From an uncultured delta proteobacterium (GTDB taxonomy: Bacteria > Desulfobacterota > Desulfobulbia > Desulfobulbales > Desulfocapsaceae): DNA of 64,000 bases. The stretch lies in assembly GCA_903875445.1 (NCBI GenBank), contig CAIQWD010000116.1, positions 1 through 64,000 on the forward strand, read 5' to 3'. Each line of letters begins with the position of its first letter. Position 1 is the first letter of the stretch. The notes beneath the pieces are model-generated. The model was not told the origin of the DNA, did no database searches, and saw nothing but the letters and a program-made list of their open reading frames with translations. The translations under genes were made by a program, and so were the position numbers. This document shows, piece by piece, positions 1 to 64,000 of the stretch.

Positions 1-55
1 ATCTGGATTGAACTTCTGGTAGTGTAGCGAGGGGGAATGCTGGTGATTGATCCAT
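1..55 (-). CDS. 5' end of a truncated CDS, unknown product
   Basis: An ATG at 55 on the minus strand opens a frame that stays open to the window edge and begins MDQSPAFPLATLPEVQS. A GGAGG lies about eight bases upstream of the ATG, which is a good ribosome binding site. It follows the small gene 107-289 in the same direction and may be in the same operon as the PP2C response regulator. Eighteen residues are too few to name a family. Confidence 0.5.
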   Translation of the reverse strand, partial: MDQSPAFPLATLPEVQSR

Positions 56-106
56 CGGTAATCCTCCATTGGTTATAAGAAGGGTACCGATTGTAGCAGA
101 TCACTT

Positions 107-289
107 TTATGGTGTCATGGCAGGCTTGCCGAAAAGACACCAGGTATCGAACTTGCTGTCTTGAACTTTATCGCTTGTGGTAAAATCAATCAGAGCGTTC
201 CTGATTTGATCGAGGCCCTCTTTCACCGAGGTCAGCTCACTCACCTTGATAATACATATACGACCTTCGCTTACAGAAATTGCACTCAT
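107..289 (-). CDS. small hypothetical protein (60 aa)
   Basis: The start MSAISVSEGRICIIKVSEL is chosen because AGAGG sits about eight bases upstream; a longer frame from 334 has no comparable site. The protein has one hydrophobic beta-like stretch (GRICIIKV) followed by a likely amphipathic helix. It lies downstream of a response-regulator phosphatase of the RsbU/SpoIIE type, whose partners are often STAS proteins. This protein is shorter than a STAS domain and I cannot assign it to that family. Function unknown. Confidence 0.45.
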   Translation of the reverse strand: MSAISVSEGRICIIKVSELTSVKEGLDQIRNALIDFTTSDKVQDSKFDTWCLFGKPAMTP

Positions 290-438
290 TGATATACCTC
301 TTATCTTTGTTCTCTGCGGGGAGAGAAAGCTCATGAGTTTTTAGGAGCCGTTACAATTGGGTTTATTTTTTACCCATTGCAAACTTTCTTTAGGGTGAAT
401 GCTATCACTTTCCTCCTGCAAATGCCAAACATGAGGTA

Positions 439-1557
439 TTATTTTTTTTCGAATATTATCATTGTCTGATCGTCATCGGGGACCGTATTTCCACAAAATT
501 CCCGGATATCGGCAAGAATTGTATGACGCAAAACTTGACAATGCACGCCGGTTGGCTGTCTTTTCAGGCACCCATATAAACGTTTTTTACCGTAGACCTG
601 TTCATGGCTGTCGGCAATCTCGATAATGCCATCGGTATAAACCACGAGTTTATCCCCCGAGCGGAATCTGAATTTTACCTGTTGATATTCGTTTCTGCAG
701 GTCAAACCGAGGGGCAGACCATCGTTCTCGATTTCGACAATGCCATTTTCCGAAATGAGCATGGGGTAGGGTTGACCGCCATTGCTGACAGTCACTTCAT
801 CACCTTGGAAAATGAGGGAGGAAGCAGCGACAAATCGTCCTACCGGCAGAAGACCGGCGATATCATCATTGAGAACAGTTAAAATTTCTCTCGCCGAAGG
901 GCCGGTTTCGGCAAGTTGCTGCAGAAATCCTATGACCCGCATGGAGATGAGAGCAGCCGGTAGACCATGGCCGCAGCTATCACCGAGGAAAAAGCCTAAT
1001 GCGCCGTTATCCCGCCGATAACAAAAATAAAAATCCCCGGAAATCGCCGCATAGGGCCGGTTGTAGATATCAACTTTCAGTCCGGCGCGGTCGCAGAGAT
1101 TCTCGGCAGTGAGAAAATCCGTGAGGAATTTCTGCTGCATCTTTGCCCCGGCCGCGAGATCCTCCGCCAATCTCTTCTCCAGATAGCGATTGCGGAGCAG
1201 GGTGTTGACCCGGGCAACCATCTCTTCCTCGGCAAAGGGTTTCTTGAGATAATCATTTGCCCCGCAATCAAGTGCTTTAACAACACTCGCCGTCTCCGAT
1301 TTGGCGGTGAGCATGAGTACCGGAATATGGGCAAGGCTAGGGTCTGCTTTAAGGCTTTTGAGCATCTGAAAACCATCCATTACCGGCATCATAATATCAA
1401 GAAGGATCAGATCGGGCTGCTTTTCCTTGGCTAATCTCAATCCATCCCGCCCGTTTTCCGCAAAATGTAAGGGTACATGCATATGCTCAAGATTCAGGGC
1501 ACAGATATCGCGGTTTATTTCATTATCATCGACAACGAGAATACTTGAAATTTCCAT
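439..1557 (-). CDS. response regulator with PP2C-type (SpoIIE/RsbU) phosphatase domain
   Basis: Residues 1-120 form a receiver domain with acidic pair DD at 10-11, phospho-acceptor Asp54 in LILLDIMMP, and the KPF lysine. Residues about 150-372 form a SpoIIE/RsbU-type serine phosphatase, with metal-binding motifs SGDFY, GDSCGHG, YTDGI and a final DDDQT. Such proteins dephosphorylate STAS-domain antagonists in partner-switching cascades when the receiver is phosphorylated. No kinase or STAS partner is visible inside the window; small genes downstream (107-289 and beyond the edge) are candidates. The target pathway is unknown. Confidence 0.93.
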   Translation of the reverse strand: MEISSILVVDDNEINRDICALNLEHMHVPLHFAENGRDGLRLAKEKQPDLILLDIMMPVMDGFQMLKSLKADPSLAHIPVLMLTAKSETASVVKALDCGANDYLKKPFAEEEMVARVNTLLRNRYLEKRLAEDLAAGAKMQQKFLTDFLTAENLCDRAGLKVDIYNRPYAAISGDFYFCYRRDNGALGFFLGDSCGHGLPAALISMRVIGFLQQLAETGPSAREILTVLNDDIAGLLPVGRFVAASSLIFQGDEVTVSNGGQPYPMLISENGIVEIENDGLPLGLTCRNEYQQVKFRFRSGDKLVVYTDGIIEIADSHEQVYGKKRLYGCLKRQPTGVHCQVLRHTILADIREFCGNTVPDDDQTMIIFEKK

Positions 1558-1949
1558 AGTCCCCGAGTGGTGTTGATTGATAGCGTTGACCGATTATCCC
1601 TTGATCCTCGACGATCTTTTGGCAGGTTGAAACCTCCTGAGTGAGTATGTTTTGGCCGGTTGATGTGAGGAGGCTCATGGCAGTTGAAAAGTGTTGAATT
1701 CAAGGCTATCGGGTGTTTGTGTATTGTCTCGTTGATGATGAGCCAATGTCAAGGGAATTGACAATCCTTACCTCCTGTATAAAAAAGCGGTGGGTGTTTG
1801 GAAATCGTCTGTTCCTTTCCCTTCGGGACGGTTTGCAATTTTTCTTTGATTATTGATTATGCCGATCATTTGGGGTATTGAATCTGCTTGAACTGTGGCG
1901 GAGCAAAAATATCTTTTACAGCAGACATGGGTTGAGAAAAGGTGGTTTC
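1558..1949. other. intergenic region between divergent genes
   Basis: This 392-base stretch separates the response regulator (minus) from the cobalamin operon (plus). It holds a palindrome TGTCAA-5-TTGACA at 1747-1763. Its right half could be a -35 box, followed by TATAAA at 1778-1783 with a poor 14-base spacing. I looked for the conserved cobalamin riboswitch B12-box and GCCACTG core and do not see them, so control of the cob operon is not explained by an obvious riboswitch here. Confidence 0.4.
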
Positions 1950-2537
1950 ATGGTCGAAAAGGAAATCTATCTGCTGCGTCATGGCGATACCGGAAAACAG
2001 GGATGCTATCTCGGCGCTACAGATGTACCTCTTTCGGCAAAAGGGCTAGCGCAGGTGCGTGATACCGCCAAAACCTTGCGGCAAAAAAACATCGACAGAG
2101 TATTTTGCAGCCCCATGCTGCGTTGCCGCCAGACTTTTGAACAACTTGAACTTGCAAATCCTTACCGGATCGACGAACTTCTGAAAGAAGTGGATTTCGG
2201 GCGGTGGGAGGGAAAAAGCTTTGCCGAAATAGTCGCAGGTGATGCCGAGGCCGTCGCTGACTGGGCACGCGATCCGGCACAATTTTGTTTTCCGGGTGGA
2301 GAGGCGTTGGTGAATTTTCACAACAGAGTTTCGGCGATCATGAAGATGCTTGGTGAAGACAGCAGCGAACGAATTTTGGTGGTAACCCACGGTGGCGTCA
2401 TCCGCCATCTTCTCTGTCTCTATCTGGCCATCCCAACCGAGAAATATCTTGCCTTTGATGTGCAAACCGGCAGTTACTCGTCCCTCCGTCTCTACTCCGG
2501 TGGAGCGGTTCTCACTGGGATGAACATACGAGGGTGA
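1950..2537 (+). CDS. cobC: alpha-ribazole phosphatase (histidine phosphatase family)
   Basis: This 195-residue histidine phosphatase carries the N-terminal LLRHGDT motif with the catalytic His and a second His in THGGVIRH. The start MVEKEIYLL is preceded by GGTGG; an extension to 1878 lacks a binding site. In cobalamin synthesis CobC removes the phosphate from alpha-ribazole 5'-phosphate or adenosylcobalamin 5'-phosphate. The family is broad, and the assignment rests on position, four bases before cobU, as first gene of a cobalamin operon. Confidence 0.85.
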   Translation: MVEKEIYLLRHGDTGKQGCYLGATDVPLSAKGLAQVRDTAKTLRQKNIDRVFCSPMLRCRQTFEQLELANPYRIDELLKEVDFGRWEGKSFAEIVAGDAEAVADWARDPAQFCFPGGEALVNFHNRVSAIMKMLGEDSSERILVVTHGGVIRHLLCLYLAIPTEKYLAFDVQTGSYSSLRLYSGGAVLTGMNIRG

Positions 2538-2541
2538 GGCG

Positions 2542-3081
2542 ATGGCTAAACTGATACTCATAACCGGGGGAGCGCGGAGCGGCAAGAGTTCACATGCCCT
2601 TGAACTGGCCGAATCCCTTGGCGGCAAGCGGCTTTTTGTCGCCACCTGCCCGAGCATCGACGGAGAAATGAATGAGCGGGTCAGGCGTCATCAGGAAGAG
2701 CGTCAAGGCAGGGGCTGGACAACCGTCGAATGTGAGACGGAATTGGCAACCCTCTTTCCTCTCCAGGCAATGGAATTTGATGTAGTTTTGCTTGACTGTG
2801 TAACTCTTTGGGTGAACAACATTCTCTATAGACATGACCGGTTAGGGGCAAGTATCGATGATCGATCGATCGGCCAACTGTGCAGACAGTGGCTTGCCAA
2901 AACAGTAAATTACCCGGGAACAGTGATTTGCGTGACCAATGAGGTTGGTCTTGGCATTGTCCCCGACAATGCCTTGGCGCGCAAATACCGGGATTTGGTT
3001 GGTACCTGTAATCAGATCATCGGCAAAATGGCAGAAGAGGTTATTTTCGTCAGTTGCGGAATTCCTCTTCATTTGAAATGA
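2542..3081 (+). CDS. cobU: adenosylcobinamide kinase / adenosylcobinamide-phosphate guanylyltransferase
   Basis: This 179-residue protein has the CobU P-loop GGARSGKS near the N-terminus and the conserved VTNEVGLGIVP segment. CobU phosphorylates adenosylcobinamide and then transfers GMP to give adenosylcobinamide-GDP, the activated lower-ligand acceptor. Length matches the family (about 180). Its stop overlaps an ATG (ATGA), but the following cobT more likely starts 21 bases later, at a better ribosome binding site. Confidence 0.95.
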   Translation: MAKLILITGGARSGKSSHALELAESLGGKRLFVATCPSIDGEMNERVRRHQEERQGRGWTTVECETELATLFPLQAMEFDVVLLDCVTLWVNNILYRHDRLGASIDDRSIGQLCRQWLAKTVNYPGTVICVTNEVGLGIVPDNALARKYRDLVGTCNQIIGKMAEEVIFVSCGIPLHLK

Positions 3082-3101
3082 ACAGCAAACAAGGAATGAA
3101 T

Positions 3102-4169
3102 ATGAGTCTCTTGGAACGAACACTGGAAAAAATATATCCACAGGATAGTGCCAGCCGTGACGCCGCGAAAAATCGGCTCGACAACCTGGCACTGCCGCAC
3201 TGGGCCCTTGGCGATTTGATGGATCTGGCGATTGACATTGCCGGAATGACCGGGACGATCACGCCGGTTGTGAAGCGCAAGGCCATCGTTACCATGGCCG
3301 GCGATCATGGCGTGGTCGCCGAAAATGTCAGCAAGTATCCGCAGGAAGTAACCCCGCAGATGGTCTACAATTTCGTTCGCGGGGGCGCCGGCATCAATGC
3401 CCTTGCAGGACAGGCCGGAGCCGAGATCTTCGTGGTCGATATGGGAGTTGCCGCCGATCTCAGGGAACTGGCGGAAGCGAAAAAAATCATCAATAAAAAG
3501 GTCGGCCTCGGTACCGATAATATCGCCGTCGGCCCGGCAATGAGCAAGGCCATGGCCAAACGGGCGATAGAATCGGGAATCGATATCGCCAACGACCTGT
3601 CGGAACGTTTTGATCTTTTTGGCACCGGCGATATGGGCATCGGTAATACCACGCCGTCAACCGCCATTGCCGCCGTGTGCACCGGCAAAAGCGTCGAGGA
3701 GTTGACCGGCCGGGGCACCGGATTGGATGATGCGCAGCTGAGCCATAAGATTGCCGTCATCAAACGGGCACTGGAGGTAAATAAACCGGACCCGAAGGAT
3801 GGCATCGACATCCTCGCCAAGGTCGGTGGCTTTGAGATCGGCGGGATTGCCGGGCTGATCCTCGGTGCGGCCGCCAACCGCAAACCGGTACTGGTGGATG
3901 GCTTTATCTCGACCGCCGGGGCCTTGATCGCCTATAAACTCGAACCTTTCGTCAAAGATTATCTGATTTTCTCGCATCGTTCAGTCGAACCGGGGCACAA
4001 GGCGATGCAGGAGGCGCTCGGCTGCAAGAAACCTCTTCTCGATCTCAATTTCCGCCTGGGCGAGGGGACAGGTGCTGCCGTCGCTATGAATCTGGTGGCT
4101 GGAGCGGTGGCCATCCTGACCCAAGTTGCGACCTTTGCCGAGGCCTCGGTGGCTGAGGCCGACAAATAA
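3102..4169 (+). CDS. cobT: nicotinate-nucleotide--dimethylbenzimidazole phosphoribosyltransferase
   Basis: CobT makes alpha-ribazole 5'-phosphate from nicotinate mononucleotide and a benzimidazole base. The start MSLLERTLEKIYP at 3102 has AAGGA six bases upstream and gives 355 residues, the usual family size. Visible family motifs are AGDHGV near residue 70, GTGDMGIGNTT, and the C-terminal RLGEGTGA containing the probable catalytic Glu. It is fully consistent with neighbouring cobU and cobS, which use its product. Confidence 0.95.
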   Translation: MSLLERTLEKIYPQDSASRDAAKNRLDNLALPHWALGDLMDLAIDIAGMTGTITPVVKRKAIVTMAGDHGVVAENVSKYPQEVTPQMVYNFVRGGAGINALAGQAGAEIFVVDMGVAADLRELAEAKKIINKKVGLGTDNIAVGPAMSKAMAKRAIESGIDIANDLSERFDLFGTGDMGIGNTTPSTAIAAVCTGKSVEELTGRGTGLDDAQLSHKIAVIKRALEVNKPDPKDGIDILAKVGGFEIGGIAGLILGAAANRKPVLVDGFISTAGALIAYKLEPFVKDYLIFSHRSVEPGHKAMQEALGCKKPLLDLNFRLGEGTGAAVAMNLVAGAVAILTQVATFAEASVAEADK

Positions 4170-4179
4170 GCGATTGGCA

Positions 4180-4974
4180 ATGGCGCTCATGACCACCGAC
4201 AGCAACATCTTTATCGTTTTGGCAGTCAGGTTTTGCACGGCGATGCGGTTTCTCACCCTGATTCCGATCTCCTGGCGGGCGGAGGAAGACCCGCAAGAAT
4301 TCTCCAAATGTTTGCTGTTTTTTGCCGTGGTCGGTATGCTTATCGGCGGCATTGGAGCCTCTGGCATTTTCCTCTTGAGCAAGATCTTCCCGCAACCGGT
4401 GGTCATCGCCGTGGGCCTTGCCTACCTTGCCTTTATTTCCGGCTGTCTCCATCTTGACGGACTCTCCGACAGCGCCGATGGGCTGCTCAGCTCCAGGCCA
4501 AAGGAGGATTGCCTGAAAATCATGAAGGACAGTCGGGCCGGGGCAATGGGCATTGTCGTGGTGGTCTTGGTGCTTTTAACCAAATATGCCGCGCTCAGTG
4601 CGATGCCGAAAGAGACCCTCCTGCCGGCATTTTTTTTAATGCCGCTGGCCGGTCGTTGTGCCATTGTGCTCACCATGGCGAGCCTGCCCTATGCCAGAAA
4701 AGAAGGGGGGCTTGGCCTGCTGTTCTACTCCGACGACAGTAAGAAATCGGCGGCCATCGCCTTTCTCTTCCTTTTTTCATTTGTCGTTTTCCTGGCTCTC
4801 GGCCAACTGTTGCCAATTCTTGTTGGCGTTTTGTCCGTAAATTTCCTGTTCAATCGGTGGTGCAAGGCAAAACTCGGAGGGGCTACGGGCGACACCCTGG
4901 GTGCTGTCTGCGAACTCACCGAAATGATTGTGGCCGTTTCCTTGACTTCGTCCATTCCTCTTATTTCCCAGTAA
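4180..4974 (+). CDS. cobS: adenosylcobinamide-GDP ribazoletransferase (cobalamin synthase)
   Basis: This integral membrane enzyme joins adenosylcobinamide-GDP to alpha-ribazole(-phosphate), the last nucleotide-loop step. The family signature HLDGLSDSADGLLSS with several metal-binding Asp residues and KDSRAGAMG are present, with several hydrophobic segments after it. Two in-frame ATGs (4180, 4189) are possible and neither has a strong ribosome binding site, so the start is uncertain by three codons. Length 261-264, near the usual 250. Confidence 0.93.
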   Translation: MALMTTDSNIFIVLAVRFCTAMRFLTLIPISWRAEEDPQEFSKCLLFFAVVGMLIGGIGASGIFLLSKIFPQPVVIAVGLAYLAFISGCLHLDGLSDSADGLLSSRPKEDCLKIMKDSRAGAMGIVVVVLVLLTKYAALSAMPKETLLPAFFLMPLAGRCAIVLTMASLPYARKEGGLGLLFYSDDSKKSAAIAFLFLFSFVVFLALGQLLPILVGVLSVNFLFNRWCKAKLGGATGDTLGAVCELTEMIVAVSLTSSIPLISQ

Positions 4975-4987
4975 TTACTTGAATATT

Positions 4988-7546
4988 ATGCAAAGTTTCG
5001 AACATGGCGGCAATATCCACAAGGTGCTCCGGGAAGCGGCAAACGGGCATGAACAGATCCTTGACTTCAGTGCCAATATCAATCCGATCGGACCACCCGA
5101 ATGGTTTCGCCCGCTCATCAGTAGTCATCTGGAAAACCTTGTTCACTATCCCGACCCGGAGTATGCCGAGTTTATCAAGGCGATTTCCGAACACACTGGT
5201 GTTGCCGGAGACCGGATAGTCGTCGGCAATGGAACAACCGAGCTGTTGTACCTTATTGCCAGGGTACTGCCGGCACAACGGGCCCTTATCCCGGTGCCTT
5301 CCTATGTCGATTATGTCCGGGCGGCAAAGCTCGGGGGCTTGGCGGTAACCACTTTTTCCATGCCGGAAGCGCTTGATTTTGCGCTTGATTGTGCAGCTCT
5401 TGCAACCGCCATCCGTCCCGGAGATCTGGTAATCATTGCAAACCCCAATAATCCGACGGGCAGGAGCGTCGACAGAGATGCCCTTCTCGCCCTGGCTTGC
5501 GATTTTCCGGAAAGTTATTTTCTCCTCGACGAGGCCTTTCTTGATTTCCAGGGACATGACCAATCCTTGGGCGACCGGGCGGCCAATGTCCTGACACTCA
5601 ACTCCATGACTAAATTTTATGGGGTTCCCGGTCTACGTATTGGCTACGCCATACTCCCGCGCCCCGTGGCCCAGCTGGTGCGAGACAACCAGCCACCATG
5701 GACGGTGAACAGCCTGGCGCAGGAATTCGGAATCATGGCCCTCAGGGATCTTGCCTATCAAAACAAAACCAGGGAAATATGCCGCGAACTGCGGCAGGAT
5801 TTAGAAAAGGAACTTGCCGCAGTTCCGCAACTGAAGGTCTATCCCGCATCCGCCAATTATCTGTTTGTGAAAATTCTTGACGGGCGAGAGGCCGCAGATC
5901 TCGCCCGGTTTTGTCTTCAGCGCGGAATCATGATCCGCAATTGCGCCAACTACACCGGACTGGATGGCTCATTTTTTCGCATTGCCGTACGAAACGCCAC
6001 GGAAAACCGGCAGCTGCTCACCGTGTTGCACGACTATTTTCCCAGTAAAAAAGAGAAAAAAGCCGAGAAACGCAAGACCAAATCGATCATGTTCCAGGGA
6101 ACTTGTTCCGATGCAGGAAAATCAATTCTCACCGCCGCCCTCTGTCGAATTCTCTATCAGGACGGACTGCGCGTCGCCCCTTTTAAGGCGCAGAATATGT
6201 CGCTCAACTCCTTTGTCACCCGGCAGGGCCATGAAATGGGGCGGGCCCAGGTGGTTCAAGCCCAGGCGGCAAGACTTGATCCGGACTACCGGATGAATCC
6301 GATCCTGCTCAAGCCAAACTCCGATACCGGCAGCCAGGTTATCGTTTGCGGCAAGCCGGTCGGCAATATGTCGGTCCTTGAGTATAACGCTTATAAACCG
6401 CAGGTCTGGGATTCGGTCTGTAAGAGTTATGATTCGCTGGCCGATGAATTTGATGTCGTCGTCCTGGAAGGTGCCGGTTCCCCCGGCGAGGTAAATCTCA
6501 AGGCCGACGATATCGTCAATATGAAAATGGCCAGATACGCCGAGGCACCGGTCATTCTCGTTGGCGATATCGACCGCGGCGGGGTGTACGCCTCGTTTGT
6601 CGGTATCATGGAGGTGCTTGCTGAGTGGGAACGGCAGCTCGTGGCAGGCTTTCTCGTCAACAAGTTCCGCGGGCAGGCCTCGCTCCTGGCTACGGCCCAT
6701 TCCTATGTCCGTCAGCATACCGGCAGATCGGTTATCGGGGTGCTGCCTTATCTGCCCAATCTTGGTTTGCCGGAGGAAGACTCGGTATCCTTTAAAAAAG
6801 GTGGTTTAAACAGACCGCGGGCAGGGGAGGTCGTGGAGCTTGTCGTCCTCAGTCTGCCCCATATCTCCAACTTCACTGACATTGAACCATTTCTCGACGA
6901 ACCGGACGTCTCTGTTCGGATTGTCGACAGAGTCTCGGAGATTGGCACCCCCCAGGCCATCATCCTTCCCGGCTCAAAAAACGTTATCCACGATCTCCAT
7001 TTTCTGAGATCCGAAGGGTTTCTTGAAAAACTTGCCGAGTGTCGCGACCAGGGTTGTGAAATTGTCGGGATATGCGGGGGATATCAGATGCTCGGGCAGA
7101 TGATCAGGGATCCCTATGGCATTGAATCGACGGATGGTCAGCTGGCCGGTCTCGGCTATTTACCGATGGAAACCATCATCGAACGTGAAAAACAGTTGAT
7201 CAGACAGACGGGGGTGCATCTGGCCTCCGGGACGACGGTTTTCGGTTATGAAATTCACCATGGGATATCGTCTGTCCCAGCCGAGCCCTTGCTCCGCTTC
7301 GCCGATGGAACGACCTGTGGGCTTGCCGGACAGGGCGGACAGATCTGGGGCTGTTATCTGCACGGGATCTTTGACAGCGATGAATTCAGGCGATGGTTTC
7401 TCGACCGTCTGCGAACGTCGGCCGGCTTGCAACCGATCGGCAGGATTCTTGCGCCCTATGACCTTGAAGGCGCTTTTGAACGTCTGGCGGAACAGGTACG
7501 GCAAAATGTCGATATGGATCATATATATGGTCTACTGAAAATATGA
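4988..7546 (+). CDS. cobD-cobQ: fused threonine-phosphate decarboxylase (CobD) and cobyric acid synthase (CobQ)
   Basis: A single 852-residue frame joins two cobalamin enzymes. Residues about 1-355 are a PLP-dependent class I/II aminotransferase-fold decarboxylase with HGGN at the start, NPNNPTG, and the PLP lysine (about residue 209) in SMTKFYG; CobD makes (R)-1-amino-2-propanol phosphate. A charged linker rich in Lys/Glu (about 355-366) leads to CobQ, which amidates adenosylcobyrinic a,c-diamide. Its ATP-binding motif is QGTCSDAGKS, the glutaminase cysteine lies in GICGGYQMLG, and CYLHGIF carries a His. I see no frameshift or internal stop at the junction. ATG 4988 is preferred over the upstream TTG at 4979. 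Confidence 0.95.
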   Translation: MQSFEHGGNIHKVLREAANGHEQILDFSANINPIGPPEWFRPLISSHLENLVHYPDPEYAEFIKAISEHTGVAGDRIVVGNGTTELLYLIARVLPAQRALIPVPSYVDYVRAAKLGGLAVTTFSMPEALDFALDCAALATAIRPGDLVIIANPNNPTGRSVDRDALLALACDFPESYFLLDEAFLDFQGHDQSLGDRAANVLTLNSMTKFYGVPGLRIGYAILPRPVAQLVRDNQPPWTVNSLAQEFGIMALRDLAYQNKTREICRELRQDLEKELAAVPQLKVYPASANYLFVKILDGREAADLARFCLQRGIMIRNCANYTGLDGSFFRIAVRNATENRQLLTVLHDYFPSKKEKKAEKRKTKSIMFQGTCSDAGKSILTAALCRILYQDGLRVAPFKAQNMSLNSFVTRQGHEMGRAQVVQAQAARLDPDYRMNPILLKPNSDTGSQVIVCGKPVGNMSVLEYNAYKPQVWDSVCKSYDSLADEFDVVVLEGAGSPGEVNLKADDIVNMKMARYAEAPVILVGDIDRGGVYASFVGIMEVLAEWERQLVAGFLVNKFRGQASLLATAHSYVRQHTGRSVIGVLPYLPNLGLPEEDSVSFKKGGLNRPRAGEVVELVVLSLPHISNFTDIEPFLDEPDVSVRIVDRVSEIGTPQAIILPGSKNVIHDLHFLRSEGFLEKLAECRDQGCEIVGICGGYQMLGQMIRDPYGIESTDGQLAGLGYLPMETIIEREKQLIRQTGVHLASGTTVFGYEIHHGISSVPAEPLLRFADGTTCGLAGQGGQIWGCYLHGIFDSDEFRRWFLDRLRTSAGLQPIGRILAPYDLEGAFERLAEQVRQNVDMDHIYGLLKI

Positions 7547-8532
7547 CCTATCTTCTGCAGTTGTTGTCGGCAATAGTTCTCGATCTCCTGTTTGGGGATC
7601 CTGCCTGGCTGCCGCATCCGGTGCGCGGCATCGGCAGGTTCATCAGCTGGAGTGAGAAGTGCACGCGAGATCTGTGCACTAACCTCTACCTTGCCGGAAT
7701 TGCAACGGTTTGCATTGTGATTACAGGAACTTGCGGCATTGTTTTGCTGTTATTGCTGGGTGCCGCGGCTCTTTCCCCCTCTTTTGGAGCGATACTTGCC
7801 GTCATCCTTCTTTACACGACCGTGGCGATCAAGGATCTGCTGCGTCACAGCAATGCGGTATATACACAGCTTATGCCGGGCGGCTCTCTTGCCAGGGCTC
7901 GTTCGGCCATCGCCATGATAGTAGGCCGCGATACCAAGGATTTATCCCCGGCTGGGGTTACCAAAGCCTGCATCGAGACGGTGGCGGAAAACATGGTCGA
8001 TGGCGTAACCGCCCCGCTTTTTTGGGCGATACTAGCGAGTTTTGCTGCCCCTTTTGTCGGTTTAAGCCCGATCGGCTGTTCCGCCCTCGGGGCTTTTTTT
8101 TACAAGGCCGTGAATACCATGGATTCAATGATCGGCTATAAAAATGAAAAGTATCTGCATTTTGGCAGAGGTGCCGCAAAGCTCGACGATGCAGTGAATT
8201 TTCTTCCAGCGCGAATAAGCGGCCTGTGCGTAATTATCGCTGCATTTTTTTTGAAATTGGATTACAGGGAGGCGGCGAGGATTTTCCGGCGCGACCGATT
8301 GAACCATTCGAGCCCCAATGCCGGTCATACCGAGGCGGCAACAGCCGGAGCACTTGGCCTTCGCCTGGGCGGGCCATCCTTTTATTTCGGCAAGGTCGTC
8401 GAAAAACCGTATCTTGGCGATGGGACGCGCGAGCCGGTCCCGGAGGATATAACAAATACCAATCGTCTTATGCTGGTCGGGACATTGCTTTTTGTAGTAG
8501 TGTTGATCGGCGTACGGCTTGTCTTTTCGTAA
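7543..8532 (+). CDS. cbiB: adenosylcobinamide-phosphate synthase
   Basis: CbiB is a membrane protein that attaches aminopropanol (phosphate) to adenosylcobyric acid. It thus uses the products of both halves of the upstream cobD-cobQ fusion, with which it overlaps by four bases (ATGA). Family motifs [17 protein letters not shown] at the N-terminus, [10 protein letters not shown] in the middle and [13 protein letters not shown] near residue 250 are visible, between hydrophobic segments. The 329-residue length is normal. Confidence 0.95.
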
Positions 8533-8570
8533 GAGAAAAATATAACTTCAAACTTGAGGGAGAAATACCT

Positions 8571-8984
8571 ATGGAACGGACTTTTGCAATCATCAAACCC
8601 AATGCCTTTGCCGATGGCAACAGTGGAAAAATCATCAGCCGCATTTATCAGGAAGGCTTCACCATCGTCGGCTTGAAAAAGCTTTATCTCAGTAAAGTCG
8701 AGGCGGAAGGCTTTTATTATGTGCATAAAAGCAGGCCGTTTTTCGGCGAGTTGACCGAGTTCATGTCCAGTGGCCCCTGCATCGCCATGGTCCTGGAAGC
8801 GGACAATGCCATCCTGAAGTGGCGGGATCTTATGGGCGCCACCAACCCTGCCCAGGCCGCAGAAGGAACTTTGCGCCGGGAATTCGGTAAATCCCTCGGC
8901 GAAAATGCCACGCACGGCTCGGACGGACCGGAAACGGCTGCTTTCGAAATCGGCTATTTCTTCGCCGGCCTGGAACTTCTGTAA
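8571..8984 (+). CDS. ndk: nucleoside diphosphate kinase
   Basis: This 137-residue protein has the NDK start TFAIIKPNA and the phospho-histidine motif NATHGSD near residue 115. It transfers the gamma-phosphate of ATP to other nucleoside diphosphates. The ATG at 8571 is preceded by GAGGGAG. It starts 38 bases after cbiB and may be transcribed with the cobalamin operon, but there is no functional need for that link beyond nucleotide supply. Confidence 0.96.
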
Positions 8985-9051
8985 GCGTGCAACTCAGGTC
9001 AATGAGCTATGTTGCAGCACCCCTCTAGAGGGTGCTTGGTATAGAAAGACA

Positions 9052-9096
9052 ATACTCATTTCAGGCACCGGATTACTGTGTATCTGAAATGAGTAT
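9052..9096. repeat. 13-bp perfect inverted repeat
   Basis: Arms at 9052-9064 and 9084-9096 are perfectly complementary, with a 19-base loop. Neither side is followed by a T-run, so it is a poor intrinsic terminator. It could be a remnant of a mobile element end, a REP-like unit or an mRNA 3' stabiliser for ndk. Confidence 0.6.
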
Positions 9097-9394
9097 CCTG
9101 ATAAGGAAAGCCCACACCGCCGATTTTTCCGTGAACGATCTTTCAGGCTGAACCAGTCTGATGCACCTCGCGTTTGTACATTTCCAGGATGTAACCATCG
9201 CACTTCAACAAGTTTTGGTTGCCCAGCCAGTACGTCAACTATTCAAAAAATCGCAGGATTATCTTCGTCTTTTTTTCTGTTATCCTGATGGTTGTATTGA
9301 AAACAAGGAGTTTTTGCCTTCCCATCATTTTGTCTAATGTTTTGCTGTTTTTATGACAGGTAAGTGTCTGTTATTCCGTCGTCGAATCTCATAT

Positions 9395-9425
9395 CATTAG
9401 ACAAAATAATCTATTTTGTCTAATG
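9395..9425. repeat. 31-nt palindrome, copy 1
   Basis: CATTAGACAAAATA, a 3-base spacer, then its exact complement TATTTTGTCTAATG. A close variant lies at 10340-10370 and a half-copy at 9327-9344, so the unit brackets the cassette-borne gene 9504-10265. It could be a protein-binding operator or a recombination-related repeat. Confidence 0.7.
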
Positions 9426-9480
9426 TTGCTATACGTGGGGTTTTTGTGTGATGGCACTTTTAAGATTTCCTCAAACAATA

Positions 9481-9526
9481 ATGATTTATTGCGAACATGT
9501 TTCATGATTTATTGCGAACATGTTTC
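9481..9526. repeat. 23-bp perfect tandem duplication in the 5' part of a gene
   Basis: The 23-base unit beginning ATGATTTATTGCGAACATG occurs twice head to tail (9481-9503 and 9504-9526). Twenty-three is not a multiple of three. Removing one unit joins an ATG at 9451 (MALLRFPQTI) in frame with MIYCEHVSYIV of the downstream gene. The duplication therefore appears recent and breaks the likely original start. Confidence 0.85.
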
Positions 9527-10265
9527 GTATATTGTAGGTTCTTTTGAAGAGTATTATAAGAAGGGGGTGCAAGCCCAAGAAGACAAAGCTTCAGAAAAAA
9601 ACAAAACTGGTGTGTTATTCAGAACTACAGATTTATTTGTTAGGTTTTTTACTAAAGAAAAAATGGCATCTATTATAAGTGGAATAACTGGACCATCAAT
9701 CTTAACCTTCATAGGTGGGGCGATGTGTTTAATTGGAGCCATTTGGGCGTCAGTTCAACAATCAAATAAAACCAATGAGATCACAGAACTGAATAAACAA
9801 ATATTAAATACATCGACTGGAGGCGACAGTTTTCCATATTTTGTTCCCAGTTTCAGTTCGAGTAGTAGTTTTCCCGAGTCATTAACTATATTGAGTGAGG
9901 GAAAATATCCTATATATGACCTAAGTTATCGTGTAACCGACTTAGATGACTTTGAAACAGCGCAGAAAAATCCTGATGCGAAGAAAAACGTTCTTAATAT
10001 AGGAATAGAAAATGCTGTTGGAAACCTTCCACCGAATGCTGCTATGTCTTCTGGTTTAACAATGCGAGAAAAGGAATATACCCGATTAACCGTTCAGTTT
10101 ACCACACGCAATAAACACTTAATGCAGAGCATAAGAATTAAAAAAGTTGGTAAAGAATATAAAACGGCTATGTGTGTCAAAAATACATTCCCTCCAAATG
10201 AGACTTTGTATTTGAAAATTGACGATGGTTATCCACTAAACAAGGAGGGAGTGGTTGAGTGGTAA
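9504..10265 (+). CDS. cassette-borne hypothetical membrane protein
   Basis: This 253-residue protein is of unknown family. Residues about 1-50 are charged. A single hydrophobic segment (GPSILTFIGGAMCLIGAIWA, near residue 70-90) is followed by a short heptad-like stretch and a C-terminal soluble domain, likely beta-rich, of about 150 residues. The gene is clearly more AT-rich than its neighbours, suggesting transfer. Before the 23-bp duplication it probably started at ATG 9451. The present frame can start at 9504 or, through the palindrome, at 9423. Its stop codon directly abuts an attC-like site, as in integron gene cassettes. Confidence 0.6.
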   Translation: MIYCEHVSYIVGSFEEYYKKGVQAQEDKASEKNKTGVLFRTTDLFVRFFTKEKMASIISGITGPSILTFIGGAMCLIGAIWASVQQSNKTNEITELNKQILNTSTGGDSFPYFVPSFSSSSSFPESLTILSEGKYPIYDLSYRVTDLDDFETAQKNPDAKKNVLNIGIENAVGNLPPNAAMSSGLTMREKEYTRLTVQFTTRNKHLMQSIRIKKVGKEYKTAMCVKNTFPPNETLYLKIDDGYPLNKEGVVEW

Positions 10266-10325
10266 CCCTAATAAAGTTAATGCAGCCGACGCAAAAAGCC
10301 GCGCAGTTGATTAGCAGTGTTATTC
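10266..10325 (+). other. integron attC-like recombination site
   Basis: Directly after the stop codon lies a sequence with attC layout: R'' CTAATAA at 10268, L'' CAGCCGACGC at 10283-10292, loop, L' GCGCAGTTG at 10301-10309, R' GTTATTC at 10319-10325. L'' and L' pair with one unpaired A (10289), the extrahelical base typical of attC. TAAT/ATTA and AATAA/TTATT extend the stem around an unpaired middle. It resembles classical sites such as those of aadA cassettes. R' departs from GTTRRRY. No integrase or second clear attC is in the window. Confidence 0.62.
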
Positions 10326-10339
10326 CCTAGCTTGCCCCG

Positions 10340-10370
10340 ATTAGACAGAATAATTCAAAATGTCTAATGT
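10340..10370. repeat. 31-nt palindrome, copy 2
   Basis: GATTAGACAGAATAATTC...TGTCTAATG is an imperfect version of the 9395-9425 palindrome with the same length and outer arms. It lies just outside the attC-like site. With the half-site at 9327-9344 it places TGTCTAATGTTTTG on both sides of the cassette. Confidence 0.6.
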
Positions 10371-10471
10371 TTTGAGCTTAATAAGTTTAGCCAGTGATCG
10401 ACATCGCGCCTGACCAGATTTTGTCGAATTACCCATGGCGAAAAGCTAGGAATTGTTACATCGGTAAATCC

Positions 10472-10537
10472 CTATTTGCAGCTGATAACAACACAATCCA
10501 ACTGACTGTGCTGCAGCAGAATATTGAGTTTCAACCC
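10472..10537 (-). pseudogene. decayed copy of the xseA 3' end
   Basis: On the minus strand this stretch reads KLNILLQHSQLDCVVISCK and a stop, against LNVLLQDGQLDCVVTKSECG at the true XseA C-terminus (11297-11361). The two share about 45 nearly identical bases, then diverge. The copy starts at the stop codon of the HEPN gene. Together the two ends form direct repeats around the toxin-antitoxin pair, as expected when a segment inserts into, or is exchanged at, the end of xseA. Confidence 0.75.
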
Positions 10538-10882
10538 ATCAAATTGGTTGTGTTCAATTTTACAAGGAGGGTCTTCAATTCAGGCAAGCGCTCCTGTGAG
10601 ACTTTCCAGACAGTCATAAGATCAACGCCCATATAATCATGGATGAGCACATCCCGCATCCCGGCCATTTTATTCCAAGGTATGTCAGGATATTTTTTTC
10701 TGAAAGATGGCGGGATATGCTTGGTGGCTTCGCCAAGGACTTCAAGACTTCTGATTACTGCATTGATGGTCCCTATCCCCTGTAAACAACTCATAGGACA
10801 TGCCATGCGTGAATTCTTCGATATCGGTAATGGCAATGATGATATCGTTAAGATAATCGGTGAGTTCCTGCCCTTTAGACAT
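10531..10882 (-). pseudogene. hepT: HEPN toxin (HepT/DUF86 family), frameshifted
   Basis: The first frame from ATG 10882 reads MSKGQELTDYLNDIIIAITDIEEF and on to GMSYELF, then stops early. The next frame continues NAVIRSLEVLGEATKHIP to residue NLMG. One extra base in the C-run at 10777-10780 (G-run on the coding strand) explains the shift. HEPN motif RDVLIHDY (R-x4-H) is intact. HepT toxins are RNases neutralised by an MNT nucleotidyltransferase. The gene overlaps mntA by eight bases. It is either inactivated, slippage-controlled, or a sequencing error. Confidence 0.8.
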
Positions 10883-11165
10883 ACTCAACCTCGGACAAGA
10901 TGCGCTTGCCGATGGCTGGCTTAAGAGCTGATTCCATTACCAGATCAACTTTGGCGTTGAGTCGACTTTCAAGGAACTCGCGCAAGTCCAGAAAGTCAAA
11001 GAGATCAATATCTCGACTAAAGGTGACGAGTATATCGATATCACTCTTCTTTCGCTGTCGCCCCTTAACATAGGAGCCAAAAAGTCCGAGCCGCTGGACT
11101 CCGTAGTGCGCCTCCATCTCTGGTTTGTTGCTTCGAATTGCGTCGATGATCTCTTTTTTATTCAT
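10875..11165 (-). CDS. mntA: MNT-type nucleotidyltransferase antitoxin
   Basis: This 96-residue minimal nucleotidyltransferase carries the GSX10DXD signature (GSYVKGRQRKKSDID) and a later Asp in AKVDLV. Members of the MntA family AMPylate a Tyr of the partner HEPN toxin. The gene is intact and overlaps the frameshifted hepT. Both are inserted downstream of xseA in the same orientation. The 130 bases upstream hold no gene and presumably carry its promoter. Confidence 0.88.
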   Translation of the reverse strand: MNKKEIIDAIRSNKPEMEAHYGVQRLGLFGSYVKGRQRKKSDIDILVTFSRDIDLFDFLDLREFLESRLNAKVDLVMESALKPAIGKRILSEVEYV

Positions 11166-11296
11166 AAGGCGATGGAGGGTGGTATGCGGTAACTTGCTAC
11201 TTTATTTTGGATTTTTCAAAAATTATTCTTCTAGCAAAGAGTCCTCCGATCTGATGCTTCAAAACTACCCGTTCAATGCAATTCACGCAATTATTT

Positions 11297-12655
11297 TTAG
11301 CCGCATTCGCTTTTCGTTACAACACAATCCAACTGACCATCCTGCAGCAGAACATTGAGTTCCTCTCCAACCCGGGCATCTCTTGCCCGCGCCACCACTC
11401 GCCAGGTGGCATCCTCCCCTTGTCTTTTGCGAACGATTGCATAGCCTCTCGCCAAGGTCGCAAGCGGGCTCACCCCGTGCAAAAGGGTCGCCTGCTCGGC
11501 AAGCGCCGCCTGCTTGCGTTCCAAGGTGCGCTGCATATGATTTTTCAGCTGGCTGACAAGCAGATGAACGCGTTGCTCCTGCAATTCGATTCGGTTCGAG
11601 GGAATTTCTTTCTGCAAACTGCGGGTGAGCAACTGCAACCTTTGTTCTTTCGCCTGCAGGCAGGCGTATACCGCCTGCAGCAGATGCACCTTGCTGAGAT
11701 TCAAGCGGAACTCTAAGCTGTTAAACACATTTCGCATATCCCCCAGCATCTTTTTGTGGTGCAACAGCTGCTGTTCGAGAAAGTGTATCTTGCGCTCAAC
11801 TCGAAGCTGCAAGCTGGCCTGCAAGGAACGGACATGGCGGCGCAACATATCCGCATCGGGTACCAGTTTTTCCGCCGCCCCGGTGGGGGTGGGGCAGCGA
11901 AAATCGGCGCAGAAATCGGCAATGGTGAAATCGACTTCATGACCTATTCCGGTCACCACCGGCAAGACTGAACGATGGATAGCTTCGGCAACGATCTCCT
12001 CATTGAAGGCCCAGAGATCTTCGATGGAACCGCCGCCTCGGCACAGGACTATAATATCGGCTCCGGCAATCCCTTGCGCTCTTTCGATAGCTCCGGCTAT
12101 CTCGGCCGCTGCGCCTTTTCCTTGTACCTTTACCGGCAGAATCTGAATATGTACCGGCGATTTTCTATTGCCGACGATCTTGAGGAAATCCTGAATGGCT
12201 GCCCCGGTTGGCGAGGTGATGACGATTATTTTCCCAGGGTAGGGCGGCACGGGCCTTTTTCGCTCGGCGGCAAAATACCCCTTGTCGGCAAGTTTACGTT
12301 TCAGTTGCTCAAACTCGCGCAATAAGTTACCGATGCCGTAGAGTTCGACGCTGTCGATCACGACCTGATACTCACCGCGCGGTTCATACACGGAAATTCT
12401 GCCGAACACCACTACCTGCTGACCATCCTGTAAATTGAGTTCGACAAACCTTTTCTGCTGCTTGAAAAGTACTGCCCGGATCTGCGCTCCGGCATCCTTT
12501 AAAGTGAAATAGTAATGACCGGAGAAAGGGATTTTCAAATTGGAGATTTCCCCGCAGATTCTCACAAACCGGTACTCGGTTTCGAGAATATCTTTGATTG
12601 CTGCTGTGAGTTGGCTGACAGTAAGGATGGCCGGGGTATTCAAGGTATTCATCAT
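11297..12655 (-). CDS. xseA: exodeoxyribonuclease VII large subunit
   Basis: This 452-residue protein has the OB-fold N-terminal domain (about 10-110), the catalytic domain with VITSPTGAAIQDFL, RGGGSIEDLWAFN and GIGHEVDFTIADF, a long coiled coil (about 280-390), and a C-terminal RGYAIV element. It degrades single-stranded DNA together with XseB, which is not in the window. Its last about 20 codons are duplicated at 10472-10537, marking the edge of an insertion. Two adjacent ATGs can start it, without a strong binding site. Confidence 0.95.
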   Translation of the reverse strand: MMNTLNTPAILTVSQLTAAIKDILETEYRFVRICGEISNLKIPFSGHYYFTLKDAGAQIRAVLFKQQKRFVELNLQDGQQVVVFGRISVYEPRGEYQVVIDSVELYGIGNLLREFEQLKRKLADKGYFAAERKRPVPPYPGKIIVITSPTGAAIQDFLKIVGNRKSPVHIQILPVKVQGKGAAAEIAGAIERAQGIAGADIIVLCRGGGSIEDLWAFNEEIVAEAIHRSVLPVVTGIGHEVDFTIADFCADFRCPTPTGAAEKLVPDADMLRRHVRSLQASLQLRVERKIHFLEQQLLHHKKMLGDMRNVFNSLEFRLNLSKVHLLQAVYACLQAKEQRLQLLTRSLQKEIPSNRIELQEQRVHLLVSQLKNHMQRTLERKQAALAEQATLLHGVSPLATLARGYAIVRKRQGEDATWRVVARARDARVGEELNVLLQDGQLDCVVTKSECG

Positions 12656-12701
12656 TGCTGTGGAAGGATTTTAAAGCCGGGCCGAACCGGCTGATTACGC
12701 A

Positions 12702-12730
12702 TAGACAGACATACGGGTATATATTATATT
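12702..12730 (+). promoter_or_regulatory. predicted sigma-70 type promoter
   Basis: TAGACA at 12702-12707 and TATATT at 12725-12730 are spaced by 17 bases, 63 bases before the TPR gene start. The site lies in the divergent space between xseA and that gene. Confidence 0.5.
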
Positions 12731-12792
12731 GTCCGCTCTATGTCCTGTCATTTATTAATAAAATAAGTTTTGAGTTTGAGGAGGTATATCGC

Positions 12793-13488
12793 ATGGCCAG
12801 TGAAAGTGCGTTCAATAAACGTCTTACTGCCGAAACCACGATCGATAAAGTTGAAGGATTGTTGGAACATTTCAATCTCCCGCCAAAGGCGATAAGCTTT
12901 ATTCGGGGGAATTTAAGAATTATCCAGATTGCCATCGGCCTGATCGTTGCGGCAATCGTTTTCACCTCGTTGTATGGCTCCTACCAGGAGAAACTGAAAG
13001 AAGATGCTTCATCGGCGTTGGCAAAAGCCATGCAGCAGAGCAAAGAAGGGCAGGCCGAAGCACTGCGCAAGGTGTCCGAGGAGTACGGCAGCACCTCATC
13101 GGCGCTCTGGGCGAAGATCGGAATTGCTCACCTCGATATGCAAAATGGGTCATTTACCGAGGCGGCAGATAAATACCGCAAGATCCTGACGGGAATCAAG
13201 AGTGCCGATCCTCTCTACCCCTTGGTACTGTTCAGCTTAGCCCAAGCTCTTGAGGCGGATAAAAAATTCCCCGATGCCACAAAAGAATATGACCTTCTCA
13301 AGAATTTTAAGGGTTATGAACATATCGCCTACTCCGGTATGGGAAGACTCGAAGAAGTGCAGGGTAATATTGAAAAGGCTATCGCCGTGTATAACAATTT
13401 CCTCCTAAGTATCGGCGATGACCCTTCCTTTGCCCAGGCAAAAGAGCAAATAGATGGCAAAATTGCTCGACTCAAAGCCCGACTCTAA
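12793..13488 (+). CDS. membrane-anchored tetratricopeptide protein (YfgM-like)
   Basis: This 231-residue protein starts after GAGGAGG. One membrane segment (IIQIAIGLIVAAIVFTSLYG, about residues 43-62) is followed by a periplasmic region with about three TPR-like helical hairpins (AEALRKV...SSALWAKIGIAHLDM, AADKYRKIL, YEHIAYSGMGRLEEVQGNIEKAIAVYNNFL). The layout matches YfgM, which works with the SecYEG/PpiD periplasmic chaperone network in E. coli; assignment is by architecture. It precedes panC by 15 bases. Confidence 0.7.
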   Translation: MASESAFNKRLTAETTIDKVEGLLEHFNLPPKAISFIRGNLRIIQIAIGLIVAAIVFTSLYGSYQEKLKEDASSALAKAMQQSKEGQAEALRKVSEEYGSTSSALWAKIGIAHLDMQNGSFTEAADKYRKILTGIKSADPLYPLVLFSLAQALEADKKFPDATKEYDLLKNFKGYEHIAYSGMGRLEEVQGNIEKAIAVYNNFLLSIGDDPSFAQAKEQIDGKIARLKARL

Positions 13489-13503
13489 CTGAGCCGCGTA
13501 ACG

Positions 13504-14370
13504 ATGGAGATGAAGATAATAAAATCGCCTGCGGAAATGCAGCACCAGGCCATTGCCTGGAAACGGGAAGGACTGAAAATCGCCCTCGTTCCAACCATGG
13601 GTTGTCTGCATGCAGGGCACCTCTCCCTGATGCGCAAGGCCGTGCAGAACGCCGATAAAGTCATTGTCAGCCTCTTCGTCAATCCCATGCAATTCGGGCC
13701 AAATGAGGACTTTGCCGCCTATCCGCGGCAGTTCCAGATTGATTGCGATCTTGCCGAAAAAGAAGGTGTTCACCTTATCTTTTGTCCGGATGCAAAAGAG
13801 ATGTATCCTGAGGGCTTTCAAACCACCGTCAGCGTCAAAACCCTCACCCAGGGAATGTGCGGTGCCGACAGACCCGGCCATTTTGACGGTGTCGCCACAG
13901 TGGTCAGTAAACTCCTGCATCTAACAATACCGGACATTGCCGTTTTTGGTGAGAAGGACTTCCAGCAGCTGGCGGTTATCCGGCAAATGGTGCGGGATCT
14001 GCATTTTCCCGTGACGATTATCGGTTCTCCCATAGTCCGAGAAGCGGACGGCCTTGCCATGAGTTCCCGCAATAAGTACCTAGCGGGCGAAATGCGTACC
14101 CAAGCCCTCTGTTTGTACAGATCGATTCAAGCGGCGCAGCAAATCGTGGCGCGTGCAGGGCACGATGTTGCCGCTGGTACCATTATCGAGGCGACCAAAA
14201 AAACTGTTGCCGAAGCCGGCGGCAAGCTTGAGTATGCGGTGGTGGTCGATGAACATTCATTGCAGGCAGAAACCTTTGTCGGCAGCAGCAGTGTCTTGGC
14301 GATCGCCGTAAAAATAGGTGGGGTCGTTCGTCTTATTGATAACGCCAAACTTTTTATCGTCAAGAAGTAA
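13504..14370 (+). CDS. panC: pantoate--beta-alanine ligase
   Basis: PanC condenses pantoate with beta-alanine, using ATP, to make pantothenate for CoA. Visible motifs are PTMGCLHAGHLSLM (HIGH-like), FVNPMQFGPNEDF, GEKDFQQ and MSSRNKYL (KMSKS-like). The 288-residue length is normal. An alternative ATG six bases on is possible. CoaX, the pantothenate kinase acting next, is encoded elsewhere in the window (39780-40580). Confidence 0.96.
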   Translation: MEMKIIKSPAEMQHQAIAWKREGLKIALVPTMGCLHAGHLSLMRKAVQNADKVIVSLFVNPMQFGPNEDFAAYPRQFQIDCDLAEKEGVHLIFCPDAKEMYPEGFQTTVSVKTLTQGMCGADRPGHFDGVATVVSKLLHLTIPDIAVFGEKDFQQLAVIRQMVRDLHFPVTIIGSPIVREADGLAMSSRNKYLAGEMRTQALCLYRSIQAAQQIVARAGHDVAAGTIIEATKKTVAEAGGKLEYAVVVDEHSLQAETFVGSSSVLAIAVKIGGVVRLIDNAKLFIVKK

Positions 14371-14460
14371 TGAATTCGGCAATGCTTTGTCAGGGAGAAG
14401 CCGATTTTTATAATAATTGCCTGTCAAGAGTTTGGACAGGCGGAATCAGAGGAGTTTACC

Positions 14461-15663
14461 ATGCCGGGATATGAAATATTCGGAGAAGAGGAAAAAATTG
14501 AGATCATGGACGTCCTGAACACAGGCGTTCTCTTTCGTTATGAATTCCTTGAGCAACGTAAAGGCGTTTTCAAGGTTCGTGAATTTGAGCAGAATTTCGC
14601 AAAATACTGTGGGGCCGGCCATGCCCAGGCAGTAACTTCCGGCACTACCGCCTTGAAAATCGCCCTTACCGCCTTAGGCATTGGCCCGGGCGACGAGGTG
14701 ATTACCCAAGGCTTCACCTTCGTTGCCACCTGGGAGGCGATTCTTGAGGTTGGGGCGTTGCCTGTTTTTACTGAAGTTGATGCCACTTTGAATATGGATC
14801 CAAGTGATCTGCAAAAGAAAATCACCCCAAAAACAAAGTGTATTATTCCTGTGCATATGCTCGGAGCCCAAGCAAGGATAGCTGAAATTGTAGCCATAGC
14901 TGCCCAGCACAACATCCCGGTTCTGGAAGATACCGCCCAGGCAACCGGTGCACGCATAGGGGGAAAACACCTTGGAACCTTCGGCAAATGCGGAACCTTC
15001 TCGTTTGATGCGGTGAAAACGCTGACCACCGGCGAAGGCGGTATGGTCATTACCGATGATGAACAGCTGTGGCGATCGATGTCCGAGTATCACGACCACG
15101 GCCACGATCATCAGATCAACCCCGGCGGCAGAGGCGGGGAGGGGAGGCGCTTTATCGGCTCCAACTACCGAATGATGGAACTGCAGGGAGCAATTGGCCT
15201 TGCACAACTGGCGAAACTCGATTCGATGATTGTCGCCCAACAAAAGAACAAAACCGTGCTTAAAGAGGCGGCTGCGGCAATTCCGGGGGTAACGTTCAGA
15301 CAGCTTGTCGACCCGCAAGGCGATTCCGCCACGCACCTTGCCTTCATTCTGCAAGACCGGGAACAGTGCCAAAGAGTCAATGCCTCTTTAAGAAAAGATG
15401 GCCTTGGGGCGGTTAATTTTTCTGAGAATACCTGGCACTATTATCCTCAGTGGGAGCATTTACTTGGTGCCAAGAGCCTGACCCGGTCGGGCTATCCGTT
15501 TAACGAACCCGGCGGCAAAAAAAGAATCGTCTATGACCCGAAGGCATTACCGCAAGCTGCCGCTCTTCTTGAACGTACCCTGGTTTATCCGGTATCAATC
15601 AAAATGACTGGGGAAAAGCTTCAGGAGATGAGCCGCGCTTTGCATCGTGCGGCGCAGGTTTAA
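14461..15663 (+). CDS. DegT/DnrJ/EryC1/StrS aminotransferase, KdnA-like
   Basis: This 400-residue PLP-dependent sugar aminotransferase has the PLP lysine in SFDAVKTLTTGEGG. The N-terminus MPGYEIFGEEEK and the GVLFRYEF segment resemble KdnA, which makes 8-amino-Kdo (Kdo8N) in Shewanella lipopolysaccharide, and ALEDTAQATG-like and DHGHDH motifs fit. Its neighbours lpxC and lpxK support a lipid A/core role. The partner oxidase KdnB is not in the window. AGAGGAG at 14448 and a 7-bp hairpin (14419-14441) precede the start. Exact substrate is inferred. Confidence 0.75.
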   Translation: MPGYEIFGEEEKIEIMDVLNTGVLFRYEFLEQRKGVFKVREFEQNFAKYCGAGHAQAVTSGTTALKIALTALGIGPGDEVITQGFTFVATWEAILEVGALPVFTEVDATLNMDPSDLQKKITPKTKCIIPVHMLGAQARIAEIVAIAAQHNIPVLEDTAQATGARIGGKHLGTFGKCGTFSFDAVKTLTTGEGGMVITDDEQLWRSMSEYHDHGHDHQINPGGRGGEGRRFIGSNYRMMELQGAIGLAQLAKLDSMIVAQQKNKTVLKEAAAAIPGVTFRQLVDPQGDSATHLAFILQDREQCQRVNASLRKDGLGAVNFSENTWHYYPQWEHLLGAKSLTRSGYPFNEPGGKKRIVYDPKALPQAAALLERTLVYPVSIKMTGEKLQEMSRALHRAAQV

Positions 15664-15669
15664 CAGCTA

Positions 15670-16659
15670 TCAGGAGGCGATAGAGGGAGTGAGGGGTTTG
15701 TAATTAAAGAACGGCATAAGCGCTTCGCTTGCGGCCTTTGATTTTGCAGCAACTTTATCAAGGACCGTAAGCGAACCCTTTTTTTTCATCTCGACAATCT
15801 CCCAGCTCTCGGGGGAGGCGGCGATGGCCTGCATTAATCCAAGATGCTGGGCGTGACCGGCCTTATAGGTCTCGACATGCCCCAGGACCGGACATCCCAA
15901 AAGGGCCAGATCACCGACAAGATCCAATACCTTGTGCCTGATGAACTCATCATCGTAGCGCAGGCCGTCTTCGTTGAGCACCGATTTTCGGTTCCAATGG
16001 ATGGCGATTACGTTTGCCAGTGAGCCTCCCAAGGCCAAACCGTTGGCCCAGAGTTCCTCTACCTGCTCAACATAGCCAAAAGTTCTGGCCCTGGCGATCT
16101 CGTCGCCGAAACGATCTGCGGAAAAATCAAAAGTGTAGCGTTGTGTATTGATGAGGGTGTCGTCAAAGCAAATTTCCCCGGTTACTTTCAGGCCGTTGTA
16201 GGGAGAAATGGTAAGATGTTTGTCACCATCGCGATAACTGATAGGTTCGGTAATGCGAAGAATTTTTCTCAATCCTTTCTGTTTCAATTTCCCTGTTACC
16301 TTCAGCAACTGAAAGAAGGGTTCGGCACTGCCATCCATAATGGGGACCTCGGCCGAATCTAATTCCACATCGGCGTTATCAATGCCAAAACCTTGCAACG
16401 CCGCCAACAGATGCTCAATCGTTGAAACCTGAAAATATTCATTACCGAGAGTCGTGGCCAGCTGTGTGTCGACGACTTTATCCATATGCGCCTGAACATG
16501 AATGTTCGTGGGCAGATCGGTGCGGAAAAAGCGGATACCGTTGTTGATCGGAGCCGGTTTAATGGAGAGATTAACGGTTCTTCCGGAATGCAAGCCAACC
16601 CCACAACAACTAACCGGGTTGCGTAAGGTGTACTGAAAGGGATCGATGGGCAACGACAT
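15670..16659 (-). CDS. lpxC: UDP-3-O-acyl-N-acetylglucosamine deacetylase
   Basis: LpxC performs the committed step of lipid A synthesis, a zinc-dependent deacetylation. The motifs GVGLHSG, STIEHLLAAL (zinc His) and HKVLDLVGDLALLG (zinc His/Asp) are present. The start MSLPIDPFQYTL is chosen because AAGGA lies eight bases upstream; the product is 329 residues, near the family norm. It converges with the KdnA-like gene with six bases between the stops. The 5' leader holds a strong palindrome (16679-16711). Confidence 0.96.
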   Translation of the reverse strand: MSLPIDPFQYTLRNPVSCCGVGLHSGRTVNLSIKPAPINNGIRFFRTDLPTNIHVQAHMDKVVDTQLATTLGNEYFQVSTIEHLLAALQGFGIDNADVELDSAEVPIMDGSAEPFFQLLKVTGKLKQKGLRKILRITEPISYRDGDKHLTISPYNGLKVTGEICFDDTLINTQRYTFDFSADRFGDEIARARTFGYVEQVEELWANGLALGGSLANVIAIHWNRKSVLNEDGLRYDDEFIRHKVLDLVGDLALLGCPVLGHVETYKAGHAQHLGLMQAIAASPESWEIVEMKKKGSLTVLDKVAAKSKAASEALMPFFNYKPLTPSIAS

Positions 16660-16678
16660 GATGTTTTCCTTAGGGTTT

Positions 16679-16711
16679 AAATTGCATTTTGCTGAGTAGC
16701 AAATGCAATTT
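16679..16711. repeat. imperfect palindrome in the lpxC leader
   Basis: AAATTGCATTTTGCT, a short GAG-like centre, then AGCAAATGCAATTT form a nearly perfect inverted repeat ending 20 bases upstream of the lpxC ATG. The position between promoter and start suits an operator or a leader hairpin. There is no T-run, so it is not a terminator. Confidence 0.55.
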
Positions 16712-16810
16712 CCGTGCCGCACAAACTTTCTTTACTTTAAAAAAAATATGTTTTTATTTCACTATGATATGACTTTTTTCCGGTGCAAGCATATGTTCGG
16801 TCTTGTGGGT

Positions 16811-16855
16811 AAAAAAACACTGTGACAGGAAAAGCAGTTGGTTTTAACACAGTGT
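16811..16855 (-). terminator. predicted intrinsic terminator of lpxK
   Basis: On the minus strand ACACTGTG and CACAGTGT form an 8-bp stem around a 23-base loop, followed by a run of seven T. It lies 18 bases after the lpxK stop codon and upstream of lpxC, so the two genes are probably separate transcripts. Confidence 0.6.
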
Positions 16856-16873
16856 ATGGGGTGTCGCTCATTT

Positions 16874-17944
16874 TCAAACCCTGCATTGAGAGTGATTGGA
16901 TTTGAGGAAGCTTTGCATCGATTGAGTGACAAAGAGATCGAAATCATTTTCTGCTTGAAAACAGATTTCCAGCACATGACGGCGCAAGGGGGAATCGAAA
17001 TCCTTGATTTTCACAAAATCTTTTTGGGTAGTAACGAGTTGACTCGCTCCCGAGGCCACAGCCTGTCTGCAAATATCCGTCATCATCGCCTGGCTGTAGC
17101 GCACATGATCGGGTAGCGCCAGGAAGCCGCTCTGGTGGACTGACAAGGTATTGAGCGAATCTTGGAACCTGGAAGGATTGGCAATGCCACAGAATGCGAA
17201 AAATGGGTCTTCTAGAGAAGATCCGGCCTCATTACTGTCTTTGCATTGCAGTTTTAACCCGCCTAAAGATGCGAAAAAGACCGGTTTTGACTTGAATTGA
17301 CTCTTGAGAAATTTGCCGAATTGCTCGGCCTGTTCCTTGTTATTGTCATTAATGCCCGTAATAACAAAGGCATGACAACGATGAAGCGCCGATACCGGCT
17401 CTCTCAGGATGCCTCCGGGAAATATCCTTTTGTTTCCGGCAAGACAGCTTCCATCGAAAAGAACTATATCAATATCTCGCCTAATTGCCAGGTGCTGAAA
17501 GCCGTCATCGAGGATGAGCACATCGGCATTAAAGTCTTCAACTGCCCGGCGACAGGGATGGAGGCGACGGGTTCCCGTGAGAACTGGCACAGGCAAGGCC
17601 TCGGCGAGCAGATAGGGTTCATCTCCCGCCTGTTCAGGCGACAGGAAGATGGTGTGGCCATCTGAGACCACGTTGACCATAAGTTTTGCCCTGCCGCCAT
17701 ACCCTCGGCTGATAATTGCCGGATGATAGCCATGTTGCAAGAGAAGTTTTGCCAGATGGCGGACGGTGGGAGTTTTGCCGGTGCCTCCCAACACCAGGTT
17801 GCCGACGGAGATAACCGGGACGGGCAAAGAATTTTGCCGAAGAAGTCCCTGGTTATACATTTTTTCCCTGATCTTCATCGCCAGCCCGTAAAGAGGGCCC
17901 AAAGGACGACCAAAAAAAAACAATAATTGCAAACTCTTTAACAT
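16874..17944 (-). CDS. lpxK: tetraacyldisaccharide 4'-kinase
   Basis: LpxK phosphorylates the 4' position of the lipid A disaccharide on the inner membrane. The 356-residue product has an N-terminal hydrophobic stretch, VGNLVLGGTGKTP (Walker A), SRGYGG, and VLILDDGFQHLAIRRDIDIVLFD, all family signatures. It is unlinked to an msbA here. A terminator-like hairpin follows the stop codon. Confidence 0.95.
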   Translation of the reverse strand: MLKSLQLLFFFGRPLGPLYGLAMKIREKMYNQGLLRQNSLPVPVISVGNLVLGGTGKTPTVRHLAKLLLQHGYHPAIISRGYGGRAKLMVNVVSDGHTIFLSPEQAGDEPYLLAEALPVPVLTGTRRLHPCRRAVEDFNADVLILDDGFQHLAIRRDIDIVLFDGSCLAGNKRIFPGGILREPVSALHRCHAFVITGINDNNKEQAEQFGKFLKSQFKSKPVFFASLGGLKLQCKDSNEAGSSLEDPFFAFCGIANPSRFQDSLNTLSVHQSGFLALPDHVRYSQAMMTDICRQAVASGASQLVTTQKDFVKIKDFDSPLRRHVLEICFQAENDFDLFVTQSMQSFLKSNHSQCRV

Positions 17945-17995
17945 GATAAGGACGCAGAAATAAATTCCGGCGAAAGGCTTTTTTTACTTTAGATT

Positions 17996-18024
17996 TTGCA
18001 AAATACAACTCAACAGACTAATAT
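17996..18024 (+). promoter_or_regulatory. predicted promoter of the liv operon
   Basis: TTGCAA at 17996-18001 and TAATAT at 18019-18024 are separated by 17 bases, 85 bases before livK. The rest of the leader (18025-18108) shows no clear operator. Confidence 0.5.
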
Positions 18025-18108
18025 CATTTCTCCGGGGGATATGCTCGCCCTTTCCGAGGTGTTTTGCGTAAAGCCGTTGTCAAATAATAACTGAAAAGGG
18101 AGGAAAAA

Positions 18109-19242
18109 ATGAAGTTTACTGTAAGTGGAAAACTTTTTTCAACAACCGCATGTCTTATGTTCGCCCTGTCAGCCCCCGCACTGAGTTTTGCAGGGGATAC
18201 AATCAAGTTTGGTATTGCCGGGCCCCACAGTGGTGACCTCGCATCCTACGGTTTGCCTTCCGCCGCCGCTGCAAAACTGGTCATCGATAAGTTCAATGCC
18301 AACGGCGGCATCAAAGGCAAAAAGATTGAAATCCTCCAGGAAGACGATGTCTGCAAGCCGGAAATCGCCACCAACACTGCAACCAAGCTGGTATCGAGCG
18401 GGGTCGAAGTGGTTCTTGGACATATCTGCTCCGGGGCAACTATTGCCGCTATGCCGATTTATAAGGATGCAAACATACTGGTAATGTCGCCTTCCGCCAC
18501 CAGCGATGAATTGACCTACAGTGGTAAATATCCGAACTTTTTCCGCACCATCGCTCCGAATGCCGCCCAATCCCCGGCGATGATCGACTTCGCGATCGAT
18601 AAACTTGGCTTAAAGAAAATTGCCATTATCCATGATAAAGGCGATTACGGCAAACCTCTTGCCGAAGGCGCCAAGCTCCATGTTGAAAAAAAAGGCAAGG
18701 GTCAGGTTGTTCTATTTGAAGGCATCACCCCCGGGGCCATGGACTATTCGGCAATCGTTCAGAAAATTAAGGAATCGGGCGCAGAAGTTGTGGTCTTTGG
18801 CGGATATCATCCCGAAGCCTCGAAAATCGTCTCCATCATGAAGAAGAAACGTCTCGATACGAAATTCGTTTCCGATGACGGTGTGAAGGACGACACCTTT
18901 ATTAAGGTAGCAGGTGATGATGCAGAGGGTGTGTATGCCGCTGGTCCGCAGGACAACTCGGCCAATCCTCTCGCCCTTAAGGCCAAAGAAGAATACAAAG
19001 CCGCTTTCAACAGCGATCCCGGTGCCTTTTATGAGAATGCCTATGCAGCGACCGTGGTTATGCTCAATGCCATCGAAAAGGCGGGCGGCTCAACCAAACT
19101 GGAAGATCTGAAGAAAGTTCTGCAGACTGAAAAGGTTGACACTCCCGTTGGAGCCGTCAGCTTTGATCAAAAAGGCGATGCGATTGGGGTGGGATTTTCA
19201 ATGTATGTTGTTGAAAAAGGCAAGTATGTCGTAGTCAAATAA
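18109..19242 (+). CDS. livK: branched-chain amino acid ABC transporter, substrate-binding protein
   Basis: This 377-residue periplasmic protein begins with a signal peptide (cleavage likely after SFA, near residue 28). The mature part starts DTIKFGIAGPHSGDLASYG, typical of Leu/Ile/Val-binding proteins, and keeps the family fold with VVLGHICSGATIAAMPIYKD. AGGAAAAA precedes the start. It is the first gene of livKHMGF and is followed by a strong hairpin terminator, so it is probably made in excess over the membrane parts. Confidence 0.94.
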   Translation: MKFTVSGKLFSTTACLMFALSAPALSFAGDTIKFGIAGPHSGDLASYGLPSAAAAKLVIDKFNANGGIKGKKIEILQEDDVCKPEIATNTATKLVSSGVEVVLGHICSGATIAAMPIYKDANILVMSPSATSDELTYSGKYPNFFRTIAPNAAQSPAMIDFAIDKLGLKKIAIIHDKGDYGKPLAEGAKLHVEKKGKGQVVLFEGITPGAMDYSAIVQKIKESGAEVVVFGGYHPEASKIVSIMKKKRLDTKFVSDDGVKDDTFIKVAGDDAEGVYAAGPQDNSANPLALKAKEEYKAAFNSDPGAFYENAYAATVVMLNAIEKAGGSTKLEDLKKVLQTEKVDTPVGAVSFDQKGDAIGVGFSMYVVEKGKYVVVK

Positions 19243-19262
19243 TAACGTTCGACACCTCTTCC

Positions 19263-19310
19263 ATATCTGCAGCAGACCCTGTTGATCGGGTTTGCTGCAG
19301 ATATTTTTTT
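19263..19310 (+). terminator. intrinsic terminator/attenuator between livK and livH
   Basis: ATATCTGCAGCA...ACCC and GGGT...TGCTGCAGATAT form a long stem (about 16 bp, one mismatch) with an 8-base loop, followed by TTTTTTT. The livH start is only about ten bases further, so partial read-through is the likely way the downstream genes are transcribed. Confidence 0.85.
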
Positions 19311-19318
19311 ATTCAGAC

Positions 19319-20221
19319 ATGGATTACTTTATTGAACTCCTTTTCAGTGGCTTAACCAGGGGCTCCATCTATGCACTTATTGCCCTCGGTTACACCATGG
19401 TCTATGGCATTATCGGCCTTATCAATTTTGCCCATGGCGAGATTTATATGATAGGGGCCTTCACCGCCTTTATTGTTGCGACAGTCCTCTCAATCTATGG
19501 TTTTCCTCTTATCGCCATCGTTATCATAGCCGGAATAGCCGCAGTCGTTTGGTCGAGTTCCTATGGCTATACTATTGAAAAAATCGCTTATAAACCACTC
19601 CGCCATGCCCCGCGCTTGTCACCGCTCATCAGCGCCATCGGCATGTCGATCTTCCTGCAGAACTATGTATTACTGGCTCAGACTTCAGATTTCTTGCCAT
19701 TTCCAAGATTGATACCCGACTTCCCTTTTATGGAGCCGATTGCCCATATTGTCGGATCAACCGATCTGGTTATTTTGGTAACCACGGTCATTGTCATGGT
19801 AGCTCTTACTTTCATTATTAAATTCACGCTCATCGGTAAAGCCATGCGAGCAACCTCCCAGGATCGGACCATGGCTACACTCGTCGGCATCAATGTCAAT
19901 AGAGTTATTTCCGCAACTTTTATTATCGGTTCGGGTCTTGCTGCTATTGGTGGTCTGCTTATCGCCTCGCATATCGGCCAGATCAATTTCTACATTGGTT
20001 TTCTCGCCGGGATCAAGGCATTTACCGCCGCTGTTCTCGGGGGTATCGGCTCCATTCCCGGTGCCGTCCTCGGCAGCCTGATACTTGGCCTTACCGAAAG
20101 TTTCGCCACCGGATATGTCTCCAGCGATTATGAGGATGTATTTGCCTTCTCGCTGCTCGTTTTGATTCTTATTTTCAAACCTTCCGGCCTTCTTGGTAAG
20201 GCGACCAACCAGAAAGTGTAA
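19319..20221 (+). CDS. livH: branched-chain amino acid ABC transporter permease LivH
   Basis: This 300-residue inner-membrane permease starts MDYFIELLFSGLTRGSIYALIALGYTMVYGIIGLINFAHGE-like, the LivH signature, with eight or so hydrophobic segments and the loop GKAMRATSQDRTMATLVGI that contacts the ATPase. No ribosome binding site is obvious because the terminator's T-run lies just upstream. An earlier start at 19292 would be inside the hairpin and is rejected. Confidence 0.93.
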   Translation: MDYFIELLFSGLTRGSIYALIALGYTMVYGIIGLINFAHGEIYMIGAFTAFIVATVLSIYGFPLIAIVIIAGIAAVVWSSSYGYTIEKIAYKPLRHAPRLSPLISAIGMSIFLQNYVLLAQTSDFLPFPRLIPDFPFMEPIAHIVGSTDLVILVTTVIVMVALTFIIKFTLIGKAMRATSQDRTMATLVGINVNRVISATFIIGSGLAAIGGLLIASHIGQINFYIGFLAGIKAFTAAVLGGIGSIPGAVLGSLILGLTESFATGYVSSDYEDVFAFSLLVLILIFKPSGLLGKATNQKV

Positions 20222-20230
20222 GAAATTGCT

Positions 20231-21454
20231 ATGGGATTATTGAAAGAACTGAAAAAAGGCGTGCTGATATCCCTTTGGTTCGTTTTTCTCACGTTTCCGG
20301 TAATGGTGATCAAAGTCGATCCCATAGCGAGAACTGTGGTGTGGCGATGGGCAAATGCTCTATACATGGCAGTTGGCACCTTTTTTATATATTTTCTTGT
20401 GCAATTTTTCCTGAGGAAAAAAGAAAACCGGAAAGAAACGAATGACAGCAAGGAACAGACTCTTTCATTTATCCACAGAATTCTTCAGGATCGTTTGCAG
20501 CGCAATATTTTGATCGGTGTCGTTGCCGTTGTCGCCGTGTTTTTTCCGCAATTTTTGTCTGCCTACCAGACGAATGTGATGACCACCGCCCTTATGTATG
20601 TGGTTCTGGGGCTGGGACTGAATATCGTGGTTGGACTGGCCGGTCTTCTCGATCTTGGCTTCGTCGCTTTTTATGCGGTGGGCGCGTACACCTATGCCCT
20701 CTTGAATCTGCACTTCGGTCTCGGGTTCTGGGCCGTTTTGCCGATCGGCGGTCTCATCGCCGCAACCTTTGGCATCCTCCTCGGTTTTCCCGTTCTCCGC
20801 CTTCGCGGCGATTATCTGGCAATCGTCACCTTGGGTTTTGGTGAAATCATTCGTCTTATCTTGGAAAACTGGGGGCAATTCTCCAAGGGACCGAGCGGCA
20901 TTTCCAACATTTCCCGGCCCGGTTTTTTCGGTATCGAATTTAGTCTTCAATCCTCGATAATCTACACCTACTATCTCATGGTTTTGTTGGTCCTTGTGAC
21001 CATCTTCGTTGTCAACAGATTGCAGGACTCCCGCCTTGGCAGAGCCTGGATAGCCCTTCGAGAAGACGAAATTGCCTGCCAGGCCATGGGTATCGATAAG
21101 CGCAAAACCAAACTCGTGGCTTTCTCTCTCGGAGCCTTTTGGGCCGGAATCATGGGGGTAATGTTTGCCGCCAAGACCACCTTCGTTAATCCGGCCAGCT
21201 TCACCTTCCTTGAATCGGCAATTATTTTATCCATCGTTGTGCTTGGCGGCATGGGTTCTATTGTTGGTGTTCTTTTCGGCGCACTCATTCTCATTCTTAT
21301 GCCAGAATATCTGCGCGCCTTATCGCAATATAGGATGCTCGCTTTCGGGGCAATCCTGGTGTGCATGATGGTCTTTCGGCCGCAAGGCTTGATTTCCAAT
21401 ATCCGGCGCACCTATACCTTTAAGAAAAAAACGACAAGTTCATTGTGCAGATGA
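20231..21454 (+). CDS. livM: branched-chain amino acid ABC transporter permease LivM
   Basis: The 407-residue permease has an N-terminal extension with two hydrophobic segments (residues 10-70) and a charged linker. The LivM core follows, with GLGLNIVVGLAGLLDLGFVAFYAVGAY and the EAA-like loop GRAWIALREDEIACQAMGID. It pairs with LivH as the second membrane subunit. The gene overlaps livG by four bases. Confidence 0.94.
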   Translation: MGLLKELKKGVLISLWFVFLTFPVMVIKVDPIARTVVWRWANALYMAVGTFFIYFLVQFFLRKKENRKETNDSKEQTLSFIHRILQDRLQRNILIGVVAVVAVFFPQFLSAYQTNVMTTALMYVVLGLGLNIVVGLAGLLDLGFVAFYAVGAYTYALLNLHFGLGFWAVLPIGGLIAATFGILLGFPVLRLRGDYLAIVTLGFGEIIRLILENWGQFSKGPSGISNISRPGFFGIEFSLQSSIIYTYYLMVLLVLVTIFVVNRLQDSRLGRAWIALREDEIACQAMGIDKRKTKLVAFSLGAFWAGIMGVMFAAKTTFVNPASFTFLESAIILSIVVLGGMGSIVGVLFGALILILMPEYLRALSQYRMLAFGAILVCMMVFRPQGLISNIRRTYTFKKKTTSSLCR

Positions 21455-22245
21455 CAACACAACCTATTCTCGACGTAAGCGGTCTGACCATGGATTTTGG
21501 CGGGATTCGTGCCTTGAATACCCTCGATCTTGATGTCAACAATGGGGAAATAGTTGCCCTCATCGGCCCGAACGGTGCAGGGAAAACCACCTTTTTTAAT
21601 TGCATTACCGGAATATATACGCCAACGGCCGGTGATATTTGGCTGACGCCGCCAGGCGGCGGCAAGAAGATTTCTCTGAATGGTCTGAAACCCAACCAGG
21701 TAACTGAGAAAGGTCTTGCCAGAACCTTTCAGAATATTCGGCTTTTTTCGAAAATGACCGTCCTGGAAAATGTCATGATCGGCAGACACTGTCGCACCAA
21801 GGCCTTTATCTTTGGCGCAATCTTCAGAAATAAAGCGACCTTGCAAGAGGAGCAAGGTATTCTGGAGACCAGCTATGCCATACTTGAAAAGGTAGGACTA
21901 GCGAACTACGCCGATGAGTTTGCCGAAAACCTTCCCTACGGTGCCCAGCGACGCCTGGAAATAGCCAGGGCTTTGGCCACCGAGCCTTTGTTGTTGCTTC
22001 TTGATGAACCGGCGGCGGGCATGAATCCGCAGGAGACCATTGGTTTGGAACACTTGATCAAACAGATCTCAAGAGAAGGACAAGCTATTCTCCTTATCGA
22101 ACACGATATGAAGCTGGTGATGAGCTTATCCGATCGTATCTTTGTAATGGATTACGGCAAAAAGATAGCCCAGGGCACGCCCTTGGAAATTCGTGAAAAT
22201 CCTGCGGTTATCAAGGCTTACCTGGGTGAGGAAGTCGATGCTTAA
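21451..22245 (+). CDS. livG: branched-chain amino acid ABC transporter ATP-binding protein LivG
   Basis: ABC ATPase of 264 residues with Walker A GPNGAGKTT, signature LPYGAQRRLEIARAL, Walker B LLLLDEPAAGM and the switch His in LIEHDM. The extended family insert around residues 60-80 (LTPPGGGKKISLNGLKPNQ) is normal. The ATG at 21451 overlaps the livM stop (ATGA); a GTG at 21445 is the alternative. Confidence 0.95.
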   Translation: MTTQPILDVSGLTMDFGGIRALNTLDLDVNNGEIVALIGPNGAGKTTFFNCITGIYTPTAGDIWLTPPGGGKKISLNGLKPNQVTEKGLARTFQNIRLFSKMTVLENVMIGRHCRTKAFIFGAIFRNKATLQEEQGILETSYAILEKVGLANYADEFAENLPYGAQRRLEIARALATEPLLLLLDEPAAGMNPQETIGLEHLIKQISREGQAILLIEHDMKLVMSLSDRIFVMDYGKKIAQGTPLEIRENPAVIKAYLGEEVDA

Positions 22246-22945
22246 GTTAGAGAAAGTACAGTCCGGCTATGGTAATAAGCTGGCTATCAAAAACGTCTCC
22301 CTGGAGATTCAGGAAGGGGAGATTATTACCCTGATCGGCGCCAATGGTGCAGGAAAAAGCACCACTCTGATGACTATCTGCGGCGTTGTTCCCTGCCGGT
22401 CCGGGTCGATAACCTTTCAGGATAGAGAAATCCAGGAAATGGCACCTGAGGAAATAGTTCGCCTGGGCATCTGCCAGGTCCCCGAGGGACGGCACATTTT
22501 TCCGCAGCTGACGGTCAAAGAAAATCTCGATATGGGTGCTTTTCTGCGAAAGGATAAAGAAGGAATCAAAAAAGACATGGAATATGTCTTTGCCCTTTTT
22601 CCGATCCTGGCAGAAAGAAGAAATCAGGACGGCGGCAATCTCAGCGGTGGGGAACAGCAGATGCTCGCCATGTCGCGGGCCCTCATGGCAAGACCACAGG
22701 TGCTGTTGCTCGACGAACCATCCATGGGCCTTGCACCTCTCGTTATCAAGCAGATTTTCGAGATCATCAAACAAATAAACGAGGAAAGTAATACCACGAT
22801 TTTCCTGGTAGAGCAGAACGCCAATCAGGCTCTGCACATCGCCGACAGGGGATATGTCATGGAAAACGGGGAAATCACTCTTACCGGCAAGGCCCAGGAA
22901 CTCCTAGCTAATAAGGATATCCAGAAGGCTTATCTGGGGATATAA
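22238..22945 (+). CDS. livF: branched-chain amino acid ABC transporter ATP-binding protein LivF
   Basis: Second ABC ATPase of the transporter, 235 residues, with Walker A GANGAGKST, signature LSGGEQQMLAMSRAL and Walker B VLLLDEPSMGLAP typical of LivF. The start MLKLEKVQSGYGN overlaps the livG end by eight bases. LivG and LivF form the heterodimer that drives LivHM. No clear terminator follows. Confidence 0.95.
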   Translation: MLKLEKVQSGYGNKLAIKNVSLEIQEGEIITLIGANGAGKSTTLMTICGVVPCRSGSITFQDREIQEMAPEEIVRLGICQVPEGRHIFPQLTVKENLDMGAFLRKDKEGIKKDMEYVFALFPILAERRNQDGGNLSGGEQQMLAMSRALMARPQVLLLDEPSMGLAPLVIKQIFEIIKQINEESNTTIFLVEQNANQALHIADRGYVMENGEITLTGKAQELLANKDIQKAYLGI

Positions 22946-23019
22946 ATAAACACATCGGTTGCCGTCCACTGGGATCAGAACATCCTTGAATGCAGTATCA
23001 CTTTTAACATCACAGCGGT

Positions 23020-24003
23020 ATGAAAAACATTAAGGTTGGAGTAATTGGCGTTGGCTATCTTGGCCGTTTCCATGCCCAGAAATATGCGTCTCTCGAAAAC
23101 GTCACACTGGTCGGGGTTGCAGATCTCGAAGCACAACAAGGGCAAAAGGTGGCCGGGGAATGTAACTGCCAATCCTTCGTCGATTACCACGAACTTCTGC
23201 CGCTGGTTGATGCGGTTTCGATCGCAGTCCCCACCTCCTATCATTGGCAGGTGGCAGGAGAGTGCCTGGACCAGGGCATCGACGTTCTCCTGGAAAAACC
23301 GATGACCGTCACCCTTCTGGAAGCGGACGAACTCATTGTCAAGGCACAGGCCCGTAAGCTGATCTTGCAGATCGGCCACCTTGAGCGCTTCAATCCGGCA
23401 GTTCAGGCCATGGAGCCCTTTCTCACCACCCCCGTTTTCATAGAAAGCAACAGGATAGCCACTTTTAAGAACCGAGGGGTCGATGTCGATGTGGTTCTCG
23501 ACCTGATGATTCACGATATCGACATCATCCTCAATATCGTCAAATCACCGATCAAGACCATTCATACGGTTGGTGCTCCGGTGGTAACGGCCAATACCGA
23601 CATCGCCAATGCCCGGCTGATCTTTGAAAATGGGGCTACCGCCAATGTCACGGTGAGCAGGATTTCCCGGACCAATGTCCGAAAAATGCGCATTTTCCAA
23701 CCGGGATCCTACATCAATGTCGATTTCGGCAACAAACGGGTGATGACCATTCATCTTTCCGATGAACTCCGTGAAAACGGTATGCCGAAACAGATCGTCA
23801 AACTGCAAACCTTCTCCGACGGAGATGCGCTGAAAAGCGAGATAATCTCCTTCATACACCATGTTCGGGAGCGAACTATGCCAGCAGTGTCAGGTGCGGA
23901 AGGCCGGCGTGCTCTGGCGGTTGCCCTTCAGGTCATGGCACAAATCCATGAGCTCCAAAACCTTGAATTGTTCAAAAAGGTGATGGGCGGCCAAAAACCA
24001 TGA
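23020..24003 (+). CDS. Gfo/Idh/MocA-family NAD(P)-dependent oxidoreductase
   Basis: The 327-residue protein has a Rossmann start [16 protein letters not shown], the EKPMT motif with the conserved Lys, and a C-terminal alpha/beta domain with the HDIDIIL segment. The family oxidises or reduces sugars and sugar nucleotides. It overlaps lpxB by four bases, suggesting a role in lipid A or envelope sugar metabolism. The substrate cannot be read from sequence. Confidence 0.88.
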
Positions 24004-25160
24004 CCTCCCGAATCATGATTGTCACCGGCGAAGCCTCCGGAGACCTCCATGGCGCAAATCTTCTTAGGGCTTTACGATCAAAGGTTTCCGACATGGAGGT
24101 GTGCGGCATGGGGGGACCAGAATTGGCGTCCCTCGGGGTAGAGATCCTCTATGATGCTGCCAAGGTGTCGGTTGTCGGTGTCTTTGAAGTTTTTTCGCAC
24201 TTGAAGGATATCATCTCGGCCCAAAGGGTTCTTCGGCGAAGGCTGGCTACCCACCACCCAGACCTTCTCATCCTCATCGATCTGCCCGATTTTAATTTGC
24301 TGTTGGCTAAAAAAGCCAAAAAACTCGGTATTCCGGTTTTCTATTACATTAGCCCTCAGGTCTGGGCGTGGCGGTCGGGCCGGGTTAAGACAATTCGCGA
24401 CCGCGTCGATAAAATCGGCGTCATCCTGCCCTTTGAAGAAGAATTTTTTCGGCAGCGGGGCATCGACGCTGAATATGTCGGCCACCCTCTTCTTGATACG
24501 GTTGTAACGTCGACCACCAAAGAACAGTTTTACACACAGCAACAAATTCCTTTGGATACAAGGTGCATCGGGCTTTTACCAGGCAGCCGGAAACGTGAGG
24601 TCTTCTCGCTTTTGCCGGACTTTCTTGAGGCCGGTCGAATTCTCCAGAGTGCAACGACAGAGAAGCTGGTATTTCTCGTTCCCCAAGCCTCCACCATCAC
24701 CACCCGTGACCTTGAAGAAGCCGGAATCAATGAAGCAAGAAAGCACCTGGATATTCGTATTGTTCAAGAGGAAAGGTACAATATGATGGCCGCGTGTGCG
24801 GCGGTTGTCGCCGCATCGGGAACAGTAACCCTTGAACTGGCGATACTGGAAGTGCCTATGGTCGTCGCTTATAAACTGGCGCCGCTCAGCTATGTCCTTG
24901 GCAGGTTGCTTGTAAAGGTCAAATATTTTTCTCTTGTCAATCTGATCGCCGGTTATCCTGCCGTACCCGAACTGCTGCAAGCAGAAGTAACTCCTAAAAG
25001 AATCGCCGAGGAATTGACGGCAATCCTGTTCAAGCCGGAAAAAAGACAAGGCATGATAGACGTGCTGCGGGATGTCAAAGAGAAGCTCGGTAGCGCTGGC
25101 GCCTCGGAAAAGGCCGCGCTTGTCGCCGCTAGTCTCTTGAATAAACAAAAACGTGGATGA
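24000..25160 (+). CDS. lpxB: lipid-A-disaccharide synthase
   Basis: This GT-B glycosyltransferase joins UDP-2,3-diacylglucosamine and lipid X. The [12 protein letters not shown] start, [34 protein letters not shown] and [10 protein letters not shown] motifs are all family signatures; 386 residues is normal. It is translationally coupled to the Gfo/Idh gene. Other lpx genes that usually sit upstream (lpxD, fabZ, lpxA) are not here. Confidence 0.96.
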
Positions 25161-25174
25161 TTCTCTGATCGGAG

Positions 25175-26200
25175 TTATTTGCCGAAATTGCAAATCGGAT
25201 ACCGGCAGGTCTGGCAATTGCGACACAGGCCGCCATGCCCTAGTTCCGCAAGTTCTCGCCTACCGATCTTTTCGCCGCAGAGGATTCGTGGCAATATCAG
25301 GTCAAGGACCGTTATTTTGTGAAACATCCCGCAGGCCGGAATTCCCAGCACGGGCCGGTTGTCGATGGTCCCGGAAAGAAACATGGCCCCTGGGAGAACC
25401 GGGGTGCCGTAGACTACATCCCTTGCCCCCGCCAACAAGATACCTTCCTTGGTGACGTCATCGGGGTCAACCGACATCCCGCCGCTGGTGACAATGAGGT
25501 CGGCACCCTGCTGGGCGCAGTATTGAATCTCACTGGCGATAATCTGTTTGTCGTCGGGTGCAAATCGCACCAAGAGTATCTCGGAGCCAAGTGTCTTAGC
25601 TTTTGCCCGCAAAACTTCCTCAAACCTGTCCTGTATTCTGCCGTAGAAGACCTCATTGCCGGTGATCACCAGGCCGATTTTTGCTTTTTTAAGAGCCAGA
25701 ACCTCAACTACCGGGGCTCCGGACATGGCGATTTTTTCCGCCAGGGCGATAAGCGTACGTTCGGTGATGAGGGGAATAAGACGTGTTGCGGCGACGGTCT
25801 CACCTTTTTTTACCGGGGTATTATCGTGCAGTGTCGCACACATCACCTCGCCCAGCATATTGAACTGCAGGAGCGATTTCTTGTTGATGCGGAGAAGACC
25901 GTCAAGCCCTGCTTGCATAGCAATTTTCCCCTCGACCGGGGAGTTAGTGTACTCTATCCCCCTACCGGAAAGAGCGCGGGCTAAGATAACAGCGGCCTCA
26001 TTTTCATGGATCTCCGATGCATCCAAAGAAAGAACAAAAATATTGTCCTTTCCCAAGCGTTTAAGATAGGCAACATCCTCCGGACGGATAATGTGTCCTT
26101 TCTTAAAAGCGGCACCTTTTTTTTCGTCTCCCACGATCTCGGTAATATCGTGGGGAAGGACCATGCCCACCGCCTTTTCAACAGGAACGCTTTGCCGCAT
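25175..26200 (-). CDS. molybdopterin-binding protein (MoaB/MoeA-like domain) with C-terminal Cys cluster
   Basis: In this 341-residue protein the MogA/MoeA-type molybdopterin-binding domain occupies about residues 170-320. It shows GLVITGNEVFYG, VTSGGMSVDPDDVTKEG and PVLPGAMFL...NRPVLGIPACGM. The N-terminal 165 residues resemble the MoeA lid and linker region (PVEKAVGMVLPHDIT) but are shorter. A C-terminal tail has Cys residues in CRNCQTCRYPIC, able to bind metal. The exact role (molybdenum insertion or sensing) is unknown. Confidence 0.8.
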   Translation of the reverse strand: MRQSVPVEKAVGMVLPHDITEIVGDEKKGAAFKKGHIIRPEDVAYLKRLGKDNIFVLSLDASEIHENEAAVILARALSGRGIEYTNSPVEGKIAMQAGLDGLLRINKKSLLQFNMLGEVMCATLHDNTPVKKGETVAATRLIPLITERTLIALAEKIAMSGAPVVEVLALKKAKIGLVITGNEVFYGRIQDRFEEVLRAKAKTLGSEILLVRFAPDDKQIIASEIQYCAQQGADLIVTSGGMSVDPDDVTKEGILLAGARDVVYGTPVLPGAMFLSGTIDNRPVLGIPACGMFHKITVLDLILPRILCGEKIGRRELAELGHGGLCRNCQTCRYPICNFGK

Positions 26201-26225
26201 AATAAAAATTCCCTTATGAGTTCAA

Positions 26226-27503
26226 TTATAAACAACCATCTACCTGATCACGGGGATAAAGACTTTTTACATCGTAGATAACAGAATTTTCTTTGCAGAA
26301 GCTTCGTAGCTCGGCAATGGAAATCTCGGTGAATTGCCGATGGGCGACAGCGACCACCACAGCGCTATAAGTATTCGGTCGAAGCTCCTGCACGAGAGTC
26401 AGACCGTATTCCTTTTCGGCCTCAAGAGGATTGGCCCAAGGGTCATATACATCGACGGCAATACCGTATTCGCTGAACTCGGCGATGATATCCGTCACTT
26501 TGGTGTTGCGCAGGTCGGGACAATTTTCCTTGAAGGTGAGACCCATCACCAGGATGCGGGAATGGGCGGTGTCGATTCCTTTCTGCACCATTTTTTTGAT
26601 GACCGCAGCGGCGATATAATGGCCCATATCGTCATTGAGACGGCGACCGGCGAGGATCATATTGGGATGATAGCCGACCTCCTGTGCCTTATGGGTCAGA
26701 TAGTACGGGTCAACACCGATGCAATGGCCGCCGACCAAACCCGGGCGAAAAGGGAGAAAGTTCCATTTGGTCCCGGCCGCGGCCAGCACTTCGCTGGTAT
26801 TGATGTCGAGCCTGTCAAAGATAAGAGCCAATTCGTTAATCAAGGCTATATTGACGTCGCGTTGGGTGTTTTCTATTACTTTCGCCGCCTCTGCGACCTT
26901 GATGCTGCTTGCTGGGAAGGTGCCGGCAGTGATGATCGATTTGTACAATTCGTCGACCAATTGTGCGGTCTCCGGTGTCGATCCGGAGGTGATCTTGACG
27001 ATGGATGGCAAACGGTGCTGTTTGTCCCCGGGATTAATCCGTTCCGGGCTATAACCGCAGAAAAAGTCCTTATTATAGGTGAGGCCCGACCCTTTTTCCA
27101 GCAACGGCACACAAACCTCTTCGGTTGCCCCCGGATACACCGTCGATTCGAAAACCACCACGTCGCCCGGTTTCAGAACCGCAGCAACCGTATTTGATGC
27201 CCCCACAAGGGGGCGAAAATCAGGACGTTTTGCGGCGTCGATGGGTGTTGGAACCGCCACTATATAAACATTCCGGTCGCCAATTTCCCGAGCATCGGCA
27301 GTGAATTGGAGGAACTTAACAGCAGCAAGTTCCTCATCCGAGACTTCAAGAGTAGCGTCACTGCCGCGACGGAGCGCATCGACCCGAGCAACATTTAAAT
27401 CAAAACCGATTGTTGGAAATTTTTTGCCGAATTCGACGGCCAGAGGCAAGCCGACATATCCGAGCCCGATAATACACAGTCTGATATCTGACAAGTTCTT
27501 CAT
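26226..27503 (-). CDS. nucleotide sugar dehydrogenase (UDP-GlcNAc/GalNAc dehydrogenase, TviB/WbpO-like)
   Basis: The 425-residue enzyme has the NAD-binding start [16 protein letters not shown], central [14 protein letters not shown] and the catalytic Cys in [13 protein letters not shown]. It oxidises the C6 hydroxyl of a UDP-N-acetylhexosamine to the uronate. Sequence features fit the TviB/WbpO subgroup better than UDP-glucose dehydrogenase. It stands alone without other capsule genes; queD follows upstream on the same strand with 16 bases between. Confidence 0.88.
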
Positions 27504-27519
27504 GTCGCTGCAACACTCC

Positions 27520-27897
27520 TCAGTTTTGATTTCCGTAATACGTCAGGCCCTGGCTGTCGGTCTCGAGAACGGTGACACTGTAAAGAGAGTAATGGTCGCT
27601 TGTCAGCTGGAATTGAACCTCATCATAGATAAAACGGGCAATATGTTCCGAAGATGGATTTTTATCTTGAAAATAGGGAAGGGTGTTAAGGTCGTTATGA
27701 TCGAGTTTATCGACAGCTGCACCGACAATTTTTTTCAACACCTTGAAATCAATCCCCATCCCATACCGGTCAAGCGCTGTGGCACGCACAGCAACCTCGA
27801 CTTTCCAGTTATGGCCGTGCGGCTTCTCGCAATCGCCGGGATAATCCCTCAGGTGGTGTGCGCCGGCGAAGTGGGTCTTTATGAAAATTTCAAACAT
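27520..27897 (-). CDS. queD: 6-carboxy-5,6,7,8-tetrahydropterin synthase
   Basis: QueD acts early in preQ0/queuosine synthesis. The 125-residue protein has zinc-binding His in AGAHHL and PHGHNW, the nearby Cys in GDCEKPHGH, and [17 protein letters not shown] precedes the start. No preQ1 riboswitch is recognised in the upstream leader. It may be cotranscribed with the sugar dehydrogenase, without an obvious functional link. Confidence 0.93.
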
Positions 27898-28171
27898 CCT
27901 TCTCTCCTTTCAAAATATTGATAGCTCTCTGCTTCTGCACGGAAAGGGGGTTTCAACTTCTCGGGAACTTAATACTTTCGAGCTTATTAGTCATCTACTT
28001 TTGCCGGTAATTCCCGGCAAAACAAGGAGGCTGGTCCCTTAAGACGGATTGTCTCCGGAAACGATAGTCATCGCCGCTTGATTTTCAGCAGGTAACCGGA
28101 AAATCTACCCGAAGAAAAATTGATTTACATTTTCATCAGGAGGTATACATTCAATTTCCAACAATAAAATA
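27898..28171. other. 274-base intergenic region with inverted repeats, possible structured leader
   Basis: Between divergent queD and the tRNA methyltransferase. TTTTGCCGG/CCGGCAAAA forms a 9-bp hairpin at about 28009-28031. GACGGATTGTC, repeated CCGG segments and GGTA/TACC pairs follow up to a strong Shine-Dalgarno AGGAGG at 28138-28143. That site is 28 bases from the annotated ATG. No known riboswitch family is recognised. Confidence 0.4.
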
Positions 28172-28996
28172 ATGGGCTCATTGTCTTTTTTTGCCTTGGA
28201 GTATTTTTTGGCAACGTTCACTACCGCAGAAGACGAAACAGAGGAAAAGATATCGCAAGACAGTCTCTTCGATGGTGATCTGCAATGCCTTCAGGCAACC
28301 GAAGGATATCGTTTCTCGGTAGATTCGCTCCTTGTTTCTCATTTTGTGGAGGTCCGAAAAAAAGACCGGATACTTGACCTCGGCACCGGCTGCGGCATAA
28401 TCATGCTCATTCTTCTCTATCGATGGGGCCAGCGAATCAGCGAGATAGTGGGGGTCGAAATTCAACAAACTCTTGCGAGGCTGGCAAGGAAAAATCTGCA
28501 AGCCAATGACTTTGCTAGCAGCGGCCGAATTGTCGAGGGTGATATCAAGAACCTAGCCGCTCTTGTCGCACCGGAATCGTTTGATACTGTCGTCTGTAAT
28601 CCGCCGTTTTATGGCCTCGGATCTGGGCGGCGCAGTTCCAACCACGAGGCCTGCCTTGCCCGCCACCAGGTTCTTGCAAGTCTCGATGACTTTCTTCTCG
28701 CCTCAACCCTGGCAGTGAAAAATAGGGGAACGGTATATTTCATTTATCCGGCCGGACAGATTGGCACCTTTATTTCTTTGCTTGGTAAACATCGACTTGC
28801 AGTAAAAAAACTGCAATTTGTCTACAGTTACCCGCAGATGAAACAAGAAGCTCGACTGGTTCTCATCGAATGCAGCAAAAACGGCGGGGGTGGTACGCAT
28901 ATCCTTGCACCACTGTATATCTACCAAGAAAAGAATGGTGCGCAGACCGAAGAAATGCAGAATATTTATAAAAAAAACATCTGTATACATTGTTAA
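28172..28996 (+). CDS. trmN6: tRNA1(Val) A37 N6-methyltransferase-like protein
   Basis: The 274-residue methyltransferase contains the SAM motif ILDLGTGCGII, the ATEGYRFSVDSLLVSHF segment and the catalytic NPPFY, all typical of the TrmN6/YfiC family. The start is uncertain: ATG 28172 has no close binding site, whereas AGGAGG at 28138 would serve an in-frame ATT at 28154. The first 35 residues are poorly conserved in such proteins. Monocistronic or grouped with yifB 30 bases later. Confidence 0.8.
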   Translation: MGSLSFFALEYFLATFTTAEDETEEKISQDSLFDGDLQCLQATEGYRFSVDSLLVSHFVEVRKKDRILDLGTGCGIIMLILLYRWGQRISEIVGVEIQQTLARLARKNLQANDFASSGRIVEGDIKNLAALVAPESFDTVVCNPPFYGLGSGRRSSNHEACLARHQVLASLDDFLLASTLAVKNRGTVYFIYPAGQIGTFISLLGKHRLAVKKLQFVYSYPQMKQEARLVLIECSKNGGGGTHILAPLYIYQEKNGAQTEEMQNIYKKNICIHC

Positions 28997-29026
28997 CTTA
29001 ATAGTTCAATACAATTATTATTTACT

Positions 29027-30553
29027 ATGCTTGCAATCATTACCAGTTGTTCGGTACTCGGTATTCACGGCTGGTTAATTCAGGTCGAGGTTGATGTCGC
29101 AGCCGGCCTCCCGACCTTTTCGACGGTAGGACTGCCCGATAGTTCCGTCCGTGAAAGTAAAGACAGAGTGAAGGCGGCAATTAAAAATTGCGGCTATCAG
29201 TTTCCCAACAAACGCATAACCGTCAACCTGGCTCCGGCAGATATCAAAAAAGAGGGCGCCGGATTTGATCTGCCTATCGCCATAGGTATCCTTGAAGCCA
29301 CGGAAACCCTGAAAAGACAGCGAGCTGGGCATTACTGCGTAGTCGGAGAACTGTCTCTCGATGGGGCTGTGCACCGGGTAAGCGGCATACTGCCGATGAT
29401 AATTGCCGCCCGGGAACAAGGCCTGCAAGGAATCCTGATTCCTGAGGAGAATATTGAGGAAGCACACATTGCACCGGCAGGAATTGACATCATCCCCATT
29501 ACCTCGTTACCCCAGGCGGTGGAGTTTTTGGCAGGGATGGAGAGTGCCGCACCCTTTTGTCGGACAGACCTTGCAGCAATGGCCAACACCACCTCCTATC
29601 ATGTCGATTTTGCGGATATTAAAGGGCAACAGCATGTCAAACGCGCCCTGGAGATTGCCGCTTCGGGTGGCCACAATATCCTTTTAAAGGGTCCTCCTGG
29701 TTCGGGAAAAACCATGTTGGCAAGACGATTTCCCACCATCCTGCCGCCGATGACCCTTGAAGAAGTAATTGAAACTACGAGAATTTACAGTATAGCCGGA
29801 CAAAACTCGGAGAAAAGCACGGTTTTTACCACCCGTCCTTTTCGAGCACCGCACCATACCATTTCCGATGCCGGTCTTATCGGCGGCGGCAGTATCCCGC
29901 AACCGGGAGAGGTCTCCCTTGCCCATAACGGGGTTCTCTTCCTTGACGAATTGCCGGAGTTCAAGAAGCATGTTCTGGAAGTCCTGCGCCAGCCCCTCGA
30001 AGACGGGGAGGTGACAATCGCCAGGGCGAATATGACCTTGACCTTTCCAGCGCGATTCACCCTTATTGCCGCCATGAATCCCTGTCCCTGTGGGTTCTTT
30101 GGTGACAACCGTAACAGCTGCAACTGTAATGAAGCTGAGATCAAGCGCTATACCGGGAAAATTTCCGGACCACTCATGGACAGGATTGATATGCATCTTG
30201 AAGTTGCCGGTCTTGATTATGGGGAAATGAGCAGCACGACCAACGGCGAGAGTTCGAAAGACATCAAAGCCCGGGTCGATCAAACTCGAGCTCTCCAGGA
30301 AAAGAGATTTGTGGGCAACCCAGGTGTCTACTGCAATAGCCAAATGAACAGCAAACTCATGGAGATTTATTGTCTCTTGGATGCACCATCAGCACAGCTT
30401 CTAGAGAAAAGTGTCGCCAGGTTAGGACTTTCGGCAAGGGCGTATCATCGCATCCTGAAAATTGCCAGAACCATTGCCGACATGAACCAGGCGCCGAGCA
30501 TTCGTTCAATCCATGTCTCCGAGGCTGTGCAATACTGCCGAACATCCCAATGA
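29027..30553 (+). CDS. comM: YifB/ComM family Mg-chelatase-like AAA+ ATPase
   Basis: The 508-residue protein has the N-terminal Lon-protease-like fold (VGLPDSSVRESKDRVKAAI) and Walker A GPPGSGKTML. Walker B is LFLDELPEF, and a Cys cluster follows in MNPCPCGFFGDNRNSCNCNE. Relatives act as helicases that promote branch migration during natural transformation (ComM). Whether this organism is competent is unknown; comEA-like and recJ genes occur elsewhere in the window. Confidence 0.94.
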   Translation: MLAIITSCSVLGIHGWLIQVEVDVAAGLPTFSTVGLPDSSVRESKDRVKAAIKNCGYQFPNKRITVNLAPADIKKEGAGFDLPIAIGILEATETLKRQRAGHYCVVGELSLDGAVHRVSGILPMIIAAREQGLQGILIPEENIEEAHIAPAGIDIIPITSLPQAVEFLAGMESAAPFCRTDLAAMANTTSYHVDFADIKGQQHVKRALEIAASGGHNILLKGPPGSGKTMLARRFPTILPPMTLEEVIETTRIYSIAGQNSEKSTVFTTRPFRAPHHTISDAGLIGGGSIPQPGEVSLAHNGVLFLDELPEFKKHVLEVLRQPLEDGEVTIARANMTLTFPARFTLIAAMNPCPCGFFGDNRNSCNCNEAEIKRYTGKISGPLMDRIDMHLEVAGLDYGEMSSTTNGESSKDIKARVDQTRALQEKRFVGNPGVYCNSQMNSKLMEIYCLLDAPSAQLLEKSVARLGLSARAYHRILKIARTIADMNQAPSIRSIHVSEAVQYCRTSQ

Positions 30554-30615
30554 AATAGGATGGTTGCGGTCCTGGAAAGTATTGTCAAACACCCTCAAAA
30601 CCGATGGAATGAAAA

Positions 30616-30969
30616 ATGAAGAAGATTGTCGAAGAATTGAAACAGCTGATCGCCTTTAAACACACCACCGATGTTGGCGATGTGGTCCTTATCGCCGCGA
30701 AAGAGCCGAAAATGCTCTTCTATGCCTATGTGAATAAGATCGAGAGAGATAGCAGCAGAAAAGATGAGTGGTGGCATCTCCATCTCACCCTTCTTTCGGT
30801 TCCCCTACAAAAGATAACCTGGACATTGCGGACGGAACAGATGAGCGGACAGGAAATTTTTACCATGGGTGGTGAAGAGCGATTTTTGCAGGCCGTTGAT
30901 CTAGGGGAAAAACAAGAAAAACAGCTCGGTCCAGGCAAAAAAATTTCAATCCTCAAAAGAGTGAAATAA
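30616..30969 (+). CDS. hypothetical protein (117 aa)
   Basis: A soluble 117-residue protein without signal peptide. The sequence alternates beta-like hydrophobic strands (VGDVVLIAA, KMLFYAYVNKIERD, WWHLHLTLLSVP), suggesting a small beta-barrel or SH3-like fold, and ends in a basic tail. I do not recognise the family. It sits after comM in the same orientation, 62 bases away. Confidence 0.6.
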   Translation: MKKIVEELKQLIAFKHTTDVGDVVLIAAKEPKMLFYAYVNKIERDSSRKDEWWHLHLTLLSVPLQKITWTLRTEQMSGQEIFTMGGEERFLQAVDLGEKQEKQLGPGKKISILKRVK

Positions 30970-31009
30970 AGATGAATTTCGAGTGAATAATGATCTTGGG
31001 CAATTGCTG

Positions 31010-31507
31010 TTAGTGCTCAGGGGGAACAAAGCTCACCAGAAGGCTCTCGAGTTTGGTTTCCAGCCGCCTGTAGGTAATCCGCGGGCATATATCCAACATT
31101 ATTTTTGCCGCCTTGACCTGATCGGAATTGCTGTATTTATCGGATAGATAGATTATCTCACTGATGCCAGCCTGAATAATGACCTTGGTGCACTCATTGC
31201 ACGGAAACAGTCCGACATAAATCCGGCAATTCCGTAAATCAGTGGAGATGGAGTTCAAGACTGCATTCAGTTCCGCATGGCAGACATAAGGATATTTGGT
31301 GTCAAGAAACTTACCTTGCCTTTCCCAGGGCAACTCATCATCGGAACATCCCCATGGGAAACCGTTATAACCGACACCGACAATTTTGTTTTGATCGTTG
31401 GCCACACAGGCGCCAACCTGGGTATTGGGATCCTTGCTTCTCTGGGCCGACAAAAGAGCTACGGCCATAAAATACTCGTCCCAGGAAAGATAATTCTGTC
31501 TCTTCAT
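31010..31507 (-). CDS. comEB: dCMP deaminase (ComEB family)
   Basis: The 165-residue zinc deaminase shows NTQVGACV, HAELNAVLN (zinc His and catalytic Glu) and PCNECTKVII (two zinc Cys). dCMP deaminase makes dUMP for thymidylate synthesis. It overlaps the upstream hydrolase gene by four bases. The relation to competence implied by the ComEB name is historical. Confidence 0.9.
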   Translation of the reverse strand: MKRQNYLSWDEYFMAVALLSAQRSKDPNTQVGACVANDQNKIVGVGYNGFPWGCSDDELPWERQGKFLDTKYPYVCHAELNAVLNSISTDLRNCRIYVGLFPCNECTKVIIQAGISEIIYLSDKYSNSDQVKAAKIMLDICPRITYRRLETKLESLLVSFVPPEH

Positions 31508-32349
31508 GAATTCCCTCCATCTTCATCGGCTTTGAATTTTCTTCGACGCTGACGCCAGGTATTGACACCGCAAACCGTGTCGACAAATCCTTTGATCGTC
31601 TTGAAATACAGATTTCCCCCGGTTTTGGAAACACTATGATGTTCCGCACCGGGAATGATAAGAAATTGTTTGTTTTTCGCCCCGGAAACGGCCTGCAGCT
31701 TCTCGGCCTGAGGAATCGGTATCAGAACATCGCGGGAACCGTGGAAAATGATAGTTGGAACCTTAATCCCTGCAATTTTCCGTAAATTATCAAAACCTTC
31801 ATCCTCAGAAATCTCTGCCGCTGCCTTTTCCGCGCCAATTGTCTTGAGTAAGGGAAGGGTTTCAGAGAAAGCACTCTCGAGGATCATTGCCTTTATTCTG
31901 TCAGGGTTGTTAAGCACAACATCGATCGCACAAACGGAACCGAGTGACCGTCCCATAACGACAATCGCACCCCCATAGTCTTTTGCCGCAAGCCATTCAA
32001 TAGCCTTGGAAAACTGCAACCCGGCATCGGCAATCAAGGTTGCAAGCGAAGGTGTACCGGTGCTCATGCCGAAGCCTCTCTGGGATGCGAGCAATACATT
32101 GATTCCGACTTGGTTGAAAGATATAGCCTCCGAGTCAAAGGAGTCGGAAGATTCCTTGCCACCATGAAAATAGATAATTGTTGGGGCTTCCGGAGCAGAG
32201 AGATAGAATCTGCAGGATAAAAGCACGCCTTCGCCGAGTGTCAGGCGGAGGTCTTCGGCGTTTACCGGACAAATCCCTCGAAAATCACGGGGTGGTTGGA
32301 GCAGCAGTGAACAGATTTCCGGATGGTCCAATTTGGCTAAAGAGTGCAT
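31504..32349 (-). CDS. alpha/beta hydrolase (serine hydrolase)
   Basis: The protein has the oxyanion motif YFHGG, the nucleophile elbow GRSLGS, a late Asp in HGSRDVLIP and His in AEHHSV, completing the triad. The ATG at 32349 gives 281 residues; a TTG 19 codons upstream (32406) is possible and neither has a strong binding site. Substrate unknown. It is coupled with the dCMP deaminase gene. Confidence 0.82.
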   Translation of the reverse strand: MHSLAKLDHPEICSLLLQPPRDFRGICPVNAEDLRLTLGEGVLLSCRFYLSAPEAPTIIYFHGGKESSDSFDSEAISFNQVGINVLLASQRGFGMSTGTPSLATLIADAGLQFSKAIEWLAAKDYGGAIVVMGRSLGSVCAIDVVLNNPDRIKAMILESAFSETLPLLKTIGAEKAAAEISEDEGFDNLRKIAGIKVPTIIFHGSRDVLIPIPQAEKLQAVSGAKNKQFLIIPGAEHHSVSKTGGNLYFKTIKGFVDTVCGVNTWRQRRRKFKADEDGGNS

Positions 32350-32471
32350 GGGCGGCGGATGGCAATGTTGCGAGAAGAGGTTAAAGGTGGCTTGCGGAAC
32401 AAACAAATGAAGGTATCTTTTTATCTACATTTTTGCAAAGGCATTTGACCCTTCGGGTAACACCGGGCAAT

Positions 32472-32510
32472 AAAAAACCCGCTTTCCACAAAAGGAAGCG
32501 GGTTTTTTAT
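32472..32510. terminator. bidirectional intrinsic terminator
   Basis: AAAAAACCCGCTTTCC, loop ACAAAA, GGAAGCGGGTTTTTT is a 15-bp or so symmetric stem with A/T runs on both sides. It lies just downstream of tRNA-His (minus strand) and would end that transcript; no plus-strand gene reads into it. Confidence 0.85.
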
Positions 32511-32540
32511 GTTTCAATGGTCAACGTTATAGAGAAAATG

Positions 32541-32617
32541 TGGGGTGAGCGATGGGACTTGAACCCACGGCCTCCTGGGCCACAACCAGGTGCTCTAACC
32601 AATTGAGCTACGCCCAC
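32541..32617 (-). tRNA. tRNA-His (GTG anticodon)
   Basis: A full cloverleaf reads on the minus strand: acceptor GTGGGCG/CGCTCAC with discriminator C73 and encoded CCA, T8-A9, D-arm GCTC, anticodon loop TTGTGGC with GTG, and T-loop TTCAAGT. An encoded G at 32618 supplies the extra G-1 that marks His tRNA. Confidence 0.97.
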
Positions 32618-32652
32618 CACATTTGCTGGGTTTTGTACTGAAAAGCCTGTCT

Positions 32653-32681
32653 TATATACTCGTTCGAGAAACGTTTTGCAA
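32653..32681 (-). promoter_or_regulatory. predicted promoter of tRNA-His
   Basis: On the minus strand TTGCAA (32676-32681) and TATATA (32653-32658) are exactly 17 bases apart and lie about 35 bases upstream of the tRNA. Confidence 0.65.
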
Positions 32682-32692
32682 GTGCAAAATAA

Positions 32693-33340
32693 TTAGAGAT
32701 TTTCTTTGCAGAACATACATTTTTTTGCTTGTGCCTTGATGATTTCCATACAATGCGGACACTCTTTTTTAAAATTCGCTTTAAGGATGGCCTCAAGTAC
32801 CTGTCTCACGGCAAATTCCATTGCCGGGTCTCTGAAGCGATGATTCCTGAGGGGATCGATGCATTGCACATCGTTCAACTTCTTGAGATACTCCATGGCC
32901 ACGAGTCGGTCGCTCTTGGATGCAGCCTCATCAAGCAAAAGGGTCATGACCGGTTTCGGGTCGTTTTTCTCCAAACAGGTTTTCAACCCCTCAACAGCCT
33001 CTTTTTCCTTGAAATAGCGTTCGTTTTGCGCCAAAAGCACGTCTTTATCGATAACACAGCCCTTGAATGCATCGGCATTGCCGACCATCATCAAATTTCC
33101 TTCAGGGCTTCCCGGCAACTCCATGTATCGATAGGATGCGTGGTGCCCGTATTTGGTTTCGATCTGCTCCCAACCTCTTAAAAACAATGAACAGCCATCA
33201 TTTAAACAGATAAACATAACCTCCGAACCCCAACCCAGTCCATCGCCCACATGAATTGGCGGGGCTTCACAGCAAGATAATATGGTCTTGCAGTGAGGAC
33301 ATTTTTTTTCCTCATCAAGAAAACTTAAATCTCGAACCAT
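32693..33340 (-). CDS. hypothetical protein with zinc ribbons at both ends
   Basis: The 215-residue protein begins with CPHCKTILSCCE and a downstream C pair, a rubredoxin/zinc-ribbon-like knuckle, and ends with CPHCMEII...KKCMFC, a second ribbon. The middle (residues 90-180) is helical with HEAT-like repeats (MTLLLDEAASKSDRLVAMEYLKKL). I do not recognise a named family. It lies upstream of tRNA-His and downstream of the aromatic amino acid gene, on the same strand. Confidence 0.7.
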   Translation of the reverse strand: MVRDLSFLDEEKKCPHCKTILSCCEAPPIHVGDGLGWGSEVMFICLNDGCSLFLRGWEQIETKYGHHASYRYMELPGSPEGNLMMVGNADAFKGCVIDKDVLLAQNERYFKEKEAVEGLKTCLEKNDPKPVMTLLLDEAASKSDRLVAMEYLKKLNDVQCIDPLRNHRFRDPAMEFAVRQVLEAILKANFKKECPHCMEIIKAQAKKCMFCKENL

Positions 33341-33479
33341 TCAGCAACTCCTTCAAAAAATTAAAACCGTCCGACACAGAAATCTTTATGTAATCTGTGC
33401 TGACGGTAGTCATATCTCATGAAAAAAGCGATCATTAGGGCCAACTATAATGGCGACGAATGAAATTACAACCGTTATC

Positions 33480-35174
33480 TCAGGCCTTCATACTCGGGTT
33501 ACTCATCACTTCATCGATGGCCTTCGCCTGTTTCATGCGTGACTGGAGAAATGCCGGGGGCATAAATTTTTTATTCTCCTCCATTATACCGGTGAGTTTT
33601 GCGATATCGCCTTGCTCCGCGAGGTCTATAAGTTGCATGATGTTGGCAGCAAAGGCCTTAACTATTTTTCCACCCTCACCGGTTGTCGCCATGATCTCTG
33701 CATAGGTTCTGGGTTTTTGGTTGTGGATACGGGCCATTGCCAAGATCCCATAAAGGGAGGTGAGGGTCGAATGGCTGCCGATATCATCACAGTCGACCTT
33801 AAACTCCCGCAAGGTTTTTGCCAAGGCAACGGAGATGGTGGTGGGAAGCTTTTGCCCGATACCCATGAGGAGATCGTGTTTTGTGGCACTGTCATGATAA
33901 ATATCGGCACCGTGTTTATAAAGAAACGCCTCGAATTCACTGCAGAAGGAACCACTCCTATGGGTTCTGACCACTGACGCATTCTTGTCCTTCATAGTGA
34001 GGGCCTGCGGCCCCCAAAGGTTATGAACGAACATCACCTCAACCCCTTGACTGGTTGCTTCAAGTGATGTCTTGATGGTATTTTCCGACTCGCCGGCAAG
34101 AATAATCAAGGCCTGGCCATCGTGGAGCAGGGGACCATATTTTTTGATAGTTTGGGCAGTTACCGAAATCGGAACACACACGATGACGACATCGACTTTG
34201 TGGAGCATCTCTTCCGGGGCAAGCACCGTTGTTCGCCCGCTCAGGAAGGTCTTGTATCCCTCATTCTGCAGACGTTCGGCAAACCACTTGCTCATATCGC
34301 CACTGCCGATGAATCCAAACGCCTTGATCTTCTTGACCCGCATTTCCACACGGGGAAAGGATCCGAGCACCTTGAGCGAACCCTCTTCTTGAATGACCAC
34401 CGATTCAATGGTCTGTAAAGCGCTTTTCAAAAGCTGATCATGCAGGTGACCCTCCACCTCCACATAGATTTGCAGTTTCTGAGTTTTGATATCATTTTCC
34501 GACTGCAGATCGAGAATATTGATTCCTCGCCGGGTAAATTCCCCAAGGATATCGGCGAGCATTCCCACCCGATCCCGCAAGGGGCGAGTAATTATTGTCG
34601 TTGCATCAAAGCCGGTGACAGGTGCAAGATTTCTGCCGACCACGGCAAACCTCGTCCGGTTATGCGATACTACTTCTCTGGCAACAAGGGCAAGGCCATG
34701 TTTTAATACGATTTCCTCGGAATCGATAACGGCGTGGCCTACTTTGTTTTCGGTTCGAATTGCAATCATGGCAGCTTCAATATCGTGAACAGCCATAAGG
34801 GTGGCGTCGGGATGGTGTTCATCGATGTATTCATCACATTGCCGAAATACCGAGCTTCTTCCGACGATTGTGGTAATGGGTGCCCCACCCGCAGATGGAC
34901 GGGCGAGTGCCCCCAGAGACAGATGAATGGGGAGGACTATATTATCGATCCAGAAGCCATGTTCCATTTTGGCGACCAGCCTGAAATAATCCTTTACCTC
35001 GCCTTCTCGCGTGTTATACACAGGGATGATCGCGTGCTCGGCCTTGCCTTCAATAAAGGCGGCAAGGACATCGATAATGCGATTAAAGAGCAAAAGTTTG
35101 GCGTCTGGCGAATAAAGGCTCGCGGCCTGATAACTGTCTGAACCAACAGGGCCCAGAGTGGCGATGGACATCAT
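33480..35174 (-). CDS. prephenate dehydratase-like / ACT / prephenate dehydrogenase fusion
   Basis: The 564-residue protein has three parts. Residues about 1-190 resemble prephenate dehydratase, with SHNRTRF (conserved TRF). Residues 195-270 form an ACT domain (ITRPLRDRVGMLADIL). Residues about 285-550 form a TyrA dehydrogenase with FGFIGSGDMSKW, VHNLWGP and YAEIMATTGE. The GTFS and PIEN motifs of normal dehydratase appear changed to GSDSY and PVYN, and the Arg expected in TyrA helix QALRH is not evident. Adjacent ATGs at 35174/35171 are the first; longer frames need TTG. Confidence 0.82.
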   Translation of the reverse strand: MMSIATLGPVGSDSYQAASLYSPDAKLLLFNRIIDVLAAFIEGKAEHAIIPVYNTREGEVKDYFRLVAKMEHGFWIDNIVLPIHLSLGALARPSAGGAPITTIVGRSSVFRQCDEYIDEHHPDATLMAVHDIEAAMIAIRTENKVGHAVIDSEEIVLKHGLALVAREVVSHNRTRFAVVGRNLAPVTGFDATTIITRPLRDRVGMLADILGEFTRRGINILDLQSENDIKTQKLQIYVEVEGHLHDQLLKSALQTIESVVIQEEGSLKVLGSFPRVEMRVKKIKAFGFIGSGDMSKWFAERLQNEGYKTFLSGRTTVLAPEEMLHKVDVVIVCVPISVTAQTIKKYGPLLHDGQALIILAGESENTIKTSLEATSQGVEVMFVHNLWGPQALTMKDKNASVVRTHRSGSFCSEFEAFLYKHGADIYHDSATKHDLLMGIGQKLPTTISVALAKTLREFKVDCDDIGSHSTLTSLYGILAMARIHNQKPRTYAEIMATTGEGGKIVKAFAANIMQLIDLAEQGDIAKLTGIMEENKKFMPPAFLQSRMKQAKAIDEVMSNPSMKA

Positions 35175-35347
35175 AGCTGCATGGAAACAAAGAATTGACG
35201 GTTGGCGGTTTTCCACTTGCACATTTTTTGAAGAAAACAAGAAGAACCGGCAGGAACAGGAACAACCAGTGCAAAATATACATTCTCCGCTCTTTAAGCA
35301 ACATTTTATAACACTGGGCTAAATAGCGTGTTCATCAATTTGCAACC

Positions 35348-38329
35348 ATGATTTCTGATGTATCTGAATATATAGCCTCACTGAAAAATTCCCCGAAATT
35401 CGGATCTCAGGTTGTCTGTCACAAATCCTATCCCAAAAAGGACGCCGAATATGTCCGGAAATTTCCGTCTCTCGCACCATCTCTTAGAAATTGTCTCAAC
35501 GGGTTAGGGATAAAACAGTTATACAGCCACCAAAGCCAGGCAATTCAAAGCATTTTATGCGGGACCCATGTGGTTGTGGCAACCCCGACCGCCTCCGGCA
35601 AGAGTATGATTTACAATCTTCCGGTGTTAAACGACCTGTTCAGCGACAACCCCGGCCACTCCCTCTATCTCTTTCCTCTCAAGGCCCTGGCGTATGATCA
35701 GTACAATGTGATAATCAGGCTGTTTTCCCAACTTCCCAAAGAAATACAAGAAAAACACAAGAATTTCGCCACCATTTTTGACGGTGACACCTCGAGTTAC
35801 GGGAGAAGAAAAATCCGCGATCACCACCCACGGGTGCTTCTCACCAATCCCGAGATGCTCCACCTGTCGATGCTGCCCTATCACCGGAACTGGCAAACAT
35901 TTTTCGCTGGCCTGCGTTATGTAGTGATCGATGAAGTCCATAGTTATCGCGGTGTTCTCGGCAGTCACATGGCCTGGGTGATCCGCAGATTATCGCGCCT
36001 CGCCGCCCATTACGGAGGCAACCCGACCTTTATTCTCCTTTCGGCAACTATCGGCAATCCTGCGGAATTGAGCCGGCTGCTGCTTGATAAACCGGTGGAG
36101 GTAATTTCCGAATCGGGGGCACCCAGGGCTGAGAGAAGCATGCTCTTTCTCAATCCCTGGGACAGCGCCGCCTATACTGCCAGTCAATTGCTGGAGGCGG
36201 CGGTAAAACGTGGACTGCGGACCATTGTCTATACCCAGTCGCGGAAAATGACCGAACTGATCAATCTGTGGACGGGGCCGCGACTTGGCGATCTCGCCGG
36301 CAAACTGAGTGCCTACCGGGCCGGTTTTTTGCCGGAGGAACGCCGCGAGATAGAACGGATGCTCTTTTCCGGCCAACTGCTGGGGGTCATCTCGACCTCT
36401 GCTTTGGAACTGGGTATCGATATCGGCGATCTGGATCTTTGTATCCTGGTGGGATATCCCGGTTCCATCATGGCGACCTGGCAAAGGGGAGGACGGGTGG
36501 GGCGGGGTGCGAGAAATTCGGCGACCATTCTTATCGGCCAGGAAGATGCCTTGGATCAGCACTTTATGCGGCAACCGGAGGATTTTTTTGCCAGATCCCC
36601 GGAGGCCACGGTCTTGAATCCGACCAATGTCTCGATCATGGAGCAGCATTTGCACTGCTGTGCTGCCGAACTGCCCTTATCATTTTCTGAAAATCTTATG
36701 CAAAACAGTGCTATTCGAGAAAGCCTTGCCGTTCTTTCACGGTCCGGGGCACTGCTTCAGACCGCAACCGGCGACCAATGGATTTCTTCCCGAAAATATC
36801 CGCACCGCCATGTCAACCTGCGCGGTGGCGGGACACAGCTGGCCATAATTGATCGGGAAAACGGGGAGGTAATAGGGGAGATCGATACCGGGCGCGGTTT
36901 AAAGGAGTGTCATCCGGGGGCGATATATCTGCATCGATCGACCACCTGGGTGATCGACACCTTAGATCTCCAGGGCAACGAAGTCTTGGCGCACCGCGAA
37001 ACACCCAAGTATTTTACTCGGCCGATGAGCGAAAAACGCACAGAGATCCTTGAAGTGCTTGCGACAAAGAACAGTTTCGGCATCCAGGTTTCTTTCGGCA
37101 GGGTACGAGTCACTGAAAAAGTGACCGGGTATCAAAAACGCAACAATCACACGCAAAAACTTATCGCTACAACGGCTCTCGACTTGCCGGAACAGATCAT
37201 TGAAAGCGAAGGCCTGTGGGTTGATATTCCCCAGGAGGCGGTTGCAAGCCTCGAACGGAAAAAATACCATTTCATGGGGGCGATTCACGCCCTGGAACAC
37301 GCCATGATAGCCCTTTTTCCTTTGCTGGTTCTCTGCGACCGAAACGATATCGGCGGGATCTCCTGTCCTTTCCATGAGCAGACCGAAAAGGCATCGATTT
37401 TTATTTATGACGGCTATCCCGGCGGAGTTGGACTGACAAAGGAGGCCTTTGCGAAAATTGATGACCTTCTTTTGCAAGCCCGGCAGACAATTATGTCTTG
37501 TGGCTGCGATACGGGTTGCCCTTCCTGCGTTCATTCACCGAAATGTGGATCTGGCAACAGGCCTATCGACAAGCGTGCCTGTCTTTTTCTTCTCGAGACT
37601 ATTTTAAGAAAGCCCATAAAGAACGAAGATACAAGAGTCGAATCGCAAGAAGTCCTGCAGAAACACCCGAGTCCGGAGAATATCGTATACCTCCATGCGC
37701 CGCAAGGTTTGGCAGTTTTACCGGATAGATTCGGAGTGTTCGATCTTGAAACAATCCGTTCGGCAGAAGAGGTAGGAGGGTGGCATCACGCAGACAAGAT
37801 GGGGGTTTCCGTAGCGGTGGTATATGATTCAGAAATCAATGACTGCGTCACCTATCTCGAACACGAGATGGACCAACTGATCACACACCTGCAATCGTTT
37901 GCACTGATAGTCGGATTCAATAACAAGCGGTTTGATAACAAGGTGTTATCTTCGTATACCACAATCGATCTAAACCGTCTTCCAACCCTTGACCTGTTGG
38001 AGGAGACCCATAACTACCTGGGGTATCGATTAAGCCTCAACAGTCTTGCTGAACATACCCTTGGGACGGCCAAAACGGCAGATGGGCTGCAGGCGCTTAA
38101 ATGGTATAAAGAGGGGAGGATTGATCTCATACAGCGATATTGCCGGAAGGACGTCGAGATCACCAGGGATCTGCTTTATCACGCCCTTGAGCAAGGGTTT
38201 TTGCTCTTTGCCAACAAGGCTAAGCAGAAAGTGCGACTCCCCCTGGCTTTAGAAAAAAGGATTGTCGATATTCTTAATCAGGGCCAAATGAGAGTATTGA
38301 AAATCCACCCTGTAGTGCCGCTGCTGTGA
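35348..38329 (+). CDS. DEAD/DEAH helicase (MrfA-like) fused to RNase H-fold exonuclease (MrfB-like)
   Basis: In this 993-residue protein, residues about 45-450 are a superfamily 2 helicase: YSHQSQAI, ATPTASGKS (Walker A), VIDEVHSYRG, LSATIGNP, QRGGRVGRG. Residues about 630-760 match the DUF1998 zinc region with CGCDTGCPSCVHSPKCG. From about 790 a DEDD exonuclease follows: FDLET (Asp799, Glu801), GFNNKRFD, YCRKDVEITRD. In Bacillus subtilis, MrfA (YprA) and MrfB (YprB) are separate proteins for mitomycin adduct repair. Its 3' end overlaps the convergent SH3 gene by 52 bases. Confidence 0.88.
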   Translation: MISDVSEYIASLKNSPKFGSQVVCHKSYPKKDAEYVRKFPSLAPSLRNCLNGLGIKQLYSHQSQAIQSILCGTHVVVATPTASGKSMIYNLPVLNDLFSDNPGHSLYLFPLKALAYDQYNVIIRLFSQLPKEIQEKHKNFATIFDGDTSSYGRRKIRDHHPRVLLTNPEMLHLSMLPYHRNWQTFFAGLRYVVIDEVHSYRGVLGSHMAWVIRRLSRLAAHYGGNPTFILLSATIGNPAELSRLLLDKPVEVISESGAPRAERSMLFLNPWDSAAYTASQLLEAAVKRGLRTIVYTQSRKMTELINLWTGPRLGDLAGKLSAYRAGFLPEERREIERMLFSGQLLGVISTSALELGIDIGDLDLCILVGYPGSIMATWQRGGRVGRGARNSATILIGQEDALDQHFMRQPEDFFARSPEATVLNPTNVSIMEQHLHCCAAELPLSFSENLMQNSAIRESLAVLSRSGALLQTATGDQWISSRKYPHRHVNLRGGGTQLAIIDRENGEVIGEIDTGRGLKECHPGAIYLHRSTTWVIDTLDLQGNEVLAHRETPKYFTRPMSEKRTEILEVLATKNSFGIQVSFGRVRVTEKVTGYQKRNNHTQKLIATTALDLPEQIIESEGLWVDIPQEAVASLERKKYHFMGAIHALEHAMIALFPLLVLCDRNDIGGISCPFHEQTEKASIFIYDGYPGGVGLTKEAFAKIDDLLLQARQTIMSCGCDTGCPSCVHSPKCGSGNRPIDKRACLFLLETILRKPIKNEDTRVESQEVLQKHPSPENIVYLHAPQGLAVLPDRFGVFDLETIRSAEEVGGWHHADKMGVSVAVVYDSEINDCVTYLEHEMDQLITHLQSFALIVGFNNKRFDNKVLSSYTTIDLNRLPTLDLLEETHNYLGYRLSLNSLAEHTLGTAKTADGLQALKWYKEGRIDLIQRYCRKDVEITRDLLYHALEQGFLLFANKAKQKVRLPLALEKRIVDILNQGQMRVLKIHPVVPLL

Positions 38330-38727
38330 CGTACCTGGGTCCATTTTTCTTTGGTCGCCAGCTTGGTCATAACAACTCCCCGCTCAACATCGGCCACAAC
38401 AGCACCGGTGGTTGCCGGTTCAGCACGCATATTGACGCTTTTTTCCGAGATGACGATGACAGTATCGCATTTTTTCACACTACCCTGGTGCACAAAACCG
38501 GTATCTCCCTCAAAATCGGAGACTTGATACCATTCTCCATCCTTTTTGATTACCTTCAGCGGATATCCCTGGAAAAGCTCCATGGAAGTGGGATGATTTT
38601 TCCCCGGACCGGTCTTGATAGTGGTATTGTCAGCAGTGACGGTTAAATAGTCGGCAGCAAAAACCGAGGAAAAGAAGAAGGTGCCGAGCAATCCAAAAAC
38701 AACAGACTTTTTCAATTGTTTTTTCAT
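38278..38727 (-). CDS. secreted SH3b-domain protein
   Basis: The start MKKQLKKSVVFGLLGTFFFSSVFA is a clear signal peptide; upstream codons to 38832 have no such feature. The mature 125 residues contain two bacterial SH3 domains (TVTADNTTIKTGPG...EWYQVSDFEGDTGFV and SVNMRAEPATTGAVV...WTQVRHSSGTTGWI). Such proteins bind peptidoglycan or envelope partners. It precedes the LD-carboxypeptidase gene's end on the same strand and may act on the cell wall. Confidence 0.85.
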   Translation of the reverse strand: MKKQLKKSVVFGLLGTFFFSSVFAADYLTVTADNTTIKTGPGKNHPTSMELFQGYPLKVIKKDGEWYQVSDFEGDTGFVHQGSVKKCDTVIVISEKSVNMRAEPATTGAVVADVERGVVMTKLATKEKWTQVRHSSGTTGWIFNTLIWP

Positions 38728-38835
38728 GGGTGAAAGGAACAAAGTTTTTGTTTTTATGAGATTAATGAGCATGTTACATACAGCAACCGACAGCCTTGTC
38801 CATCCTATAGCATGTATCCGTCCACAAGTCAAACA

Positions 38836-39783
38836 TCATATCACATATCGGGTGCGGGCGGATGGAAACAAAAGACGCGATTTTCCGCTCTGCATTTGAC
38901 TAAGAGCACCCAAAGGCAAGGTCATATTGACCGGACAGTGGCCGGAGGGGAAATTACCCCAAATGGAAAAATCGCCTTTATCACAAAGCGTAAGAACCCT
39001 GCGCCAAATGGTTTCCAAATAATCGATTTGCTGGGTAGCATCGTCAGGGTAAATGCCTGAAAACTCGCCGAGAATAAGGCCGGCAAGCCTCTTGAATTTG
39101 CCTGCTAGAAAGAGTTGCGTCAGCATCCGATCAAGCCGATACGCCGGCTCGTTCACATCCTCAAGAAAGATGATTTTATCATCCCAGGAAAAGTCGTAGG
39201 GGGTGCCAAGAAGGCTGATCAGGCTTGCCAGGTTGCCTCCCACCAAGGGAGCGGTACGGGTTGGGCCGTCCCGGAGCACCTCTATTTTTTTAATCGTCAG
39301 AGGCTCGTCCCATTTCCCGGAAAGACAAAGAAAAAAGCGTTTGAGGGCAGGTACTGCGGCATCTCCCAACGAAGTTACAACCGGCCCATGCAAGGATATC
39401 AAACCGGTTTTGGCATAGAGGTAATTCTGTAATACGGTTATATCGGAAAAGCCGATTATCATTTTTGGATGGGCGGCAACCAAGACCAGATCGATTTTAT
39501 CGATCATTCTCAGGCAGCCGAAGCCACCCCTCAGGCCAATGAGGGCCTTGATCTCCGGGTCACGCAGCAAACGGTTGAATTCGGAGGCACGATTTTCATC
39601 ACTGTCGGCAAGATATTCCTTGCCAGGCCAGAGATCTCTGGGATACGTGACGTTAAAACCCATTTCCCGGAGTACTTCAAGGCCCTTGAAAAAACGGTTC
39701 GTATCGACCAATCGACCGGCCGGGGCAACGATCCCCAGGGTGTCGCCTTTTTTGAGTGGCAGAGGTGGCAGGGGAATATTCAT
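38836..39783 (-). CDS. LD-carboxypeptidase (peptidase family S66)
   Basis: The 315-residue enzyme keeps the S66 residues: nucleophile Ser in GFSDIT, Glu in FLEDVNEPAYRLDRML and His in GNFPSGHC. Family members trim L,D-tetrapeptides in murein recycling (LdcA) or resist microcin C (MccF). No signal peptide, so cytoplasmic action is expected. It overlaps coaX by four bases. Confidence 0.93.
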   Translation of the reverse strand: MNIPLPPLPLKKGDTLGIVAPAGRLVDTNRFFKGLEVLREMGFNVTYPRDLWPGKEYLADSDENRASEFNRLLRDPEIKALIGLRGGFGCLRMIDKIDLVLVAAHPKMIIGFSDITVLQNYLYAKTGLISLHGPVVTSLGDAAVPALKRFFLCLSGKWDEPLTIKKIEVLRDGPTRTAPLVGGNLASLISLLGTPYDFSWDDKIIFLEDVNEPAYRLDRMLTQLFLAGKFKRLAGLILGEFSGIYPDDATQQIDYLETIWRRVLTLCDKGDFSIWGNFPSGHCPVNMTLPLGALSQMQSGKSRLLFPSARTRYVI

Positions 39784-40580
39784 TTGCGCACTATCTTCCG
39801 ATAGATGATCGCCAGGCCCATGAGGGTCAGCATTGGGTCTATCAAGTCAATTGTGGTGGCAAAGGGTGAGATCAATGCAGCCATGCCGCCAGTGGCCACC
39901 ACCCGAAAATCCTCGCCTTCGGATTGAACCATTTCCTTTTTAATACCCTTCACCAGGCCGTCGATCATCGCCCCGTAGCCGTAAAGGATGCCGCTTTTCA
40001 TCGCTTGCACGGTCGATTTTCCGATGATCAGGGGGGGAGCCTCGGAGACATCGATATGCGGGAGTTTAGCGGTTTTACTGGACAAGGCCTCAAGAGAAAT
40101 GGCTATTCCCGGCAGAATAACCCCGCCCAAATACTCGCACTTCTCGGTAAGGCAGTCAAAGGTGATGGCAGTCCCGAAATCGATGACAATCTGTTTGCAT
40201 GGCTTAAGATTCCAGGCGGCAATTGCATTAACCAGCCGGTCAGCGCCGACCTCCTGCGGATTATCAAGGTGCACGGCGATAAGATTTTTTAAGCGTTCGA
40301 CAGCAATGACAATAATATCGTGCTCCAGGTGGGCGGCAAAATGTTTCCGACAACAGGCAACCCATGCCGTCTCCAGGGTGGGAACGACACTGGCAATAAT
40401 GATTCCGTGAATCTTCTTTTTTTGTATGCCGGCCATGGCAAACAGTGTGTGATAGCGAATTGCCAGTTCATCGGCGGTACTCTTGGCATCGGACTTCATC
40501 CGCCATTGCCCGACAAGTTTGTCATATTCATACATGCCCGTGACGGTATGTGAATTGCCGATATCGACGACTAAAAACAT
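39780..40580 (-). CDS. coaX: type III pantothenate kinase
   Basis: CoaX phosphorylates pantothenate, the first step of CoA synthesis. Family motifs are LVVDIGNSHT at the N-terminus (phosphate loop), GADRLVNAIAA, IDFGTAITFD and the G-rich VVATGGMA. 266 residues is normal. It starts a short operon with the LD-carboxypeptidase. An inverted repeat CCAACG/CGTTGG lies 28-45 bases upstream of its start. Confidence 0.95.
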   Translation of the reverse strand: MFLVVDIGNSHTVTGMYEYDKLVGQWRMKSDAKSTADELAIRYHTLFAMAGIQKKKIHGIIIASVVPTLETAWVACCRKHFAAHLEHDIIVIAVERLKNLIAVHLDNPQEVGADRLVNAIAAWNLKPCKQIVIDFGTAITFDCLTEKCEYLGGVILPGIAISLEALSSKTAKLPHIDVSEAPPLIIGKSTVQAMKSGILYGYGAMIDGLVKGIKKEMVQSEGEDFRVVATGGMAALISPFATTIDLIDPMLTLMGLAIIYRKIVRK

Positions 40581-40700
40581 AGTACACCAAGTCTTAAATT
40601 AATGAGTCCAACGCTCTTTCGTTGGCAAGGTCCAACGAGTTATTATAATAGATGGCTAAAGAAAAGCATCCAAAACAAACCTTAATCCGGTAACAATACC

Positions 40701-41018
40701 ATGAAAACTCTTCTTCTTATTTCTACCACCGTCGAGCATAAGGAAGATGCTGAGCGTATCGCCGATTTACTCCTTGCACGCAGACTGGTTGCCTGCGCGC
40801 AAATCTCGGCCCCTATCGCCAGTGTCTACCGATGGCGCGAGGAAATCACTACCGCAAATGAATTCATCCTCAGCCTGAAAACGCTTCCGCAACATTACGC
40901 CCTGATTGAAGAGGTATTGCTCCAGGAACACCCTTACGAAATCCCTGAAATCATAGCACAGGAGATCCCCCTTGTAAGCAATTCCTATAGTCAATGGGTT
41001 GAACGGGAAGTGTCATGA
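40701..41018 (+). CDS. cutA: divalent cation tolerance protein CutA
   Basis: This 105-residue protein has the trimeric CutA1 fold signature: ISTTVEHKEDAERIADLLLARRLVACAQIS, SVYRWREEI and LQEHPYEIPEI. Its role in metal tolerance is known only loosely. It overlaps the next gene by four bases. Confidence 0.94.
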   Translation: MKTLLLISTTVEHKEDAERIADLLLARRLVACAQISAPIASVYRWREEITTANEFILSLKTLPQHYALIEEVLLQEHPYEIPEIIAQEIPLVSNSYSQWVEREVS

Positions 41019-41224
41019 ACGATCAGGAAAAGCGCCCAAAAGGCTATAGAAAAAGGAGGAGTGGCGAATACATATGTCACTGCTGCAAGCAGAAGCAGGA
41101 GTTCTGCTGGAGTTGTCCGTGCGGATTTATGATTTGCAAAGACTGCTTTGAAGAAAATAAGTGGGGCATCAGCAATGGCCCAACTTGGATCTGCCCGGAT
41201 TGTGAACGTATCAGGATGATGTGA
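41015..41224 (+). CDS. small Cys-rich zinc-binding protein
   Basis: This 69-residue protein has CHCCKQKQEFCWSCPCG, CKDC and CPDC: at least four Cys pairs able to hold two zinc ions in a RING/zinc-ribbon-like fold. It is translationally coupled to cutA (ATGA overlap), so a metal-linked role is possible. Family not recognised. Confidence 0.7.
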   Translation: MNDQEKRPKGYRKRRSGEYICHCCKQKQEFCWSCPCGFMICKDCFEENKWGISNGPTWICPDCERIRMM

Positions 41225-41408
41225 TTTCGAGGTCTCGGAGATTCTCCGGCCTGATTTTCACTTTTGCACCTGAAATTGCCTCCGGCGAGTGACATCTGAA
41301 GAACACTCTTCCATCTTCAATAACCCCGTTCAACAGGGTTGCGTCTTGCCCTGAAATACAATAAGATGCCGTGTTATCAAATACTCTTTCTCTTCCGTGG
41401 ATTATCAT
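41211..41408 (-). CDS. possible small protein, divergent from parE
   Basis: A 65-residue frame, MIIHGRERVFDNT to KVKIRPENLRDLEITSS, fills the gap between the zinc protein and parE. Its composition looks coding, and the C-terminal half resembles a small beta-barrel (TOBE- or PilZ-like by eye only). Against it: its ATG lies three bases from the parE ATG, and its end overlaps the convergent gene by 14 bases. Weak call. Confidence 0.35.
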   Translation of the reverse strand: MIIHGRERVFDNTASYCISGQDATLLNGVIEDGRVFFRCHSPEAISGAKVKIRPENLRDLEITSS

Positions 41409-41411
41409 AAT

Positions 41412-43247
41412 ATGAATGCATCTTCAGCTACTTACGATGAAAGCAAGATAAAAACCCTGAGTTCCCTGGACCATATTCGCAAGCGTCCGGGGATGTATAT
41501 CGGCCGGCTCGGCGACGGCTCGCATCACGATGACGGCATCTATATTCTCCTCAAAGAGGTAGTGGATAACGCCATCGACGAATTTATCATGGGGGCAGGG
41601 AAGCGGGTTAACATTACCATCGGTTCGACCGGGTATGTAACCGTACGGGATTTCGGCAGAGGTATACCGCTTGGTAAGTTAGTAGATTGTGTATCAACCA
41701 TCAATACCGGGGCAAAATATAACACCGATGTCTTTCAGTTTTCGGTAGGTCTTAATGGTGTTGGCACAAAGGCGGTTAATGCGCTTTCAGAGGTATTCAC
41801 TGTAACATCCTATCGTGAAGGAATATTTGCATCAGCGAAATTTAACGATGGCAAACTCATCGACAAGACGGAGGGGGACACCGAGGAAAAGAATGGCACA
41901 CTCATCGAATTCATGCCATCAACCAAGATGTTTCCCGAGTTCACCTTTGATCCGGCCTTTGTTGAAAAACGATTATGGAGATACGCCTATCTTAACGCCG
42001 GCCTGAAAATCTATTTCGACAAAAAGGTTTTTTATTCGGCCAACGGCTTGCTCGATCTCCTCGATAAGGAACTGGATGGGGCGCAGCTCTATAAACCCAT
42101 CTATTACCGGGATGCGATCCTTGAATTTGCCTTTTCACACACCGACACCTTCAGCGATTGCTACTTTACCTTTGTCAACGGCACCTACACCAGTGAAGGA
42201 GGCACTCATCTTTCTGCATTCCGGGAGGGTATCCTCAAAGGCATAAACGAATTCTCCGGCAAAAAATTTATCAACACCGATGTCCGCGACGGTATAGTCG
42301 GAACCTTGGCGATCAAGATCAAGGATCCGGTCTTTGAATCGCAGACTAAAAACAAACTCGGCAACACCGAAATACGGTCGTGGATCGCCGGCAAAGTCCG
42401 GGATGCCGTTTCCAGTGCCCTCTACAAAGATACCGAATCGGCGCAGATCCTCATTGAGAAGATACTGCGCAATGAAGACGTACGCAAAGAACTACAGAGT
42501 GTCCGCTCTGAAGCGCGTGCCAATGCCAAGAAAGTCGCACTGAAAATCGATCAGCTGAAAGACTGCAAATACCACCCCGCAAAGGACAAGCCCTCGCTGG
42601 AGGGAAGAGAAAGCATGGTCTTTATTACCGAGGGGCAATCGGCCGCCGGTTCGATTGTTTCATCGAGAGACCCTATGACCCAGGCGGTCTTTTCGTTGAA
42701 AGGAAAACCGCTCAACGTCTATGGCCAAAAAATGGCCATGCTCTACAAAAATGAAGAGATGTATGCCCTGATGCGGGCTCTCAATATCGAGGATTCGATT
42801 TCCGACATACGCTACGACAAGGTGATTTTGGCAACGGATGCCGATGTTGACGGCCTTCATATCAGAAACCTGCTCCTTACCTTTTTTCTGCATTATTTCG
42901 AGCCATTAGTCAAACTTGGATACGTCTATATCCTGGAGACTCCGATCTTTCGCGTTCGCAACAAACAAGAAACAATCTACTGTTATTCCGAGCAGGAAAA
43001 ACAGACGGCGACGCTTAAATTGCAGGGCTCAGGCAGCAAGGGGCAAGGGGTTGAAACAACGCGTTTCAAAGGGCTTGGCGAGATTTCCCCGAAAGAGTTT
43101 AAACAATTTATCGGACCGGATATTCGTCTCAAGAATGTGACCCTTGATTCTCTCAGCGAGGTGACCAAGGTTCTCACCTTCTATATGGGCAAAAACACCC
43201 CTGTGCGACGAAAATACATTATGGACCACCTGATCCTTACCAATTAA
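41412..43247 (+). CDS. parE: DNA topoisomerase IV subunit B
   Basis: This 611-residue ATPase subunit has the GHKL residues in EVVDNAIDEF and GRGIPLG, and RKRPGMYIG. The TOPRIM domain has TEGQSA and the metal triad DADVD in ATDADVDGL. It lacks the large insert of enterobacterial GyrB, as in ParE-type proteins of anaerobes. The TOPRIM motif normally reads EGDSA; here codon CAA at 42636-42638 gives Gln at the position equivalent to E. coli GyrB Asp426. It forms a pair with parC 65 bases on. Confidence 0.92.
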   Translation: MNASSATYDESKIKTLSSLDHIRKRPGMYIGRLGDGSHHDDGIYILLKEVVDNAIDEFIMGAGKRVNITIGSTGYVTVRDFGRGIPLGKLVDCVSTINTGAKYNTDVFQFSVGLNGVGTKAVNALSEVFTVTSYREGIFASAKFNDGKLIDKTEGDTEEKNGTLIEFMPSTKMFPEFTFDPAFVEKRLWRYAYLNAGLKIYFDKKVFYSANGLLDLLDKELDGAQLYKPIYYRDAILEFAFSHTDTFSDCYFTFVNGTYTSEGGTHLSAFREGILKGINEFSGKKFINTDVRDGIVGTLAIKIKDPVFESQTKNKLGNTEIRSWIAGKVRDAVSSALYKDTESAQILIEKILRNEDVRKELQSVRSEARANAKKVALKIDQLKDCKYHPAKDKPSLEGRESMVFITEGQSAAGSIVSSRDPMTQAVFSLKGKPLNVYGQKMAMLYKNEEMYALMRALNIEDSISDIRYDKVILATDADVDGLHIRNLLLTFFLHYFEPLVKLGYVYILETPIFRVRNKQETIYCYSEQEKQTATLKLQGSGSKGQGVETTRFKGLGEISPKEFKQFIGPDIRLKNVTLDSLSEVTKVLTFYMGKNTPVRRKYIMDHLILTN

Positions 43248-43312
43248 TAACGTAATTTACACCTCGCCGTACACGAGAGGGGTGAAACCGACCTACGGAC
43301 CGCTTAGAAAAA

Positions 43313-45358
43313 ATGATGGAATCACATCCCGGCAAACTGCACCGATTATTTGATAAAAATTTCCTCGAATACACCTCCTATGTTATCCGCGAACGAGCGA
43401 TTCCCTCTGTTGAAGACGGTTTAAAACCTGTTCAACGCCGCCTTCTGCAGACTCTTTACAACATGGATGACGGCCGTTTTCATAAGGTCGCCAATCTTGT
43501 CGGGGAGACCATGAAGCTCCATCCCCATGGCGATCAGTCGATTTTTGCAGCACTGGTCAACCTCTCCAACAAGGGATTCCTCATAGAACAACAGGGGAAT
43601 TTCGGCAATATCTACACCGGAGATCGGGCTGCAGCTGCCAGATATATAGAGTGCCGCCTGTCTCCACTTGGCAAAGAGATCCTTTTTAACAAAGATCTCA
43701 CAACATTTATCGAATCCTATGACGGCCGGATGATGGAACCGGTGACCCTTCCCGCCAAGATTCCGCTGCTTCTCCTCATGGGGGCAGAAGGTATTGCAGT
43801 CGGCATGGCAACTAAGATTCTGCCCCATAATTTTTGTGAACTTCTGGAAGCCCAAAAGAACATTTTGCGCGGAAAAGAATTTACGCTCTACCCGGATTTT
43901 CCCCAAGGAGGCCTGATCGATGTTGGCAATTACGAAGACGGCAACGGAAAAGTCAGGTGTCGGGCAAGAATTGAAGAATTAAATGAAAAAACTATTATCA
44001 TCAAAGAAATCCCCTACACAACCACCACCCAATCTTTAACGGATTCCATCGAGAAAGCGGCGAAGGCCGGGAAAATAAAGATTGTCTCGATCAACGATTA
44101 TACCGCGGAGAACGTTGAAATTGAAATAAAACTGGCAAGGGGAATATACGCAAAAGACACAATCGCAGCCCTCTATGCCTTTACCGACTGTGAAGTACCA
44201 ATCACCCCCAACCTTACTCTGATAAATGGAATGACCCCGGAGACCTTAACAGTAACCGAGGTTTTACGTCTTAATACCGCCAGATTAAAGGATGATCTTC
44301 AGAAAGAACTTGAGATAGAGCAAGGGCGACTTGAAGAAAAATTACACGCAAAAATCCTCGAGCAACTATTTATTGAGGAGCGACTGTATAAGAATATCGA
44401 AGAGGAAACAAGTTATCCGTCTGTGGTAACGACTGTGCTGAAATCATTTTTTCCATACCGGGAACAGCTTCTCCGCCCGATCACCAAGGAAGATGTCGAA
44501 CGACTTCTGGAAATCAGGATAAAACGGATTTCCCGCTACGATATCAACAAACAGCTGAAAGAAATCAAGGAAATAAAAAAGAGAATCAAAGAAATCGTCA
44601 AATCCTTAAAGGATATGATTGGTTTTACGATTTCCTTTCTCGACCAGTTGTTGGAAAAATATGGTCACCTGCACCCTCGAAAGACTGAAATTGCAAGCTT
44701 TTCGGAAGTCAGCATCAGAACGGTGGCCATCTCCAATCTGGTTGCGGTGTATAACCGAAAAACCGGCTTCCTCGGCCACCATATCAAGGAAGAAGATTCG
44801 ACAGAAGATATATCCGTCGCCTGCTCCGAGTATGACAAATTGTTTCTTCTCTTTACCGACGGGCTCTATAAAATCATTCCGGTTGTCGAAAAACTCTATG
44901 TCGGTCAGGAATTGGCATGGTTTGGCGTCGTCGAGAAAGATATAATTTTCAACGTCATCTACCGGGACGGTGTCGAAAATCTTGCCTACGTCAAGCGCTT
45001 CACGACCCCAAGTTTTATCCTTGAAAAGGAATACCGGCTCTTTCCGGAACACAAACGATCGAAAATCCTCCATCTGGATTTCGGCGAGAACAAATTCGTA
45101 AAGATCTATCTGGTGCCTTCAGCCAGGGCAAAAACCAACAGTATGGAGATTGCCTTAAGTGAATTTTTAATAAAAAATGCTGCGGCAAAAGGCAAACGAC
45201 TCTCAAGCCGAACTCTCAGAAAAATAGTACCTTCAGCGGGCAGTGGTCGAGAACCTGCAAAACAAAATTTACCGCTGCCCGGTCTTGAGCCGCAGAGAAA
45301 GGAGGGGAGTGGGGAAAACGATGAACATGTGCCGGATGGAGATGAAGAACAAATTTAA
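43313..45358 (+). CDS. parC: DNA topoisomerase IV subunit A
   Basis: The 681-residue cleavage subunit has the catalytic Tyr in AAARYIECRL and the helix LHPHGDQSIFAALV. The C-terminal third (beyond about 480) is a reduced beta-pinwheel-like region followed by a charged tail. In E. coli ParC the helix reads GDSACYE, with Ser80 and Glu84 contacting quinolone-bound metal; here these are Gln and Ala (43535-43537, 43547-43549). A preceding ATG gives one extra residue. It decatenates daughter chromosomes with ParE. Confidence 0.92.
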   Translation: MMESHPGKLHRLFDKNFLEYTSYVIRERAIPSVEDGLKPVQRRLLQTLYNMDDGRFHKVANLVGETMKLHPHGDQSIFAALVNLSNKGFLIEQQGNFGNIYTGDRAAAARYIECRLSPLGKEILFNKDLTTFIESYDGRMMEPVTLPAKIPLLLLMGAEGIAVGMATKILPHNFCELLEAQKNILRGKEFTLYPDFPQGGLIDVGNYEDGNGKVRCRARIEELNEKTIIIKEIPYTTTTQSLTDSIEKAAKAGKIKIVSINDYTAENVEIEIKLARGIYAKDTIAALYAFTDCEVPITPNLTLINGMTPETLTVTEVLRLNTARLKDDLQKELEIEQGRLEEKLHAKILEQLFIEERLYKNIEEETSYPSVVTTVLKSFFPYREQLLRPITKEDVERLLEIRIKRISRYDINKQLKEIKEIKKRIKEIVKSLKDMIGFTISFLDQLLEKYGHLHPRKTEIASFSEVSIRTVAISNLVAVYNRKTGFLGHHIKEEDSTEDISVACSEYDKLFLLFTDGLYKIIPVVEKLYVGQELAWFGVVEKDIIFNVIYRDGVENLAYVKRFTTPSFILEKEYRLFPEHKRSKILHLDFGENKFVKIYLVPSARAKTNSMEIALSEFLIKNAAAKGKRLSSRTLRKIVPSAGSGREPAKQNLPLPGLEPQRKEGSGENDEHVPDGDEEQI

Positions 45359-45402
45359 TTGTATTTTAATTGTATTTTAATTTAGGTAGATACGACTAAC
45401 AA

Positions 45403-46782
45403 TTAATCTATTTTCTCGATTTCTCCCTGCAAGGAATGTTGTCCGGCATGAAGAATCTTAACGGCAACAATATCACCCGGAAAATAATCTGCGGTGCAGT
45501 TGTTCAAGTGGACAATGTGATTGGTGTCGGTGCGTCCCCTTAACCCATCCCGACCCCATTCCTCAATCATCACCTCTTTGATTTTCCCAAGATATTCTCT
45601 GTTTCTTTCAAGACTTATCTCATCTTGCCGGTTCTGGAAGCGGTATAGCCTGGCTGCTTTCACACCTTCATCGACCTTATCCACAAAGGCACTGGCTCTG
45701 GTGCCGGACCTGTCGGAGTATTTAAAAGAGAATGACCCATGAAAACGAACTTTTTCAAGAAGTGTCATAGTCGCCTCAAAGTCCTCGTCTTCTTCACCGG
45801 GAAAACCGACAATAACATCGGTAGTTAAGGCTATTTCCGGGCAATATTCATGCAATTTATCAACTTTTTCCAGATACTCACTTACCGTGTATTTTCTGTT
45901 CATCTTCTTCAGGATTCGATCCGAACCAGCCTGTACTGGCAGGTGAAACTGCGGACAAAGATTCTCAACATCCCGAAAACTGCGCATGAGGTCATCGGTA
46001 AGGTCCTTGGGATTGGATGTGGTGAATCGCAGGCGCACCACACCTTCAACCTGTGATACCTCTTTGAGCAGGTCAGTGAAAGTGTATTTTGTGCCTGTTT
46101 CCTTAACAGTATTGGTCTTGCCGTATGAATTGACGTTCTGCCCAAGGAGCGTAATTTCTTTAACTCCTTCTTCAGCCAATGCCTTCACTTCTTCTATTAT
46201 CTCATTAACCTTTCGCGATATTTCTCGCCCTCTTGTGTAGGGGACAACACAATAGGTGCAGTAGTTATTACAACCCTGCATTATTGTCACAAATCTGCTG
46301 CAAGGGCGCGGGGCAGGGGAGGAGGAAAGAGTTTCCGAGACCCGTCCGAGTTGTGAGATTTCCGGGAGAAATTGAGGGATTTCATAATTATCAAGGAGGC
46401 CAGTAATAACCAAGCTGCCCTCAAGATCTACTCTCTGGAGATGATTTTCAAGATGGTATATTTGTTGGGTTCCAATAACCAAATCGACATGGGGCATCCT
46501 TTCGATAAGTCTGGCACCTTCCTGTTGCGCCACGCAACCGGCTACGCAGATCTTCATCGACGGTTTATTTTCCTTGGCTTTTCTCAGATAACCCAACAAA
46601 CTCAGAACCTTTTGCTCAGCTTTGGCACGGATTGAGCATGTGTTGAGAATCACCAGATCCGCCTCTTGATAATTCATGCTTTCGTGATAGCCATGACTCG
46701 ATAAAGTCTGGGCCATAATCTCCGAATCTCTTTCGTTCATCTGACAACCGAACGTCTTGATGTAAAAAACATTTTGCTCCAT
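45403..46782 (-). CDS. miaB: tRNA-2-methylthio-N6-dimethylallyladenosine synthase
   Basis: MiaB adds the methylthio group to i6A37 of tRNA. The 459-residue protein has the N-terminal UPF0004 domain with three Cys (FGCQMN, NTCSIR, AGCVAQ), the radical SAM motif CNNYCTYC and the C-terminal TRAM domain. ATG 46782 is preferred to a TTG at 46800. The DUF4911 gene is directly upstream on the same strand. MiaA, which makes its substrate, is encoded at 50483-51442. Confidence 0.95.
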   Translation of the reverse strand: MEQNVFYIKTFGCQMNERDSEIMAQTLSSHGYHESMNYQEADLVILNTCSIRAKAEQKVLSLLGYLRKAKENKPSMKICVAGCVAQQEGARLIERMPHVDLVIGTQQIYHLENHLQRVDLEGSLVITGLLDNYEIPQFLPEISQLGRVSETLSSSPAPRPCSRFVTIMQGCNNYCTYCVVPYTRGREISRKVNEIIEEVKALAEEGVKEITLLGQNVNSYGKTNTVKETGTKYTFTDLLKEVSQVEGVVRLRFTTSNPKDLTDDLMRSFRDVENLCPQFHLPVQAGSDRILKKMNRKYTVSEYLEKVDKLHEYCPEIALTTDVIVGFPGEEDEDFEATMTLLEKVRFHGSFSFKYSDRSGTRASAFVDKVDEGVKAARLYRFQNRQDEISLERNREYLGKIKEVMIEEWGRDGLRGRTDTNHIVHLNNCTADYFPGDIVAVKILHAGQHSLQGEIEKID

Positions 46783-46800
46783 ATTGAGTATATTTTCCAA

Positions 46801-47025
46801 TTACTTATGAGTATTGATTGCCGTTAAGGACGCAGCGATTGCAGCCAACAGCCTGAAGAGTTCAGCTGCCATGTCCTGTGGATACCTGATAACGACGATA
46901 CCCGCAGAACAATCATAGGCAGAAAGAATTGCCAGGTTATCATAAGCCTCCAGGATGAATTTTAAGTAGTGAAATTTTCCGGGCAATATTCGCAAGTATA
47001 CTTCCGCTAATCTCTGTAATGCCAT
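46801..47025 (-). CDS. small DUF4911-family protein
   Basis: A 74-residue protein with KFHYLKFILEAYDNLAILS and IRYPQDMAAELFRLL, typical of the short DUF4911 proteins found in delta-proteobacteria next to miaB or purB. It is probably a ferredoxin-like alpha/beta fold. Function unknown. It sits between purB (3 bases upstream) and miaB (18 bases downstream), in one operon. Confidence 0.75.
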   Translation of the reverse strand: MALQRLAEVYLRILPGKFHYLKFILEAYDNLAILSAYDCSAGIVVIRYPQDMAAELFRLLAAIAASLTAINTHK

Positions 47026-47028
47026 CGC

Positions 47029-48474
47029 CTAAACCGAGAGAGTAGAGTCAATATCTCGCATTTCCTTAGAATTTACTTTAAGGAGAGGATATACAATCTC
47101 GTTTAGAAATTCTTCCGTTTGTTCTTTTGCCCTGCCGGTAAACTGGGAGTAATCACTGACCATTGCTGCAAGTTCCTCGAAAGAGAAGGGGATATGTTCA
47201 TCGGCTGCCAAACGAAAAAGTAGGTCATTTTCTTTTCCTTCTTCCTTGACCACAAATCCAGCGGCAATTGAGTGTTCTTTGACGATCTCATGCATCTCTT
47301 GCCTACTTTTCCCTTTCTCTACCGCCCCCATAAGGATTTTTTCCGTAGCCATAAAGGGTAGTTCGGAGACCAGGTGTTTGTTTATTTGCTCTGGAAATAC
47401 AACCATATCAGATGTGATATTCGCAAATAACTTTAATATTGCATCGGCCAGGAGAAAGCATTGAGGTATATCCATTCTTCGAATTGCCGAATCATCCAAG
47501 GTTCTCTCAAACCATTGATTACTGTAGGTAGCCGCAAAATTCTGCGGCAAATTCATTAATTTTCTAGCCAATCCAGTCAATCTTTCAGAACGCATCGGAT
47601 TTCTTTTATAGGCCATGGCGGATGAACCTGTCTGGTTTTTTTCAAAAGGTTCTTCCTGAACCTTGAGATTTGAAAGCAATCGCAGATCAACGGCAAACTT
47701 ATGGGCGGTAGCGCCTATACCTGCGAGGGTCTCGGAGAGTTTCATATCGAGTTTTCGTGTGTAGGTCTGCCCGGTAACGCTGAAAGTTGATGTAAATCCG
47801 AGTTTTTCCGCAACCCGCTGATCAAGTTGTCGAACCTTTTTATGATCCCCCTTAAAAAGATCCAAAAATGTCGCTTGGGTGCCGACCGTTCCTTTCGCGC
47901 CACGGGCTTTAACTTGCTGCAGATAATTATCAATATATTCAAGGTCCATCACAAGATCTTGAATATAGAGTGTATTTCTCTTGCCAACCGTGGTTGGCTG
48001 GGCCGGTTGGTAATGGGTAAATCCGAGAGTTGCAAGACCTTTATGTTTTTCACAGAAGATTGAGAGATTCTTGATAACCTGAAGTACTGAAGCGCGTATT
48101 TGCTTCATGGCCAGTTTCTGAAGAATGAGATCGGTATTACAAACTACAAATTGAGAAGTTGCGCCAAGATGAATTATTCCGGCAGCTTTGGGACATTTTA
48201 AGCCAAACTCAAAAACATGAGCCATGACGTCATGGCGAATTTCCTTTTCTTTTTTTGCGGCAATTTCGTAGTCGATATTCTCGACATTGGCCCGCATTTC
48301 ATGCAGCATTTCCTCAGTGACAAGATCGGTCAAACCTAGTTCATGCTGTGCCTCAGCCAAAGCAAGCCAGCATTTTCGCCATGTTGTAAATCGGGTCTTT
48401 TCTGAAAAAAGCTGTTGCATCGAAAGGCTGGTGTAACGGCTTACAAGTGGTTCTTGGTATATTTCTCTGGACAT
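47029..48474 (-). CDS. purB: adenylosuccinate lyase
   Basis: PurB cleaves SAICAR and adenylosuccinate in purine synthesis. The 481-residue enzyme has the superfamily signature GSSAMAYKRNPMRSE, a THYQPAQPTTVGKR segment (catalytic His) and HLGATSQFV. The start MSREIYQEP has GGAG seven bases upstream; seven more codons upstream are unsupported. First gene of the purB-DUF4911-miaB operon. Confidence 0.95.
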   Translation of the reverse strand: MSREIYQEPLVSRYTSLSMQQLFSEKTRFTTWRKCWLALAEAQHELGLTDLVTEEMLHEMRANVENIDYEIAAKKEKEIRHDVMAHVFEFGLKCPKAAGIIHLGATSQFVVCNTDLILQKLAMKQIRASVLQVIKNLSIFCEKHKGLATLGFTHYQPAQPTTVGKRNTLYIQDLVMDLEYIDNYLQQVKARGAKGTVGTQATFLDLFKGDHKKVRQLDQRVAEKLGFTSTFSVTGQTYTRKLDMKLSETLAGIGATAHKFAVDLRLLSNLKVQEEPFEKNQTGSSAMAYKRNPMRSERLTGLARKLMNLPQNFAATYSNQWFERTLDDSAIRRMDIPQCFLLADAILKLFANITSDMVVFPEQINKHLVSELPFMATEKILMGAVEKGKSRQEMHEIVKEHSIAAGFVVKEEGKENDLLFRLAADEHIPFSFEELAAMVSDYSQFTGRAKEQTEEFLNEIVYPLLKVNSKEMRDIDSTLSV

Positions 48475-48770
48475 AAATGCTCCAATAATCATTAAATTAT
48501 TATTCTTACATATTGTTTTAGTGTTGTTTTTAACACTTGTTGTTTAGTCATGTATTGATTGGAAAATCAGGGAGCCCATCTTTATAGCATAATTGTGGTA
48601 AGAAATAAACCGAGATGGTTGGCGAACTCCTCCATAACAAGGTGTTTTGCTCGATACTGTAAATGTCGCATAATGTATATTATGTATATAATAATTTTGT
48701 TTTAATAATATTAGCCTGTTATGTAGTTTTCCTTGTCCGCATCTCCAGTAGCCAGATAAGAATCGATTAT
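48475..48770. other. AT-rich intergenic region upstream of purB
   Basis: Nearly 300 bases without a convincing gene. It is much richer in A/T than surroundings, with TATAAT-like runs around 48660-48715 and homopolymer stretches. A 76-codon frame on the minus strand has no ribosome binding site and no familiar composition. No known purine-responsive riboswitch is recognised; promoters for purB must lie here. Confidence 0.4.
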
Positions 48771-50483
48771 TCACACATCAATCACCCTCACCTGCCAACT
48801 GACCATTCCGCGAAAACGGTTTATGGTTGGTGTGTATATTAAAGTTCTCTGAGATTCTTTTTGCACCTCAGTGATTCGATTACCCAAACTGAAACCTATG
48901 CCTTTTAGGTTGGCAAACTTGCCGCGAATCGTCAGGTGAAGATGTTCAGCGGTTTTACCGACCAGTCGTGAATCAACGATTTTGGCCTGAATATCCCGAA
49001 AAACAGGCTGCAGATTACCAGGCCCAAAGGGTTCCAAGAGTTTCATGAAATCTAAATATTCCCCGGACATAAGATTTTCTACTGAACATTCAAGGTCATA
49101 GCCCTTCTTTTTCTTGATTTGCCGGGTTTGCCATTTTTCTTTAGCAATAGCTGAAAATTTAGCAGAAAAATCTGCAAAATCCCCTGTGACAACTGTCAAG
49201 CCTGCCGCCATCTCATGGCCACCGAAGCGTTCAATAAAATCCGAACAGGCTCTAAGCATTTCTGTAATATTCATACCCTCAACCGACCTTGCAGAACCAA
49301 CATAACAAACCGATTTGTCAGGGCATTTTTTTTCTGTGAATACCAAAGCCGGGAATCCGTAAACCTCAACCAGTTTCGAGGCAACTATGCCTGCTACTCC
49401 TTGATGTAGCAAGCCCTTCACAATAACACATTTGTCGTGGTTCACCTGACTCACTGAAATATTTGCTAATGTCGTTTCGAGATTATCTGCACTTATCCTC
49501 TTTCTCTCATCGTTTAACGCAGAAAGTTGAGTTGCTAATTTCTTTGTCTGAGTTCGATCTCGTTCCGTTAAAAGAGTTACCACAAGGTCACTTTCGCCCA
49601 GTCTTCCGGCCGCATTTATCTTCGGACCAATGAGGTAACCGATGTCCTCGGTGACTATCTCCCCTCCATTAATGTCGCATGAGGCAAGAAGCTCTTGTAG
49701 GCCGGGGAAATTCGTACAAATCAGAGCTTCCATGCCTGCTCTCGCGAGAATTCGATTTGTAGGAGTCAGATCAACCACATCGGCGATCGTCCCAAGGGCC
49801 ACAAAAGCTAGATATTGTTTGAGGTTTATCTTTCTCGCAACTTCGGCGAATTGTTGTCTGTCCACGAGTTGAGCCCTTATCCCCGCAGCCAGATAAAAGG
49901 CCACTCCTACGCCGGCCAGTTGTTCCCCATGAAAACCGCATGTAGGCATGGAAGGATTCAAAATCAAACACTGAGGTAGACCATCTTCCGGGAGATTATG
50001 GTGGTCGGTCACAATAACCGTTCCACCCATTTCTTGAATCCGGGCAATTTCCGTTCCGTTGGAAATGCCACAATCAACTGTAATTAAAAGGAAATCTCCA
50101 CATATAGCTGCGCCTCTCTGGCGCTGAAACCATTCAATGTTAAGGCCATAGCCTTCAAGCAGCCTGTTGGGAATATGCCAAGACACTGCAATATCAAATT
50201 CTCGAAAGAAATTCACCAGAAGAGCCGTTCCTGTTGTACCGTCAACATCGTAATCCCCCCAGATTACGATCTGTTTTCCGGCGGTTACATATTCGACAAC
50301 AAGGCGGGCCGCCTCCACCAGGTTCTGCATTTTTTCCGGCTTTGGTAAGTAGTCAAGGCGTGGAAATAGAAATCGGCCAAGGGCCTCATCCCCTTCAACT
50401 CCCCGCTTTTTCAGGAATTCTCTGAAAATAGTTGGGATTTCCAGCCTGCCATCTTTCAGGTGGTTCGACAATTTGTTGGTCAT
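48771..50483 (-). CDS. recJ: single-stranded-DNA-specific exonuclease RecJ
   Basis: The 570-residue protein belongs to the DHH superfamily with WGDYDVDGTTGTALL, LITVDCG, VTDHHNLPE (DHH) and GPKINAAGRLGESD, plus a DHHA1 domain with GGHEMAAG and an OB-like C-terminus. It degrades single-stranded DNA 5' to 3' in recombination and repair. Its ATG overlaps the miaA stop (TAATG), so the two are coupled. Confidence 0.94.
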   Translation of the reverse strand: MTNKLSNHLKDGRLEIPTIFREFLKKRGVEGDEALGRFLFPRLDYLPKPEKMQNLVEAARLVVEYVTAGKQIVIWGDYDVDGTTGTALLVNFFREFDIAVSWHIPNRLLEGYGLNIEWFQRQRGAAICGDFLLITVDCGISNGTEIARIQEMGGTVIVTDHHNLPEDGLPQCLILNPSMPTCGFHGEQLAGVGVAFYLAAGIRAQLVDRQQFAEVARKINLKQYLAFVALGTIADVVDLTPTNRILARAGMEALICTNFPGLQELLASCDINGGEIVTEDIGYLIGPKINAAGRLGESDLVVTLLTERDRTQTKKLATQLSALNDERKRISADNLETTLANISVSQVNHDKCVIVKGLLHQGVAGIVASKLVEVYGFPALVFTEKKCPDKSVCYVGSARSVEGMNITEMLRACSDFIERFGGHEMAAGLTVVTGDFADFSAKFSAIAKEKWQTRQIKKKKGYDLECSVENLMSGEYLDFMKLLEPFGPGNLQPVFRDIQAKIVDSRLVGKTAEHLHLTIRGKFANLKGIGFSLGNRITEVQKESQRTLIYTPTINRFRGMVSWQVRVIDV

Positions 50484-51442
50484 TATAAATTCCACAGCTC
50501 TTTGTTCGTCATCCACTCATCGATAAACTGGACAATTCTTGCCGGTTCATTTACCTGAAACCATAGCAAATCATCCATCTTTGAAAACCATGTGTATTGT
50601 CTTTTGGCGTATCTTCTGGTATCTCTCGTCAGGAGGCGTATCATTTCCTCTAAAGACCATTTCCCATCTAAGTAGCCGATCATATGGCGATATCCTATTG
50701 CACCAAAAGACTTCATTGACCTGTTGTATCCCATTGCCAGGAGTTTTTGGACTTCGTTTTCAAGACCGGTGTCAACCATTTTTTGGCAACGCCGGTTGAT
50801 CCGAGCATAAAGTTGTTCTCGATCGCAGGTCAGACCTATCAGCAAAAGATTGGTGAAAACGATTTTTGGAGATTGTTTACGTTGTTCTTCTAGATGCAGA
50901 GACCACGGAACGCCTGAAACATAATAAATCTCCAACGCACGCAACAATCTCTGAGAATCGTTTTTATCAATTCTTAAAGCGGAGACACAGTCAATTGCGA
51001 ACAATTCTTCATGTAGCTTCGAGCAACCTTCTTCTTCCAGGCGACGGTGCAGGGCTCGCCTAACTTCTTCGTCAGCAGGGACACCGGGAAAAATCCCATG
51101 CAAGAGCGCGCGTAAATATAAACCTGTCCCGCCAGTCAAAAGGGGCAATTTACCCCGGTTGTGAATATCTCGAATCACCTTTAAAGAATCGACAGAAAAT
51201 CGTGCCGCATCATAATTTTCGTTCGGATCGACGATATCAATCAAATGATGCATGATATCTCCCCTCTCCTCTTTCGTTGCCTTAGCCGTACCGATATCCA
51301 TATGTCGATAAACTTGCATGGAATCGACACTGACAATCTCGCAATCGTATCGAGCGGCAAGCGTCAGTGAAAGGGCTGTTTTGCCTATCGCCGTTGGCCC
51401 AACCAGAACAAGGAGTGGCTGGGTAATAATTTCGTTTGTCAT
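50483..51442 (-). CDS. miaA: tRNA dimethylallyltransferase
   Basis: MiaA adds a dimethylallyl group to A37 of tRNAs, making the substrate for MiaB. The 319-residue protein has the P-loop GPTAIGKTALSL, DSMQVYRHMDIGTAK and GGTGLYLRALLHG. It sits between the ComEA-like gene (4-base overlap) and recJ. Confidence 0.96.
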   Translation of the reverse strand: MTNEIITQPLLVLVGPTAIGKTALSLTLAARYDCEIVSVDSMQVYRHMDIGTAKATKEERGDIMHHLIDIVDPNENYDAARFSVDSLKVIRDIHNRGKLPLLTGGTGLYLRALLHGIFPGVPADEEVRRALHRRLEEEGCSKLHEELFAIDCVSALRIDKNDSQRLLRALEIYYVSGVPWSLHLEEQRKQSPKIVFTNLLLIGLTCDREQLYARINRRCQKMVDTGLENEVQKLLAMGYNRSMKSFGAIGYRHMIGYLDGKWSLEEMIRLLTRDTRRYAKRQYTWFSKMDDLLWFQVNEPARIVQFIDEWMTNKELWNL

Positions 51443-51891
51443 TCTGCTTTGTCAAAGACCAGTTCGGTCGCAAGAGAGGTCGCCCGTTTTCGGCCAATCC
51501 CCCGAATTTCCTGCAAACTACCAATATCCACAATCGGACCAACTTTCTGACGGTAGGTTATAATAGTTTCGGCTAAGGCTGGCCCAACACCTTTTATAGT
51601 CATCAGTAACTCCTTGTCAGCGCTGTTAATCGGTAGAGGAAGAAAGAAAAATGGATAATAACGAAAAGGCAATGATCCCGGGTGCTGGACAATTTTTTCT
51701 TCCTGTTTAAGATAAAGTTGTTTGTCAACAGTTACACGCAACTGTATATTATTGAGTTTAATTTTACTACTCTGAATAATCTGCTGGTGGGTGAAAAGGA
51801 AAAGCAACAACAAGAAAAACAGGAAAAGAACAATGGTCAATCGTCCATCTCTGGGTAGTTCTTCTTCTGTTTCAGGTGAATCGAGATGCAT
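51439..51891 (-). CDS. membrane-anchored helix-hairpin-helix protein (ComEA-like)
   Basis: The 150-residue protein has one membrane segment (LTIVLFLFFLLLLFLFTH, about residues 18-35) and a C-terminal double helix-hairpin-helix domain (LLMTIKGVGPALAETIITYRQ, LQEIRGIGRKRATSL). ComEA proteins bind DNA during uptake; the family also includes uncharacterised members. It overlaps miaA by four bases. Confidence 0.85.
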   Translation of the reverse strand: MHLDSPETEEELPRDGRLTIVLFLFFLLLLFLFTHQQIIQSSKIKLNNIQLRVTVDKQLYLKQEEKIVQHPGSLPFRYYPFFFLPLPINSADKELLMTIKGVGPALAETIITYRQKVGPIVDIGSLQEIRGIGRKRATSLATELVFDKAE

Positions 51892-51995
51892 GGCTTGATC
51901 GTTATATTGAAGCGGCTTATTACCGCACTATGATGGATGAAGATTTGTGAAATCTATTCGGTAACGATAAAAATGCAATGTTTTTGCGAGCCGCC

Positions 51996-52045
51996 TATAT
52001 ACCTCGGTTTTTTTCGTTGTTTCACAGCCTGTCAGGAGGTATATA
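51996..52045. repeat. inverted repeat TATATACCTC / GAGGTATATA
   Basis: Two 10-base arms (51996-52005, 52036-52045) are exactly complementary around 30 bases that include a T-run. It lies in the promoter gap between divergent comEA-like and trmL genes, 43 bases before trmL. The right arm contains AGGAGG without a start codon at normal distance. Could be an operator or leader hairpin. Confidence 0.5.
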
Positions 52046-52087
52046 CCTTTGTTTTAAATTCTCTTCACTTCTGTTGCAACAATCGGC

Positions 52088-52585
52088 ATGACTACTTCCC
52101 AAGCATTCAACATCGTTCTGGTAGAACCCGAGATCCCTCCTAATACCGGCTCCATAGCGAGGCTCTGCGGTGCAACAAACACCGTCCTGCATCTGGTTCA
52201 CCCCTTAGGTTTTTCAACAGATGATAAACACCTTAAAAGAGCAGGCCTCGATTATTGGCAACACGTTGCCATCCATCATTGGCCGAGCCTTGATGCTTTT
52301 CTTGCGGCGCAGAATGAACTCCAGCTCTTTTTCTTTACAACGAAGGTAGCAAAAAGATATACTACAGCCCATTTCAAACCCGGATGTTTTTTAATTTTTG
52401 GCAAGGAAACAAAGGGATTACCGAAAGATATTATTCAATTATACCATGACCGGTGTTACACTTTACCAATGCAAAATCCTCATATTCGCAGTTTGAACCT
52501 TGCCATGACTGCCGGGATTGTCTTATATGAAGCCTTGCGCCAGTGCGCACCAGAGATTATGCCCGAGAACAATCCCGGAGTGTAA
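52088..52585 (+). CDS. trmL: tRNA (cytidine/uridine-34-2'-O)-methyltransferase
   Basis: The 165-residue SPOUT methyltransferase has EPEIPPNTGSIARLCGATN, the knot segment FGKETKGLP and the final NPHIRSLNLAMTAGIVLYEALRQ. It methylates the wobble base of leucine tRNAs in E. coli. ATG choice is clear by homology to the family start NIVLVEPEIP. Confidence 0.94.
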   Translation: MTTSQAFNIVLVEPEIPPNTGSIARLCGATNTVLHLVHPLGFSTDDKHLKRAGLDYWQHVAIHHWPSLDAFLAAQNELQLFFFTTKVAKRYTTAHFKPGCFLIFGKETKGLPKDIIQLYHDRCYTLPMQNPHIRSLNLAMTAGIVLYEALRQCAPEIMPENNPGV

Positions 52586-52652
52586 AACCTGAAAAAATAA
52601 CACATCATAACCCGTTACTCACTTAACATCTATATTACAGGAGAATCATTCA

Positions 52653-53741
52653 ATGGCTGATCGAGTATTTAATTTCGCTCCCGGGCCGGCAACACTCCCC
52701 TATGAAGTATTGCAGAAAGCCGGACAGGATGTCGTCAATTTTCAGCAAACAGGAATCGGACTTATCGAAATCAGTCACCGGTCCAAGGAGTTCATCGCCG
52801 TTGCCGATGAGACCGAAGCCAATCTGCGTGAGCTGATGGCAATTCCGAGTAACTACAAGGTGCTGTTTTTGCAAGGTGGTGCCTCAAGTCAATTCTTCAT
52901 GGTCCCGATGAATCTGCTCGGCCCCGGAAAGAAAGGGACATATCTCAACACCGGTGCCTGGTCAAAAAAGGCCATTAAAGAAGCAAAATTGTTCGGCACG
53001 GTAGAAGTCCCCTTCTCCAGTGAAGAAAGCGGTTTCAAGCGGGTACCAAAACCAGGGGAATATGCTACTGCCGATGACTCTGAGTACCTTTATTATGTAT
53101 CCAACAACACTATCTATGGCACCCAGTTTCCTGACCTGCCGGTGTCTGATAAAATGTTGATCAGCGACATGAGTTCGGATATCCTTTCCCGCCCCGTCGA
53201 TGTTTCCAGGTTCGGCCTCATTTTTGCCGGCGCACAAAAGAACCTCGGGCCGGCTGGGGTTACCGTGGTTATCATCAGGGATGATCTACTCACACGGACT
53301 CCGGCAAACACCCCGACAATGCTGGCCTACAAGACCCATGCCGACAAAGGGTCGATGTTTAATACTCCTCCCTGTTTTTCTATTTATGTGATGGGTGAAG
53401 TACTGAAATGGCTGAAAAAGATCGGCGGAACTGCGGCTATCGAAAAAATTAATAAGAAAAAGGCGGAGATGCTCTATGCTGCCATTGATCGGACCGACTA
53501 TTATCGCGGTCATGCCGAGAAAGAGTCGCGTTCCCTGATGAACGTCCCCTTTAATCTTCCGACCAAGGAACTTGAGGCAAAGTTTATTGCCGAGGCCACG
53601 GCCGTAGGCCTCAATGGCCTCAAGGGACATCGTTCGCTTGGTGGCTGCCGAGCCTCCATTTACAATGCCTTCCCCCTTGAAGGTGTAGTCAAACTGGTTG
53701 AATTCATGCAAGAATTTGCAGCAAAGAATCCCGCCGCCTGA
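52653..53741 (+). CDS. serC: phosphoserine aminotransferase
   Basis: SerC makes phosphoserine from 3-phosphohydroxypyruvate. The 362-residue PLP enzyme has FNFAPGPATLP, GGASSQF, the PLP Lys in AGAQKNLGPAG, and the C-terminal GHRSLGGCRASIYNA. A good AGGAG lies upstream (52641). It overlaps the next radical SAM gene by one base. Confidence 0.96.
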   Translation: MADRVFNFAPGPATLPYEVLQKAGQDVVNFQQTGIGLIEISHRSKEFIAVADETEANLRELMAIPSNYKVLFLQGGASSQFFMVPMNLLGPGKKGTYLNTGAWSKKAIKEAKLFGTVEVPFSSEESGFKRVPKPGEYATADDSEYLYYVSNNTIYGTQFPDLPVSDKMLISDMSSDILSRPVDVSRFGLIFAGAQKNLGPAGVTVVIIRDDLLTRTPANTPTMLAYKTHADKGSMFNTPPCFSIYVMGEVLKWLKKIGGTAAIEKINKKKAEMLYAAIDRTDYYRGHAEKESRSLMNVPFNLPTKELEAKFIAEATAVGLNGLKGHRSLGGCRASIYNAFPLEGVVKLVEFMQEFAAKNPAA

Positions 53742-54610
53742 TGGAGTATGTAGGCAATGTCATCCGACCGCCCAGTGAGGCTGATGCTCTCATCCTCCAG
53801 GTCACGGTCGGATGTTCATATAATAAATGTACCTTCTGCGGTGCCTATAAAGATGTTTCCTTCACTATCAAGGACGAGGCGGCAATAATCCGGGACCTTC
53901 AGTTTGCCGGACAATATTGCCGGAATCATCGTAGGGTGTTTCTTGCCGACGGTGATGTGCTTATTCTTTCGCAAAAAAGGCTGGTTCGCCTTTTGCATCT
54001 CATTCGCCAATATCTTCCCTGGATCTCAAGAATTTCTCTTTATGGCAATGCCAGAGCGATTCGCGGAAAAAGTCACGACAATTTGCAGGAATTGAAGACT
54101 CTTGGGCTTGATCGGGTGTATATGGGACTTGAAAGTGGTTGCGATGCTATATTGCAACACGTCAAAAAAGGCGAAACCGCCGAGACAATGATAGCCGCCG
54201 CAAAAAAAATCCGCGACTCCAGGCTTTTTCTCTCGGTCACCGCGCTTCTGGGTCTTGGCGGCGTGGCCTTGTCCAAGCGTCATGCGGAGGAAACAGCAAA
54301 GGTGCTGACGGCAATGGCCCCCAATCAAATCGCCATCCTCACTTTGATGCCCTTGGCAAATACGCTTTTGGGAGAAGAGGTGCTTGCCGGGAAATTCCTC
54401 CTGCCGAATCCGCAAGAAATTCTTACTGAACTCTCTCTGCTCATTGAGCGTCTGCGAGATGTTCGCTGCCAGTTTCACGCTAATCACACCTCAAGCTATC
54501 TGCCCCTCTCCGGACGACTGCCGAAAGACCGGGAGGCTCTTCTTGCAGCACTCGGAAAGGCAAGGAGCGGAGCAGTATCTCTCGTTCCGGAACAGAGGCG
54601 AGCACTATGA
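53741..54610 (+). CDS. radical SAM protein, unknown substrate
   Basis: The 289-residue protein binds a 4Fe-4S cluster through C-SYNK-C-TF-C, a CX4CX2C spacing rather than the usual CX3CX2C, near residue 28. The barrel continues with SLYGNAR and VYMGLESG. It lacks a B12-binding domain and is shorter than MiaB-type enzymes. The gene is coupled to serC and rlmN. Substrate not assignable. Confidence 0.82.
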   Translation: MEYVGNVIRPPSEADALILQVTVGCSYNKCTFCGAYKDVSFTIKDEAAIIRDLQFAGQYCRNHRRVFLADGDVLILSQKRLVRLLHLIRQYLPWISRISLYGNARAIRGKSHDNLQELKTLGLDRVYMGLESGCDAILQHVKKGETAETMIAAAKKIRDSRLFLSVTALLGLGGVALSKRHAEETAKVLTAMAPNQIAILTLMPLANTLLGEEVLAGKFLLPNPQEILTELSLLIERLRDVRCQFHANHTSSYLPLSGRLPKDREALLAALGKARSGAVSLVPEQRRAL

Positions 54611-55692
54611 GTACCTTGATGAAAACCGACTTGAAAAATCTCACCCAAGAACAGTTGATCGCCTTCGTCGTCAGTCTTGGTCAGCCAGCTTTTCGGGCAA
54701 AGCAGATTATGGGCTGGCTCTATCGCCCGGAGATAACCGAGTTTTCGCAGATGACGGATCTTGCCAAGGTATTCAGAAGTATCCTGGAAGAAAACGCCTA
54801 TATTTCGCACTTCGCCAGTCCCATCCTTGAAAAGGCTGCCGACGGTTGCGTCAAGTTTGGTTTTCGCCTCCATGACGATAATATCGTTGAGGCCGTCCTG
54901 ATCCCTGAACCGGATCGAAACACTCTGTGCATCTCCTCGCAGGTCGGTTGCGCCATGGGCTGCTCTTTTTGTCTGACCGGAACTATGGGATTTAAAAGAA
55001 ATCTCACCCCGGCAGAGATTGTCAATCAGATATGCGCGGCCAGGGACTACCTGCTTGCAGAACCCAAGGAAAAACTCATCGGTCCGGACAGAGTTACCAA
55101 TGTAGTCTATATGGGGATGGGAGAACCGCTCAATAATCTTGACAACGTTCTCGCCTCCTTGTCGATCATTACCGAACAAAAAGGTTTGGATCTGACCCCC
55201 AGAAGAATCACCGTCTCAACCTGTGGAATAGTGCCGAAGCTTAGGGAGTTAGGAGAAAAATCAACAGTCAATCTGGCAATTTCCCTGCATGCTGTCGATG
55301 ATGCTACGCGCAGGAAGTTGATGCCGATAAACGACCGTTATTCGATCGATGATCTACTCGCCGCCTGCCGTGATTTTCCCATGCCGAAAAGAAAAAGAAT
55401 CATGTTTGAGTATATCCTCTTGAAAGGCATTAACGACAGCGACCATGATGCCATGGAACTGGCTCGCAAACTGAAAGGCATCCCCTGTAAAATCAACCTT
55501 CTTCCTTACAATGAATCGCCGACCTTGCCCTACCGGAGCCCTGGCATGGAAAGGCTTATGGCTTTTCAAAAGATCCTCCTCGATGCCCACTTTACGGTGT
55601 TCATCAGGAACAGTCGGGGTTCCGATATCTCTGCGGCATGTGGGCAGCTTGCTACCAAGTCTTCAATTGAGAAAGAATTGGGCAGTTGTTAA
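54607..55692 (+). CDS. rlmN: dual-specificity 23S rRNA A2503 / tRNA A37 C2-methyltransferase
   Basis: The 361-residue radical SAM enzyme has the cluster motif CAMGCSFC, QVGC upstream, GMGEPL(NN), and the C-terminal CGQLA cysteine that carries the methyl. The start overlaps the preceding gene (ATGA). Its end overlaps the convergent DUF445 gene by four bases. Confidence 0.95.
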   Translation: MSTLMKTDLKNLTQEQLIAFVVSLGQPAFRAKQIMGWLYRPEITEFSQMTDLAKVFRSILEENAYISHFASPILEKAADGCVKFGFRLHDDNIVEAVLIPEPDRNTLCISSQVGCAMGCSFCLTGTMGFKRNLTPAEIVNQICAARDYLLAEPKEKLIGPDRVTNVVYMGMGEPLNNLDNVLASLSIITEQKGLDLTPRRITVSTCGIVPKLRELGEKSTVNLAISLHAVDDATRRKLMPINDRYSIDDLLAACRDFPMPKRKRIMFEYILLKGINDSDHDAMELARKLKGIPCKINLLPYNESPTLPYRSPGMERLMAFQKILLDAHFTVFIRNSRGSDISAACGQLATKSSIEKELGSC

Positions 55693-57293
55693 AGAAAAAA
55701 CAGATTGCCGCAGCCAATTATAAATCCGAGTAACCAACCGAAAAGATTAATATATTTGAATTGTTCCTGCATAATCGAAAGCAGCAGGCCTTCCAGTCTC
55801 AAGAGATTGAGGGAATTTACTTTCTCTGTAACAATTTTTTTAATATTCAGAGATTGGACAAGGCCGGGCACCTCGGTGGCGAGCATAGCGGAAGTCCTTT
55901 TTTGTAAAGACTTGGCCATACCATCTTTCACGCCGGCAGGGACGATATTTGCCATTTTCCCGATTTTTTTCTGCAGCAGAGCGGCAGCCATCGAGTCAAT
56001 CAGCGATTCTATTGTATCAAAGGTCTCCGGGGATTGGAGAATCGAGCAGAGTTCCTGGGTCAACCAGGTCTTTTGGGTCGACAACGATTCTTCTCCAAGC
56101 AGCATTGTACCTACTTGCTGCAGGCTGGTGGAACCCGATTCAAAATGATTCTCCATGTTTGCTTTAAGCATTGAAGTAAGCAATGCCGAAATATCTTTGC
56201 CTCTGAGCACCAGCATCATCTGGTGCGTGCAGCGGGAGCAAAACTCTTCGATCACGCCTTGATCATTGGCTTTTATAAATTGCACAATAGGCTTATGCAA
56301 AAACTCCCTGCTTCTCTCCCGGATAATATGGACGACCTTGGCCTGCACCTCTTCGGATTCCAGCCAAGCAACAATATCATCATTTTTTTCAATGAGATAG
56401 GCTCGAATTTTTTCTTCCACCGTCTCCATGCGCAAAAAGCCACGAACCATATCGGCCATCGGGCCCATCGAACCAATAAAGCTGTCAACTCCCTCACAAC
56501 CACCCTTGACGATCTTATCCCGCACCTCAGGCTCGGAAACAATTGCTGCCAAACGCTTGAGAAACGCAGGTGTCTGTTTCTCTAAAGTGACTTGCAGCAA
56601 TTCAAGAAGAGAGCCGGGAAGAAGATCGCTCAAGGATTTTCCCCGCTGCAAAATGCCGTAAACCTGTTGGTGCATGAAATCTTCCACCCATTGCTCCATC
56701 GCCTCACCCATAAACATCCGGGCAATATTCTCCTCGATAAAGCCGTAAACCATTTCCCTTTGCGAACCGCCGACAACCGATCCTATCTCGGATGCAAGAA
56801 ATTGTTCCATTCGCAGCTCAATGGATCGTTCGGCAATCTCCTTGAATTCCTCTGAACCGATAAAAAGACGGATCTTTTCTTTGACTTGATAAATGACGGT
56901 TTTGCTGCCGATATCAAAATATACTCGAAATTTCGCTGGAACTATTGAAGCGAGAGTTCCAAGATTTTGCTGTAACACCCCTTCTATTCCGTCTTTGATA
57001 AGGCAGAACAAATGATGTTGAAAAGCCTCATTTTGCAAGCCCTTGCCGATCTCTTCGCTGGTCAAGAGATGATCTCCGACAACCTCTCCCATATTTTTGG
57101 CAAAATCCAGCCTCTTGGAAGGAATGACGCCCGGGGTCATCGGCACCCTGATTCCGGCAATTTTCCAAGGTTGCAAGGGCCGGAACAACATTCTGATCGC
57201 AACGTGGTTGGTCAGATATCCGATGAAAGCACCGGTAATCGGAGGTGCGGCATATTTTGTGAGACTGAGTATTTCAGGCGAGAGGTCGAACAT
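55689..57293 (-). CDS. DUF445 (YheB-type) membrane protein
   Basis: The 534-residue protein has an N-terminal membrane segment and the DUF445 opening GAFIGYLTNHVAIRMLFRP, then a helical, amphipathic body (about 100-490), and ends in a second hydrophobic segment (YINLFGWLLGFIIGCGNLFFL). The start MFDLSPEILSL is preferred over 57383. It overlaps gph by 20 bases and is translated from the same transcript. Function unknown. Confidence 0.82.
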   Translation of the reverse strand: MFDLSPEILSLTKYAAPPITGAFIGYLTNHVAIRMLFRPLQPWKIAGIRVPMTPGVIPSKRLDFAKNMGEVVGDHLLTSEEIGKGLQNEAFQHHLFCLIKDGIEGVLQQNLGTLASIVPAKFRVYFDIGSKTVIYQVKEKIRLFIGSEEFKEIAERSIELRMEQFLASEIGSVVGGSQREMVYGFIEENIARMFMGEAMEQWVEDFMHQQVYGILQRGKSLSDLLPGSLLELLQVTLEKQTPAFLKRLAAIVSEPEVRDKIVKGGCEGVDSFIGSMGPMADMVRGFLRMETVEEKIRAYLIEKNDDIVAWLESEEVQAKVVHIIRERSREFLHKPIVQFIKANDQGVIEEFCSRCTHQMMLVLRGKDISALLTSMLKANMENHFESGSTSLQQVGTMLLGEESLSTQKTWLTQELCSILQSPETFDTIESLIDSMAAALLQKKIGKMANIVPAGVKDGMAKSLQKRTSAMLATEVPGLVQSLNIKKIVTEKVNSLNLLRLEGLLLSIMQEQFKYINLFGWLLGFIIGCGNLFFL

Positions 57294-57933
57294 ATTGTAA
57301 AAGCTCCATTGGGCTATTGATGATAAAATCGGGGTTTTCTTCCCGTAATGCTTGGATGCTGCAAAAACCCCAGGACACTGCAACGGTAGTCATTCCGGCG
57401 GCTTTGCCGGTCCGGATATCGATACCCGAATCCCCGACGAAAAGCATATTCCGAGGACAGTTTCCCAACCTTTCGGCTATTGCAAGAGCAACGGTCGGAT
57501 CGGGCTTTTTGGCAACCCCATCCCTTTGACCATAAACACAGGCAAACGGCTCTCCGGGAAAAAACTTTTCGATAAAGAGTTTGGTGAAGGCGTGTGGCTT
57601 ATTGGATAACACGGCAATGCCGATGCCCTGTTTTTTAAGATTGAGCAACAGGTCGTCTATCCCGTCGTAAAGATGGCAGGTATTCTGCCAATTCTCCGAA
57701 TAAAGCTGAAAAAACATCCGGTAGCAAGCCTTGAGAAGATGTTGTTCCGTGCCGGGTGGAGTAATCCTTTCAATGAGGATCTTCAAACCATCGCCGATAA
57801 AACGTCTATATTCATTCAATGTGTGAACCGGGAGACTATGGTGGGTAAGAACAGCATTGGCGGTTTCGGCGATATCCTCTAGAGTATCAACGAGGGTGCC
57901 ATCCAAATCAAATATTATTGATAGATGTGACAT
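57274..57933 (-). CDS. gph: HAD-family phosphatase (phosphoglycolate phosphatase-like)
   Basis: The 219-residue HAD hydrolase has FDLDGTLVDT (nucleophile Asp), SNKPHAF, KPDPTVAL and FVGDSGIDIRTGKAAGM. The cap domain fits the Gph/PhoE group. Gph removes phosphoglycolate produced from DNA repair; the substrate is inferred. Confidence 0.85.
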   Translation of the reverse strand: MSHLSIIFDLDGTLVDTLEDIAETANAVLTHHSLPVHTLNEYRRFIGDGLKILIERITPPGTEQHLLKACYRMFFQLYSENWQNTCHLYDGIDDLLLNLKKQGIGIAVLSNKPHAFTKLFIEKFFPGEPFACVYGQRDGVAKKPDPTVALAIAERLGNCPRNMLFVGDSGIDIRTGKAAGMTTVAVSWGFCSIQALREENPDFIINSPMELLQYVRPLA

Positions 57934-58124
57934 TGAATAATTTATGTGCAGTTATATAGAATGGTTATTCAAATATTGATTATGAAAATAGCGAGGTTGA
58001 ATAGCGCATGGAGATAAGAACCGGAGAAAAACCAATTTTCCCTTTCTTTTTTATTTTTTTTTTATATTATCAGTGCAAACAAAACAATAACACCAACTCA
58101 TAATTTTCTTCCCAAGGTGCGCTT

Positions 58125-58772
58125 ATGTGGTTTGTCAGATTTTTAACTTCCTCGATCGGTAAGAAACTCATTATGGCAACATCAGGGTTGCTGTTGTTTT
58201 TATTTTTATGCACCCATGTGGCCGGAAATGCCACTATCTTCATGAGCAGTAAAGTTTTTCAAGGATATGCCAATGAACTGCACAGTCATCCGCTTATAGT
58301 GCTGACGTTCAGTTTAGGTTTACTTGCGGTTTTCCTGGTCCATATTGTCGTCGGTCTCTATCTGTTCTACCAGAACCGAGCTGTGAGCAACTCCAGATAC
58401 GCTGTTTGCACCCGTGTTGTCAAGAACTCATTCGCCTCTGAAACCATGCCCTACACCGGATTGTTTCTCCTGGCATTTCTTGTTGTCCATATCTTTGGTT
58501 TCACCTTCTCTCCCAAAACCGTCCTCATCTCGGTGACAGTCAAGCAATTGTTGAGCAACTTTTTTTATGCACTCTTCTACATTCTTGCTTTCGCGGCCCT
58601 GTTCATTCATCTCAGCCACGGTTTTTGGAGCATGCTGCAGACCTTCGGCGTCAATCATCCCAGGTATAATATTCTGATCGCCAGGCTTACCATAATTATC
58701 CCGCTGTTTTTCTTTCTGGTATTCGCAGGCGTTGCTTTTTATTTTATGACCGGTCTCGGGGCATCCTACTGA
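58125..58772 (+). CDS. frdC: succinate dehydrogenase/fumarate reductase cytochrome b subunit
   Basis: The 215-residue protein has five hydrophobic helices and axial His candidates in THVAG, HSHPL, HIVVG, HIFGF and HLSHGFWS, as in type B di-haem subunits (Wolinella FrdC, Bacillus SdhC). It holds two haems b and links menaquinone to the flavoprotein. First gene of a C-A-B operon. Confidence 0.9.
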   Translation: MWFVRFLTSSIGKKLIMATSGLLLFLFLCTHVAGNATIFMSSKVFQGYANELHSHPLIVLTFSLGLLAVFLVHIVVGLYLFYQNRAVSNSRYAVCTRVVKNSFASETMPYTGLFLLAFLVVHIFGFTFSPKTVLISVTVKQLLSNFFYALFYILAFAALFIHLSHGFWSMLQTFGVNHPRYNILIARLTIIIPLFFFLVFAGVAFYFMTGLGASY

Positions 58773-58860
58773 TTGCCGATAGACGAGCGATAAACACTTT
58801 TCATATAATCTGCGATTCACTGGATTATCCACAAAAAGAAACTAGACAAGGCTTTGCAAT

Positions 58861-60789
58861 ATGGAACTCAATTCTCGTGCACCATCCGGCCCCCTGGAAA
58901 AAAAATGGAGCAATCATCGTTTTTCCAACAAGCTTGTCAATCCTGCCAACAGGAGAAAATTCAGCATAATTGTTGTGGGCACAGGTCTTGCCGGCGCATC
59001 GGCTTCGGCGACCCTTGCCGAACAGGGATATCAGGTTAAAACCTTCTGTATTCAAGACAGCCCGAGGCGCGCCCACTCCATTGCCGCCCAAGGCGGGATC
59101 AATGCGGCAAAAAACTATCAAAATGACGGCGATTCCATCCACCGGCTGTTTTACGATACCATCAAAGGCGGTGACTTTCGGGCGAGAGAGGCAAATGTTT
59201 ATCGACTGGCAGAAGTCAGTAATCAGATAATCGATCAATGTGTGGCGCAAGGCGTTCCCTTTGCCAGAGAGTATGGCGGAACGCTCGCCAACAGATCTTT
59301 CGGTGGCGCCCAGGTATCGAGAACATTTTATGCCCGTGGTCAGACCGGACAGCAGCTCCTTCTCGGCGCCTACGGTGCACTGTCGCGGCAGATCCACAGC
59401 GGCAGGGTAAAAATGTACACCCGCCGGGAAATGATGGATGTGGTGGTTGTCGACGGAAGGGCCAGGGGCATCACCGTCCGTAACGTCATGACCGGAGAGA
59501 TTGAAAGTCACGTTGCCGATGTTGTTATTCTCGCCACCGGCGGTTATGGCAACGTCTATTTTCTCTCCACCAATGCCATGGCTTCGAATGTCACAGCGGC
59601 CTGGCGCGCTCACAAGCGTGGTGCGGGGTTTGCCAACCCTTCTTTTGTGCAGATCCATCCGACCTGCATTCCGGTGCACGGCGATTATCAATCAAAGCTC
59701 ACCCTCATGAGTGAGAGCCTGCGTAACGACGGTCGCGTTTGGGTACCGAAGACCAAAGGCGATACCCGCAAACCGGCCGACATCCCGGAAAGCGACAGGG
59801 ATTATTACCTGGAAAATAAATATCCGAGTTTCGGCAACCTGGTACCCCGAGATGTCGCCTCGCGTAATGCCAAGGAACAATGTGATTACGGCAAGGGAGT
59901 CGGCACCACCGGACTTGCCGTTTATCTGGATTTTGCCGATGCCATCAAACGGGACGGCAGGGATACCATCTACAAAAAGTATGGTAACCTCTTCCAGATG
60001 TACGAAAAGATCACCGACAGCGATCCAATGGTGGAACCGATGATGATCTATCCCGCAGTCCACTATACCATGGGCGGACTCTGGGTTGATTACGATTTAA
60101 TGACCACTATTCCCGGTCTCTTTGCTATCGGCGAATGCAACTTCTCCGACCATGGCGCCAATCGCCTCGGGGCAAGTGCTTTGATGCAGGGGCTGGCCGA
60201 CGGTTATTTTATTATTGCCACCTCCATCGCCCACTATCTGGGAACACATAAACTGGAAAAAATAAGCGAGCATGCCGACCCGTTCATCGATTCAAAACGT
60301 TGGGTGGATGACAGGATCTCCAAGATGTTGAAGAATAGCGTCGGCGGTTCGGCCGGAAAATTCACGGTTGATGAAATCCATAAGGAACTCGGCAGATTGA
60401 TGTGGGATAATTGCGGCATGGCCAGGAACAAAGCGGGCCTCGAAGCCGCCCTCGAAGAACTCCCGAAGATCAGGAAAAAGTTCTGGGATTCCGTATACCT
60501 TCCCGGAACGAACAAAGAAATAAACCAATCGCTGGAAAGGGCAGGAAGAGTTGCCGATTTTCTTGAGTTTGGCGAAATCATGATCCGCGATGCCCTGGCA
60601 AGAGAGGAATCCTGCGGCTGCCACCTGCGGGAAGAGAGCCAAACCGAAGAGAATGAGGCTAAACGAGATGATGTCAATTTTTCCCACGTCTCGGTCTGGG
60701 AACACGCCGGCAACGAGAAAGCACCCGTCATGCATAAGGAACCGCTGGTTTTCGAATATGTGACACCCAGTCAACGCAGTTATAAATAG
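58861..60789 (+). CDS. frdA: succinate dehydrogenase/fumarate reductase flavoprotein subunit
   Basis: The 642-residue flavoprotein has the FAD-binding [19 protein letters not shown], the covalent-FAD His in [15 protein letters not shown] and HYTMGGLW, and [15 protein letters not shown]-like ECN motif. Its size and Wolinella-type features fit the C-A-B order. Direction (fumarate or succinate) cannot be read from sequence. Confidence 0.95.
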
Positions 60790-60845
60790 AAGATACACCA
60801 CGCCGTAACAGCGGGCTTAAACAGAAATTTTAAGGTAGAGACACT

Positions 60846-61601
60846 ATGAGCAGCATTAACCTGACGCTGAAGATCTGGCGACAACCGAACAGTGATGCAT
60901 TGGGCGCGTTCGAAACGTATCTCCTGGACGGCATTCATACCGATATGTCTTTTCTCGAAATGCTTGATGTGCTTAACGAAAAACTCACGAAGGAAGGAAG
61001 GGATCCGGTAGCCTTCGATCACGATTGTCGCGAGGGTATCTGTGGGATGTGCGGTGCGGTGGTGAACGGTGTCGCCCACGGCCCGGAAAAGGAAGTAACC
61101 CTCTGTCAGCTGCATATGCGCCATTTTCAAAGCGGCGATATCCTGGTCATTGAACCTTTTCGCTCACGGGCCTATCCTATCAAGAAAGATCTCCTGGTTG
61201 ACCGGTCGGCACTTGATCGCATCATTCAGGCCGGCGGCTACGTCTCGGTCAATACCGGAGGAACCCCGGACGGCAATAGTCTCCCAATCCCGTCCCAACA
61301 GGCTGAATTGGCCATGGATGCCGCAGCTTGTATCGGTTGCGGGGCCTGCGTTGCCAGTTGTCCTAATGGTGCCGCCATGCTCTTTACCAGTGCCAAGATT
61401 TCGCAACTCGCCCTCCTCCCGCAAGGTCAGGTGGAACGGAAAACCCGCGCCCTGGCGATGGTTGCCCAAATGGATGAAGAAGGTTTCGGCAACTGTACCA
61501 ATGCCCGTGAATGTGAGGCTGTGTGCCCTAAGGGGATATCCATTCGCAATATTGCCCGAATGAACAAGGAATTTCTTAGGGCAGTGCTCGCCGAAGGATA
61601 A
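60846..61601 (+). CDS. frdB: succinate dehydrogenase/fumarate reductase iron-sulfur subunit
   Basis: The 251-residue protein carries a 2Fe-2S ferredoxin site ([10 protein letters not shown]...C), a 4Fe-4S site [12 protein letters not shown] and the [12 protein letters not shown] 3Fe-4S site, all expected clusters. It bridges FrdA and FrdC. A hairpin terminator follows, so the operon ends here. Confidence 0.96.
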
Positions 61602-61639
61602 TAAATCTGCCATACTTTTTTATTAAGAGGGACAAAACG

Positions 61640-61683
61640 AACCTGCTTGATGCCGTTTTTTGGGCACCAAGCAGGTTTTTTTG
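61640..61683 (+). terminator. intrinsic terminator of frdCAB
   Basis: AACCTGCTTG and CAAGCAGGTT form a perfect 10-bp stem extended by GCC/GGC around a T-rich loop, followed by a T-run. It lies 39 bases after the frdB stop and 14 bases before the next gene. Confidence 0.85.
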
Positions 61684-61696
61684 TTATAATATTCTT

Positions 61697-62728
61697 ATGT
61701 TTTATGACGTAATTATCATCGGTGCCGGTCCAGGTGGCTTGGCCTGCGCTACGGCTGCCGCCTCCCATGGCTTAACCACCCTGGTTGTAGAACGTAAAAA
61801 AACCCTTGGTAGAAAGGTTTGCGCCGGAGGCATCACCTGGAACGGTTTGCTAAAAAAGATCCCGTTTGATATCTCGGAAAAACAATTTGCAAAACAGCAG
61901 GTTTTTACCCGTTTTCAGCAGATTTGCGTGTCGTCACCGACCCCAATAATCGCCACAGTGAACAGGGAGAAACTAGGGCAAAAAATGGCTCTGCAGGCTG
62001 TTCAAGCCGGAGTGGAAATTCGTCTCGGTTACCAGGTGATTTCCATTGATAGCCAAAATCTCCTCTGTGAAGACAGAGCAACCGGGAAAAAAGAGCAGCT
62101 GACTTTCACCTCCCTCGTTGGTGCCGACGGTTCATCTTCTCTGGTGCGAAGGGCACTCGGACTAGCCATTAGCGACATCGGAATAGGGATAAATTATCAA
62201 GTTCCTGGAGACTATCCTGAAATGCAATGGCATTTGGACAGTTCCTTATTTGCCAACGGCTATGCCTGGGTCTTCCCCCATCGGGATACCGCATCGATCG
62301 GTGCCTATGTTGACTCGAAACGCATGAAGGCCAGTATCTTGAAGACCAATCTCCTCACCTGGGGGGACAAGTACGGTTATCCGTTACGTCGGCATAAGGC
62401 CTCGGCGGAATTGATTAATTTTGATTTTCGCGGGTGGCATTTCGGCAACATCTTTCTCGTTGGTGACGCCGCCGGACTGGCCTCCGGCCTTACCGGCGAA
62501 GGTATCTACCCGGCGATTGTTTCCGGGGAAACGGTGGGCCATTTTCTTGCCGATCCCCACTATGATACGACACCGCTCAGAAATCTTATTAAGAACCAGG
62601 CAATTCACCGTAAGATGGTGACCCTTACCGGGAAAAACCGCATCCTTGCAACACTAGTCGCAGAGATTGTAACTTTCTGTCTAAGAACAAAAGCCCTTAA
62701 TTTCAGCTCCATTGAGATGGCTCATTGA
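61697..62728 (+). CDS. geranylgeranyl reductase family FAD-dependent oxidoreductase
   Basis: The 343-residue protein has the FAD start DVIIIGAGPGGLACATAA, GRKVCAGGI, GADGSSSLVRRALG and VGDAAGLASGLTGEGIYPAI, the geranylgeranyl reductase signatures. Family members saturate isoprenoid double bonds in chlorophyll precursors, archaeal lipids or menaquinone (MenJ). Next to a menaquinone-linked fumarate reductase, quinone tail reduction is a reasonable guess. Confidence 0.85.
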   Translation: MFYDVIIIGAGPGGLACATAAASHGLTTLVVERKKTLGRKVCAGGITWNGLLKKIPFDISEKQFAKQQVFTRFQQICVSSPTPIIATVNREKLGQKMALQAVQAGVEIRLGYQVISIDSQNLLCEDRATGKKEQLTFTSLVGADGSSSLVRRALGLAISDIGIGINYQVPGDYPEMQWHLDSSLFANGYAWVFPHRDTASIGAYVDSKRMKASILKTNLLTWGDKYGYPLRRHKASAELINFDFRGWHFGNIFLVGDAAGLASGLTGEGIYPAIVSGETVGHFLADPHYDTTPLRNLIKNQAIHRKMVTLTGKNRILATLVAEIVTFCLRTKALNFSSIEMAH

Positions 62729-62761
62729 CTCTTTGTTGCAACAGATCACCTCGGATTGACA

Positions 62762-63034
62762 ATGCAGAAAAAAAGCCGAAAACAATTGGTACTGATTAAT
62801 GTGATATTCACGGTCATCTGTGTCGGAATCCTTGTTTTTCTATTCAAAGCCCCGAAGGAAACGACCTCCCCTCTTCCCCACGATGATATTCACAACCCTT
62901 TCTTTGCCATAGAAAGTAAAAAAGAGGCGGAACAATCTTGCCTTTCCTGTCATGACCAGGGCAAGGAGGCCCCGCTGCCGGAGAATCACCCCCCCAAATA
63001 TCGCTGCCTGTTTTGCCACAAGCGCAACCGATAA
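62762..63034 (+). CDS. membrane-anchored small diheme c-type cytochrome
   Basis: This 90-residue protein has one N-terminal membrane helix (LVLINVIFTVICVGILVFLF) and two CXXCH motifs (CLSCH, CLFCH), with spaced His residues (NHPPK, HDDIHNP) that may serve as distal ligands. It resembles periplasmic electron carriers of anaerobes. ATG 62762 is chosen over a TTG at 62756. Downstream of the geranylgeranyl-reductase-like gene. Confidence 0.85.
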   Translation: MQKKSRKQLVLINVIFTVICVGILVFLFKAPKETTSPLPHDDIHNPFFAIESKKEAEQSCLSCHDQGKEAPLPENHPPKYRCLFCHKRNR

Positions 63035-63067
63035 TTGTCAGAAGTTTTCTCTGTCTACTCTCTGTTT

Positions 63068-64000
63068 TCATCTGCTTTTATCTACTATTTCATATACATC
63101 TCTTGAAAGGTCTTGACTGCTGGCAATTCTCTCCAGTTGCCTTCGCATCAAGTCTTGTCGCTCCACGTCATAGCGTTTCCAATTAATCAGGGGTGCTACC
63201 AGACGGGCGGCAATCTGCGGATTGATGGTGTTGAGTACCAGGATTTTATCGGCAAGAAAAGTGTATCCGGCGCCACTTTTTTCATGAAATCGTACATGGT
63301 TACTGGTACAGAAGGCACCGATAAGGGCTCGCACCTTGTTTGGATTTTCTATTGAAAAACCCGGATTATCAGTAAGCAACGCAACATTTTCGAGAGTGTT
63401 CGGCAGGATGGAGAGGGCCTGGAGGGTAAACCACTTGTCGAGGACCAGCGGGTCGCTTGCCCATTTGCCATAAAAATCGTTAAGCACCTCCTGCCGTATC
63501 GTATGGTCGAGATTAACCAAATTGGTAAGCGCTGCTATGCAGTCGGTCATATTGGTCGCCGACCGGTACTGCTCAACACACAAGGTGAGATGCTCTTCGG
63601 GCAGCGGGTCGAGGGCCATGAGGTAAGCAAGAGCTACATTTTTCAAATTCCGCCGTCCCATTGCTTCGGCGGTAAGAAGATAGTCCCCCTTATCCCGGTT
63701 GCTTACATACAGCTCCATAAAGGCCGCAACGTTTTGCTGCACCAATTGACTTTTCACTAGTTGCCTGGCAATGTGCAGAGAATCGGGATCAACGGGATCC
63801 ATGTCTTGGGCCAGGGTCGTTTCTGGAGGCAGGGTCAGAGAGAGGGCCAAGAGTGCCGGGTCCTCGACTTTGCGCCTAAGGCTATGAAACACCGCATCCG
63901 CATAGTATTCATCAAGATCTGGAGAGACTTGCCGACCAAGTTGTGCGGCTGTTTCCAGAATTACCTCCCCGGCCAAACGGGCGGAGGCATCCCAGCGATT
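63068..64000 (-). CDS. pepN: aminopeptidase N, C-terminal part (cut by window end)
   Basis: The visible 310 residues match the C-terminal helical domain of PepN-type aminopeptidases (NRWDASARLAGEV at the window edge, YRSATNMTDCIAAL, NPNKVRALIGAF, NPQIAARLVAPL). The zinc motif HEXXH lies outside the window. The frame is open to base 64000, so the true start is beyond it. Confidence 0.92.
   Translation of the reverse strand, partial: NRWDASARLAGEVILETAAQLGRQVSPDLDEYYADAVFHSLRRKVEDPALLALSLTLPPETTLAQDMDPVDPDSLHIARQLVKSQLVQQNVAAFMELYVSNRDKGDYLLTAEAMGRRNLKNVALAYLMALDPLPEEHLTLCVEQYRSATNMTDCIAALTNLVNLDHTIRQEVLNDFYGKWASDPLVLDKWFTLQALSILPNTLENVALLTDNPGFSIENPNKVRALIGAFCTSNHVRFHEKSGAGYTFLADKILVLNTINPQIAARLVAPLINWKRYDVERQDLMRRQLERIASSQDLSRDVYEIVDKSR

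Follow-up and report, generated by a model that had tools for sequence, protein, structure and literature searches.

How does a gene directly followed by an attC-like sequence come to lie between ndk and xseA, with no integron integrase beside it? The window, a 64,000-nucleotide stretch of DNA from an uncultured delta proteobacterium (Desulfocapsaceae), opens contig C116 of its 4.9-Mb genome, and the gene lies between ndk, which ends at 8984, and xseA, which ends at 11297. An initial annotation took it for a lone cassette that an integrase encoded elsewhere had inserted at a random secondary site. About half of that account stands, its observation being partly confirmed and its interpretation partly supported. 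A random site is not supported: the gene lies inside a short non-autonomous element, one of a hitherto undescribed family in Desulfobulbales (Desulfocapsaceae and relatives), and its slot is a conserved platform within these palindrome-ended elements. We lean towards reading the window copy as an integrase-less, mini-integron-like platform carried by a small non-autonomous mobile element. The parts of the window element are given on the forward strand.

An element family inserted downstream of ndk

In five relatives (G006, G003, G012, G004, and G011), the gap between ndk and xseA measures about 100–180 bp and contains neither an insert nor any of the S palindromes described below. The corresponding gap in the window is 2.3 kb long and holds the element together with a separate HepT/MntA pair further right. 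There is good support both for the element family as such and for its insertion here, with sequence comparison indicating an insertion downstream of ndk into an ancestral gap that lacked an insert. The outer ends cannot be fixed to the base because the intergenic DNA has diverged; at the ends of homology, which are thus defined only approximately, we saw neither a target duplication nor terminal inverted repeats.

The same gap shows signs of other insertions. A 43-bp copy of the xseA 3′ end (10488–10530 versus 11319–11361, 91% identity) lies to the left of the HepT/MntA pair (10531–11165), as though xseA had received the pair at its end and that end had been duplicated in the process. In the relative G005 (L151, G005:C274:11400-23499), another insert, 10.8 kb long and devoid of S sites, occupies the gap and carries TRAP-transporter-like genes; the gap may be an insertion hotspot. 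An Rfam scan of the window returned only a tRNA.

Searching the genome with positions 9300–10420 revealed further loci that share the ends of this segment and not its middle. Five copies are present, each with a different cargo, and their parts follow the order left module with S1, S2, ML, cargo, MR, S3, right module. The left module (L, 9262–9395) is 71–79% identical to that of C66, G004, C107, and others; in other copies it is conserved over some 110–230 bp, and it is absent from the relatives' ndk–xseA gap. The right flank starts at 10369–10387 (GTTT...), near the point where identity between the C107 copy and the window ends, and is weakly conserved in the window copy. A scan of the element for promoters and terminators yielded no more than in shuffled sequences.

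The left part occurs in 10 of the 97 genomes searched, including the window's own; a search of the remaining genomes for the cargo protein found nothing. By matched public contigs, the relatives with the same sites belong to the Desulfobulbales, among them Desulfopila sp. IMCC35006 and Desulfoprunum benzoelyticum. Two S-bearing contigs are labelled Rhodospirillaceae and Roizmanbacteria (L167 and L168), reflecting either a binning error or transfer; L168 shows the full ML–cargo–MR–S order.

Across several genera, the orders L–S–ML and MR–S–R recur at unrelated loci. This regularity argues against regarding the copies as remnants of former chromosomal integron arrays (lone attC sites or small cassette clusters) that were scattered by recombination and are now immobile. 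Such debris would account for the decayed attC of the window, for a degraded intI on contig C64, and for the degenerate S sites of some copies, but given the preserved order we consider it very unlikely.

The cargo gene and the boundaries of its proposed cassette

The open reading frame is real and spans 9423 or 9504 to 10265. It had been annotated from 9504, and its end at 10265 holds, whereas ML homology and two homologues suggest that translation truly starts at ATG 9663. The in-frame ATG at 9504 belongs to the second unit of a 23-bp tandem duplication in ML (9481–9526) that was not seen in other copies when these were aligned. The resulting gene (9663–10265) encodes a 200-aa protein with a TGGDSFPY motif and, as noted initially, one membrane helix, located at its N-terminus. 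The protein matched nothing in Pfam, NCBIfam, or PADLOC, a PDB sequence search gave nothing significant, no plasmid or phage homologues were found, and its structure prediction was unusable (pLDDT 35, no alignment depth). A search of 395 genomes from the phylum found distant homologues in two besides the window's own. One of them, L179 (BLASTP 3e-12), directly precedes an attC of 25 bits, in line with the original idea that the gene belongs to a cassette; the other, L178 (1e-19), has no recognised attC.

The gene is flanked by two conserved stretches. ML (9441–9639) is a conserved non-coding leader or attI-like stretch that matches its consensus at 67% in the window and at 88–94% in L069, L076, L066, L019, and L020; elsewhere the end of ML is formed by an inverted repeat, CTGGATAACA..TGTTATCCAG. 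In two relatives, the ML end with this repeat also recurs between cargo genes (L076 7489-7524 and L075 5093-5144). MR (GTTATTCCCTAGCTTGCCCCG, 21 nt, 10319–10339), the right half of the proposed slot, is common to the window, L082, L168, C100, and C69. It starts at G|TT in all five copies compared (window, G046, L168, C100, and C69), where the preceding sequences are unrelated, and the right boundary given initially is supported. Beyond the known copies, the MR pattern occurs in the genus at chance level.

The left boundary had to be moved. It had been set at 9368 since TGTTATTCC appeared at both ends, and exact copies do lie at 9369–9377 and 10318–10326, but a third is found at 42981; 0.45 copies are expected per 64 kb, and at least three occurred in 1 of 100 shuffles. 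The left copy proved to be a chance variant of the CTGATnTTCC conserved in the left module, and TGTTATTC at 9613 is a better left partner. The homology of the window ML to G004, G33b, and G43 ends at ..CAGATTTATTTG|TTAGGT (TTTG|TTAGGT), and G004 reads ..CTGTTTG|TTAAGC in the equal column; both are canonical GTTRRRY, a pattern with a frequency of 0.0005 per base. Because this canonical TTTG|TTAGGT coincides with the end of ML homology, the cassette probably extends over 9640–10319 rather than from 9368, with G9639|T9640 as the best supported left boundary on sequence grounds. The proposed cassette of 680 bp would thus begin with TTAGGT after G9639 and end at G10319, before the TTATTC at the start of MR, and comprise a 23-nt leader, the 200-aa gene, and 54 nt of attC-like sequence. 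Two observations count against the slot reading: in the ML copies of G33, G43, and C66, homology breaks without a GTT, and no empty ML–MR slot was seen.

The candidate attC (10266–10325) is degenerate, with R″ CCCTAAT at 10266–10272, a bulged L″/L′, and a junction at G10319|T10320. The CCTAA of R″ pairs over 5 bp with the TTAGG of the proposed cassette's own R′; the right end would lie at the G|TT of MR and the left end at the GTTAGGT of the homology break. The bottom strand with the circular junction folds into an R stem, an internal loop, and a bulged L stem (−4.3 kcal/mol). The attC-like folding described initially is weakly favoured by a home-made attC-architecture score (15 at the site versus 9.1–9.4 for shuffles; no shuffle reached it in a set of 500 and two did in a set of 1000, as did 1.7% of the GTT positions in the window) and not by the free-energy fold, which does not differ significantly from shuffles (z +1.15). 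The architecture score is not specific, as the window site outscores some accepted attCs, and it fails to separate some accepted attCs from shuffled sequence. The covariance-model match by which the initial annotation proposed to check the site was obtained, at the standard threshold, with neither of two models: the class-1 attC model R1 reached at best −0.9 to 0.1 bits with filters off, where held-out class-1 attCs score 29–59 bits, and the lineage-enriched model R3 gave no match.

Sister copies hold integron cassettes in the same slot, a point in favour of the initial interpretation. The C100 copy contains TTAGGTC..ACCTAAC-attC-CCG|TTAGCG with R″ and R′ matching at 7 of 7 positions, and its attC shares 80% identity across 91 nt with the one beside the degraded intI of C64, an integron remnant. 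The second cargo of this copy, AbiU2, ends at G|TTCCTTAGCTTGCCCC, that is, at MR. Model R3 scored 25.8 bits for G017 (Desulfoprunum) and 21.9 bits for G046, both of which are in its training set; the class-1-only model gave 9.4 bits for C100 and 8.9 bits for G046 (E about 0.01 in 161 nt). In G004, a site between the Abi-alpha and ApeA cargo genes looks like an attC by eye and was not found with the class-1 model. The C100 and Desulfoprunum copies hold integron cassettes with attC, and the G004 copy probably does. In the C100 copy (L020 3236-3931), a Fic-domain gene extends into ML, and its C-terminus is therefore encoded by the element.

The cargos themselves are diverse. They include a HEPN protein with a superinfection immunity protein (C66), a HigB-like toxin with an HTH antitoxin (C69), Abi-alpha with an ApeA-like HEPN protein (G004), NERD (G003), a weak AbiGi match (G017), and PDC-S59 (L168), and, outside defence, a methyltransferase, EamA, CopD, and unknowns. 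By simple tally, with no enrichment statistic, about half are defence- or toxin–antitoxin-like. Because neighbouring cargos are of this kind, we take a role as membrane-linked defence effector to be probable for the window protein.

These data bear on whether the family consists of plain MITE-like non-autonomous transposons that acquired cargo when transposition went wrong or by homologous recombination, with G|TT junctions that arose by chance or from cassettes inserted a single time early on. IS91-type and IS200-type elements adjoin or sit within some copies, and the short conserved ends, the missing enzyme, the dispersal, and the low copy number would fit such transposons. However, this explanation seems rather unlikely to us in view of the MR breakpoint at GTT in all five copies, the attC-bearing cassettes within sister copies, and the lack of terminal inverted repeats or a target duplication among our findings. 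We favour an integron-type cassette as the more probable identity of the window cargo.

Possible action of integrases in trans and possible recombination at the S palindromes

The initial statement that no integrase is present holds for contig C116, where TIGR02249 found no match, and not for the genome, which encodes two full-length IntI proteins (433 and 374 bits, above the family cut-off of 265) and a fragment. They are located on C78, C59, and C64, and the proposal of an integrase encoded elsewhere is thereby supported. A small integron on C78 (L024, 6001-7969) combines intI with a single methyltransferase cassette and its attC; ATATCGCAATAAGTGGAAA is repeated in its attI region, and the junctions read CACTG|TTATGC and CGCATAAC. 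Further attC-like matches of 29–37 bits lie elsewhere in the genome (G000:C98:60237, C70:18743, and C113:128791).

We propose that ML and MR (..ACTTG|TTATTCC..) would form an attI-like slot without an integrase gene, into which IntI from C78 or C59 would recombine circular cassettes at G|TT. The window cassette (9640–10319) would have entered in this way and its attC decayed since. Action of IntI in trans is a serious possibility, to which we give slightly less than even credence.

A second feature of the family is the S palindrome, whose consensus, ATTAGACAAAA-TAATTCA-TTTTGTCTAAT, has 11-bp arms and a 7-bp centre. The window contains three sites. S1 is a half-site (TTTTGTCTAAT, 9328–9338) in the left module. 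S2 (9396–9424) is a 29-bp palindrome, ATTAGACAAAA-TAATCTA-TTTTGTCTAAT, that scores 51.5 bits with the S model (E 7e-11 in the 4.9-Mb genome) and forms a hairpin with z −4.1 (folded stretch 9320–9440). S3 (ATTAGACAGAATAATTCAAAATGTCTAAT, 10340–10368) is imperfect, with 43 bits, E 2.7e-8, and a folding z of −2.57. With the S model, the genome shows eight strong sites, and 13 of the 93 family genomes searched have S sites; the exact pattern occurs at 14 loci among about 85,000 species genomes, nearly all within this lineage; a scan of viral contigs for the exact pattern found none. In some copies S is degenerate, and in the C66 copy (L019 5743-5770), S2 now lies within a far longer palindrome (ACATCAATTGTCATTAGAA...TTCTAATGACAATTGATGT).

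By their sequence, the palindromes are shaped like tyrosine-recombinase core sites (11-7-11). The outer flanks of S are of two types, left and right, and at G004:C13:43521 a single S joins a left-type flank to a right-type flank, the appearance that an empty platform would have. An EamA cargo common to G118 and G018 shares 81% identity, with homology ending at the last bases of S. In two relatives, G043 and G033, the S1–S2 interval is missing and S1 is directly joined to ML. Together, the single-S platform, the G118/G018 break, and the S1–S2 loss suggest recombination at S, to which we give the same credence as to IntI action in trans; a further recombinase may use the palindromes to join, empty, or move platforms.

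No recombinase acting at S was found, and none correlates with S. The tyrosine recombinase beside one copy (L137) was rejected as the mover: it is a multicopy, often broken IS-type gene present in 36 of 93 genomes and unlinked to S, and it is absent from the S-bearing G017, G046, G011, and G007. An IS91-type transposase with a tyrosine recombinase was likewise considered, and these adjoin one copy only (L065).

The S sites raise the possibility that cargo is exchanged at S only, by a host tyrosine recombinase in the manner of dif modules, with ML and MR as mere inner parts of some modules. The single-S platforms, the S-bounded break, the S1–S2 deletion variants, and the core-site shape would all follow, but the G|TT breakpoints and the attC sites would be left unexplained; moreover, S lacks the arm asymmetry (XerC/XerD) that marks dif sites, and the tyrosine recombinase adjoining one copy belongs to the multicopy IS type and does not correlate with S. 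We consider exchange at S only unlikely, and retain the reading of an integrase-less platform within a mobile element.

Relation to known systems and implications

Integrons are usually viewed as one integrase with one adjoining array, and defence genes have been reported among their cargo. The window locus resembles them in its single gene with a putative folded 3′ site, its proposed G|TT junctions, its fixed slot, and a homologue that precedes a true attC. It differs in that no intI adjoins the attI-like slot, which lies inside a palindrome-ended mobile element, and in that its attC fails the covariance models. The S consensus does not read as a dif site.

Three described arrangements come close. 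CALINs and single attC loci are IntegronFinder classes for cassettes away from an integrase (PMC9024848). The present cassettes are similarly distant from an integrase but are flanked in many copies by ML, MR, and S palindromes, and the window contains no recognised attC where a CALIN has at least two together. In Acinetobacter, 439-bp MITEs enclose complete class 1 integrons, intI1 included, and produce target repeats of 5 bp (PMC3934969); here too short non-autonomous sequences flank and apparently mobilise integron material, but there is no intI, no target repeats were found, and the flanks contain the palindromic S. In the dif (pdif) modules of Acinetobacter plasmids, genes are bounded by XerC/XerD sites (PMC6449649, PMC13141974). 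Our elements likewise have genes bounded by inverted-arm sites of about 28–29 bp at which they are apparently exchanged, whereas the S sequence is unrelated to dif, its arms are symmetric, and its location is chromosomal.

A broader picture, which we regard as doubtful, is that Desulfobulbales spread many small integrase-less attI-like platforms over the chromosome as mobile elements, that a few IntI proteins acting in trans load them with defence cassettes, and that a second, site-specific system at S moves or swaps the loaded platforms, giving two levels of gene shuffling. If true, dispersed and self-moving slots without an integrase would change how integrase-less cassette clusters are read and would provide a route for cassettes to leave integrons. 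The S palindrome would then be a compact marker for finding new defence genes, among which the family of the window cargo, with its membrane helix and TGGDSFPY domain, is an unstudied candidate.
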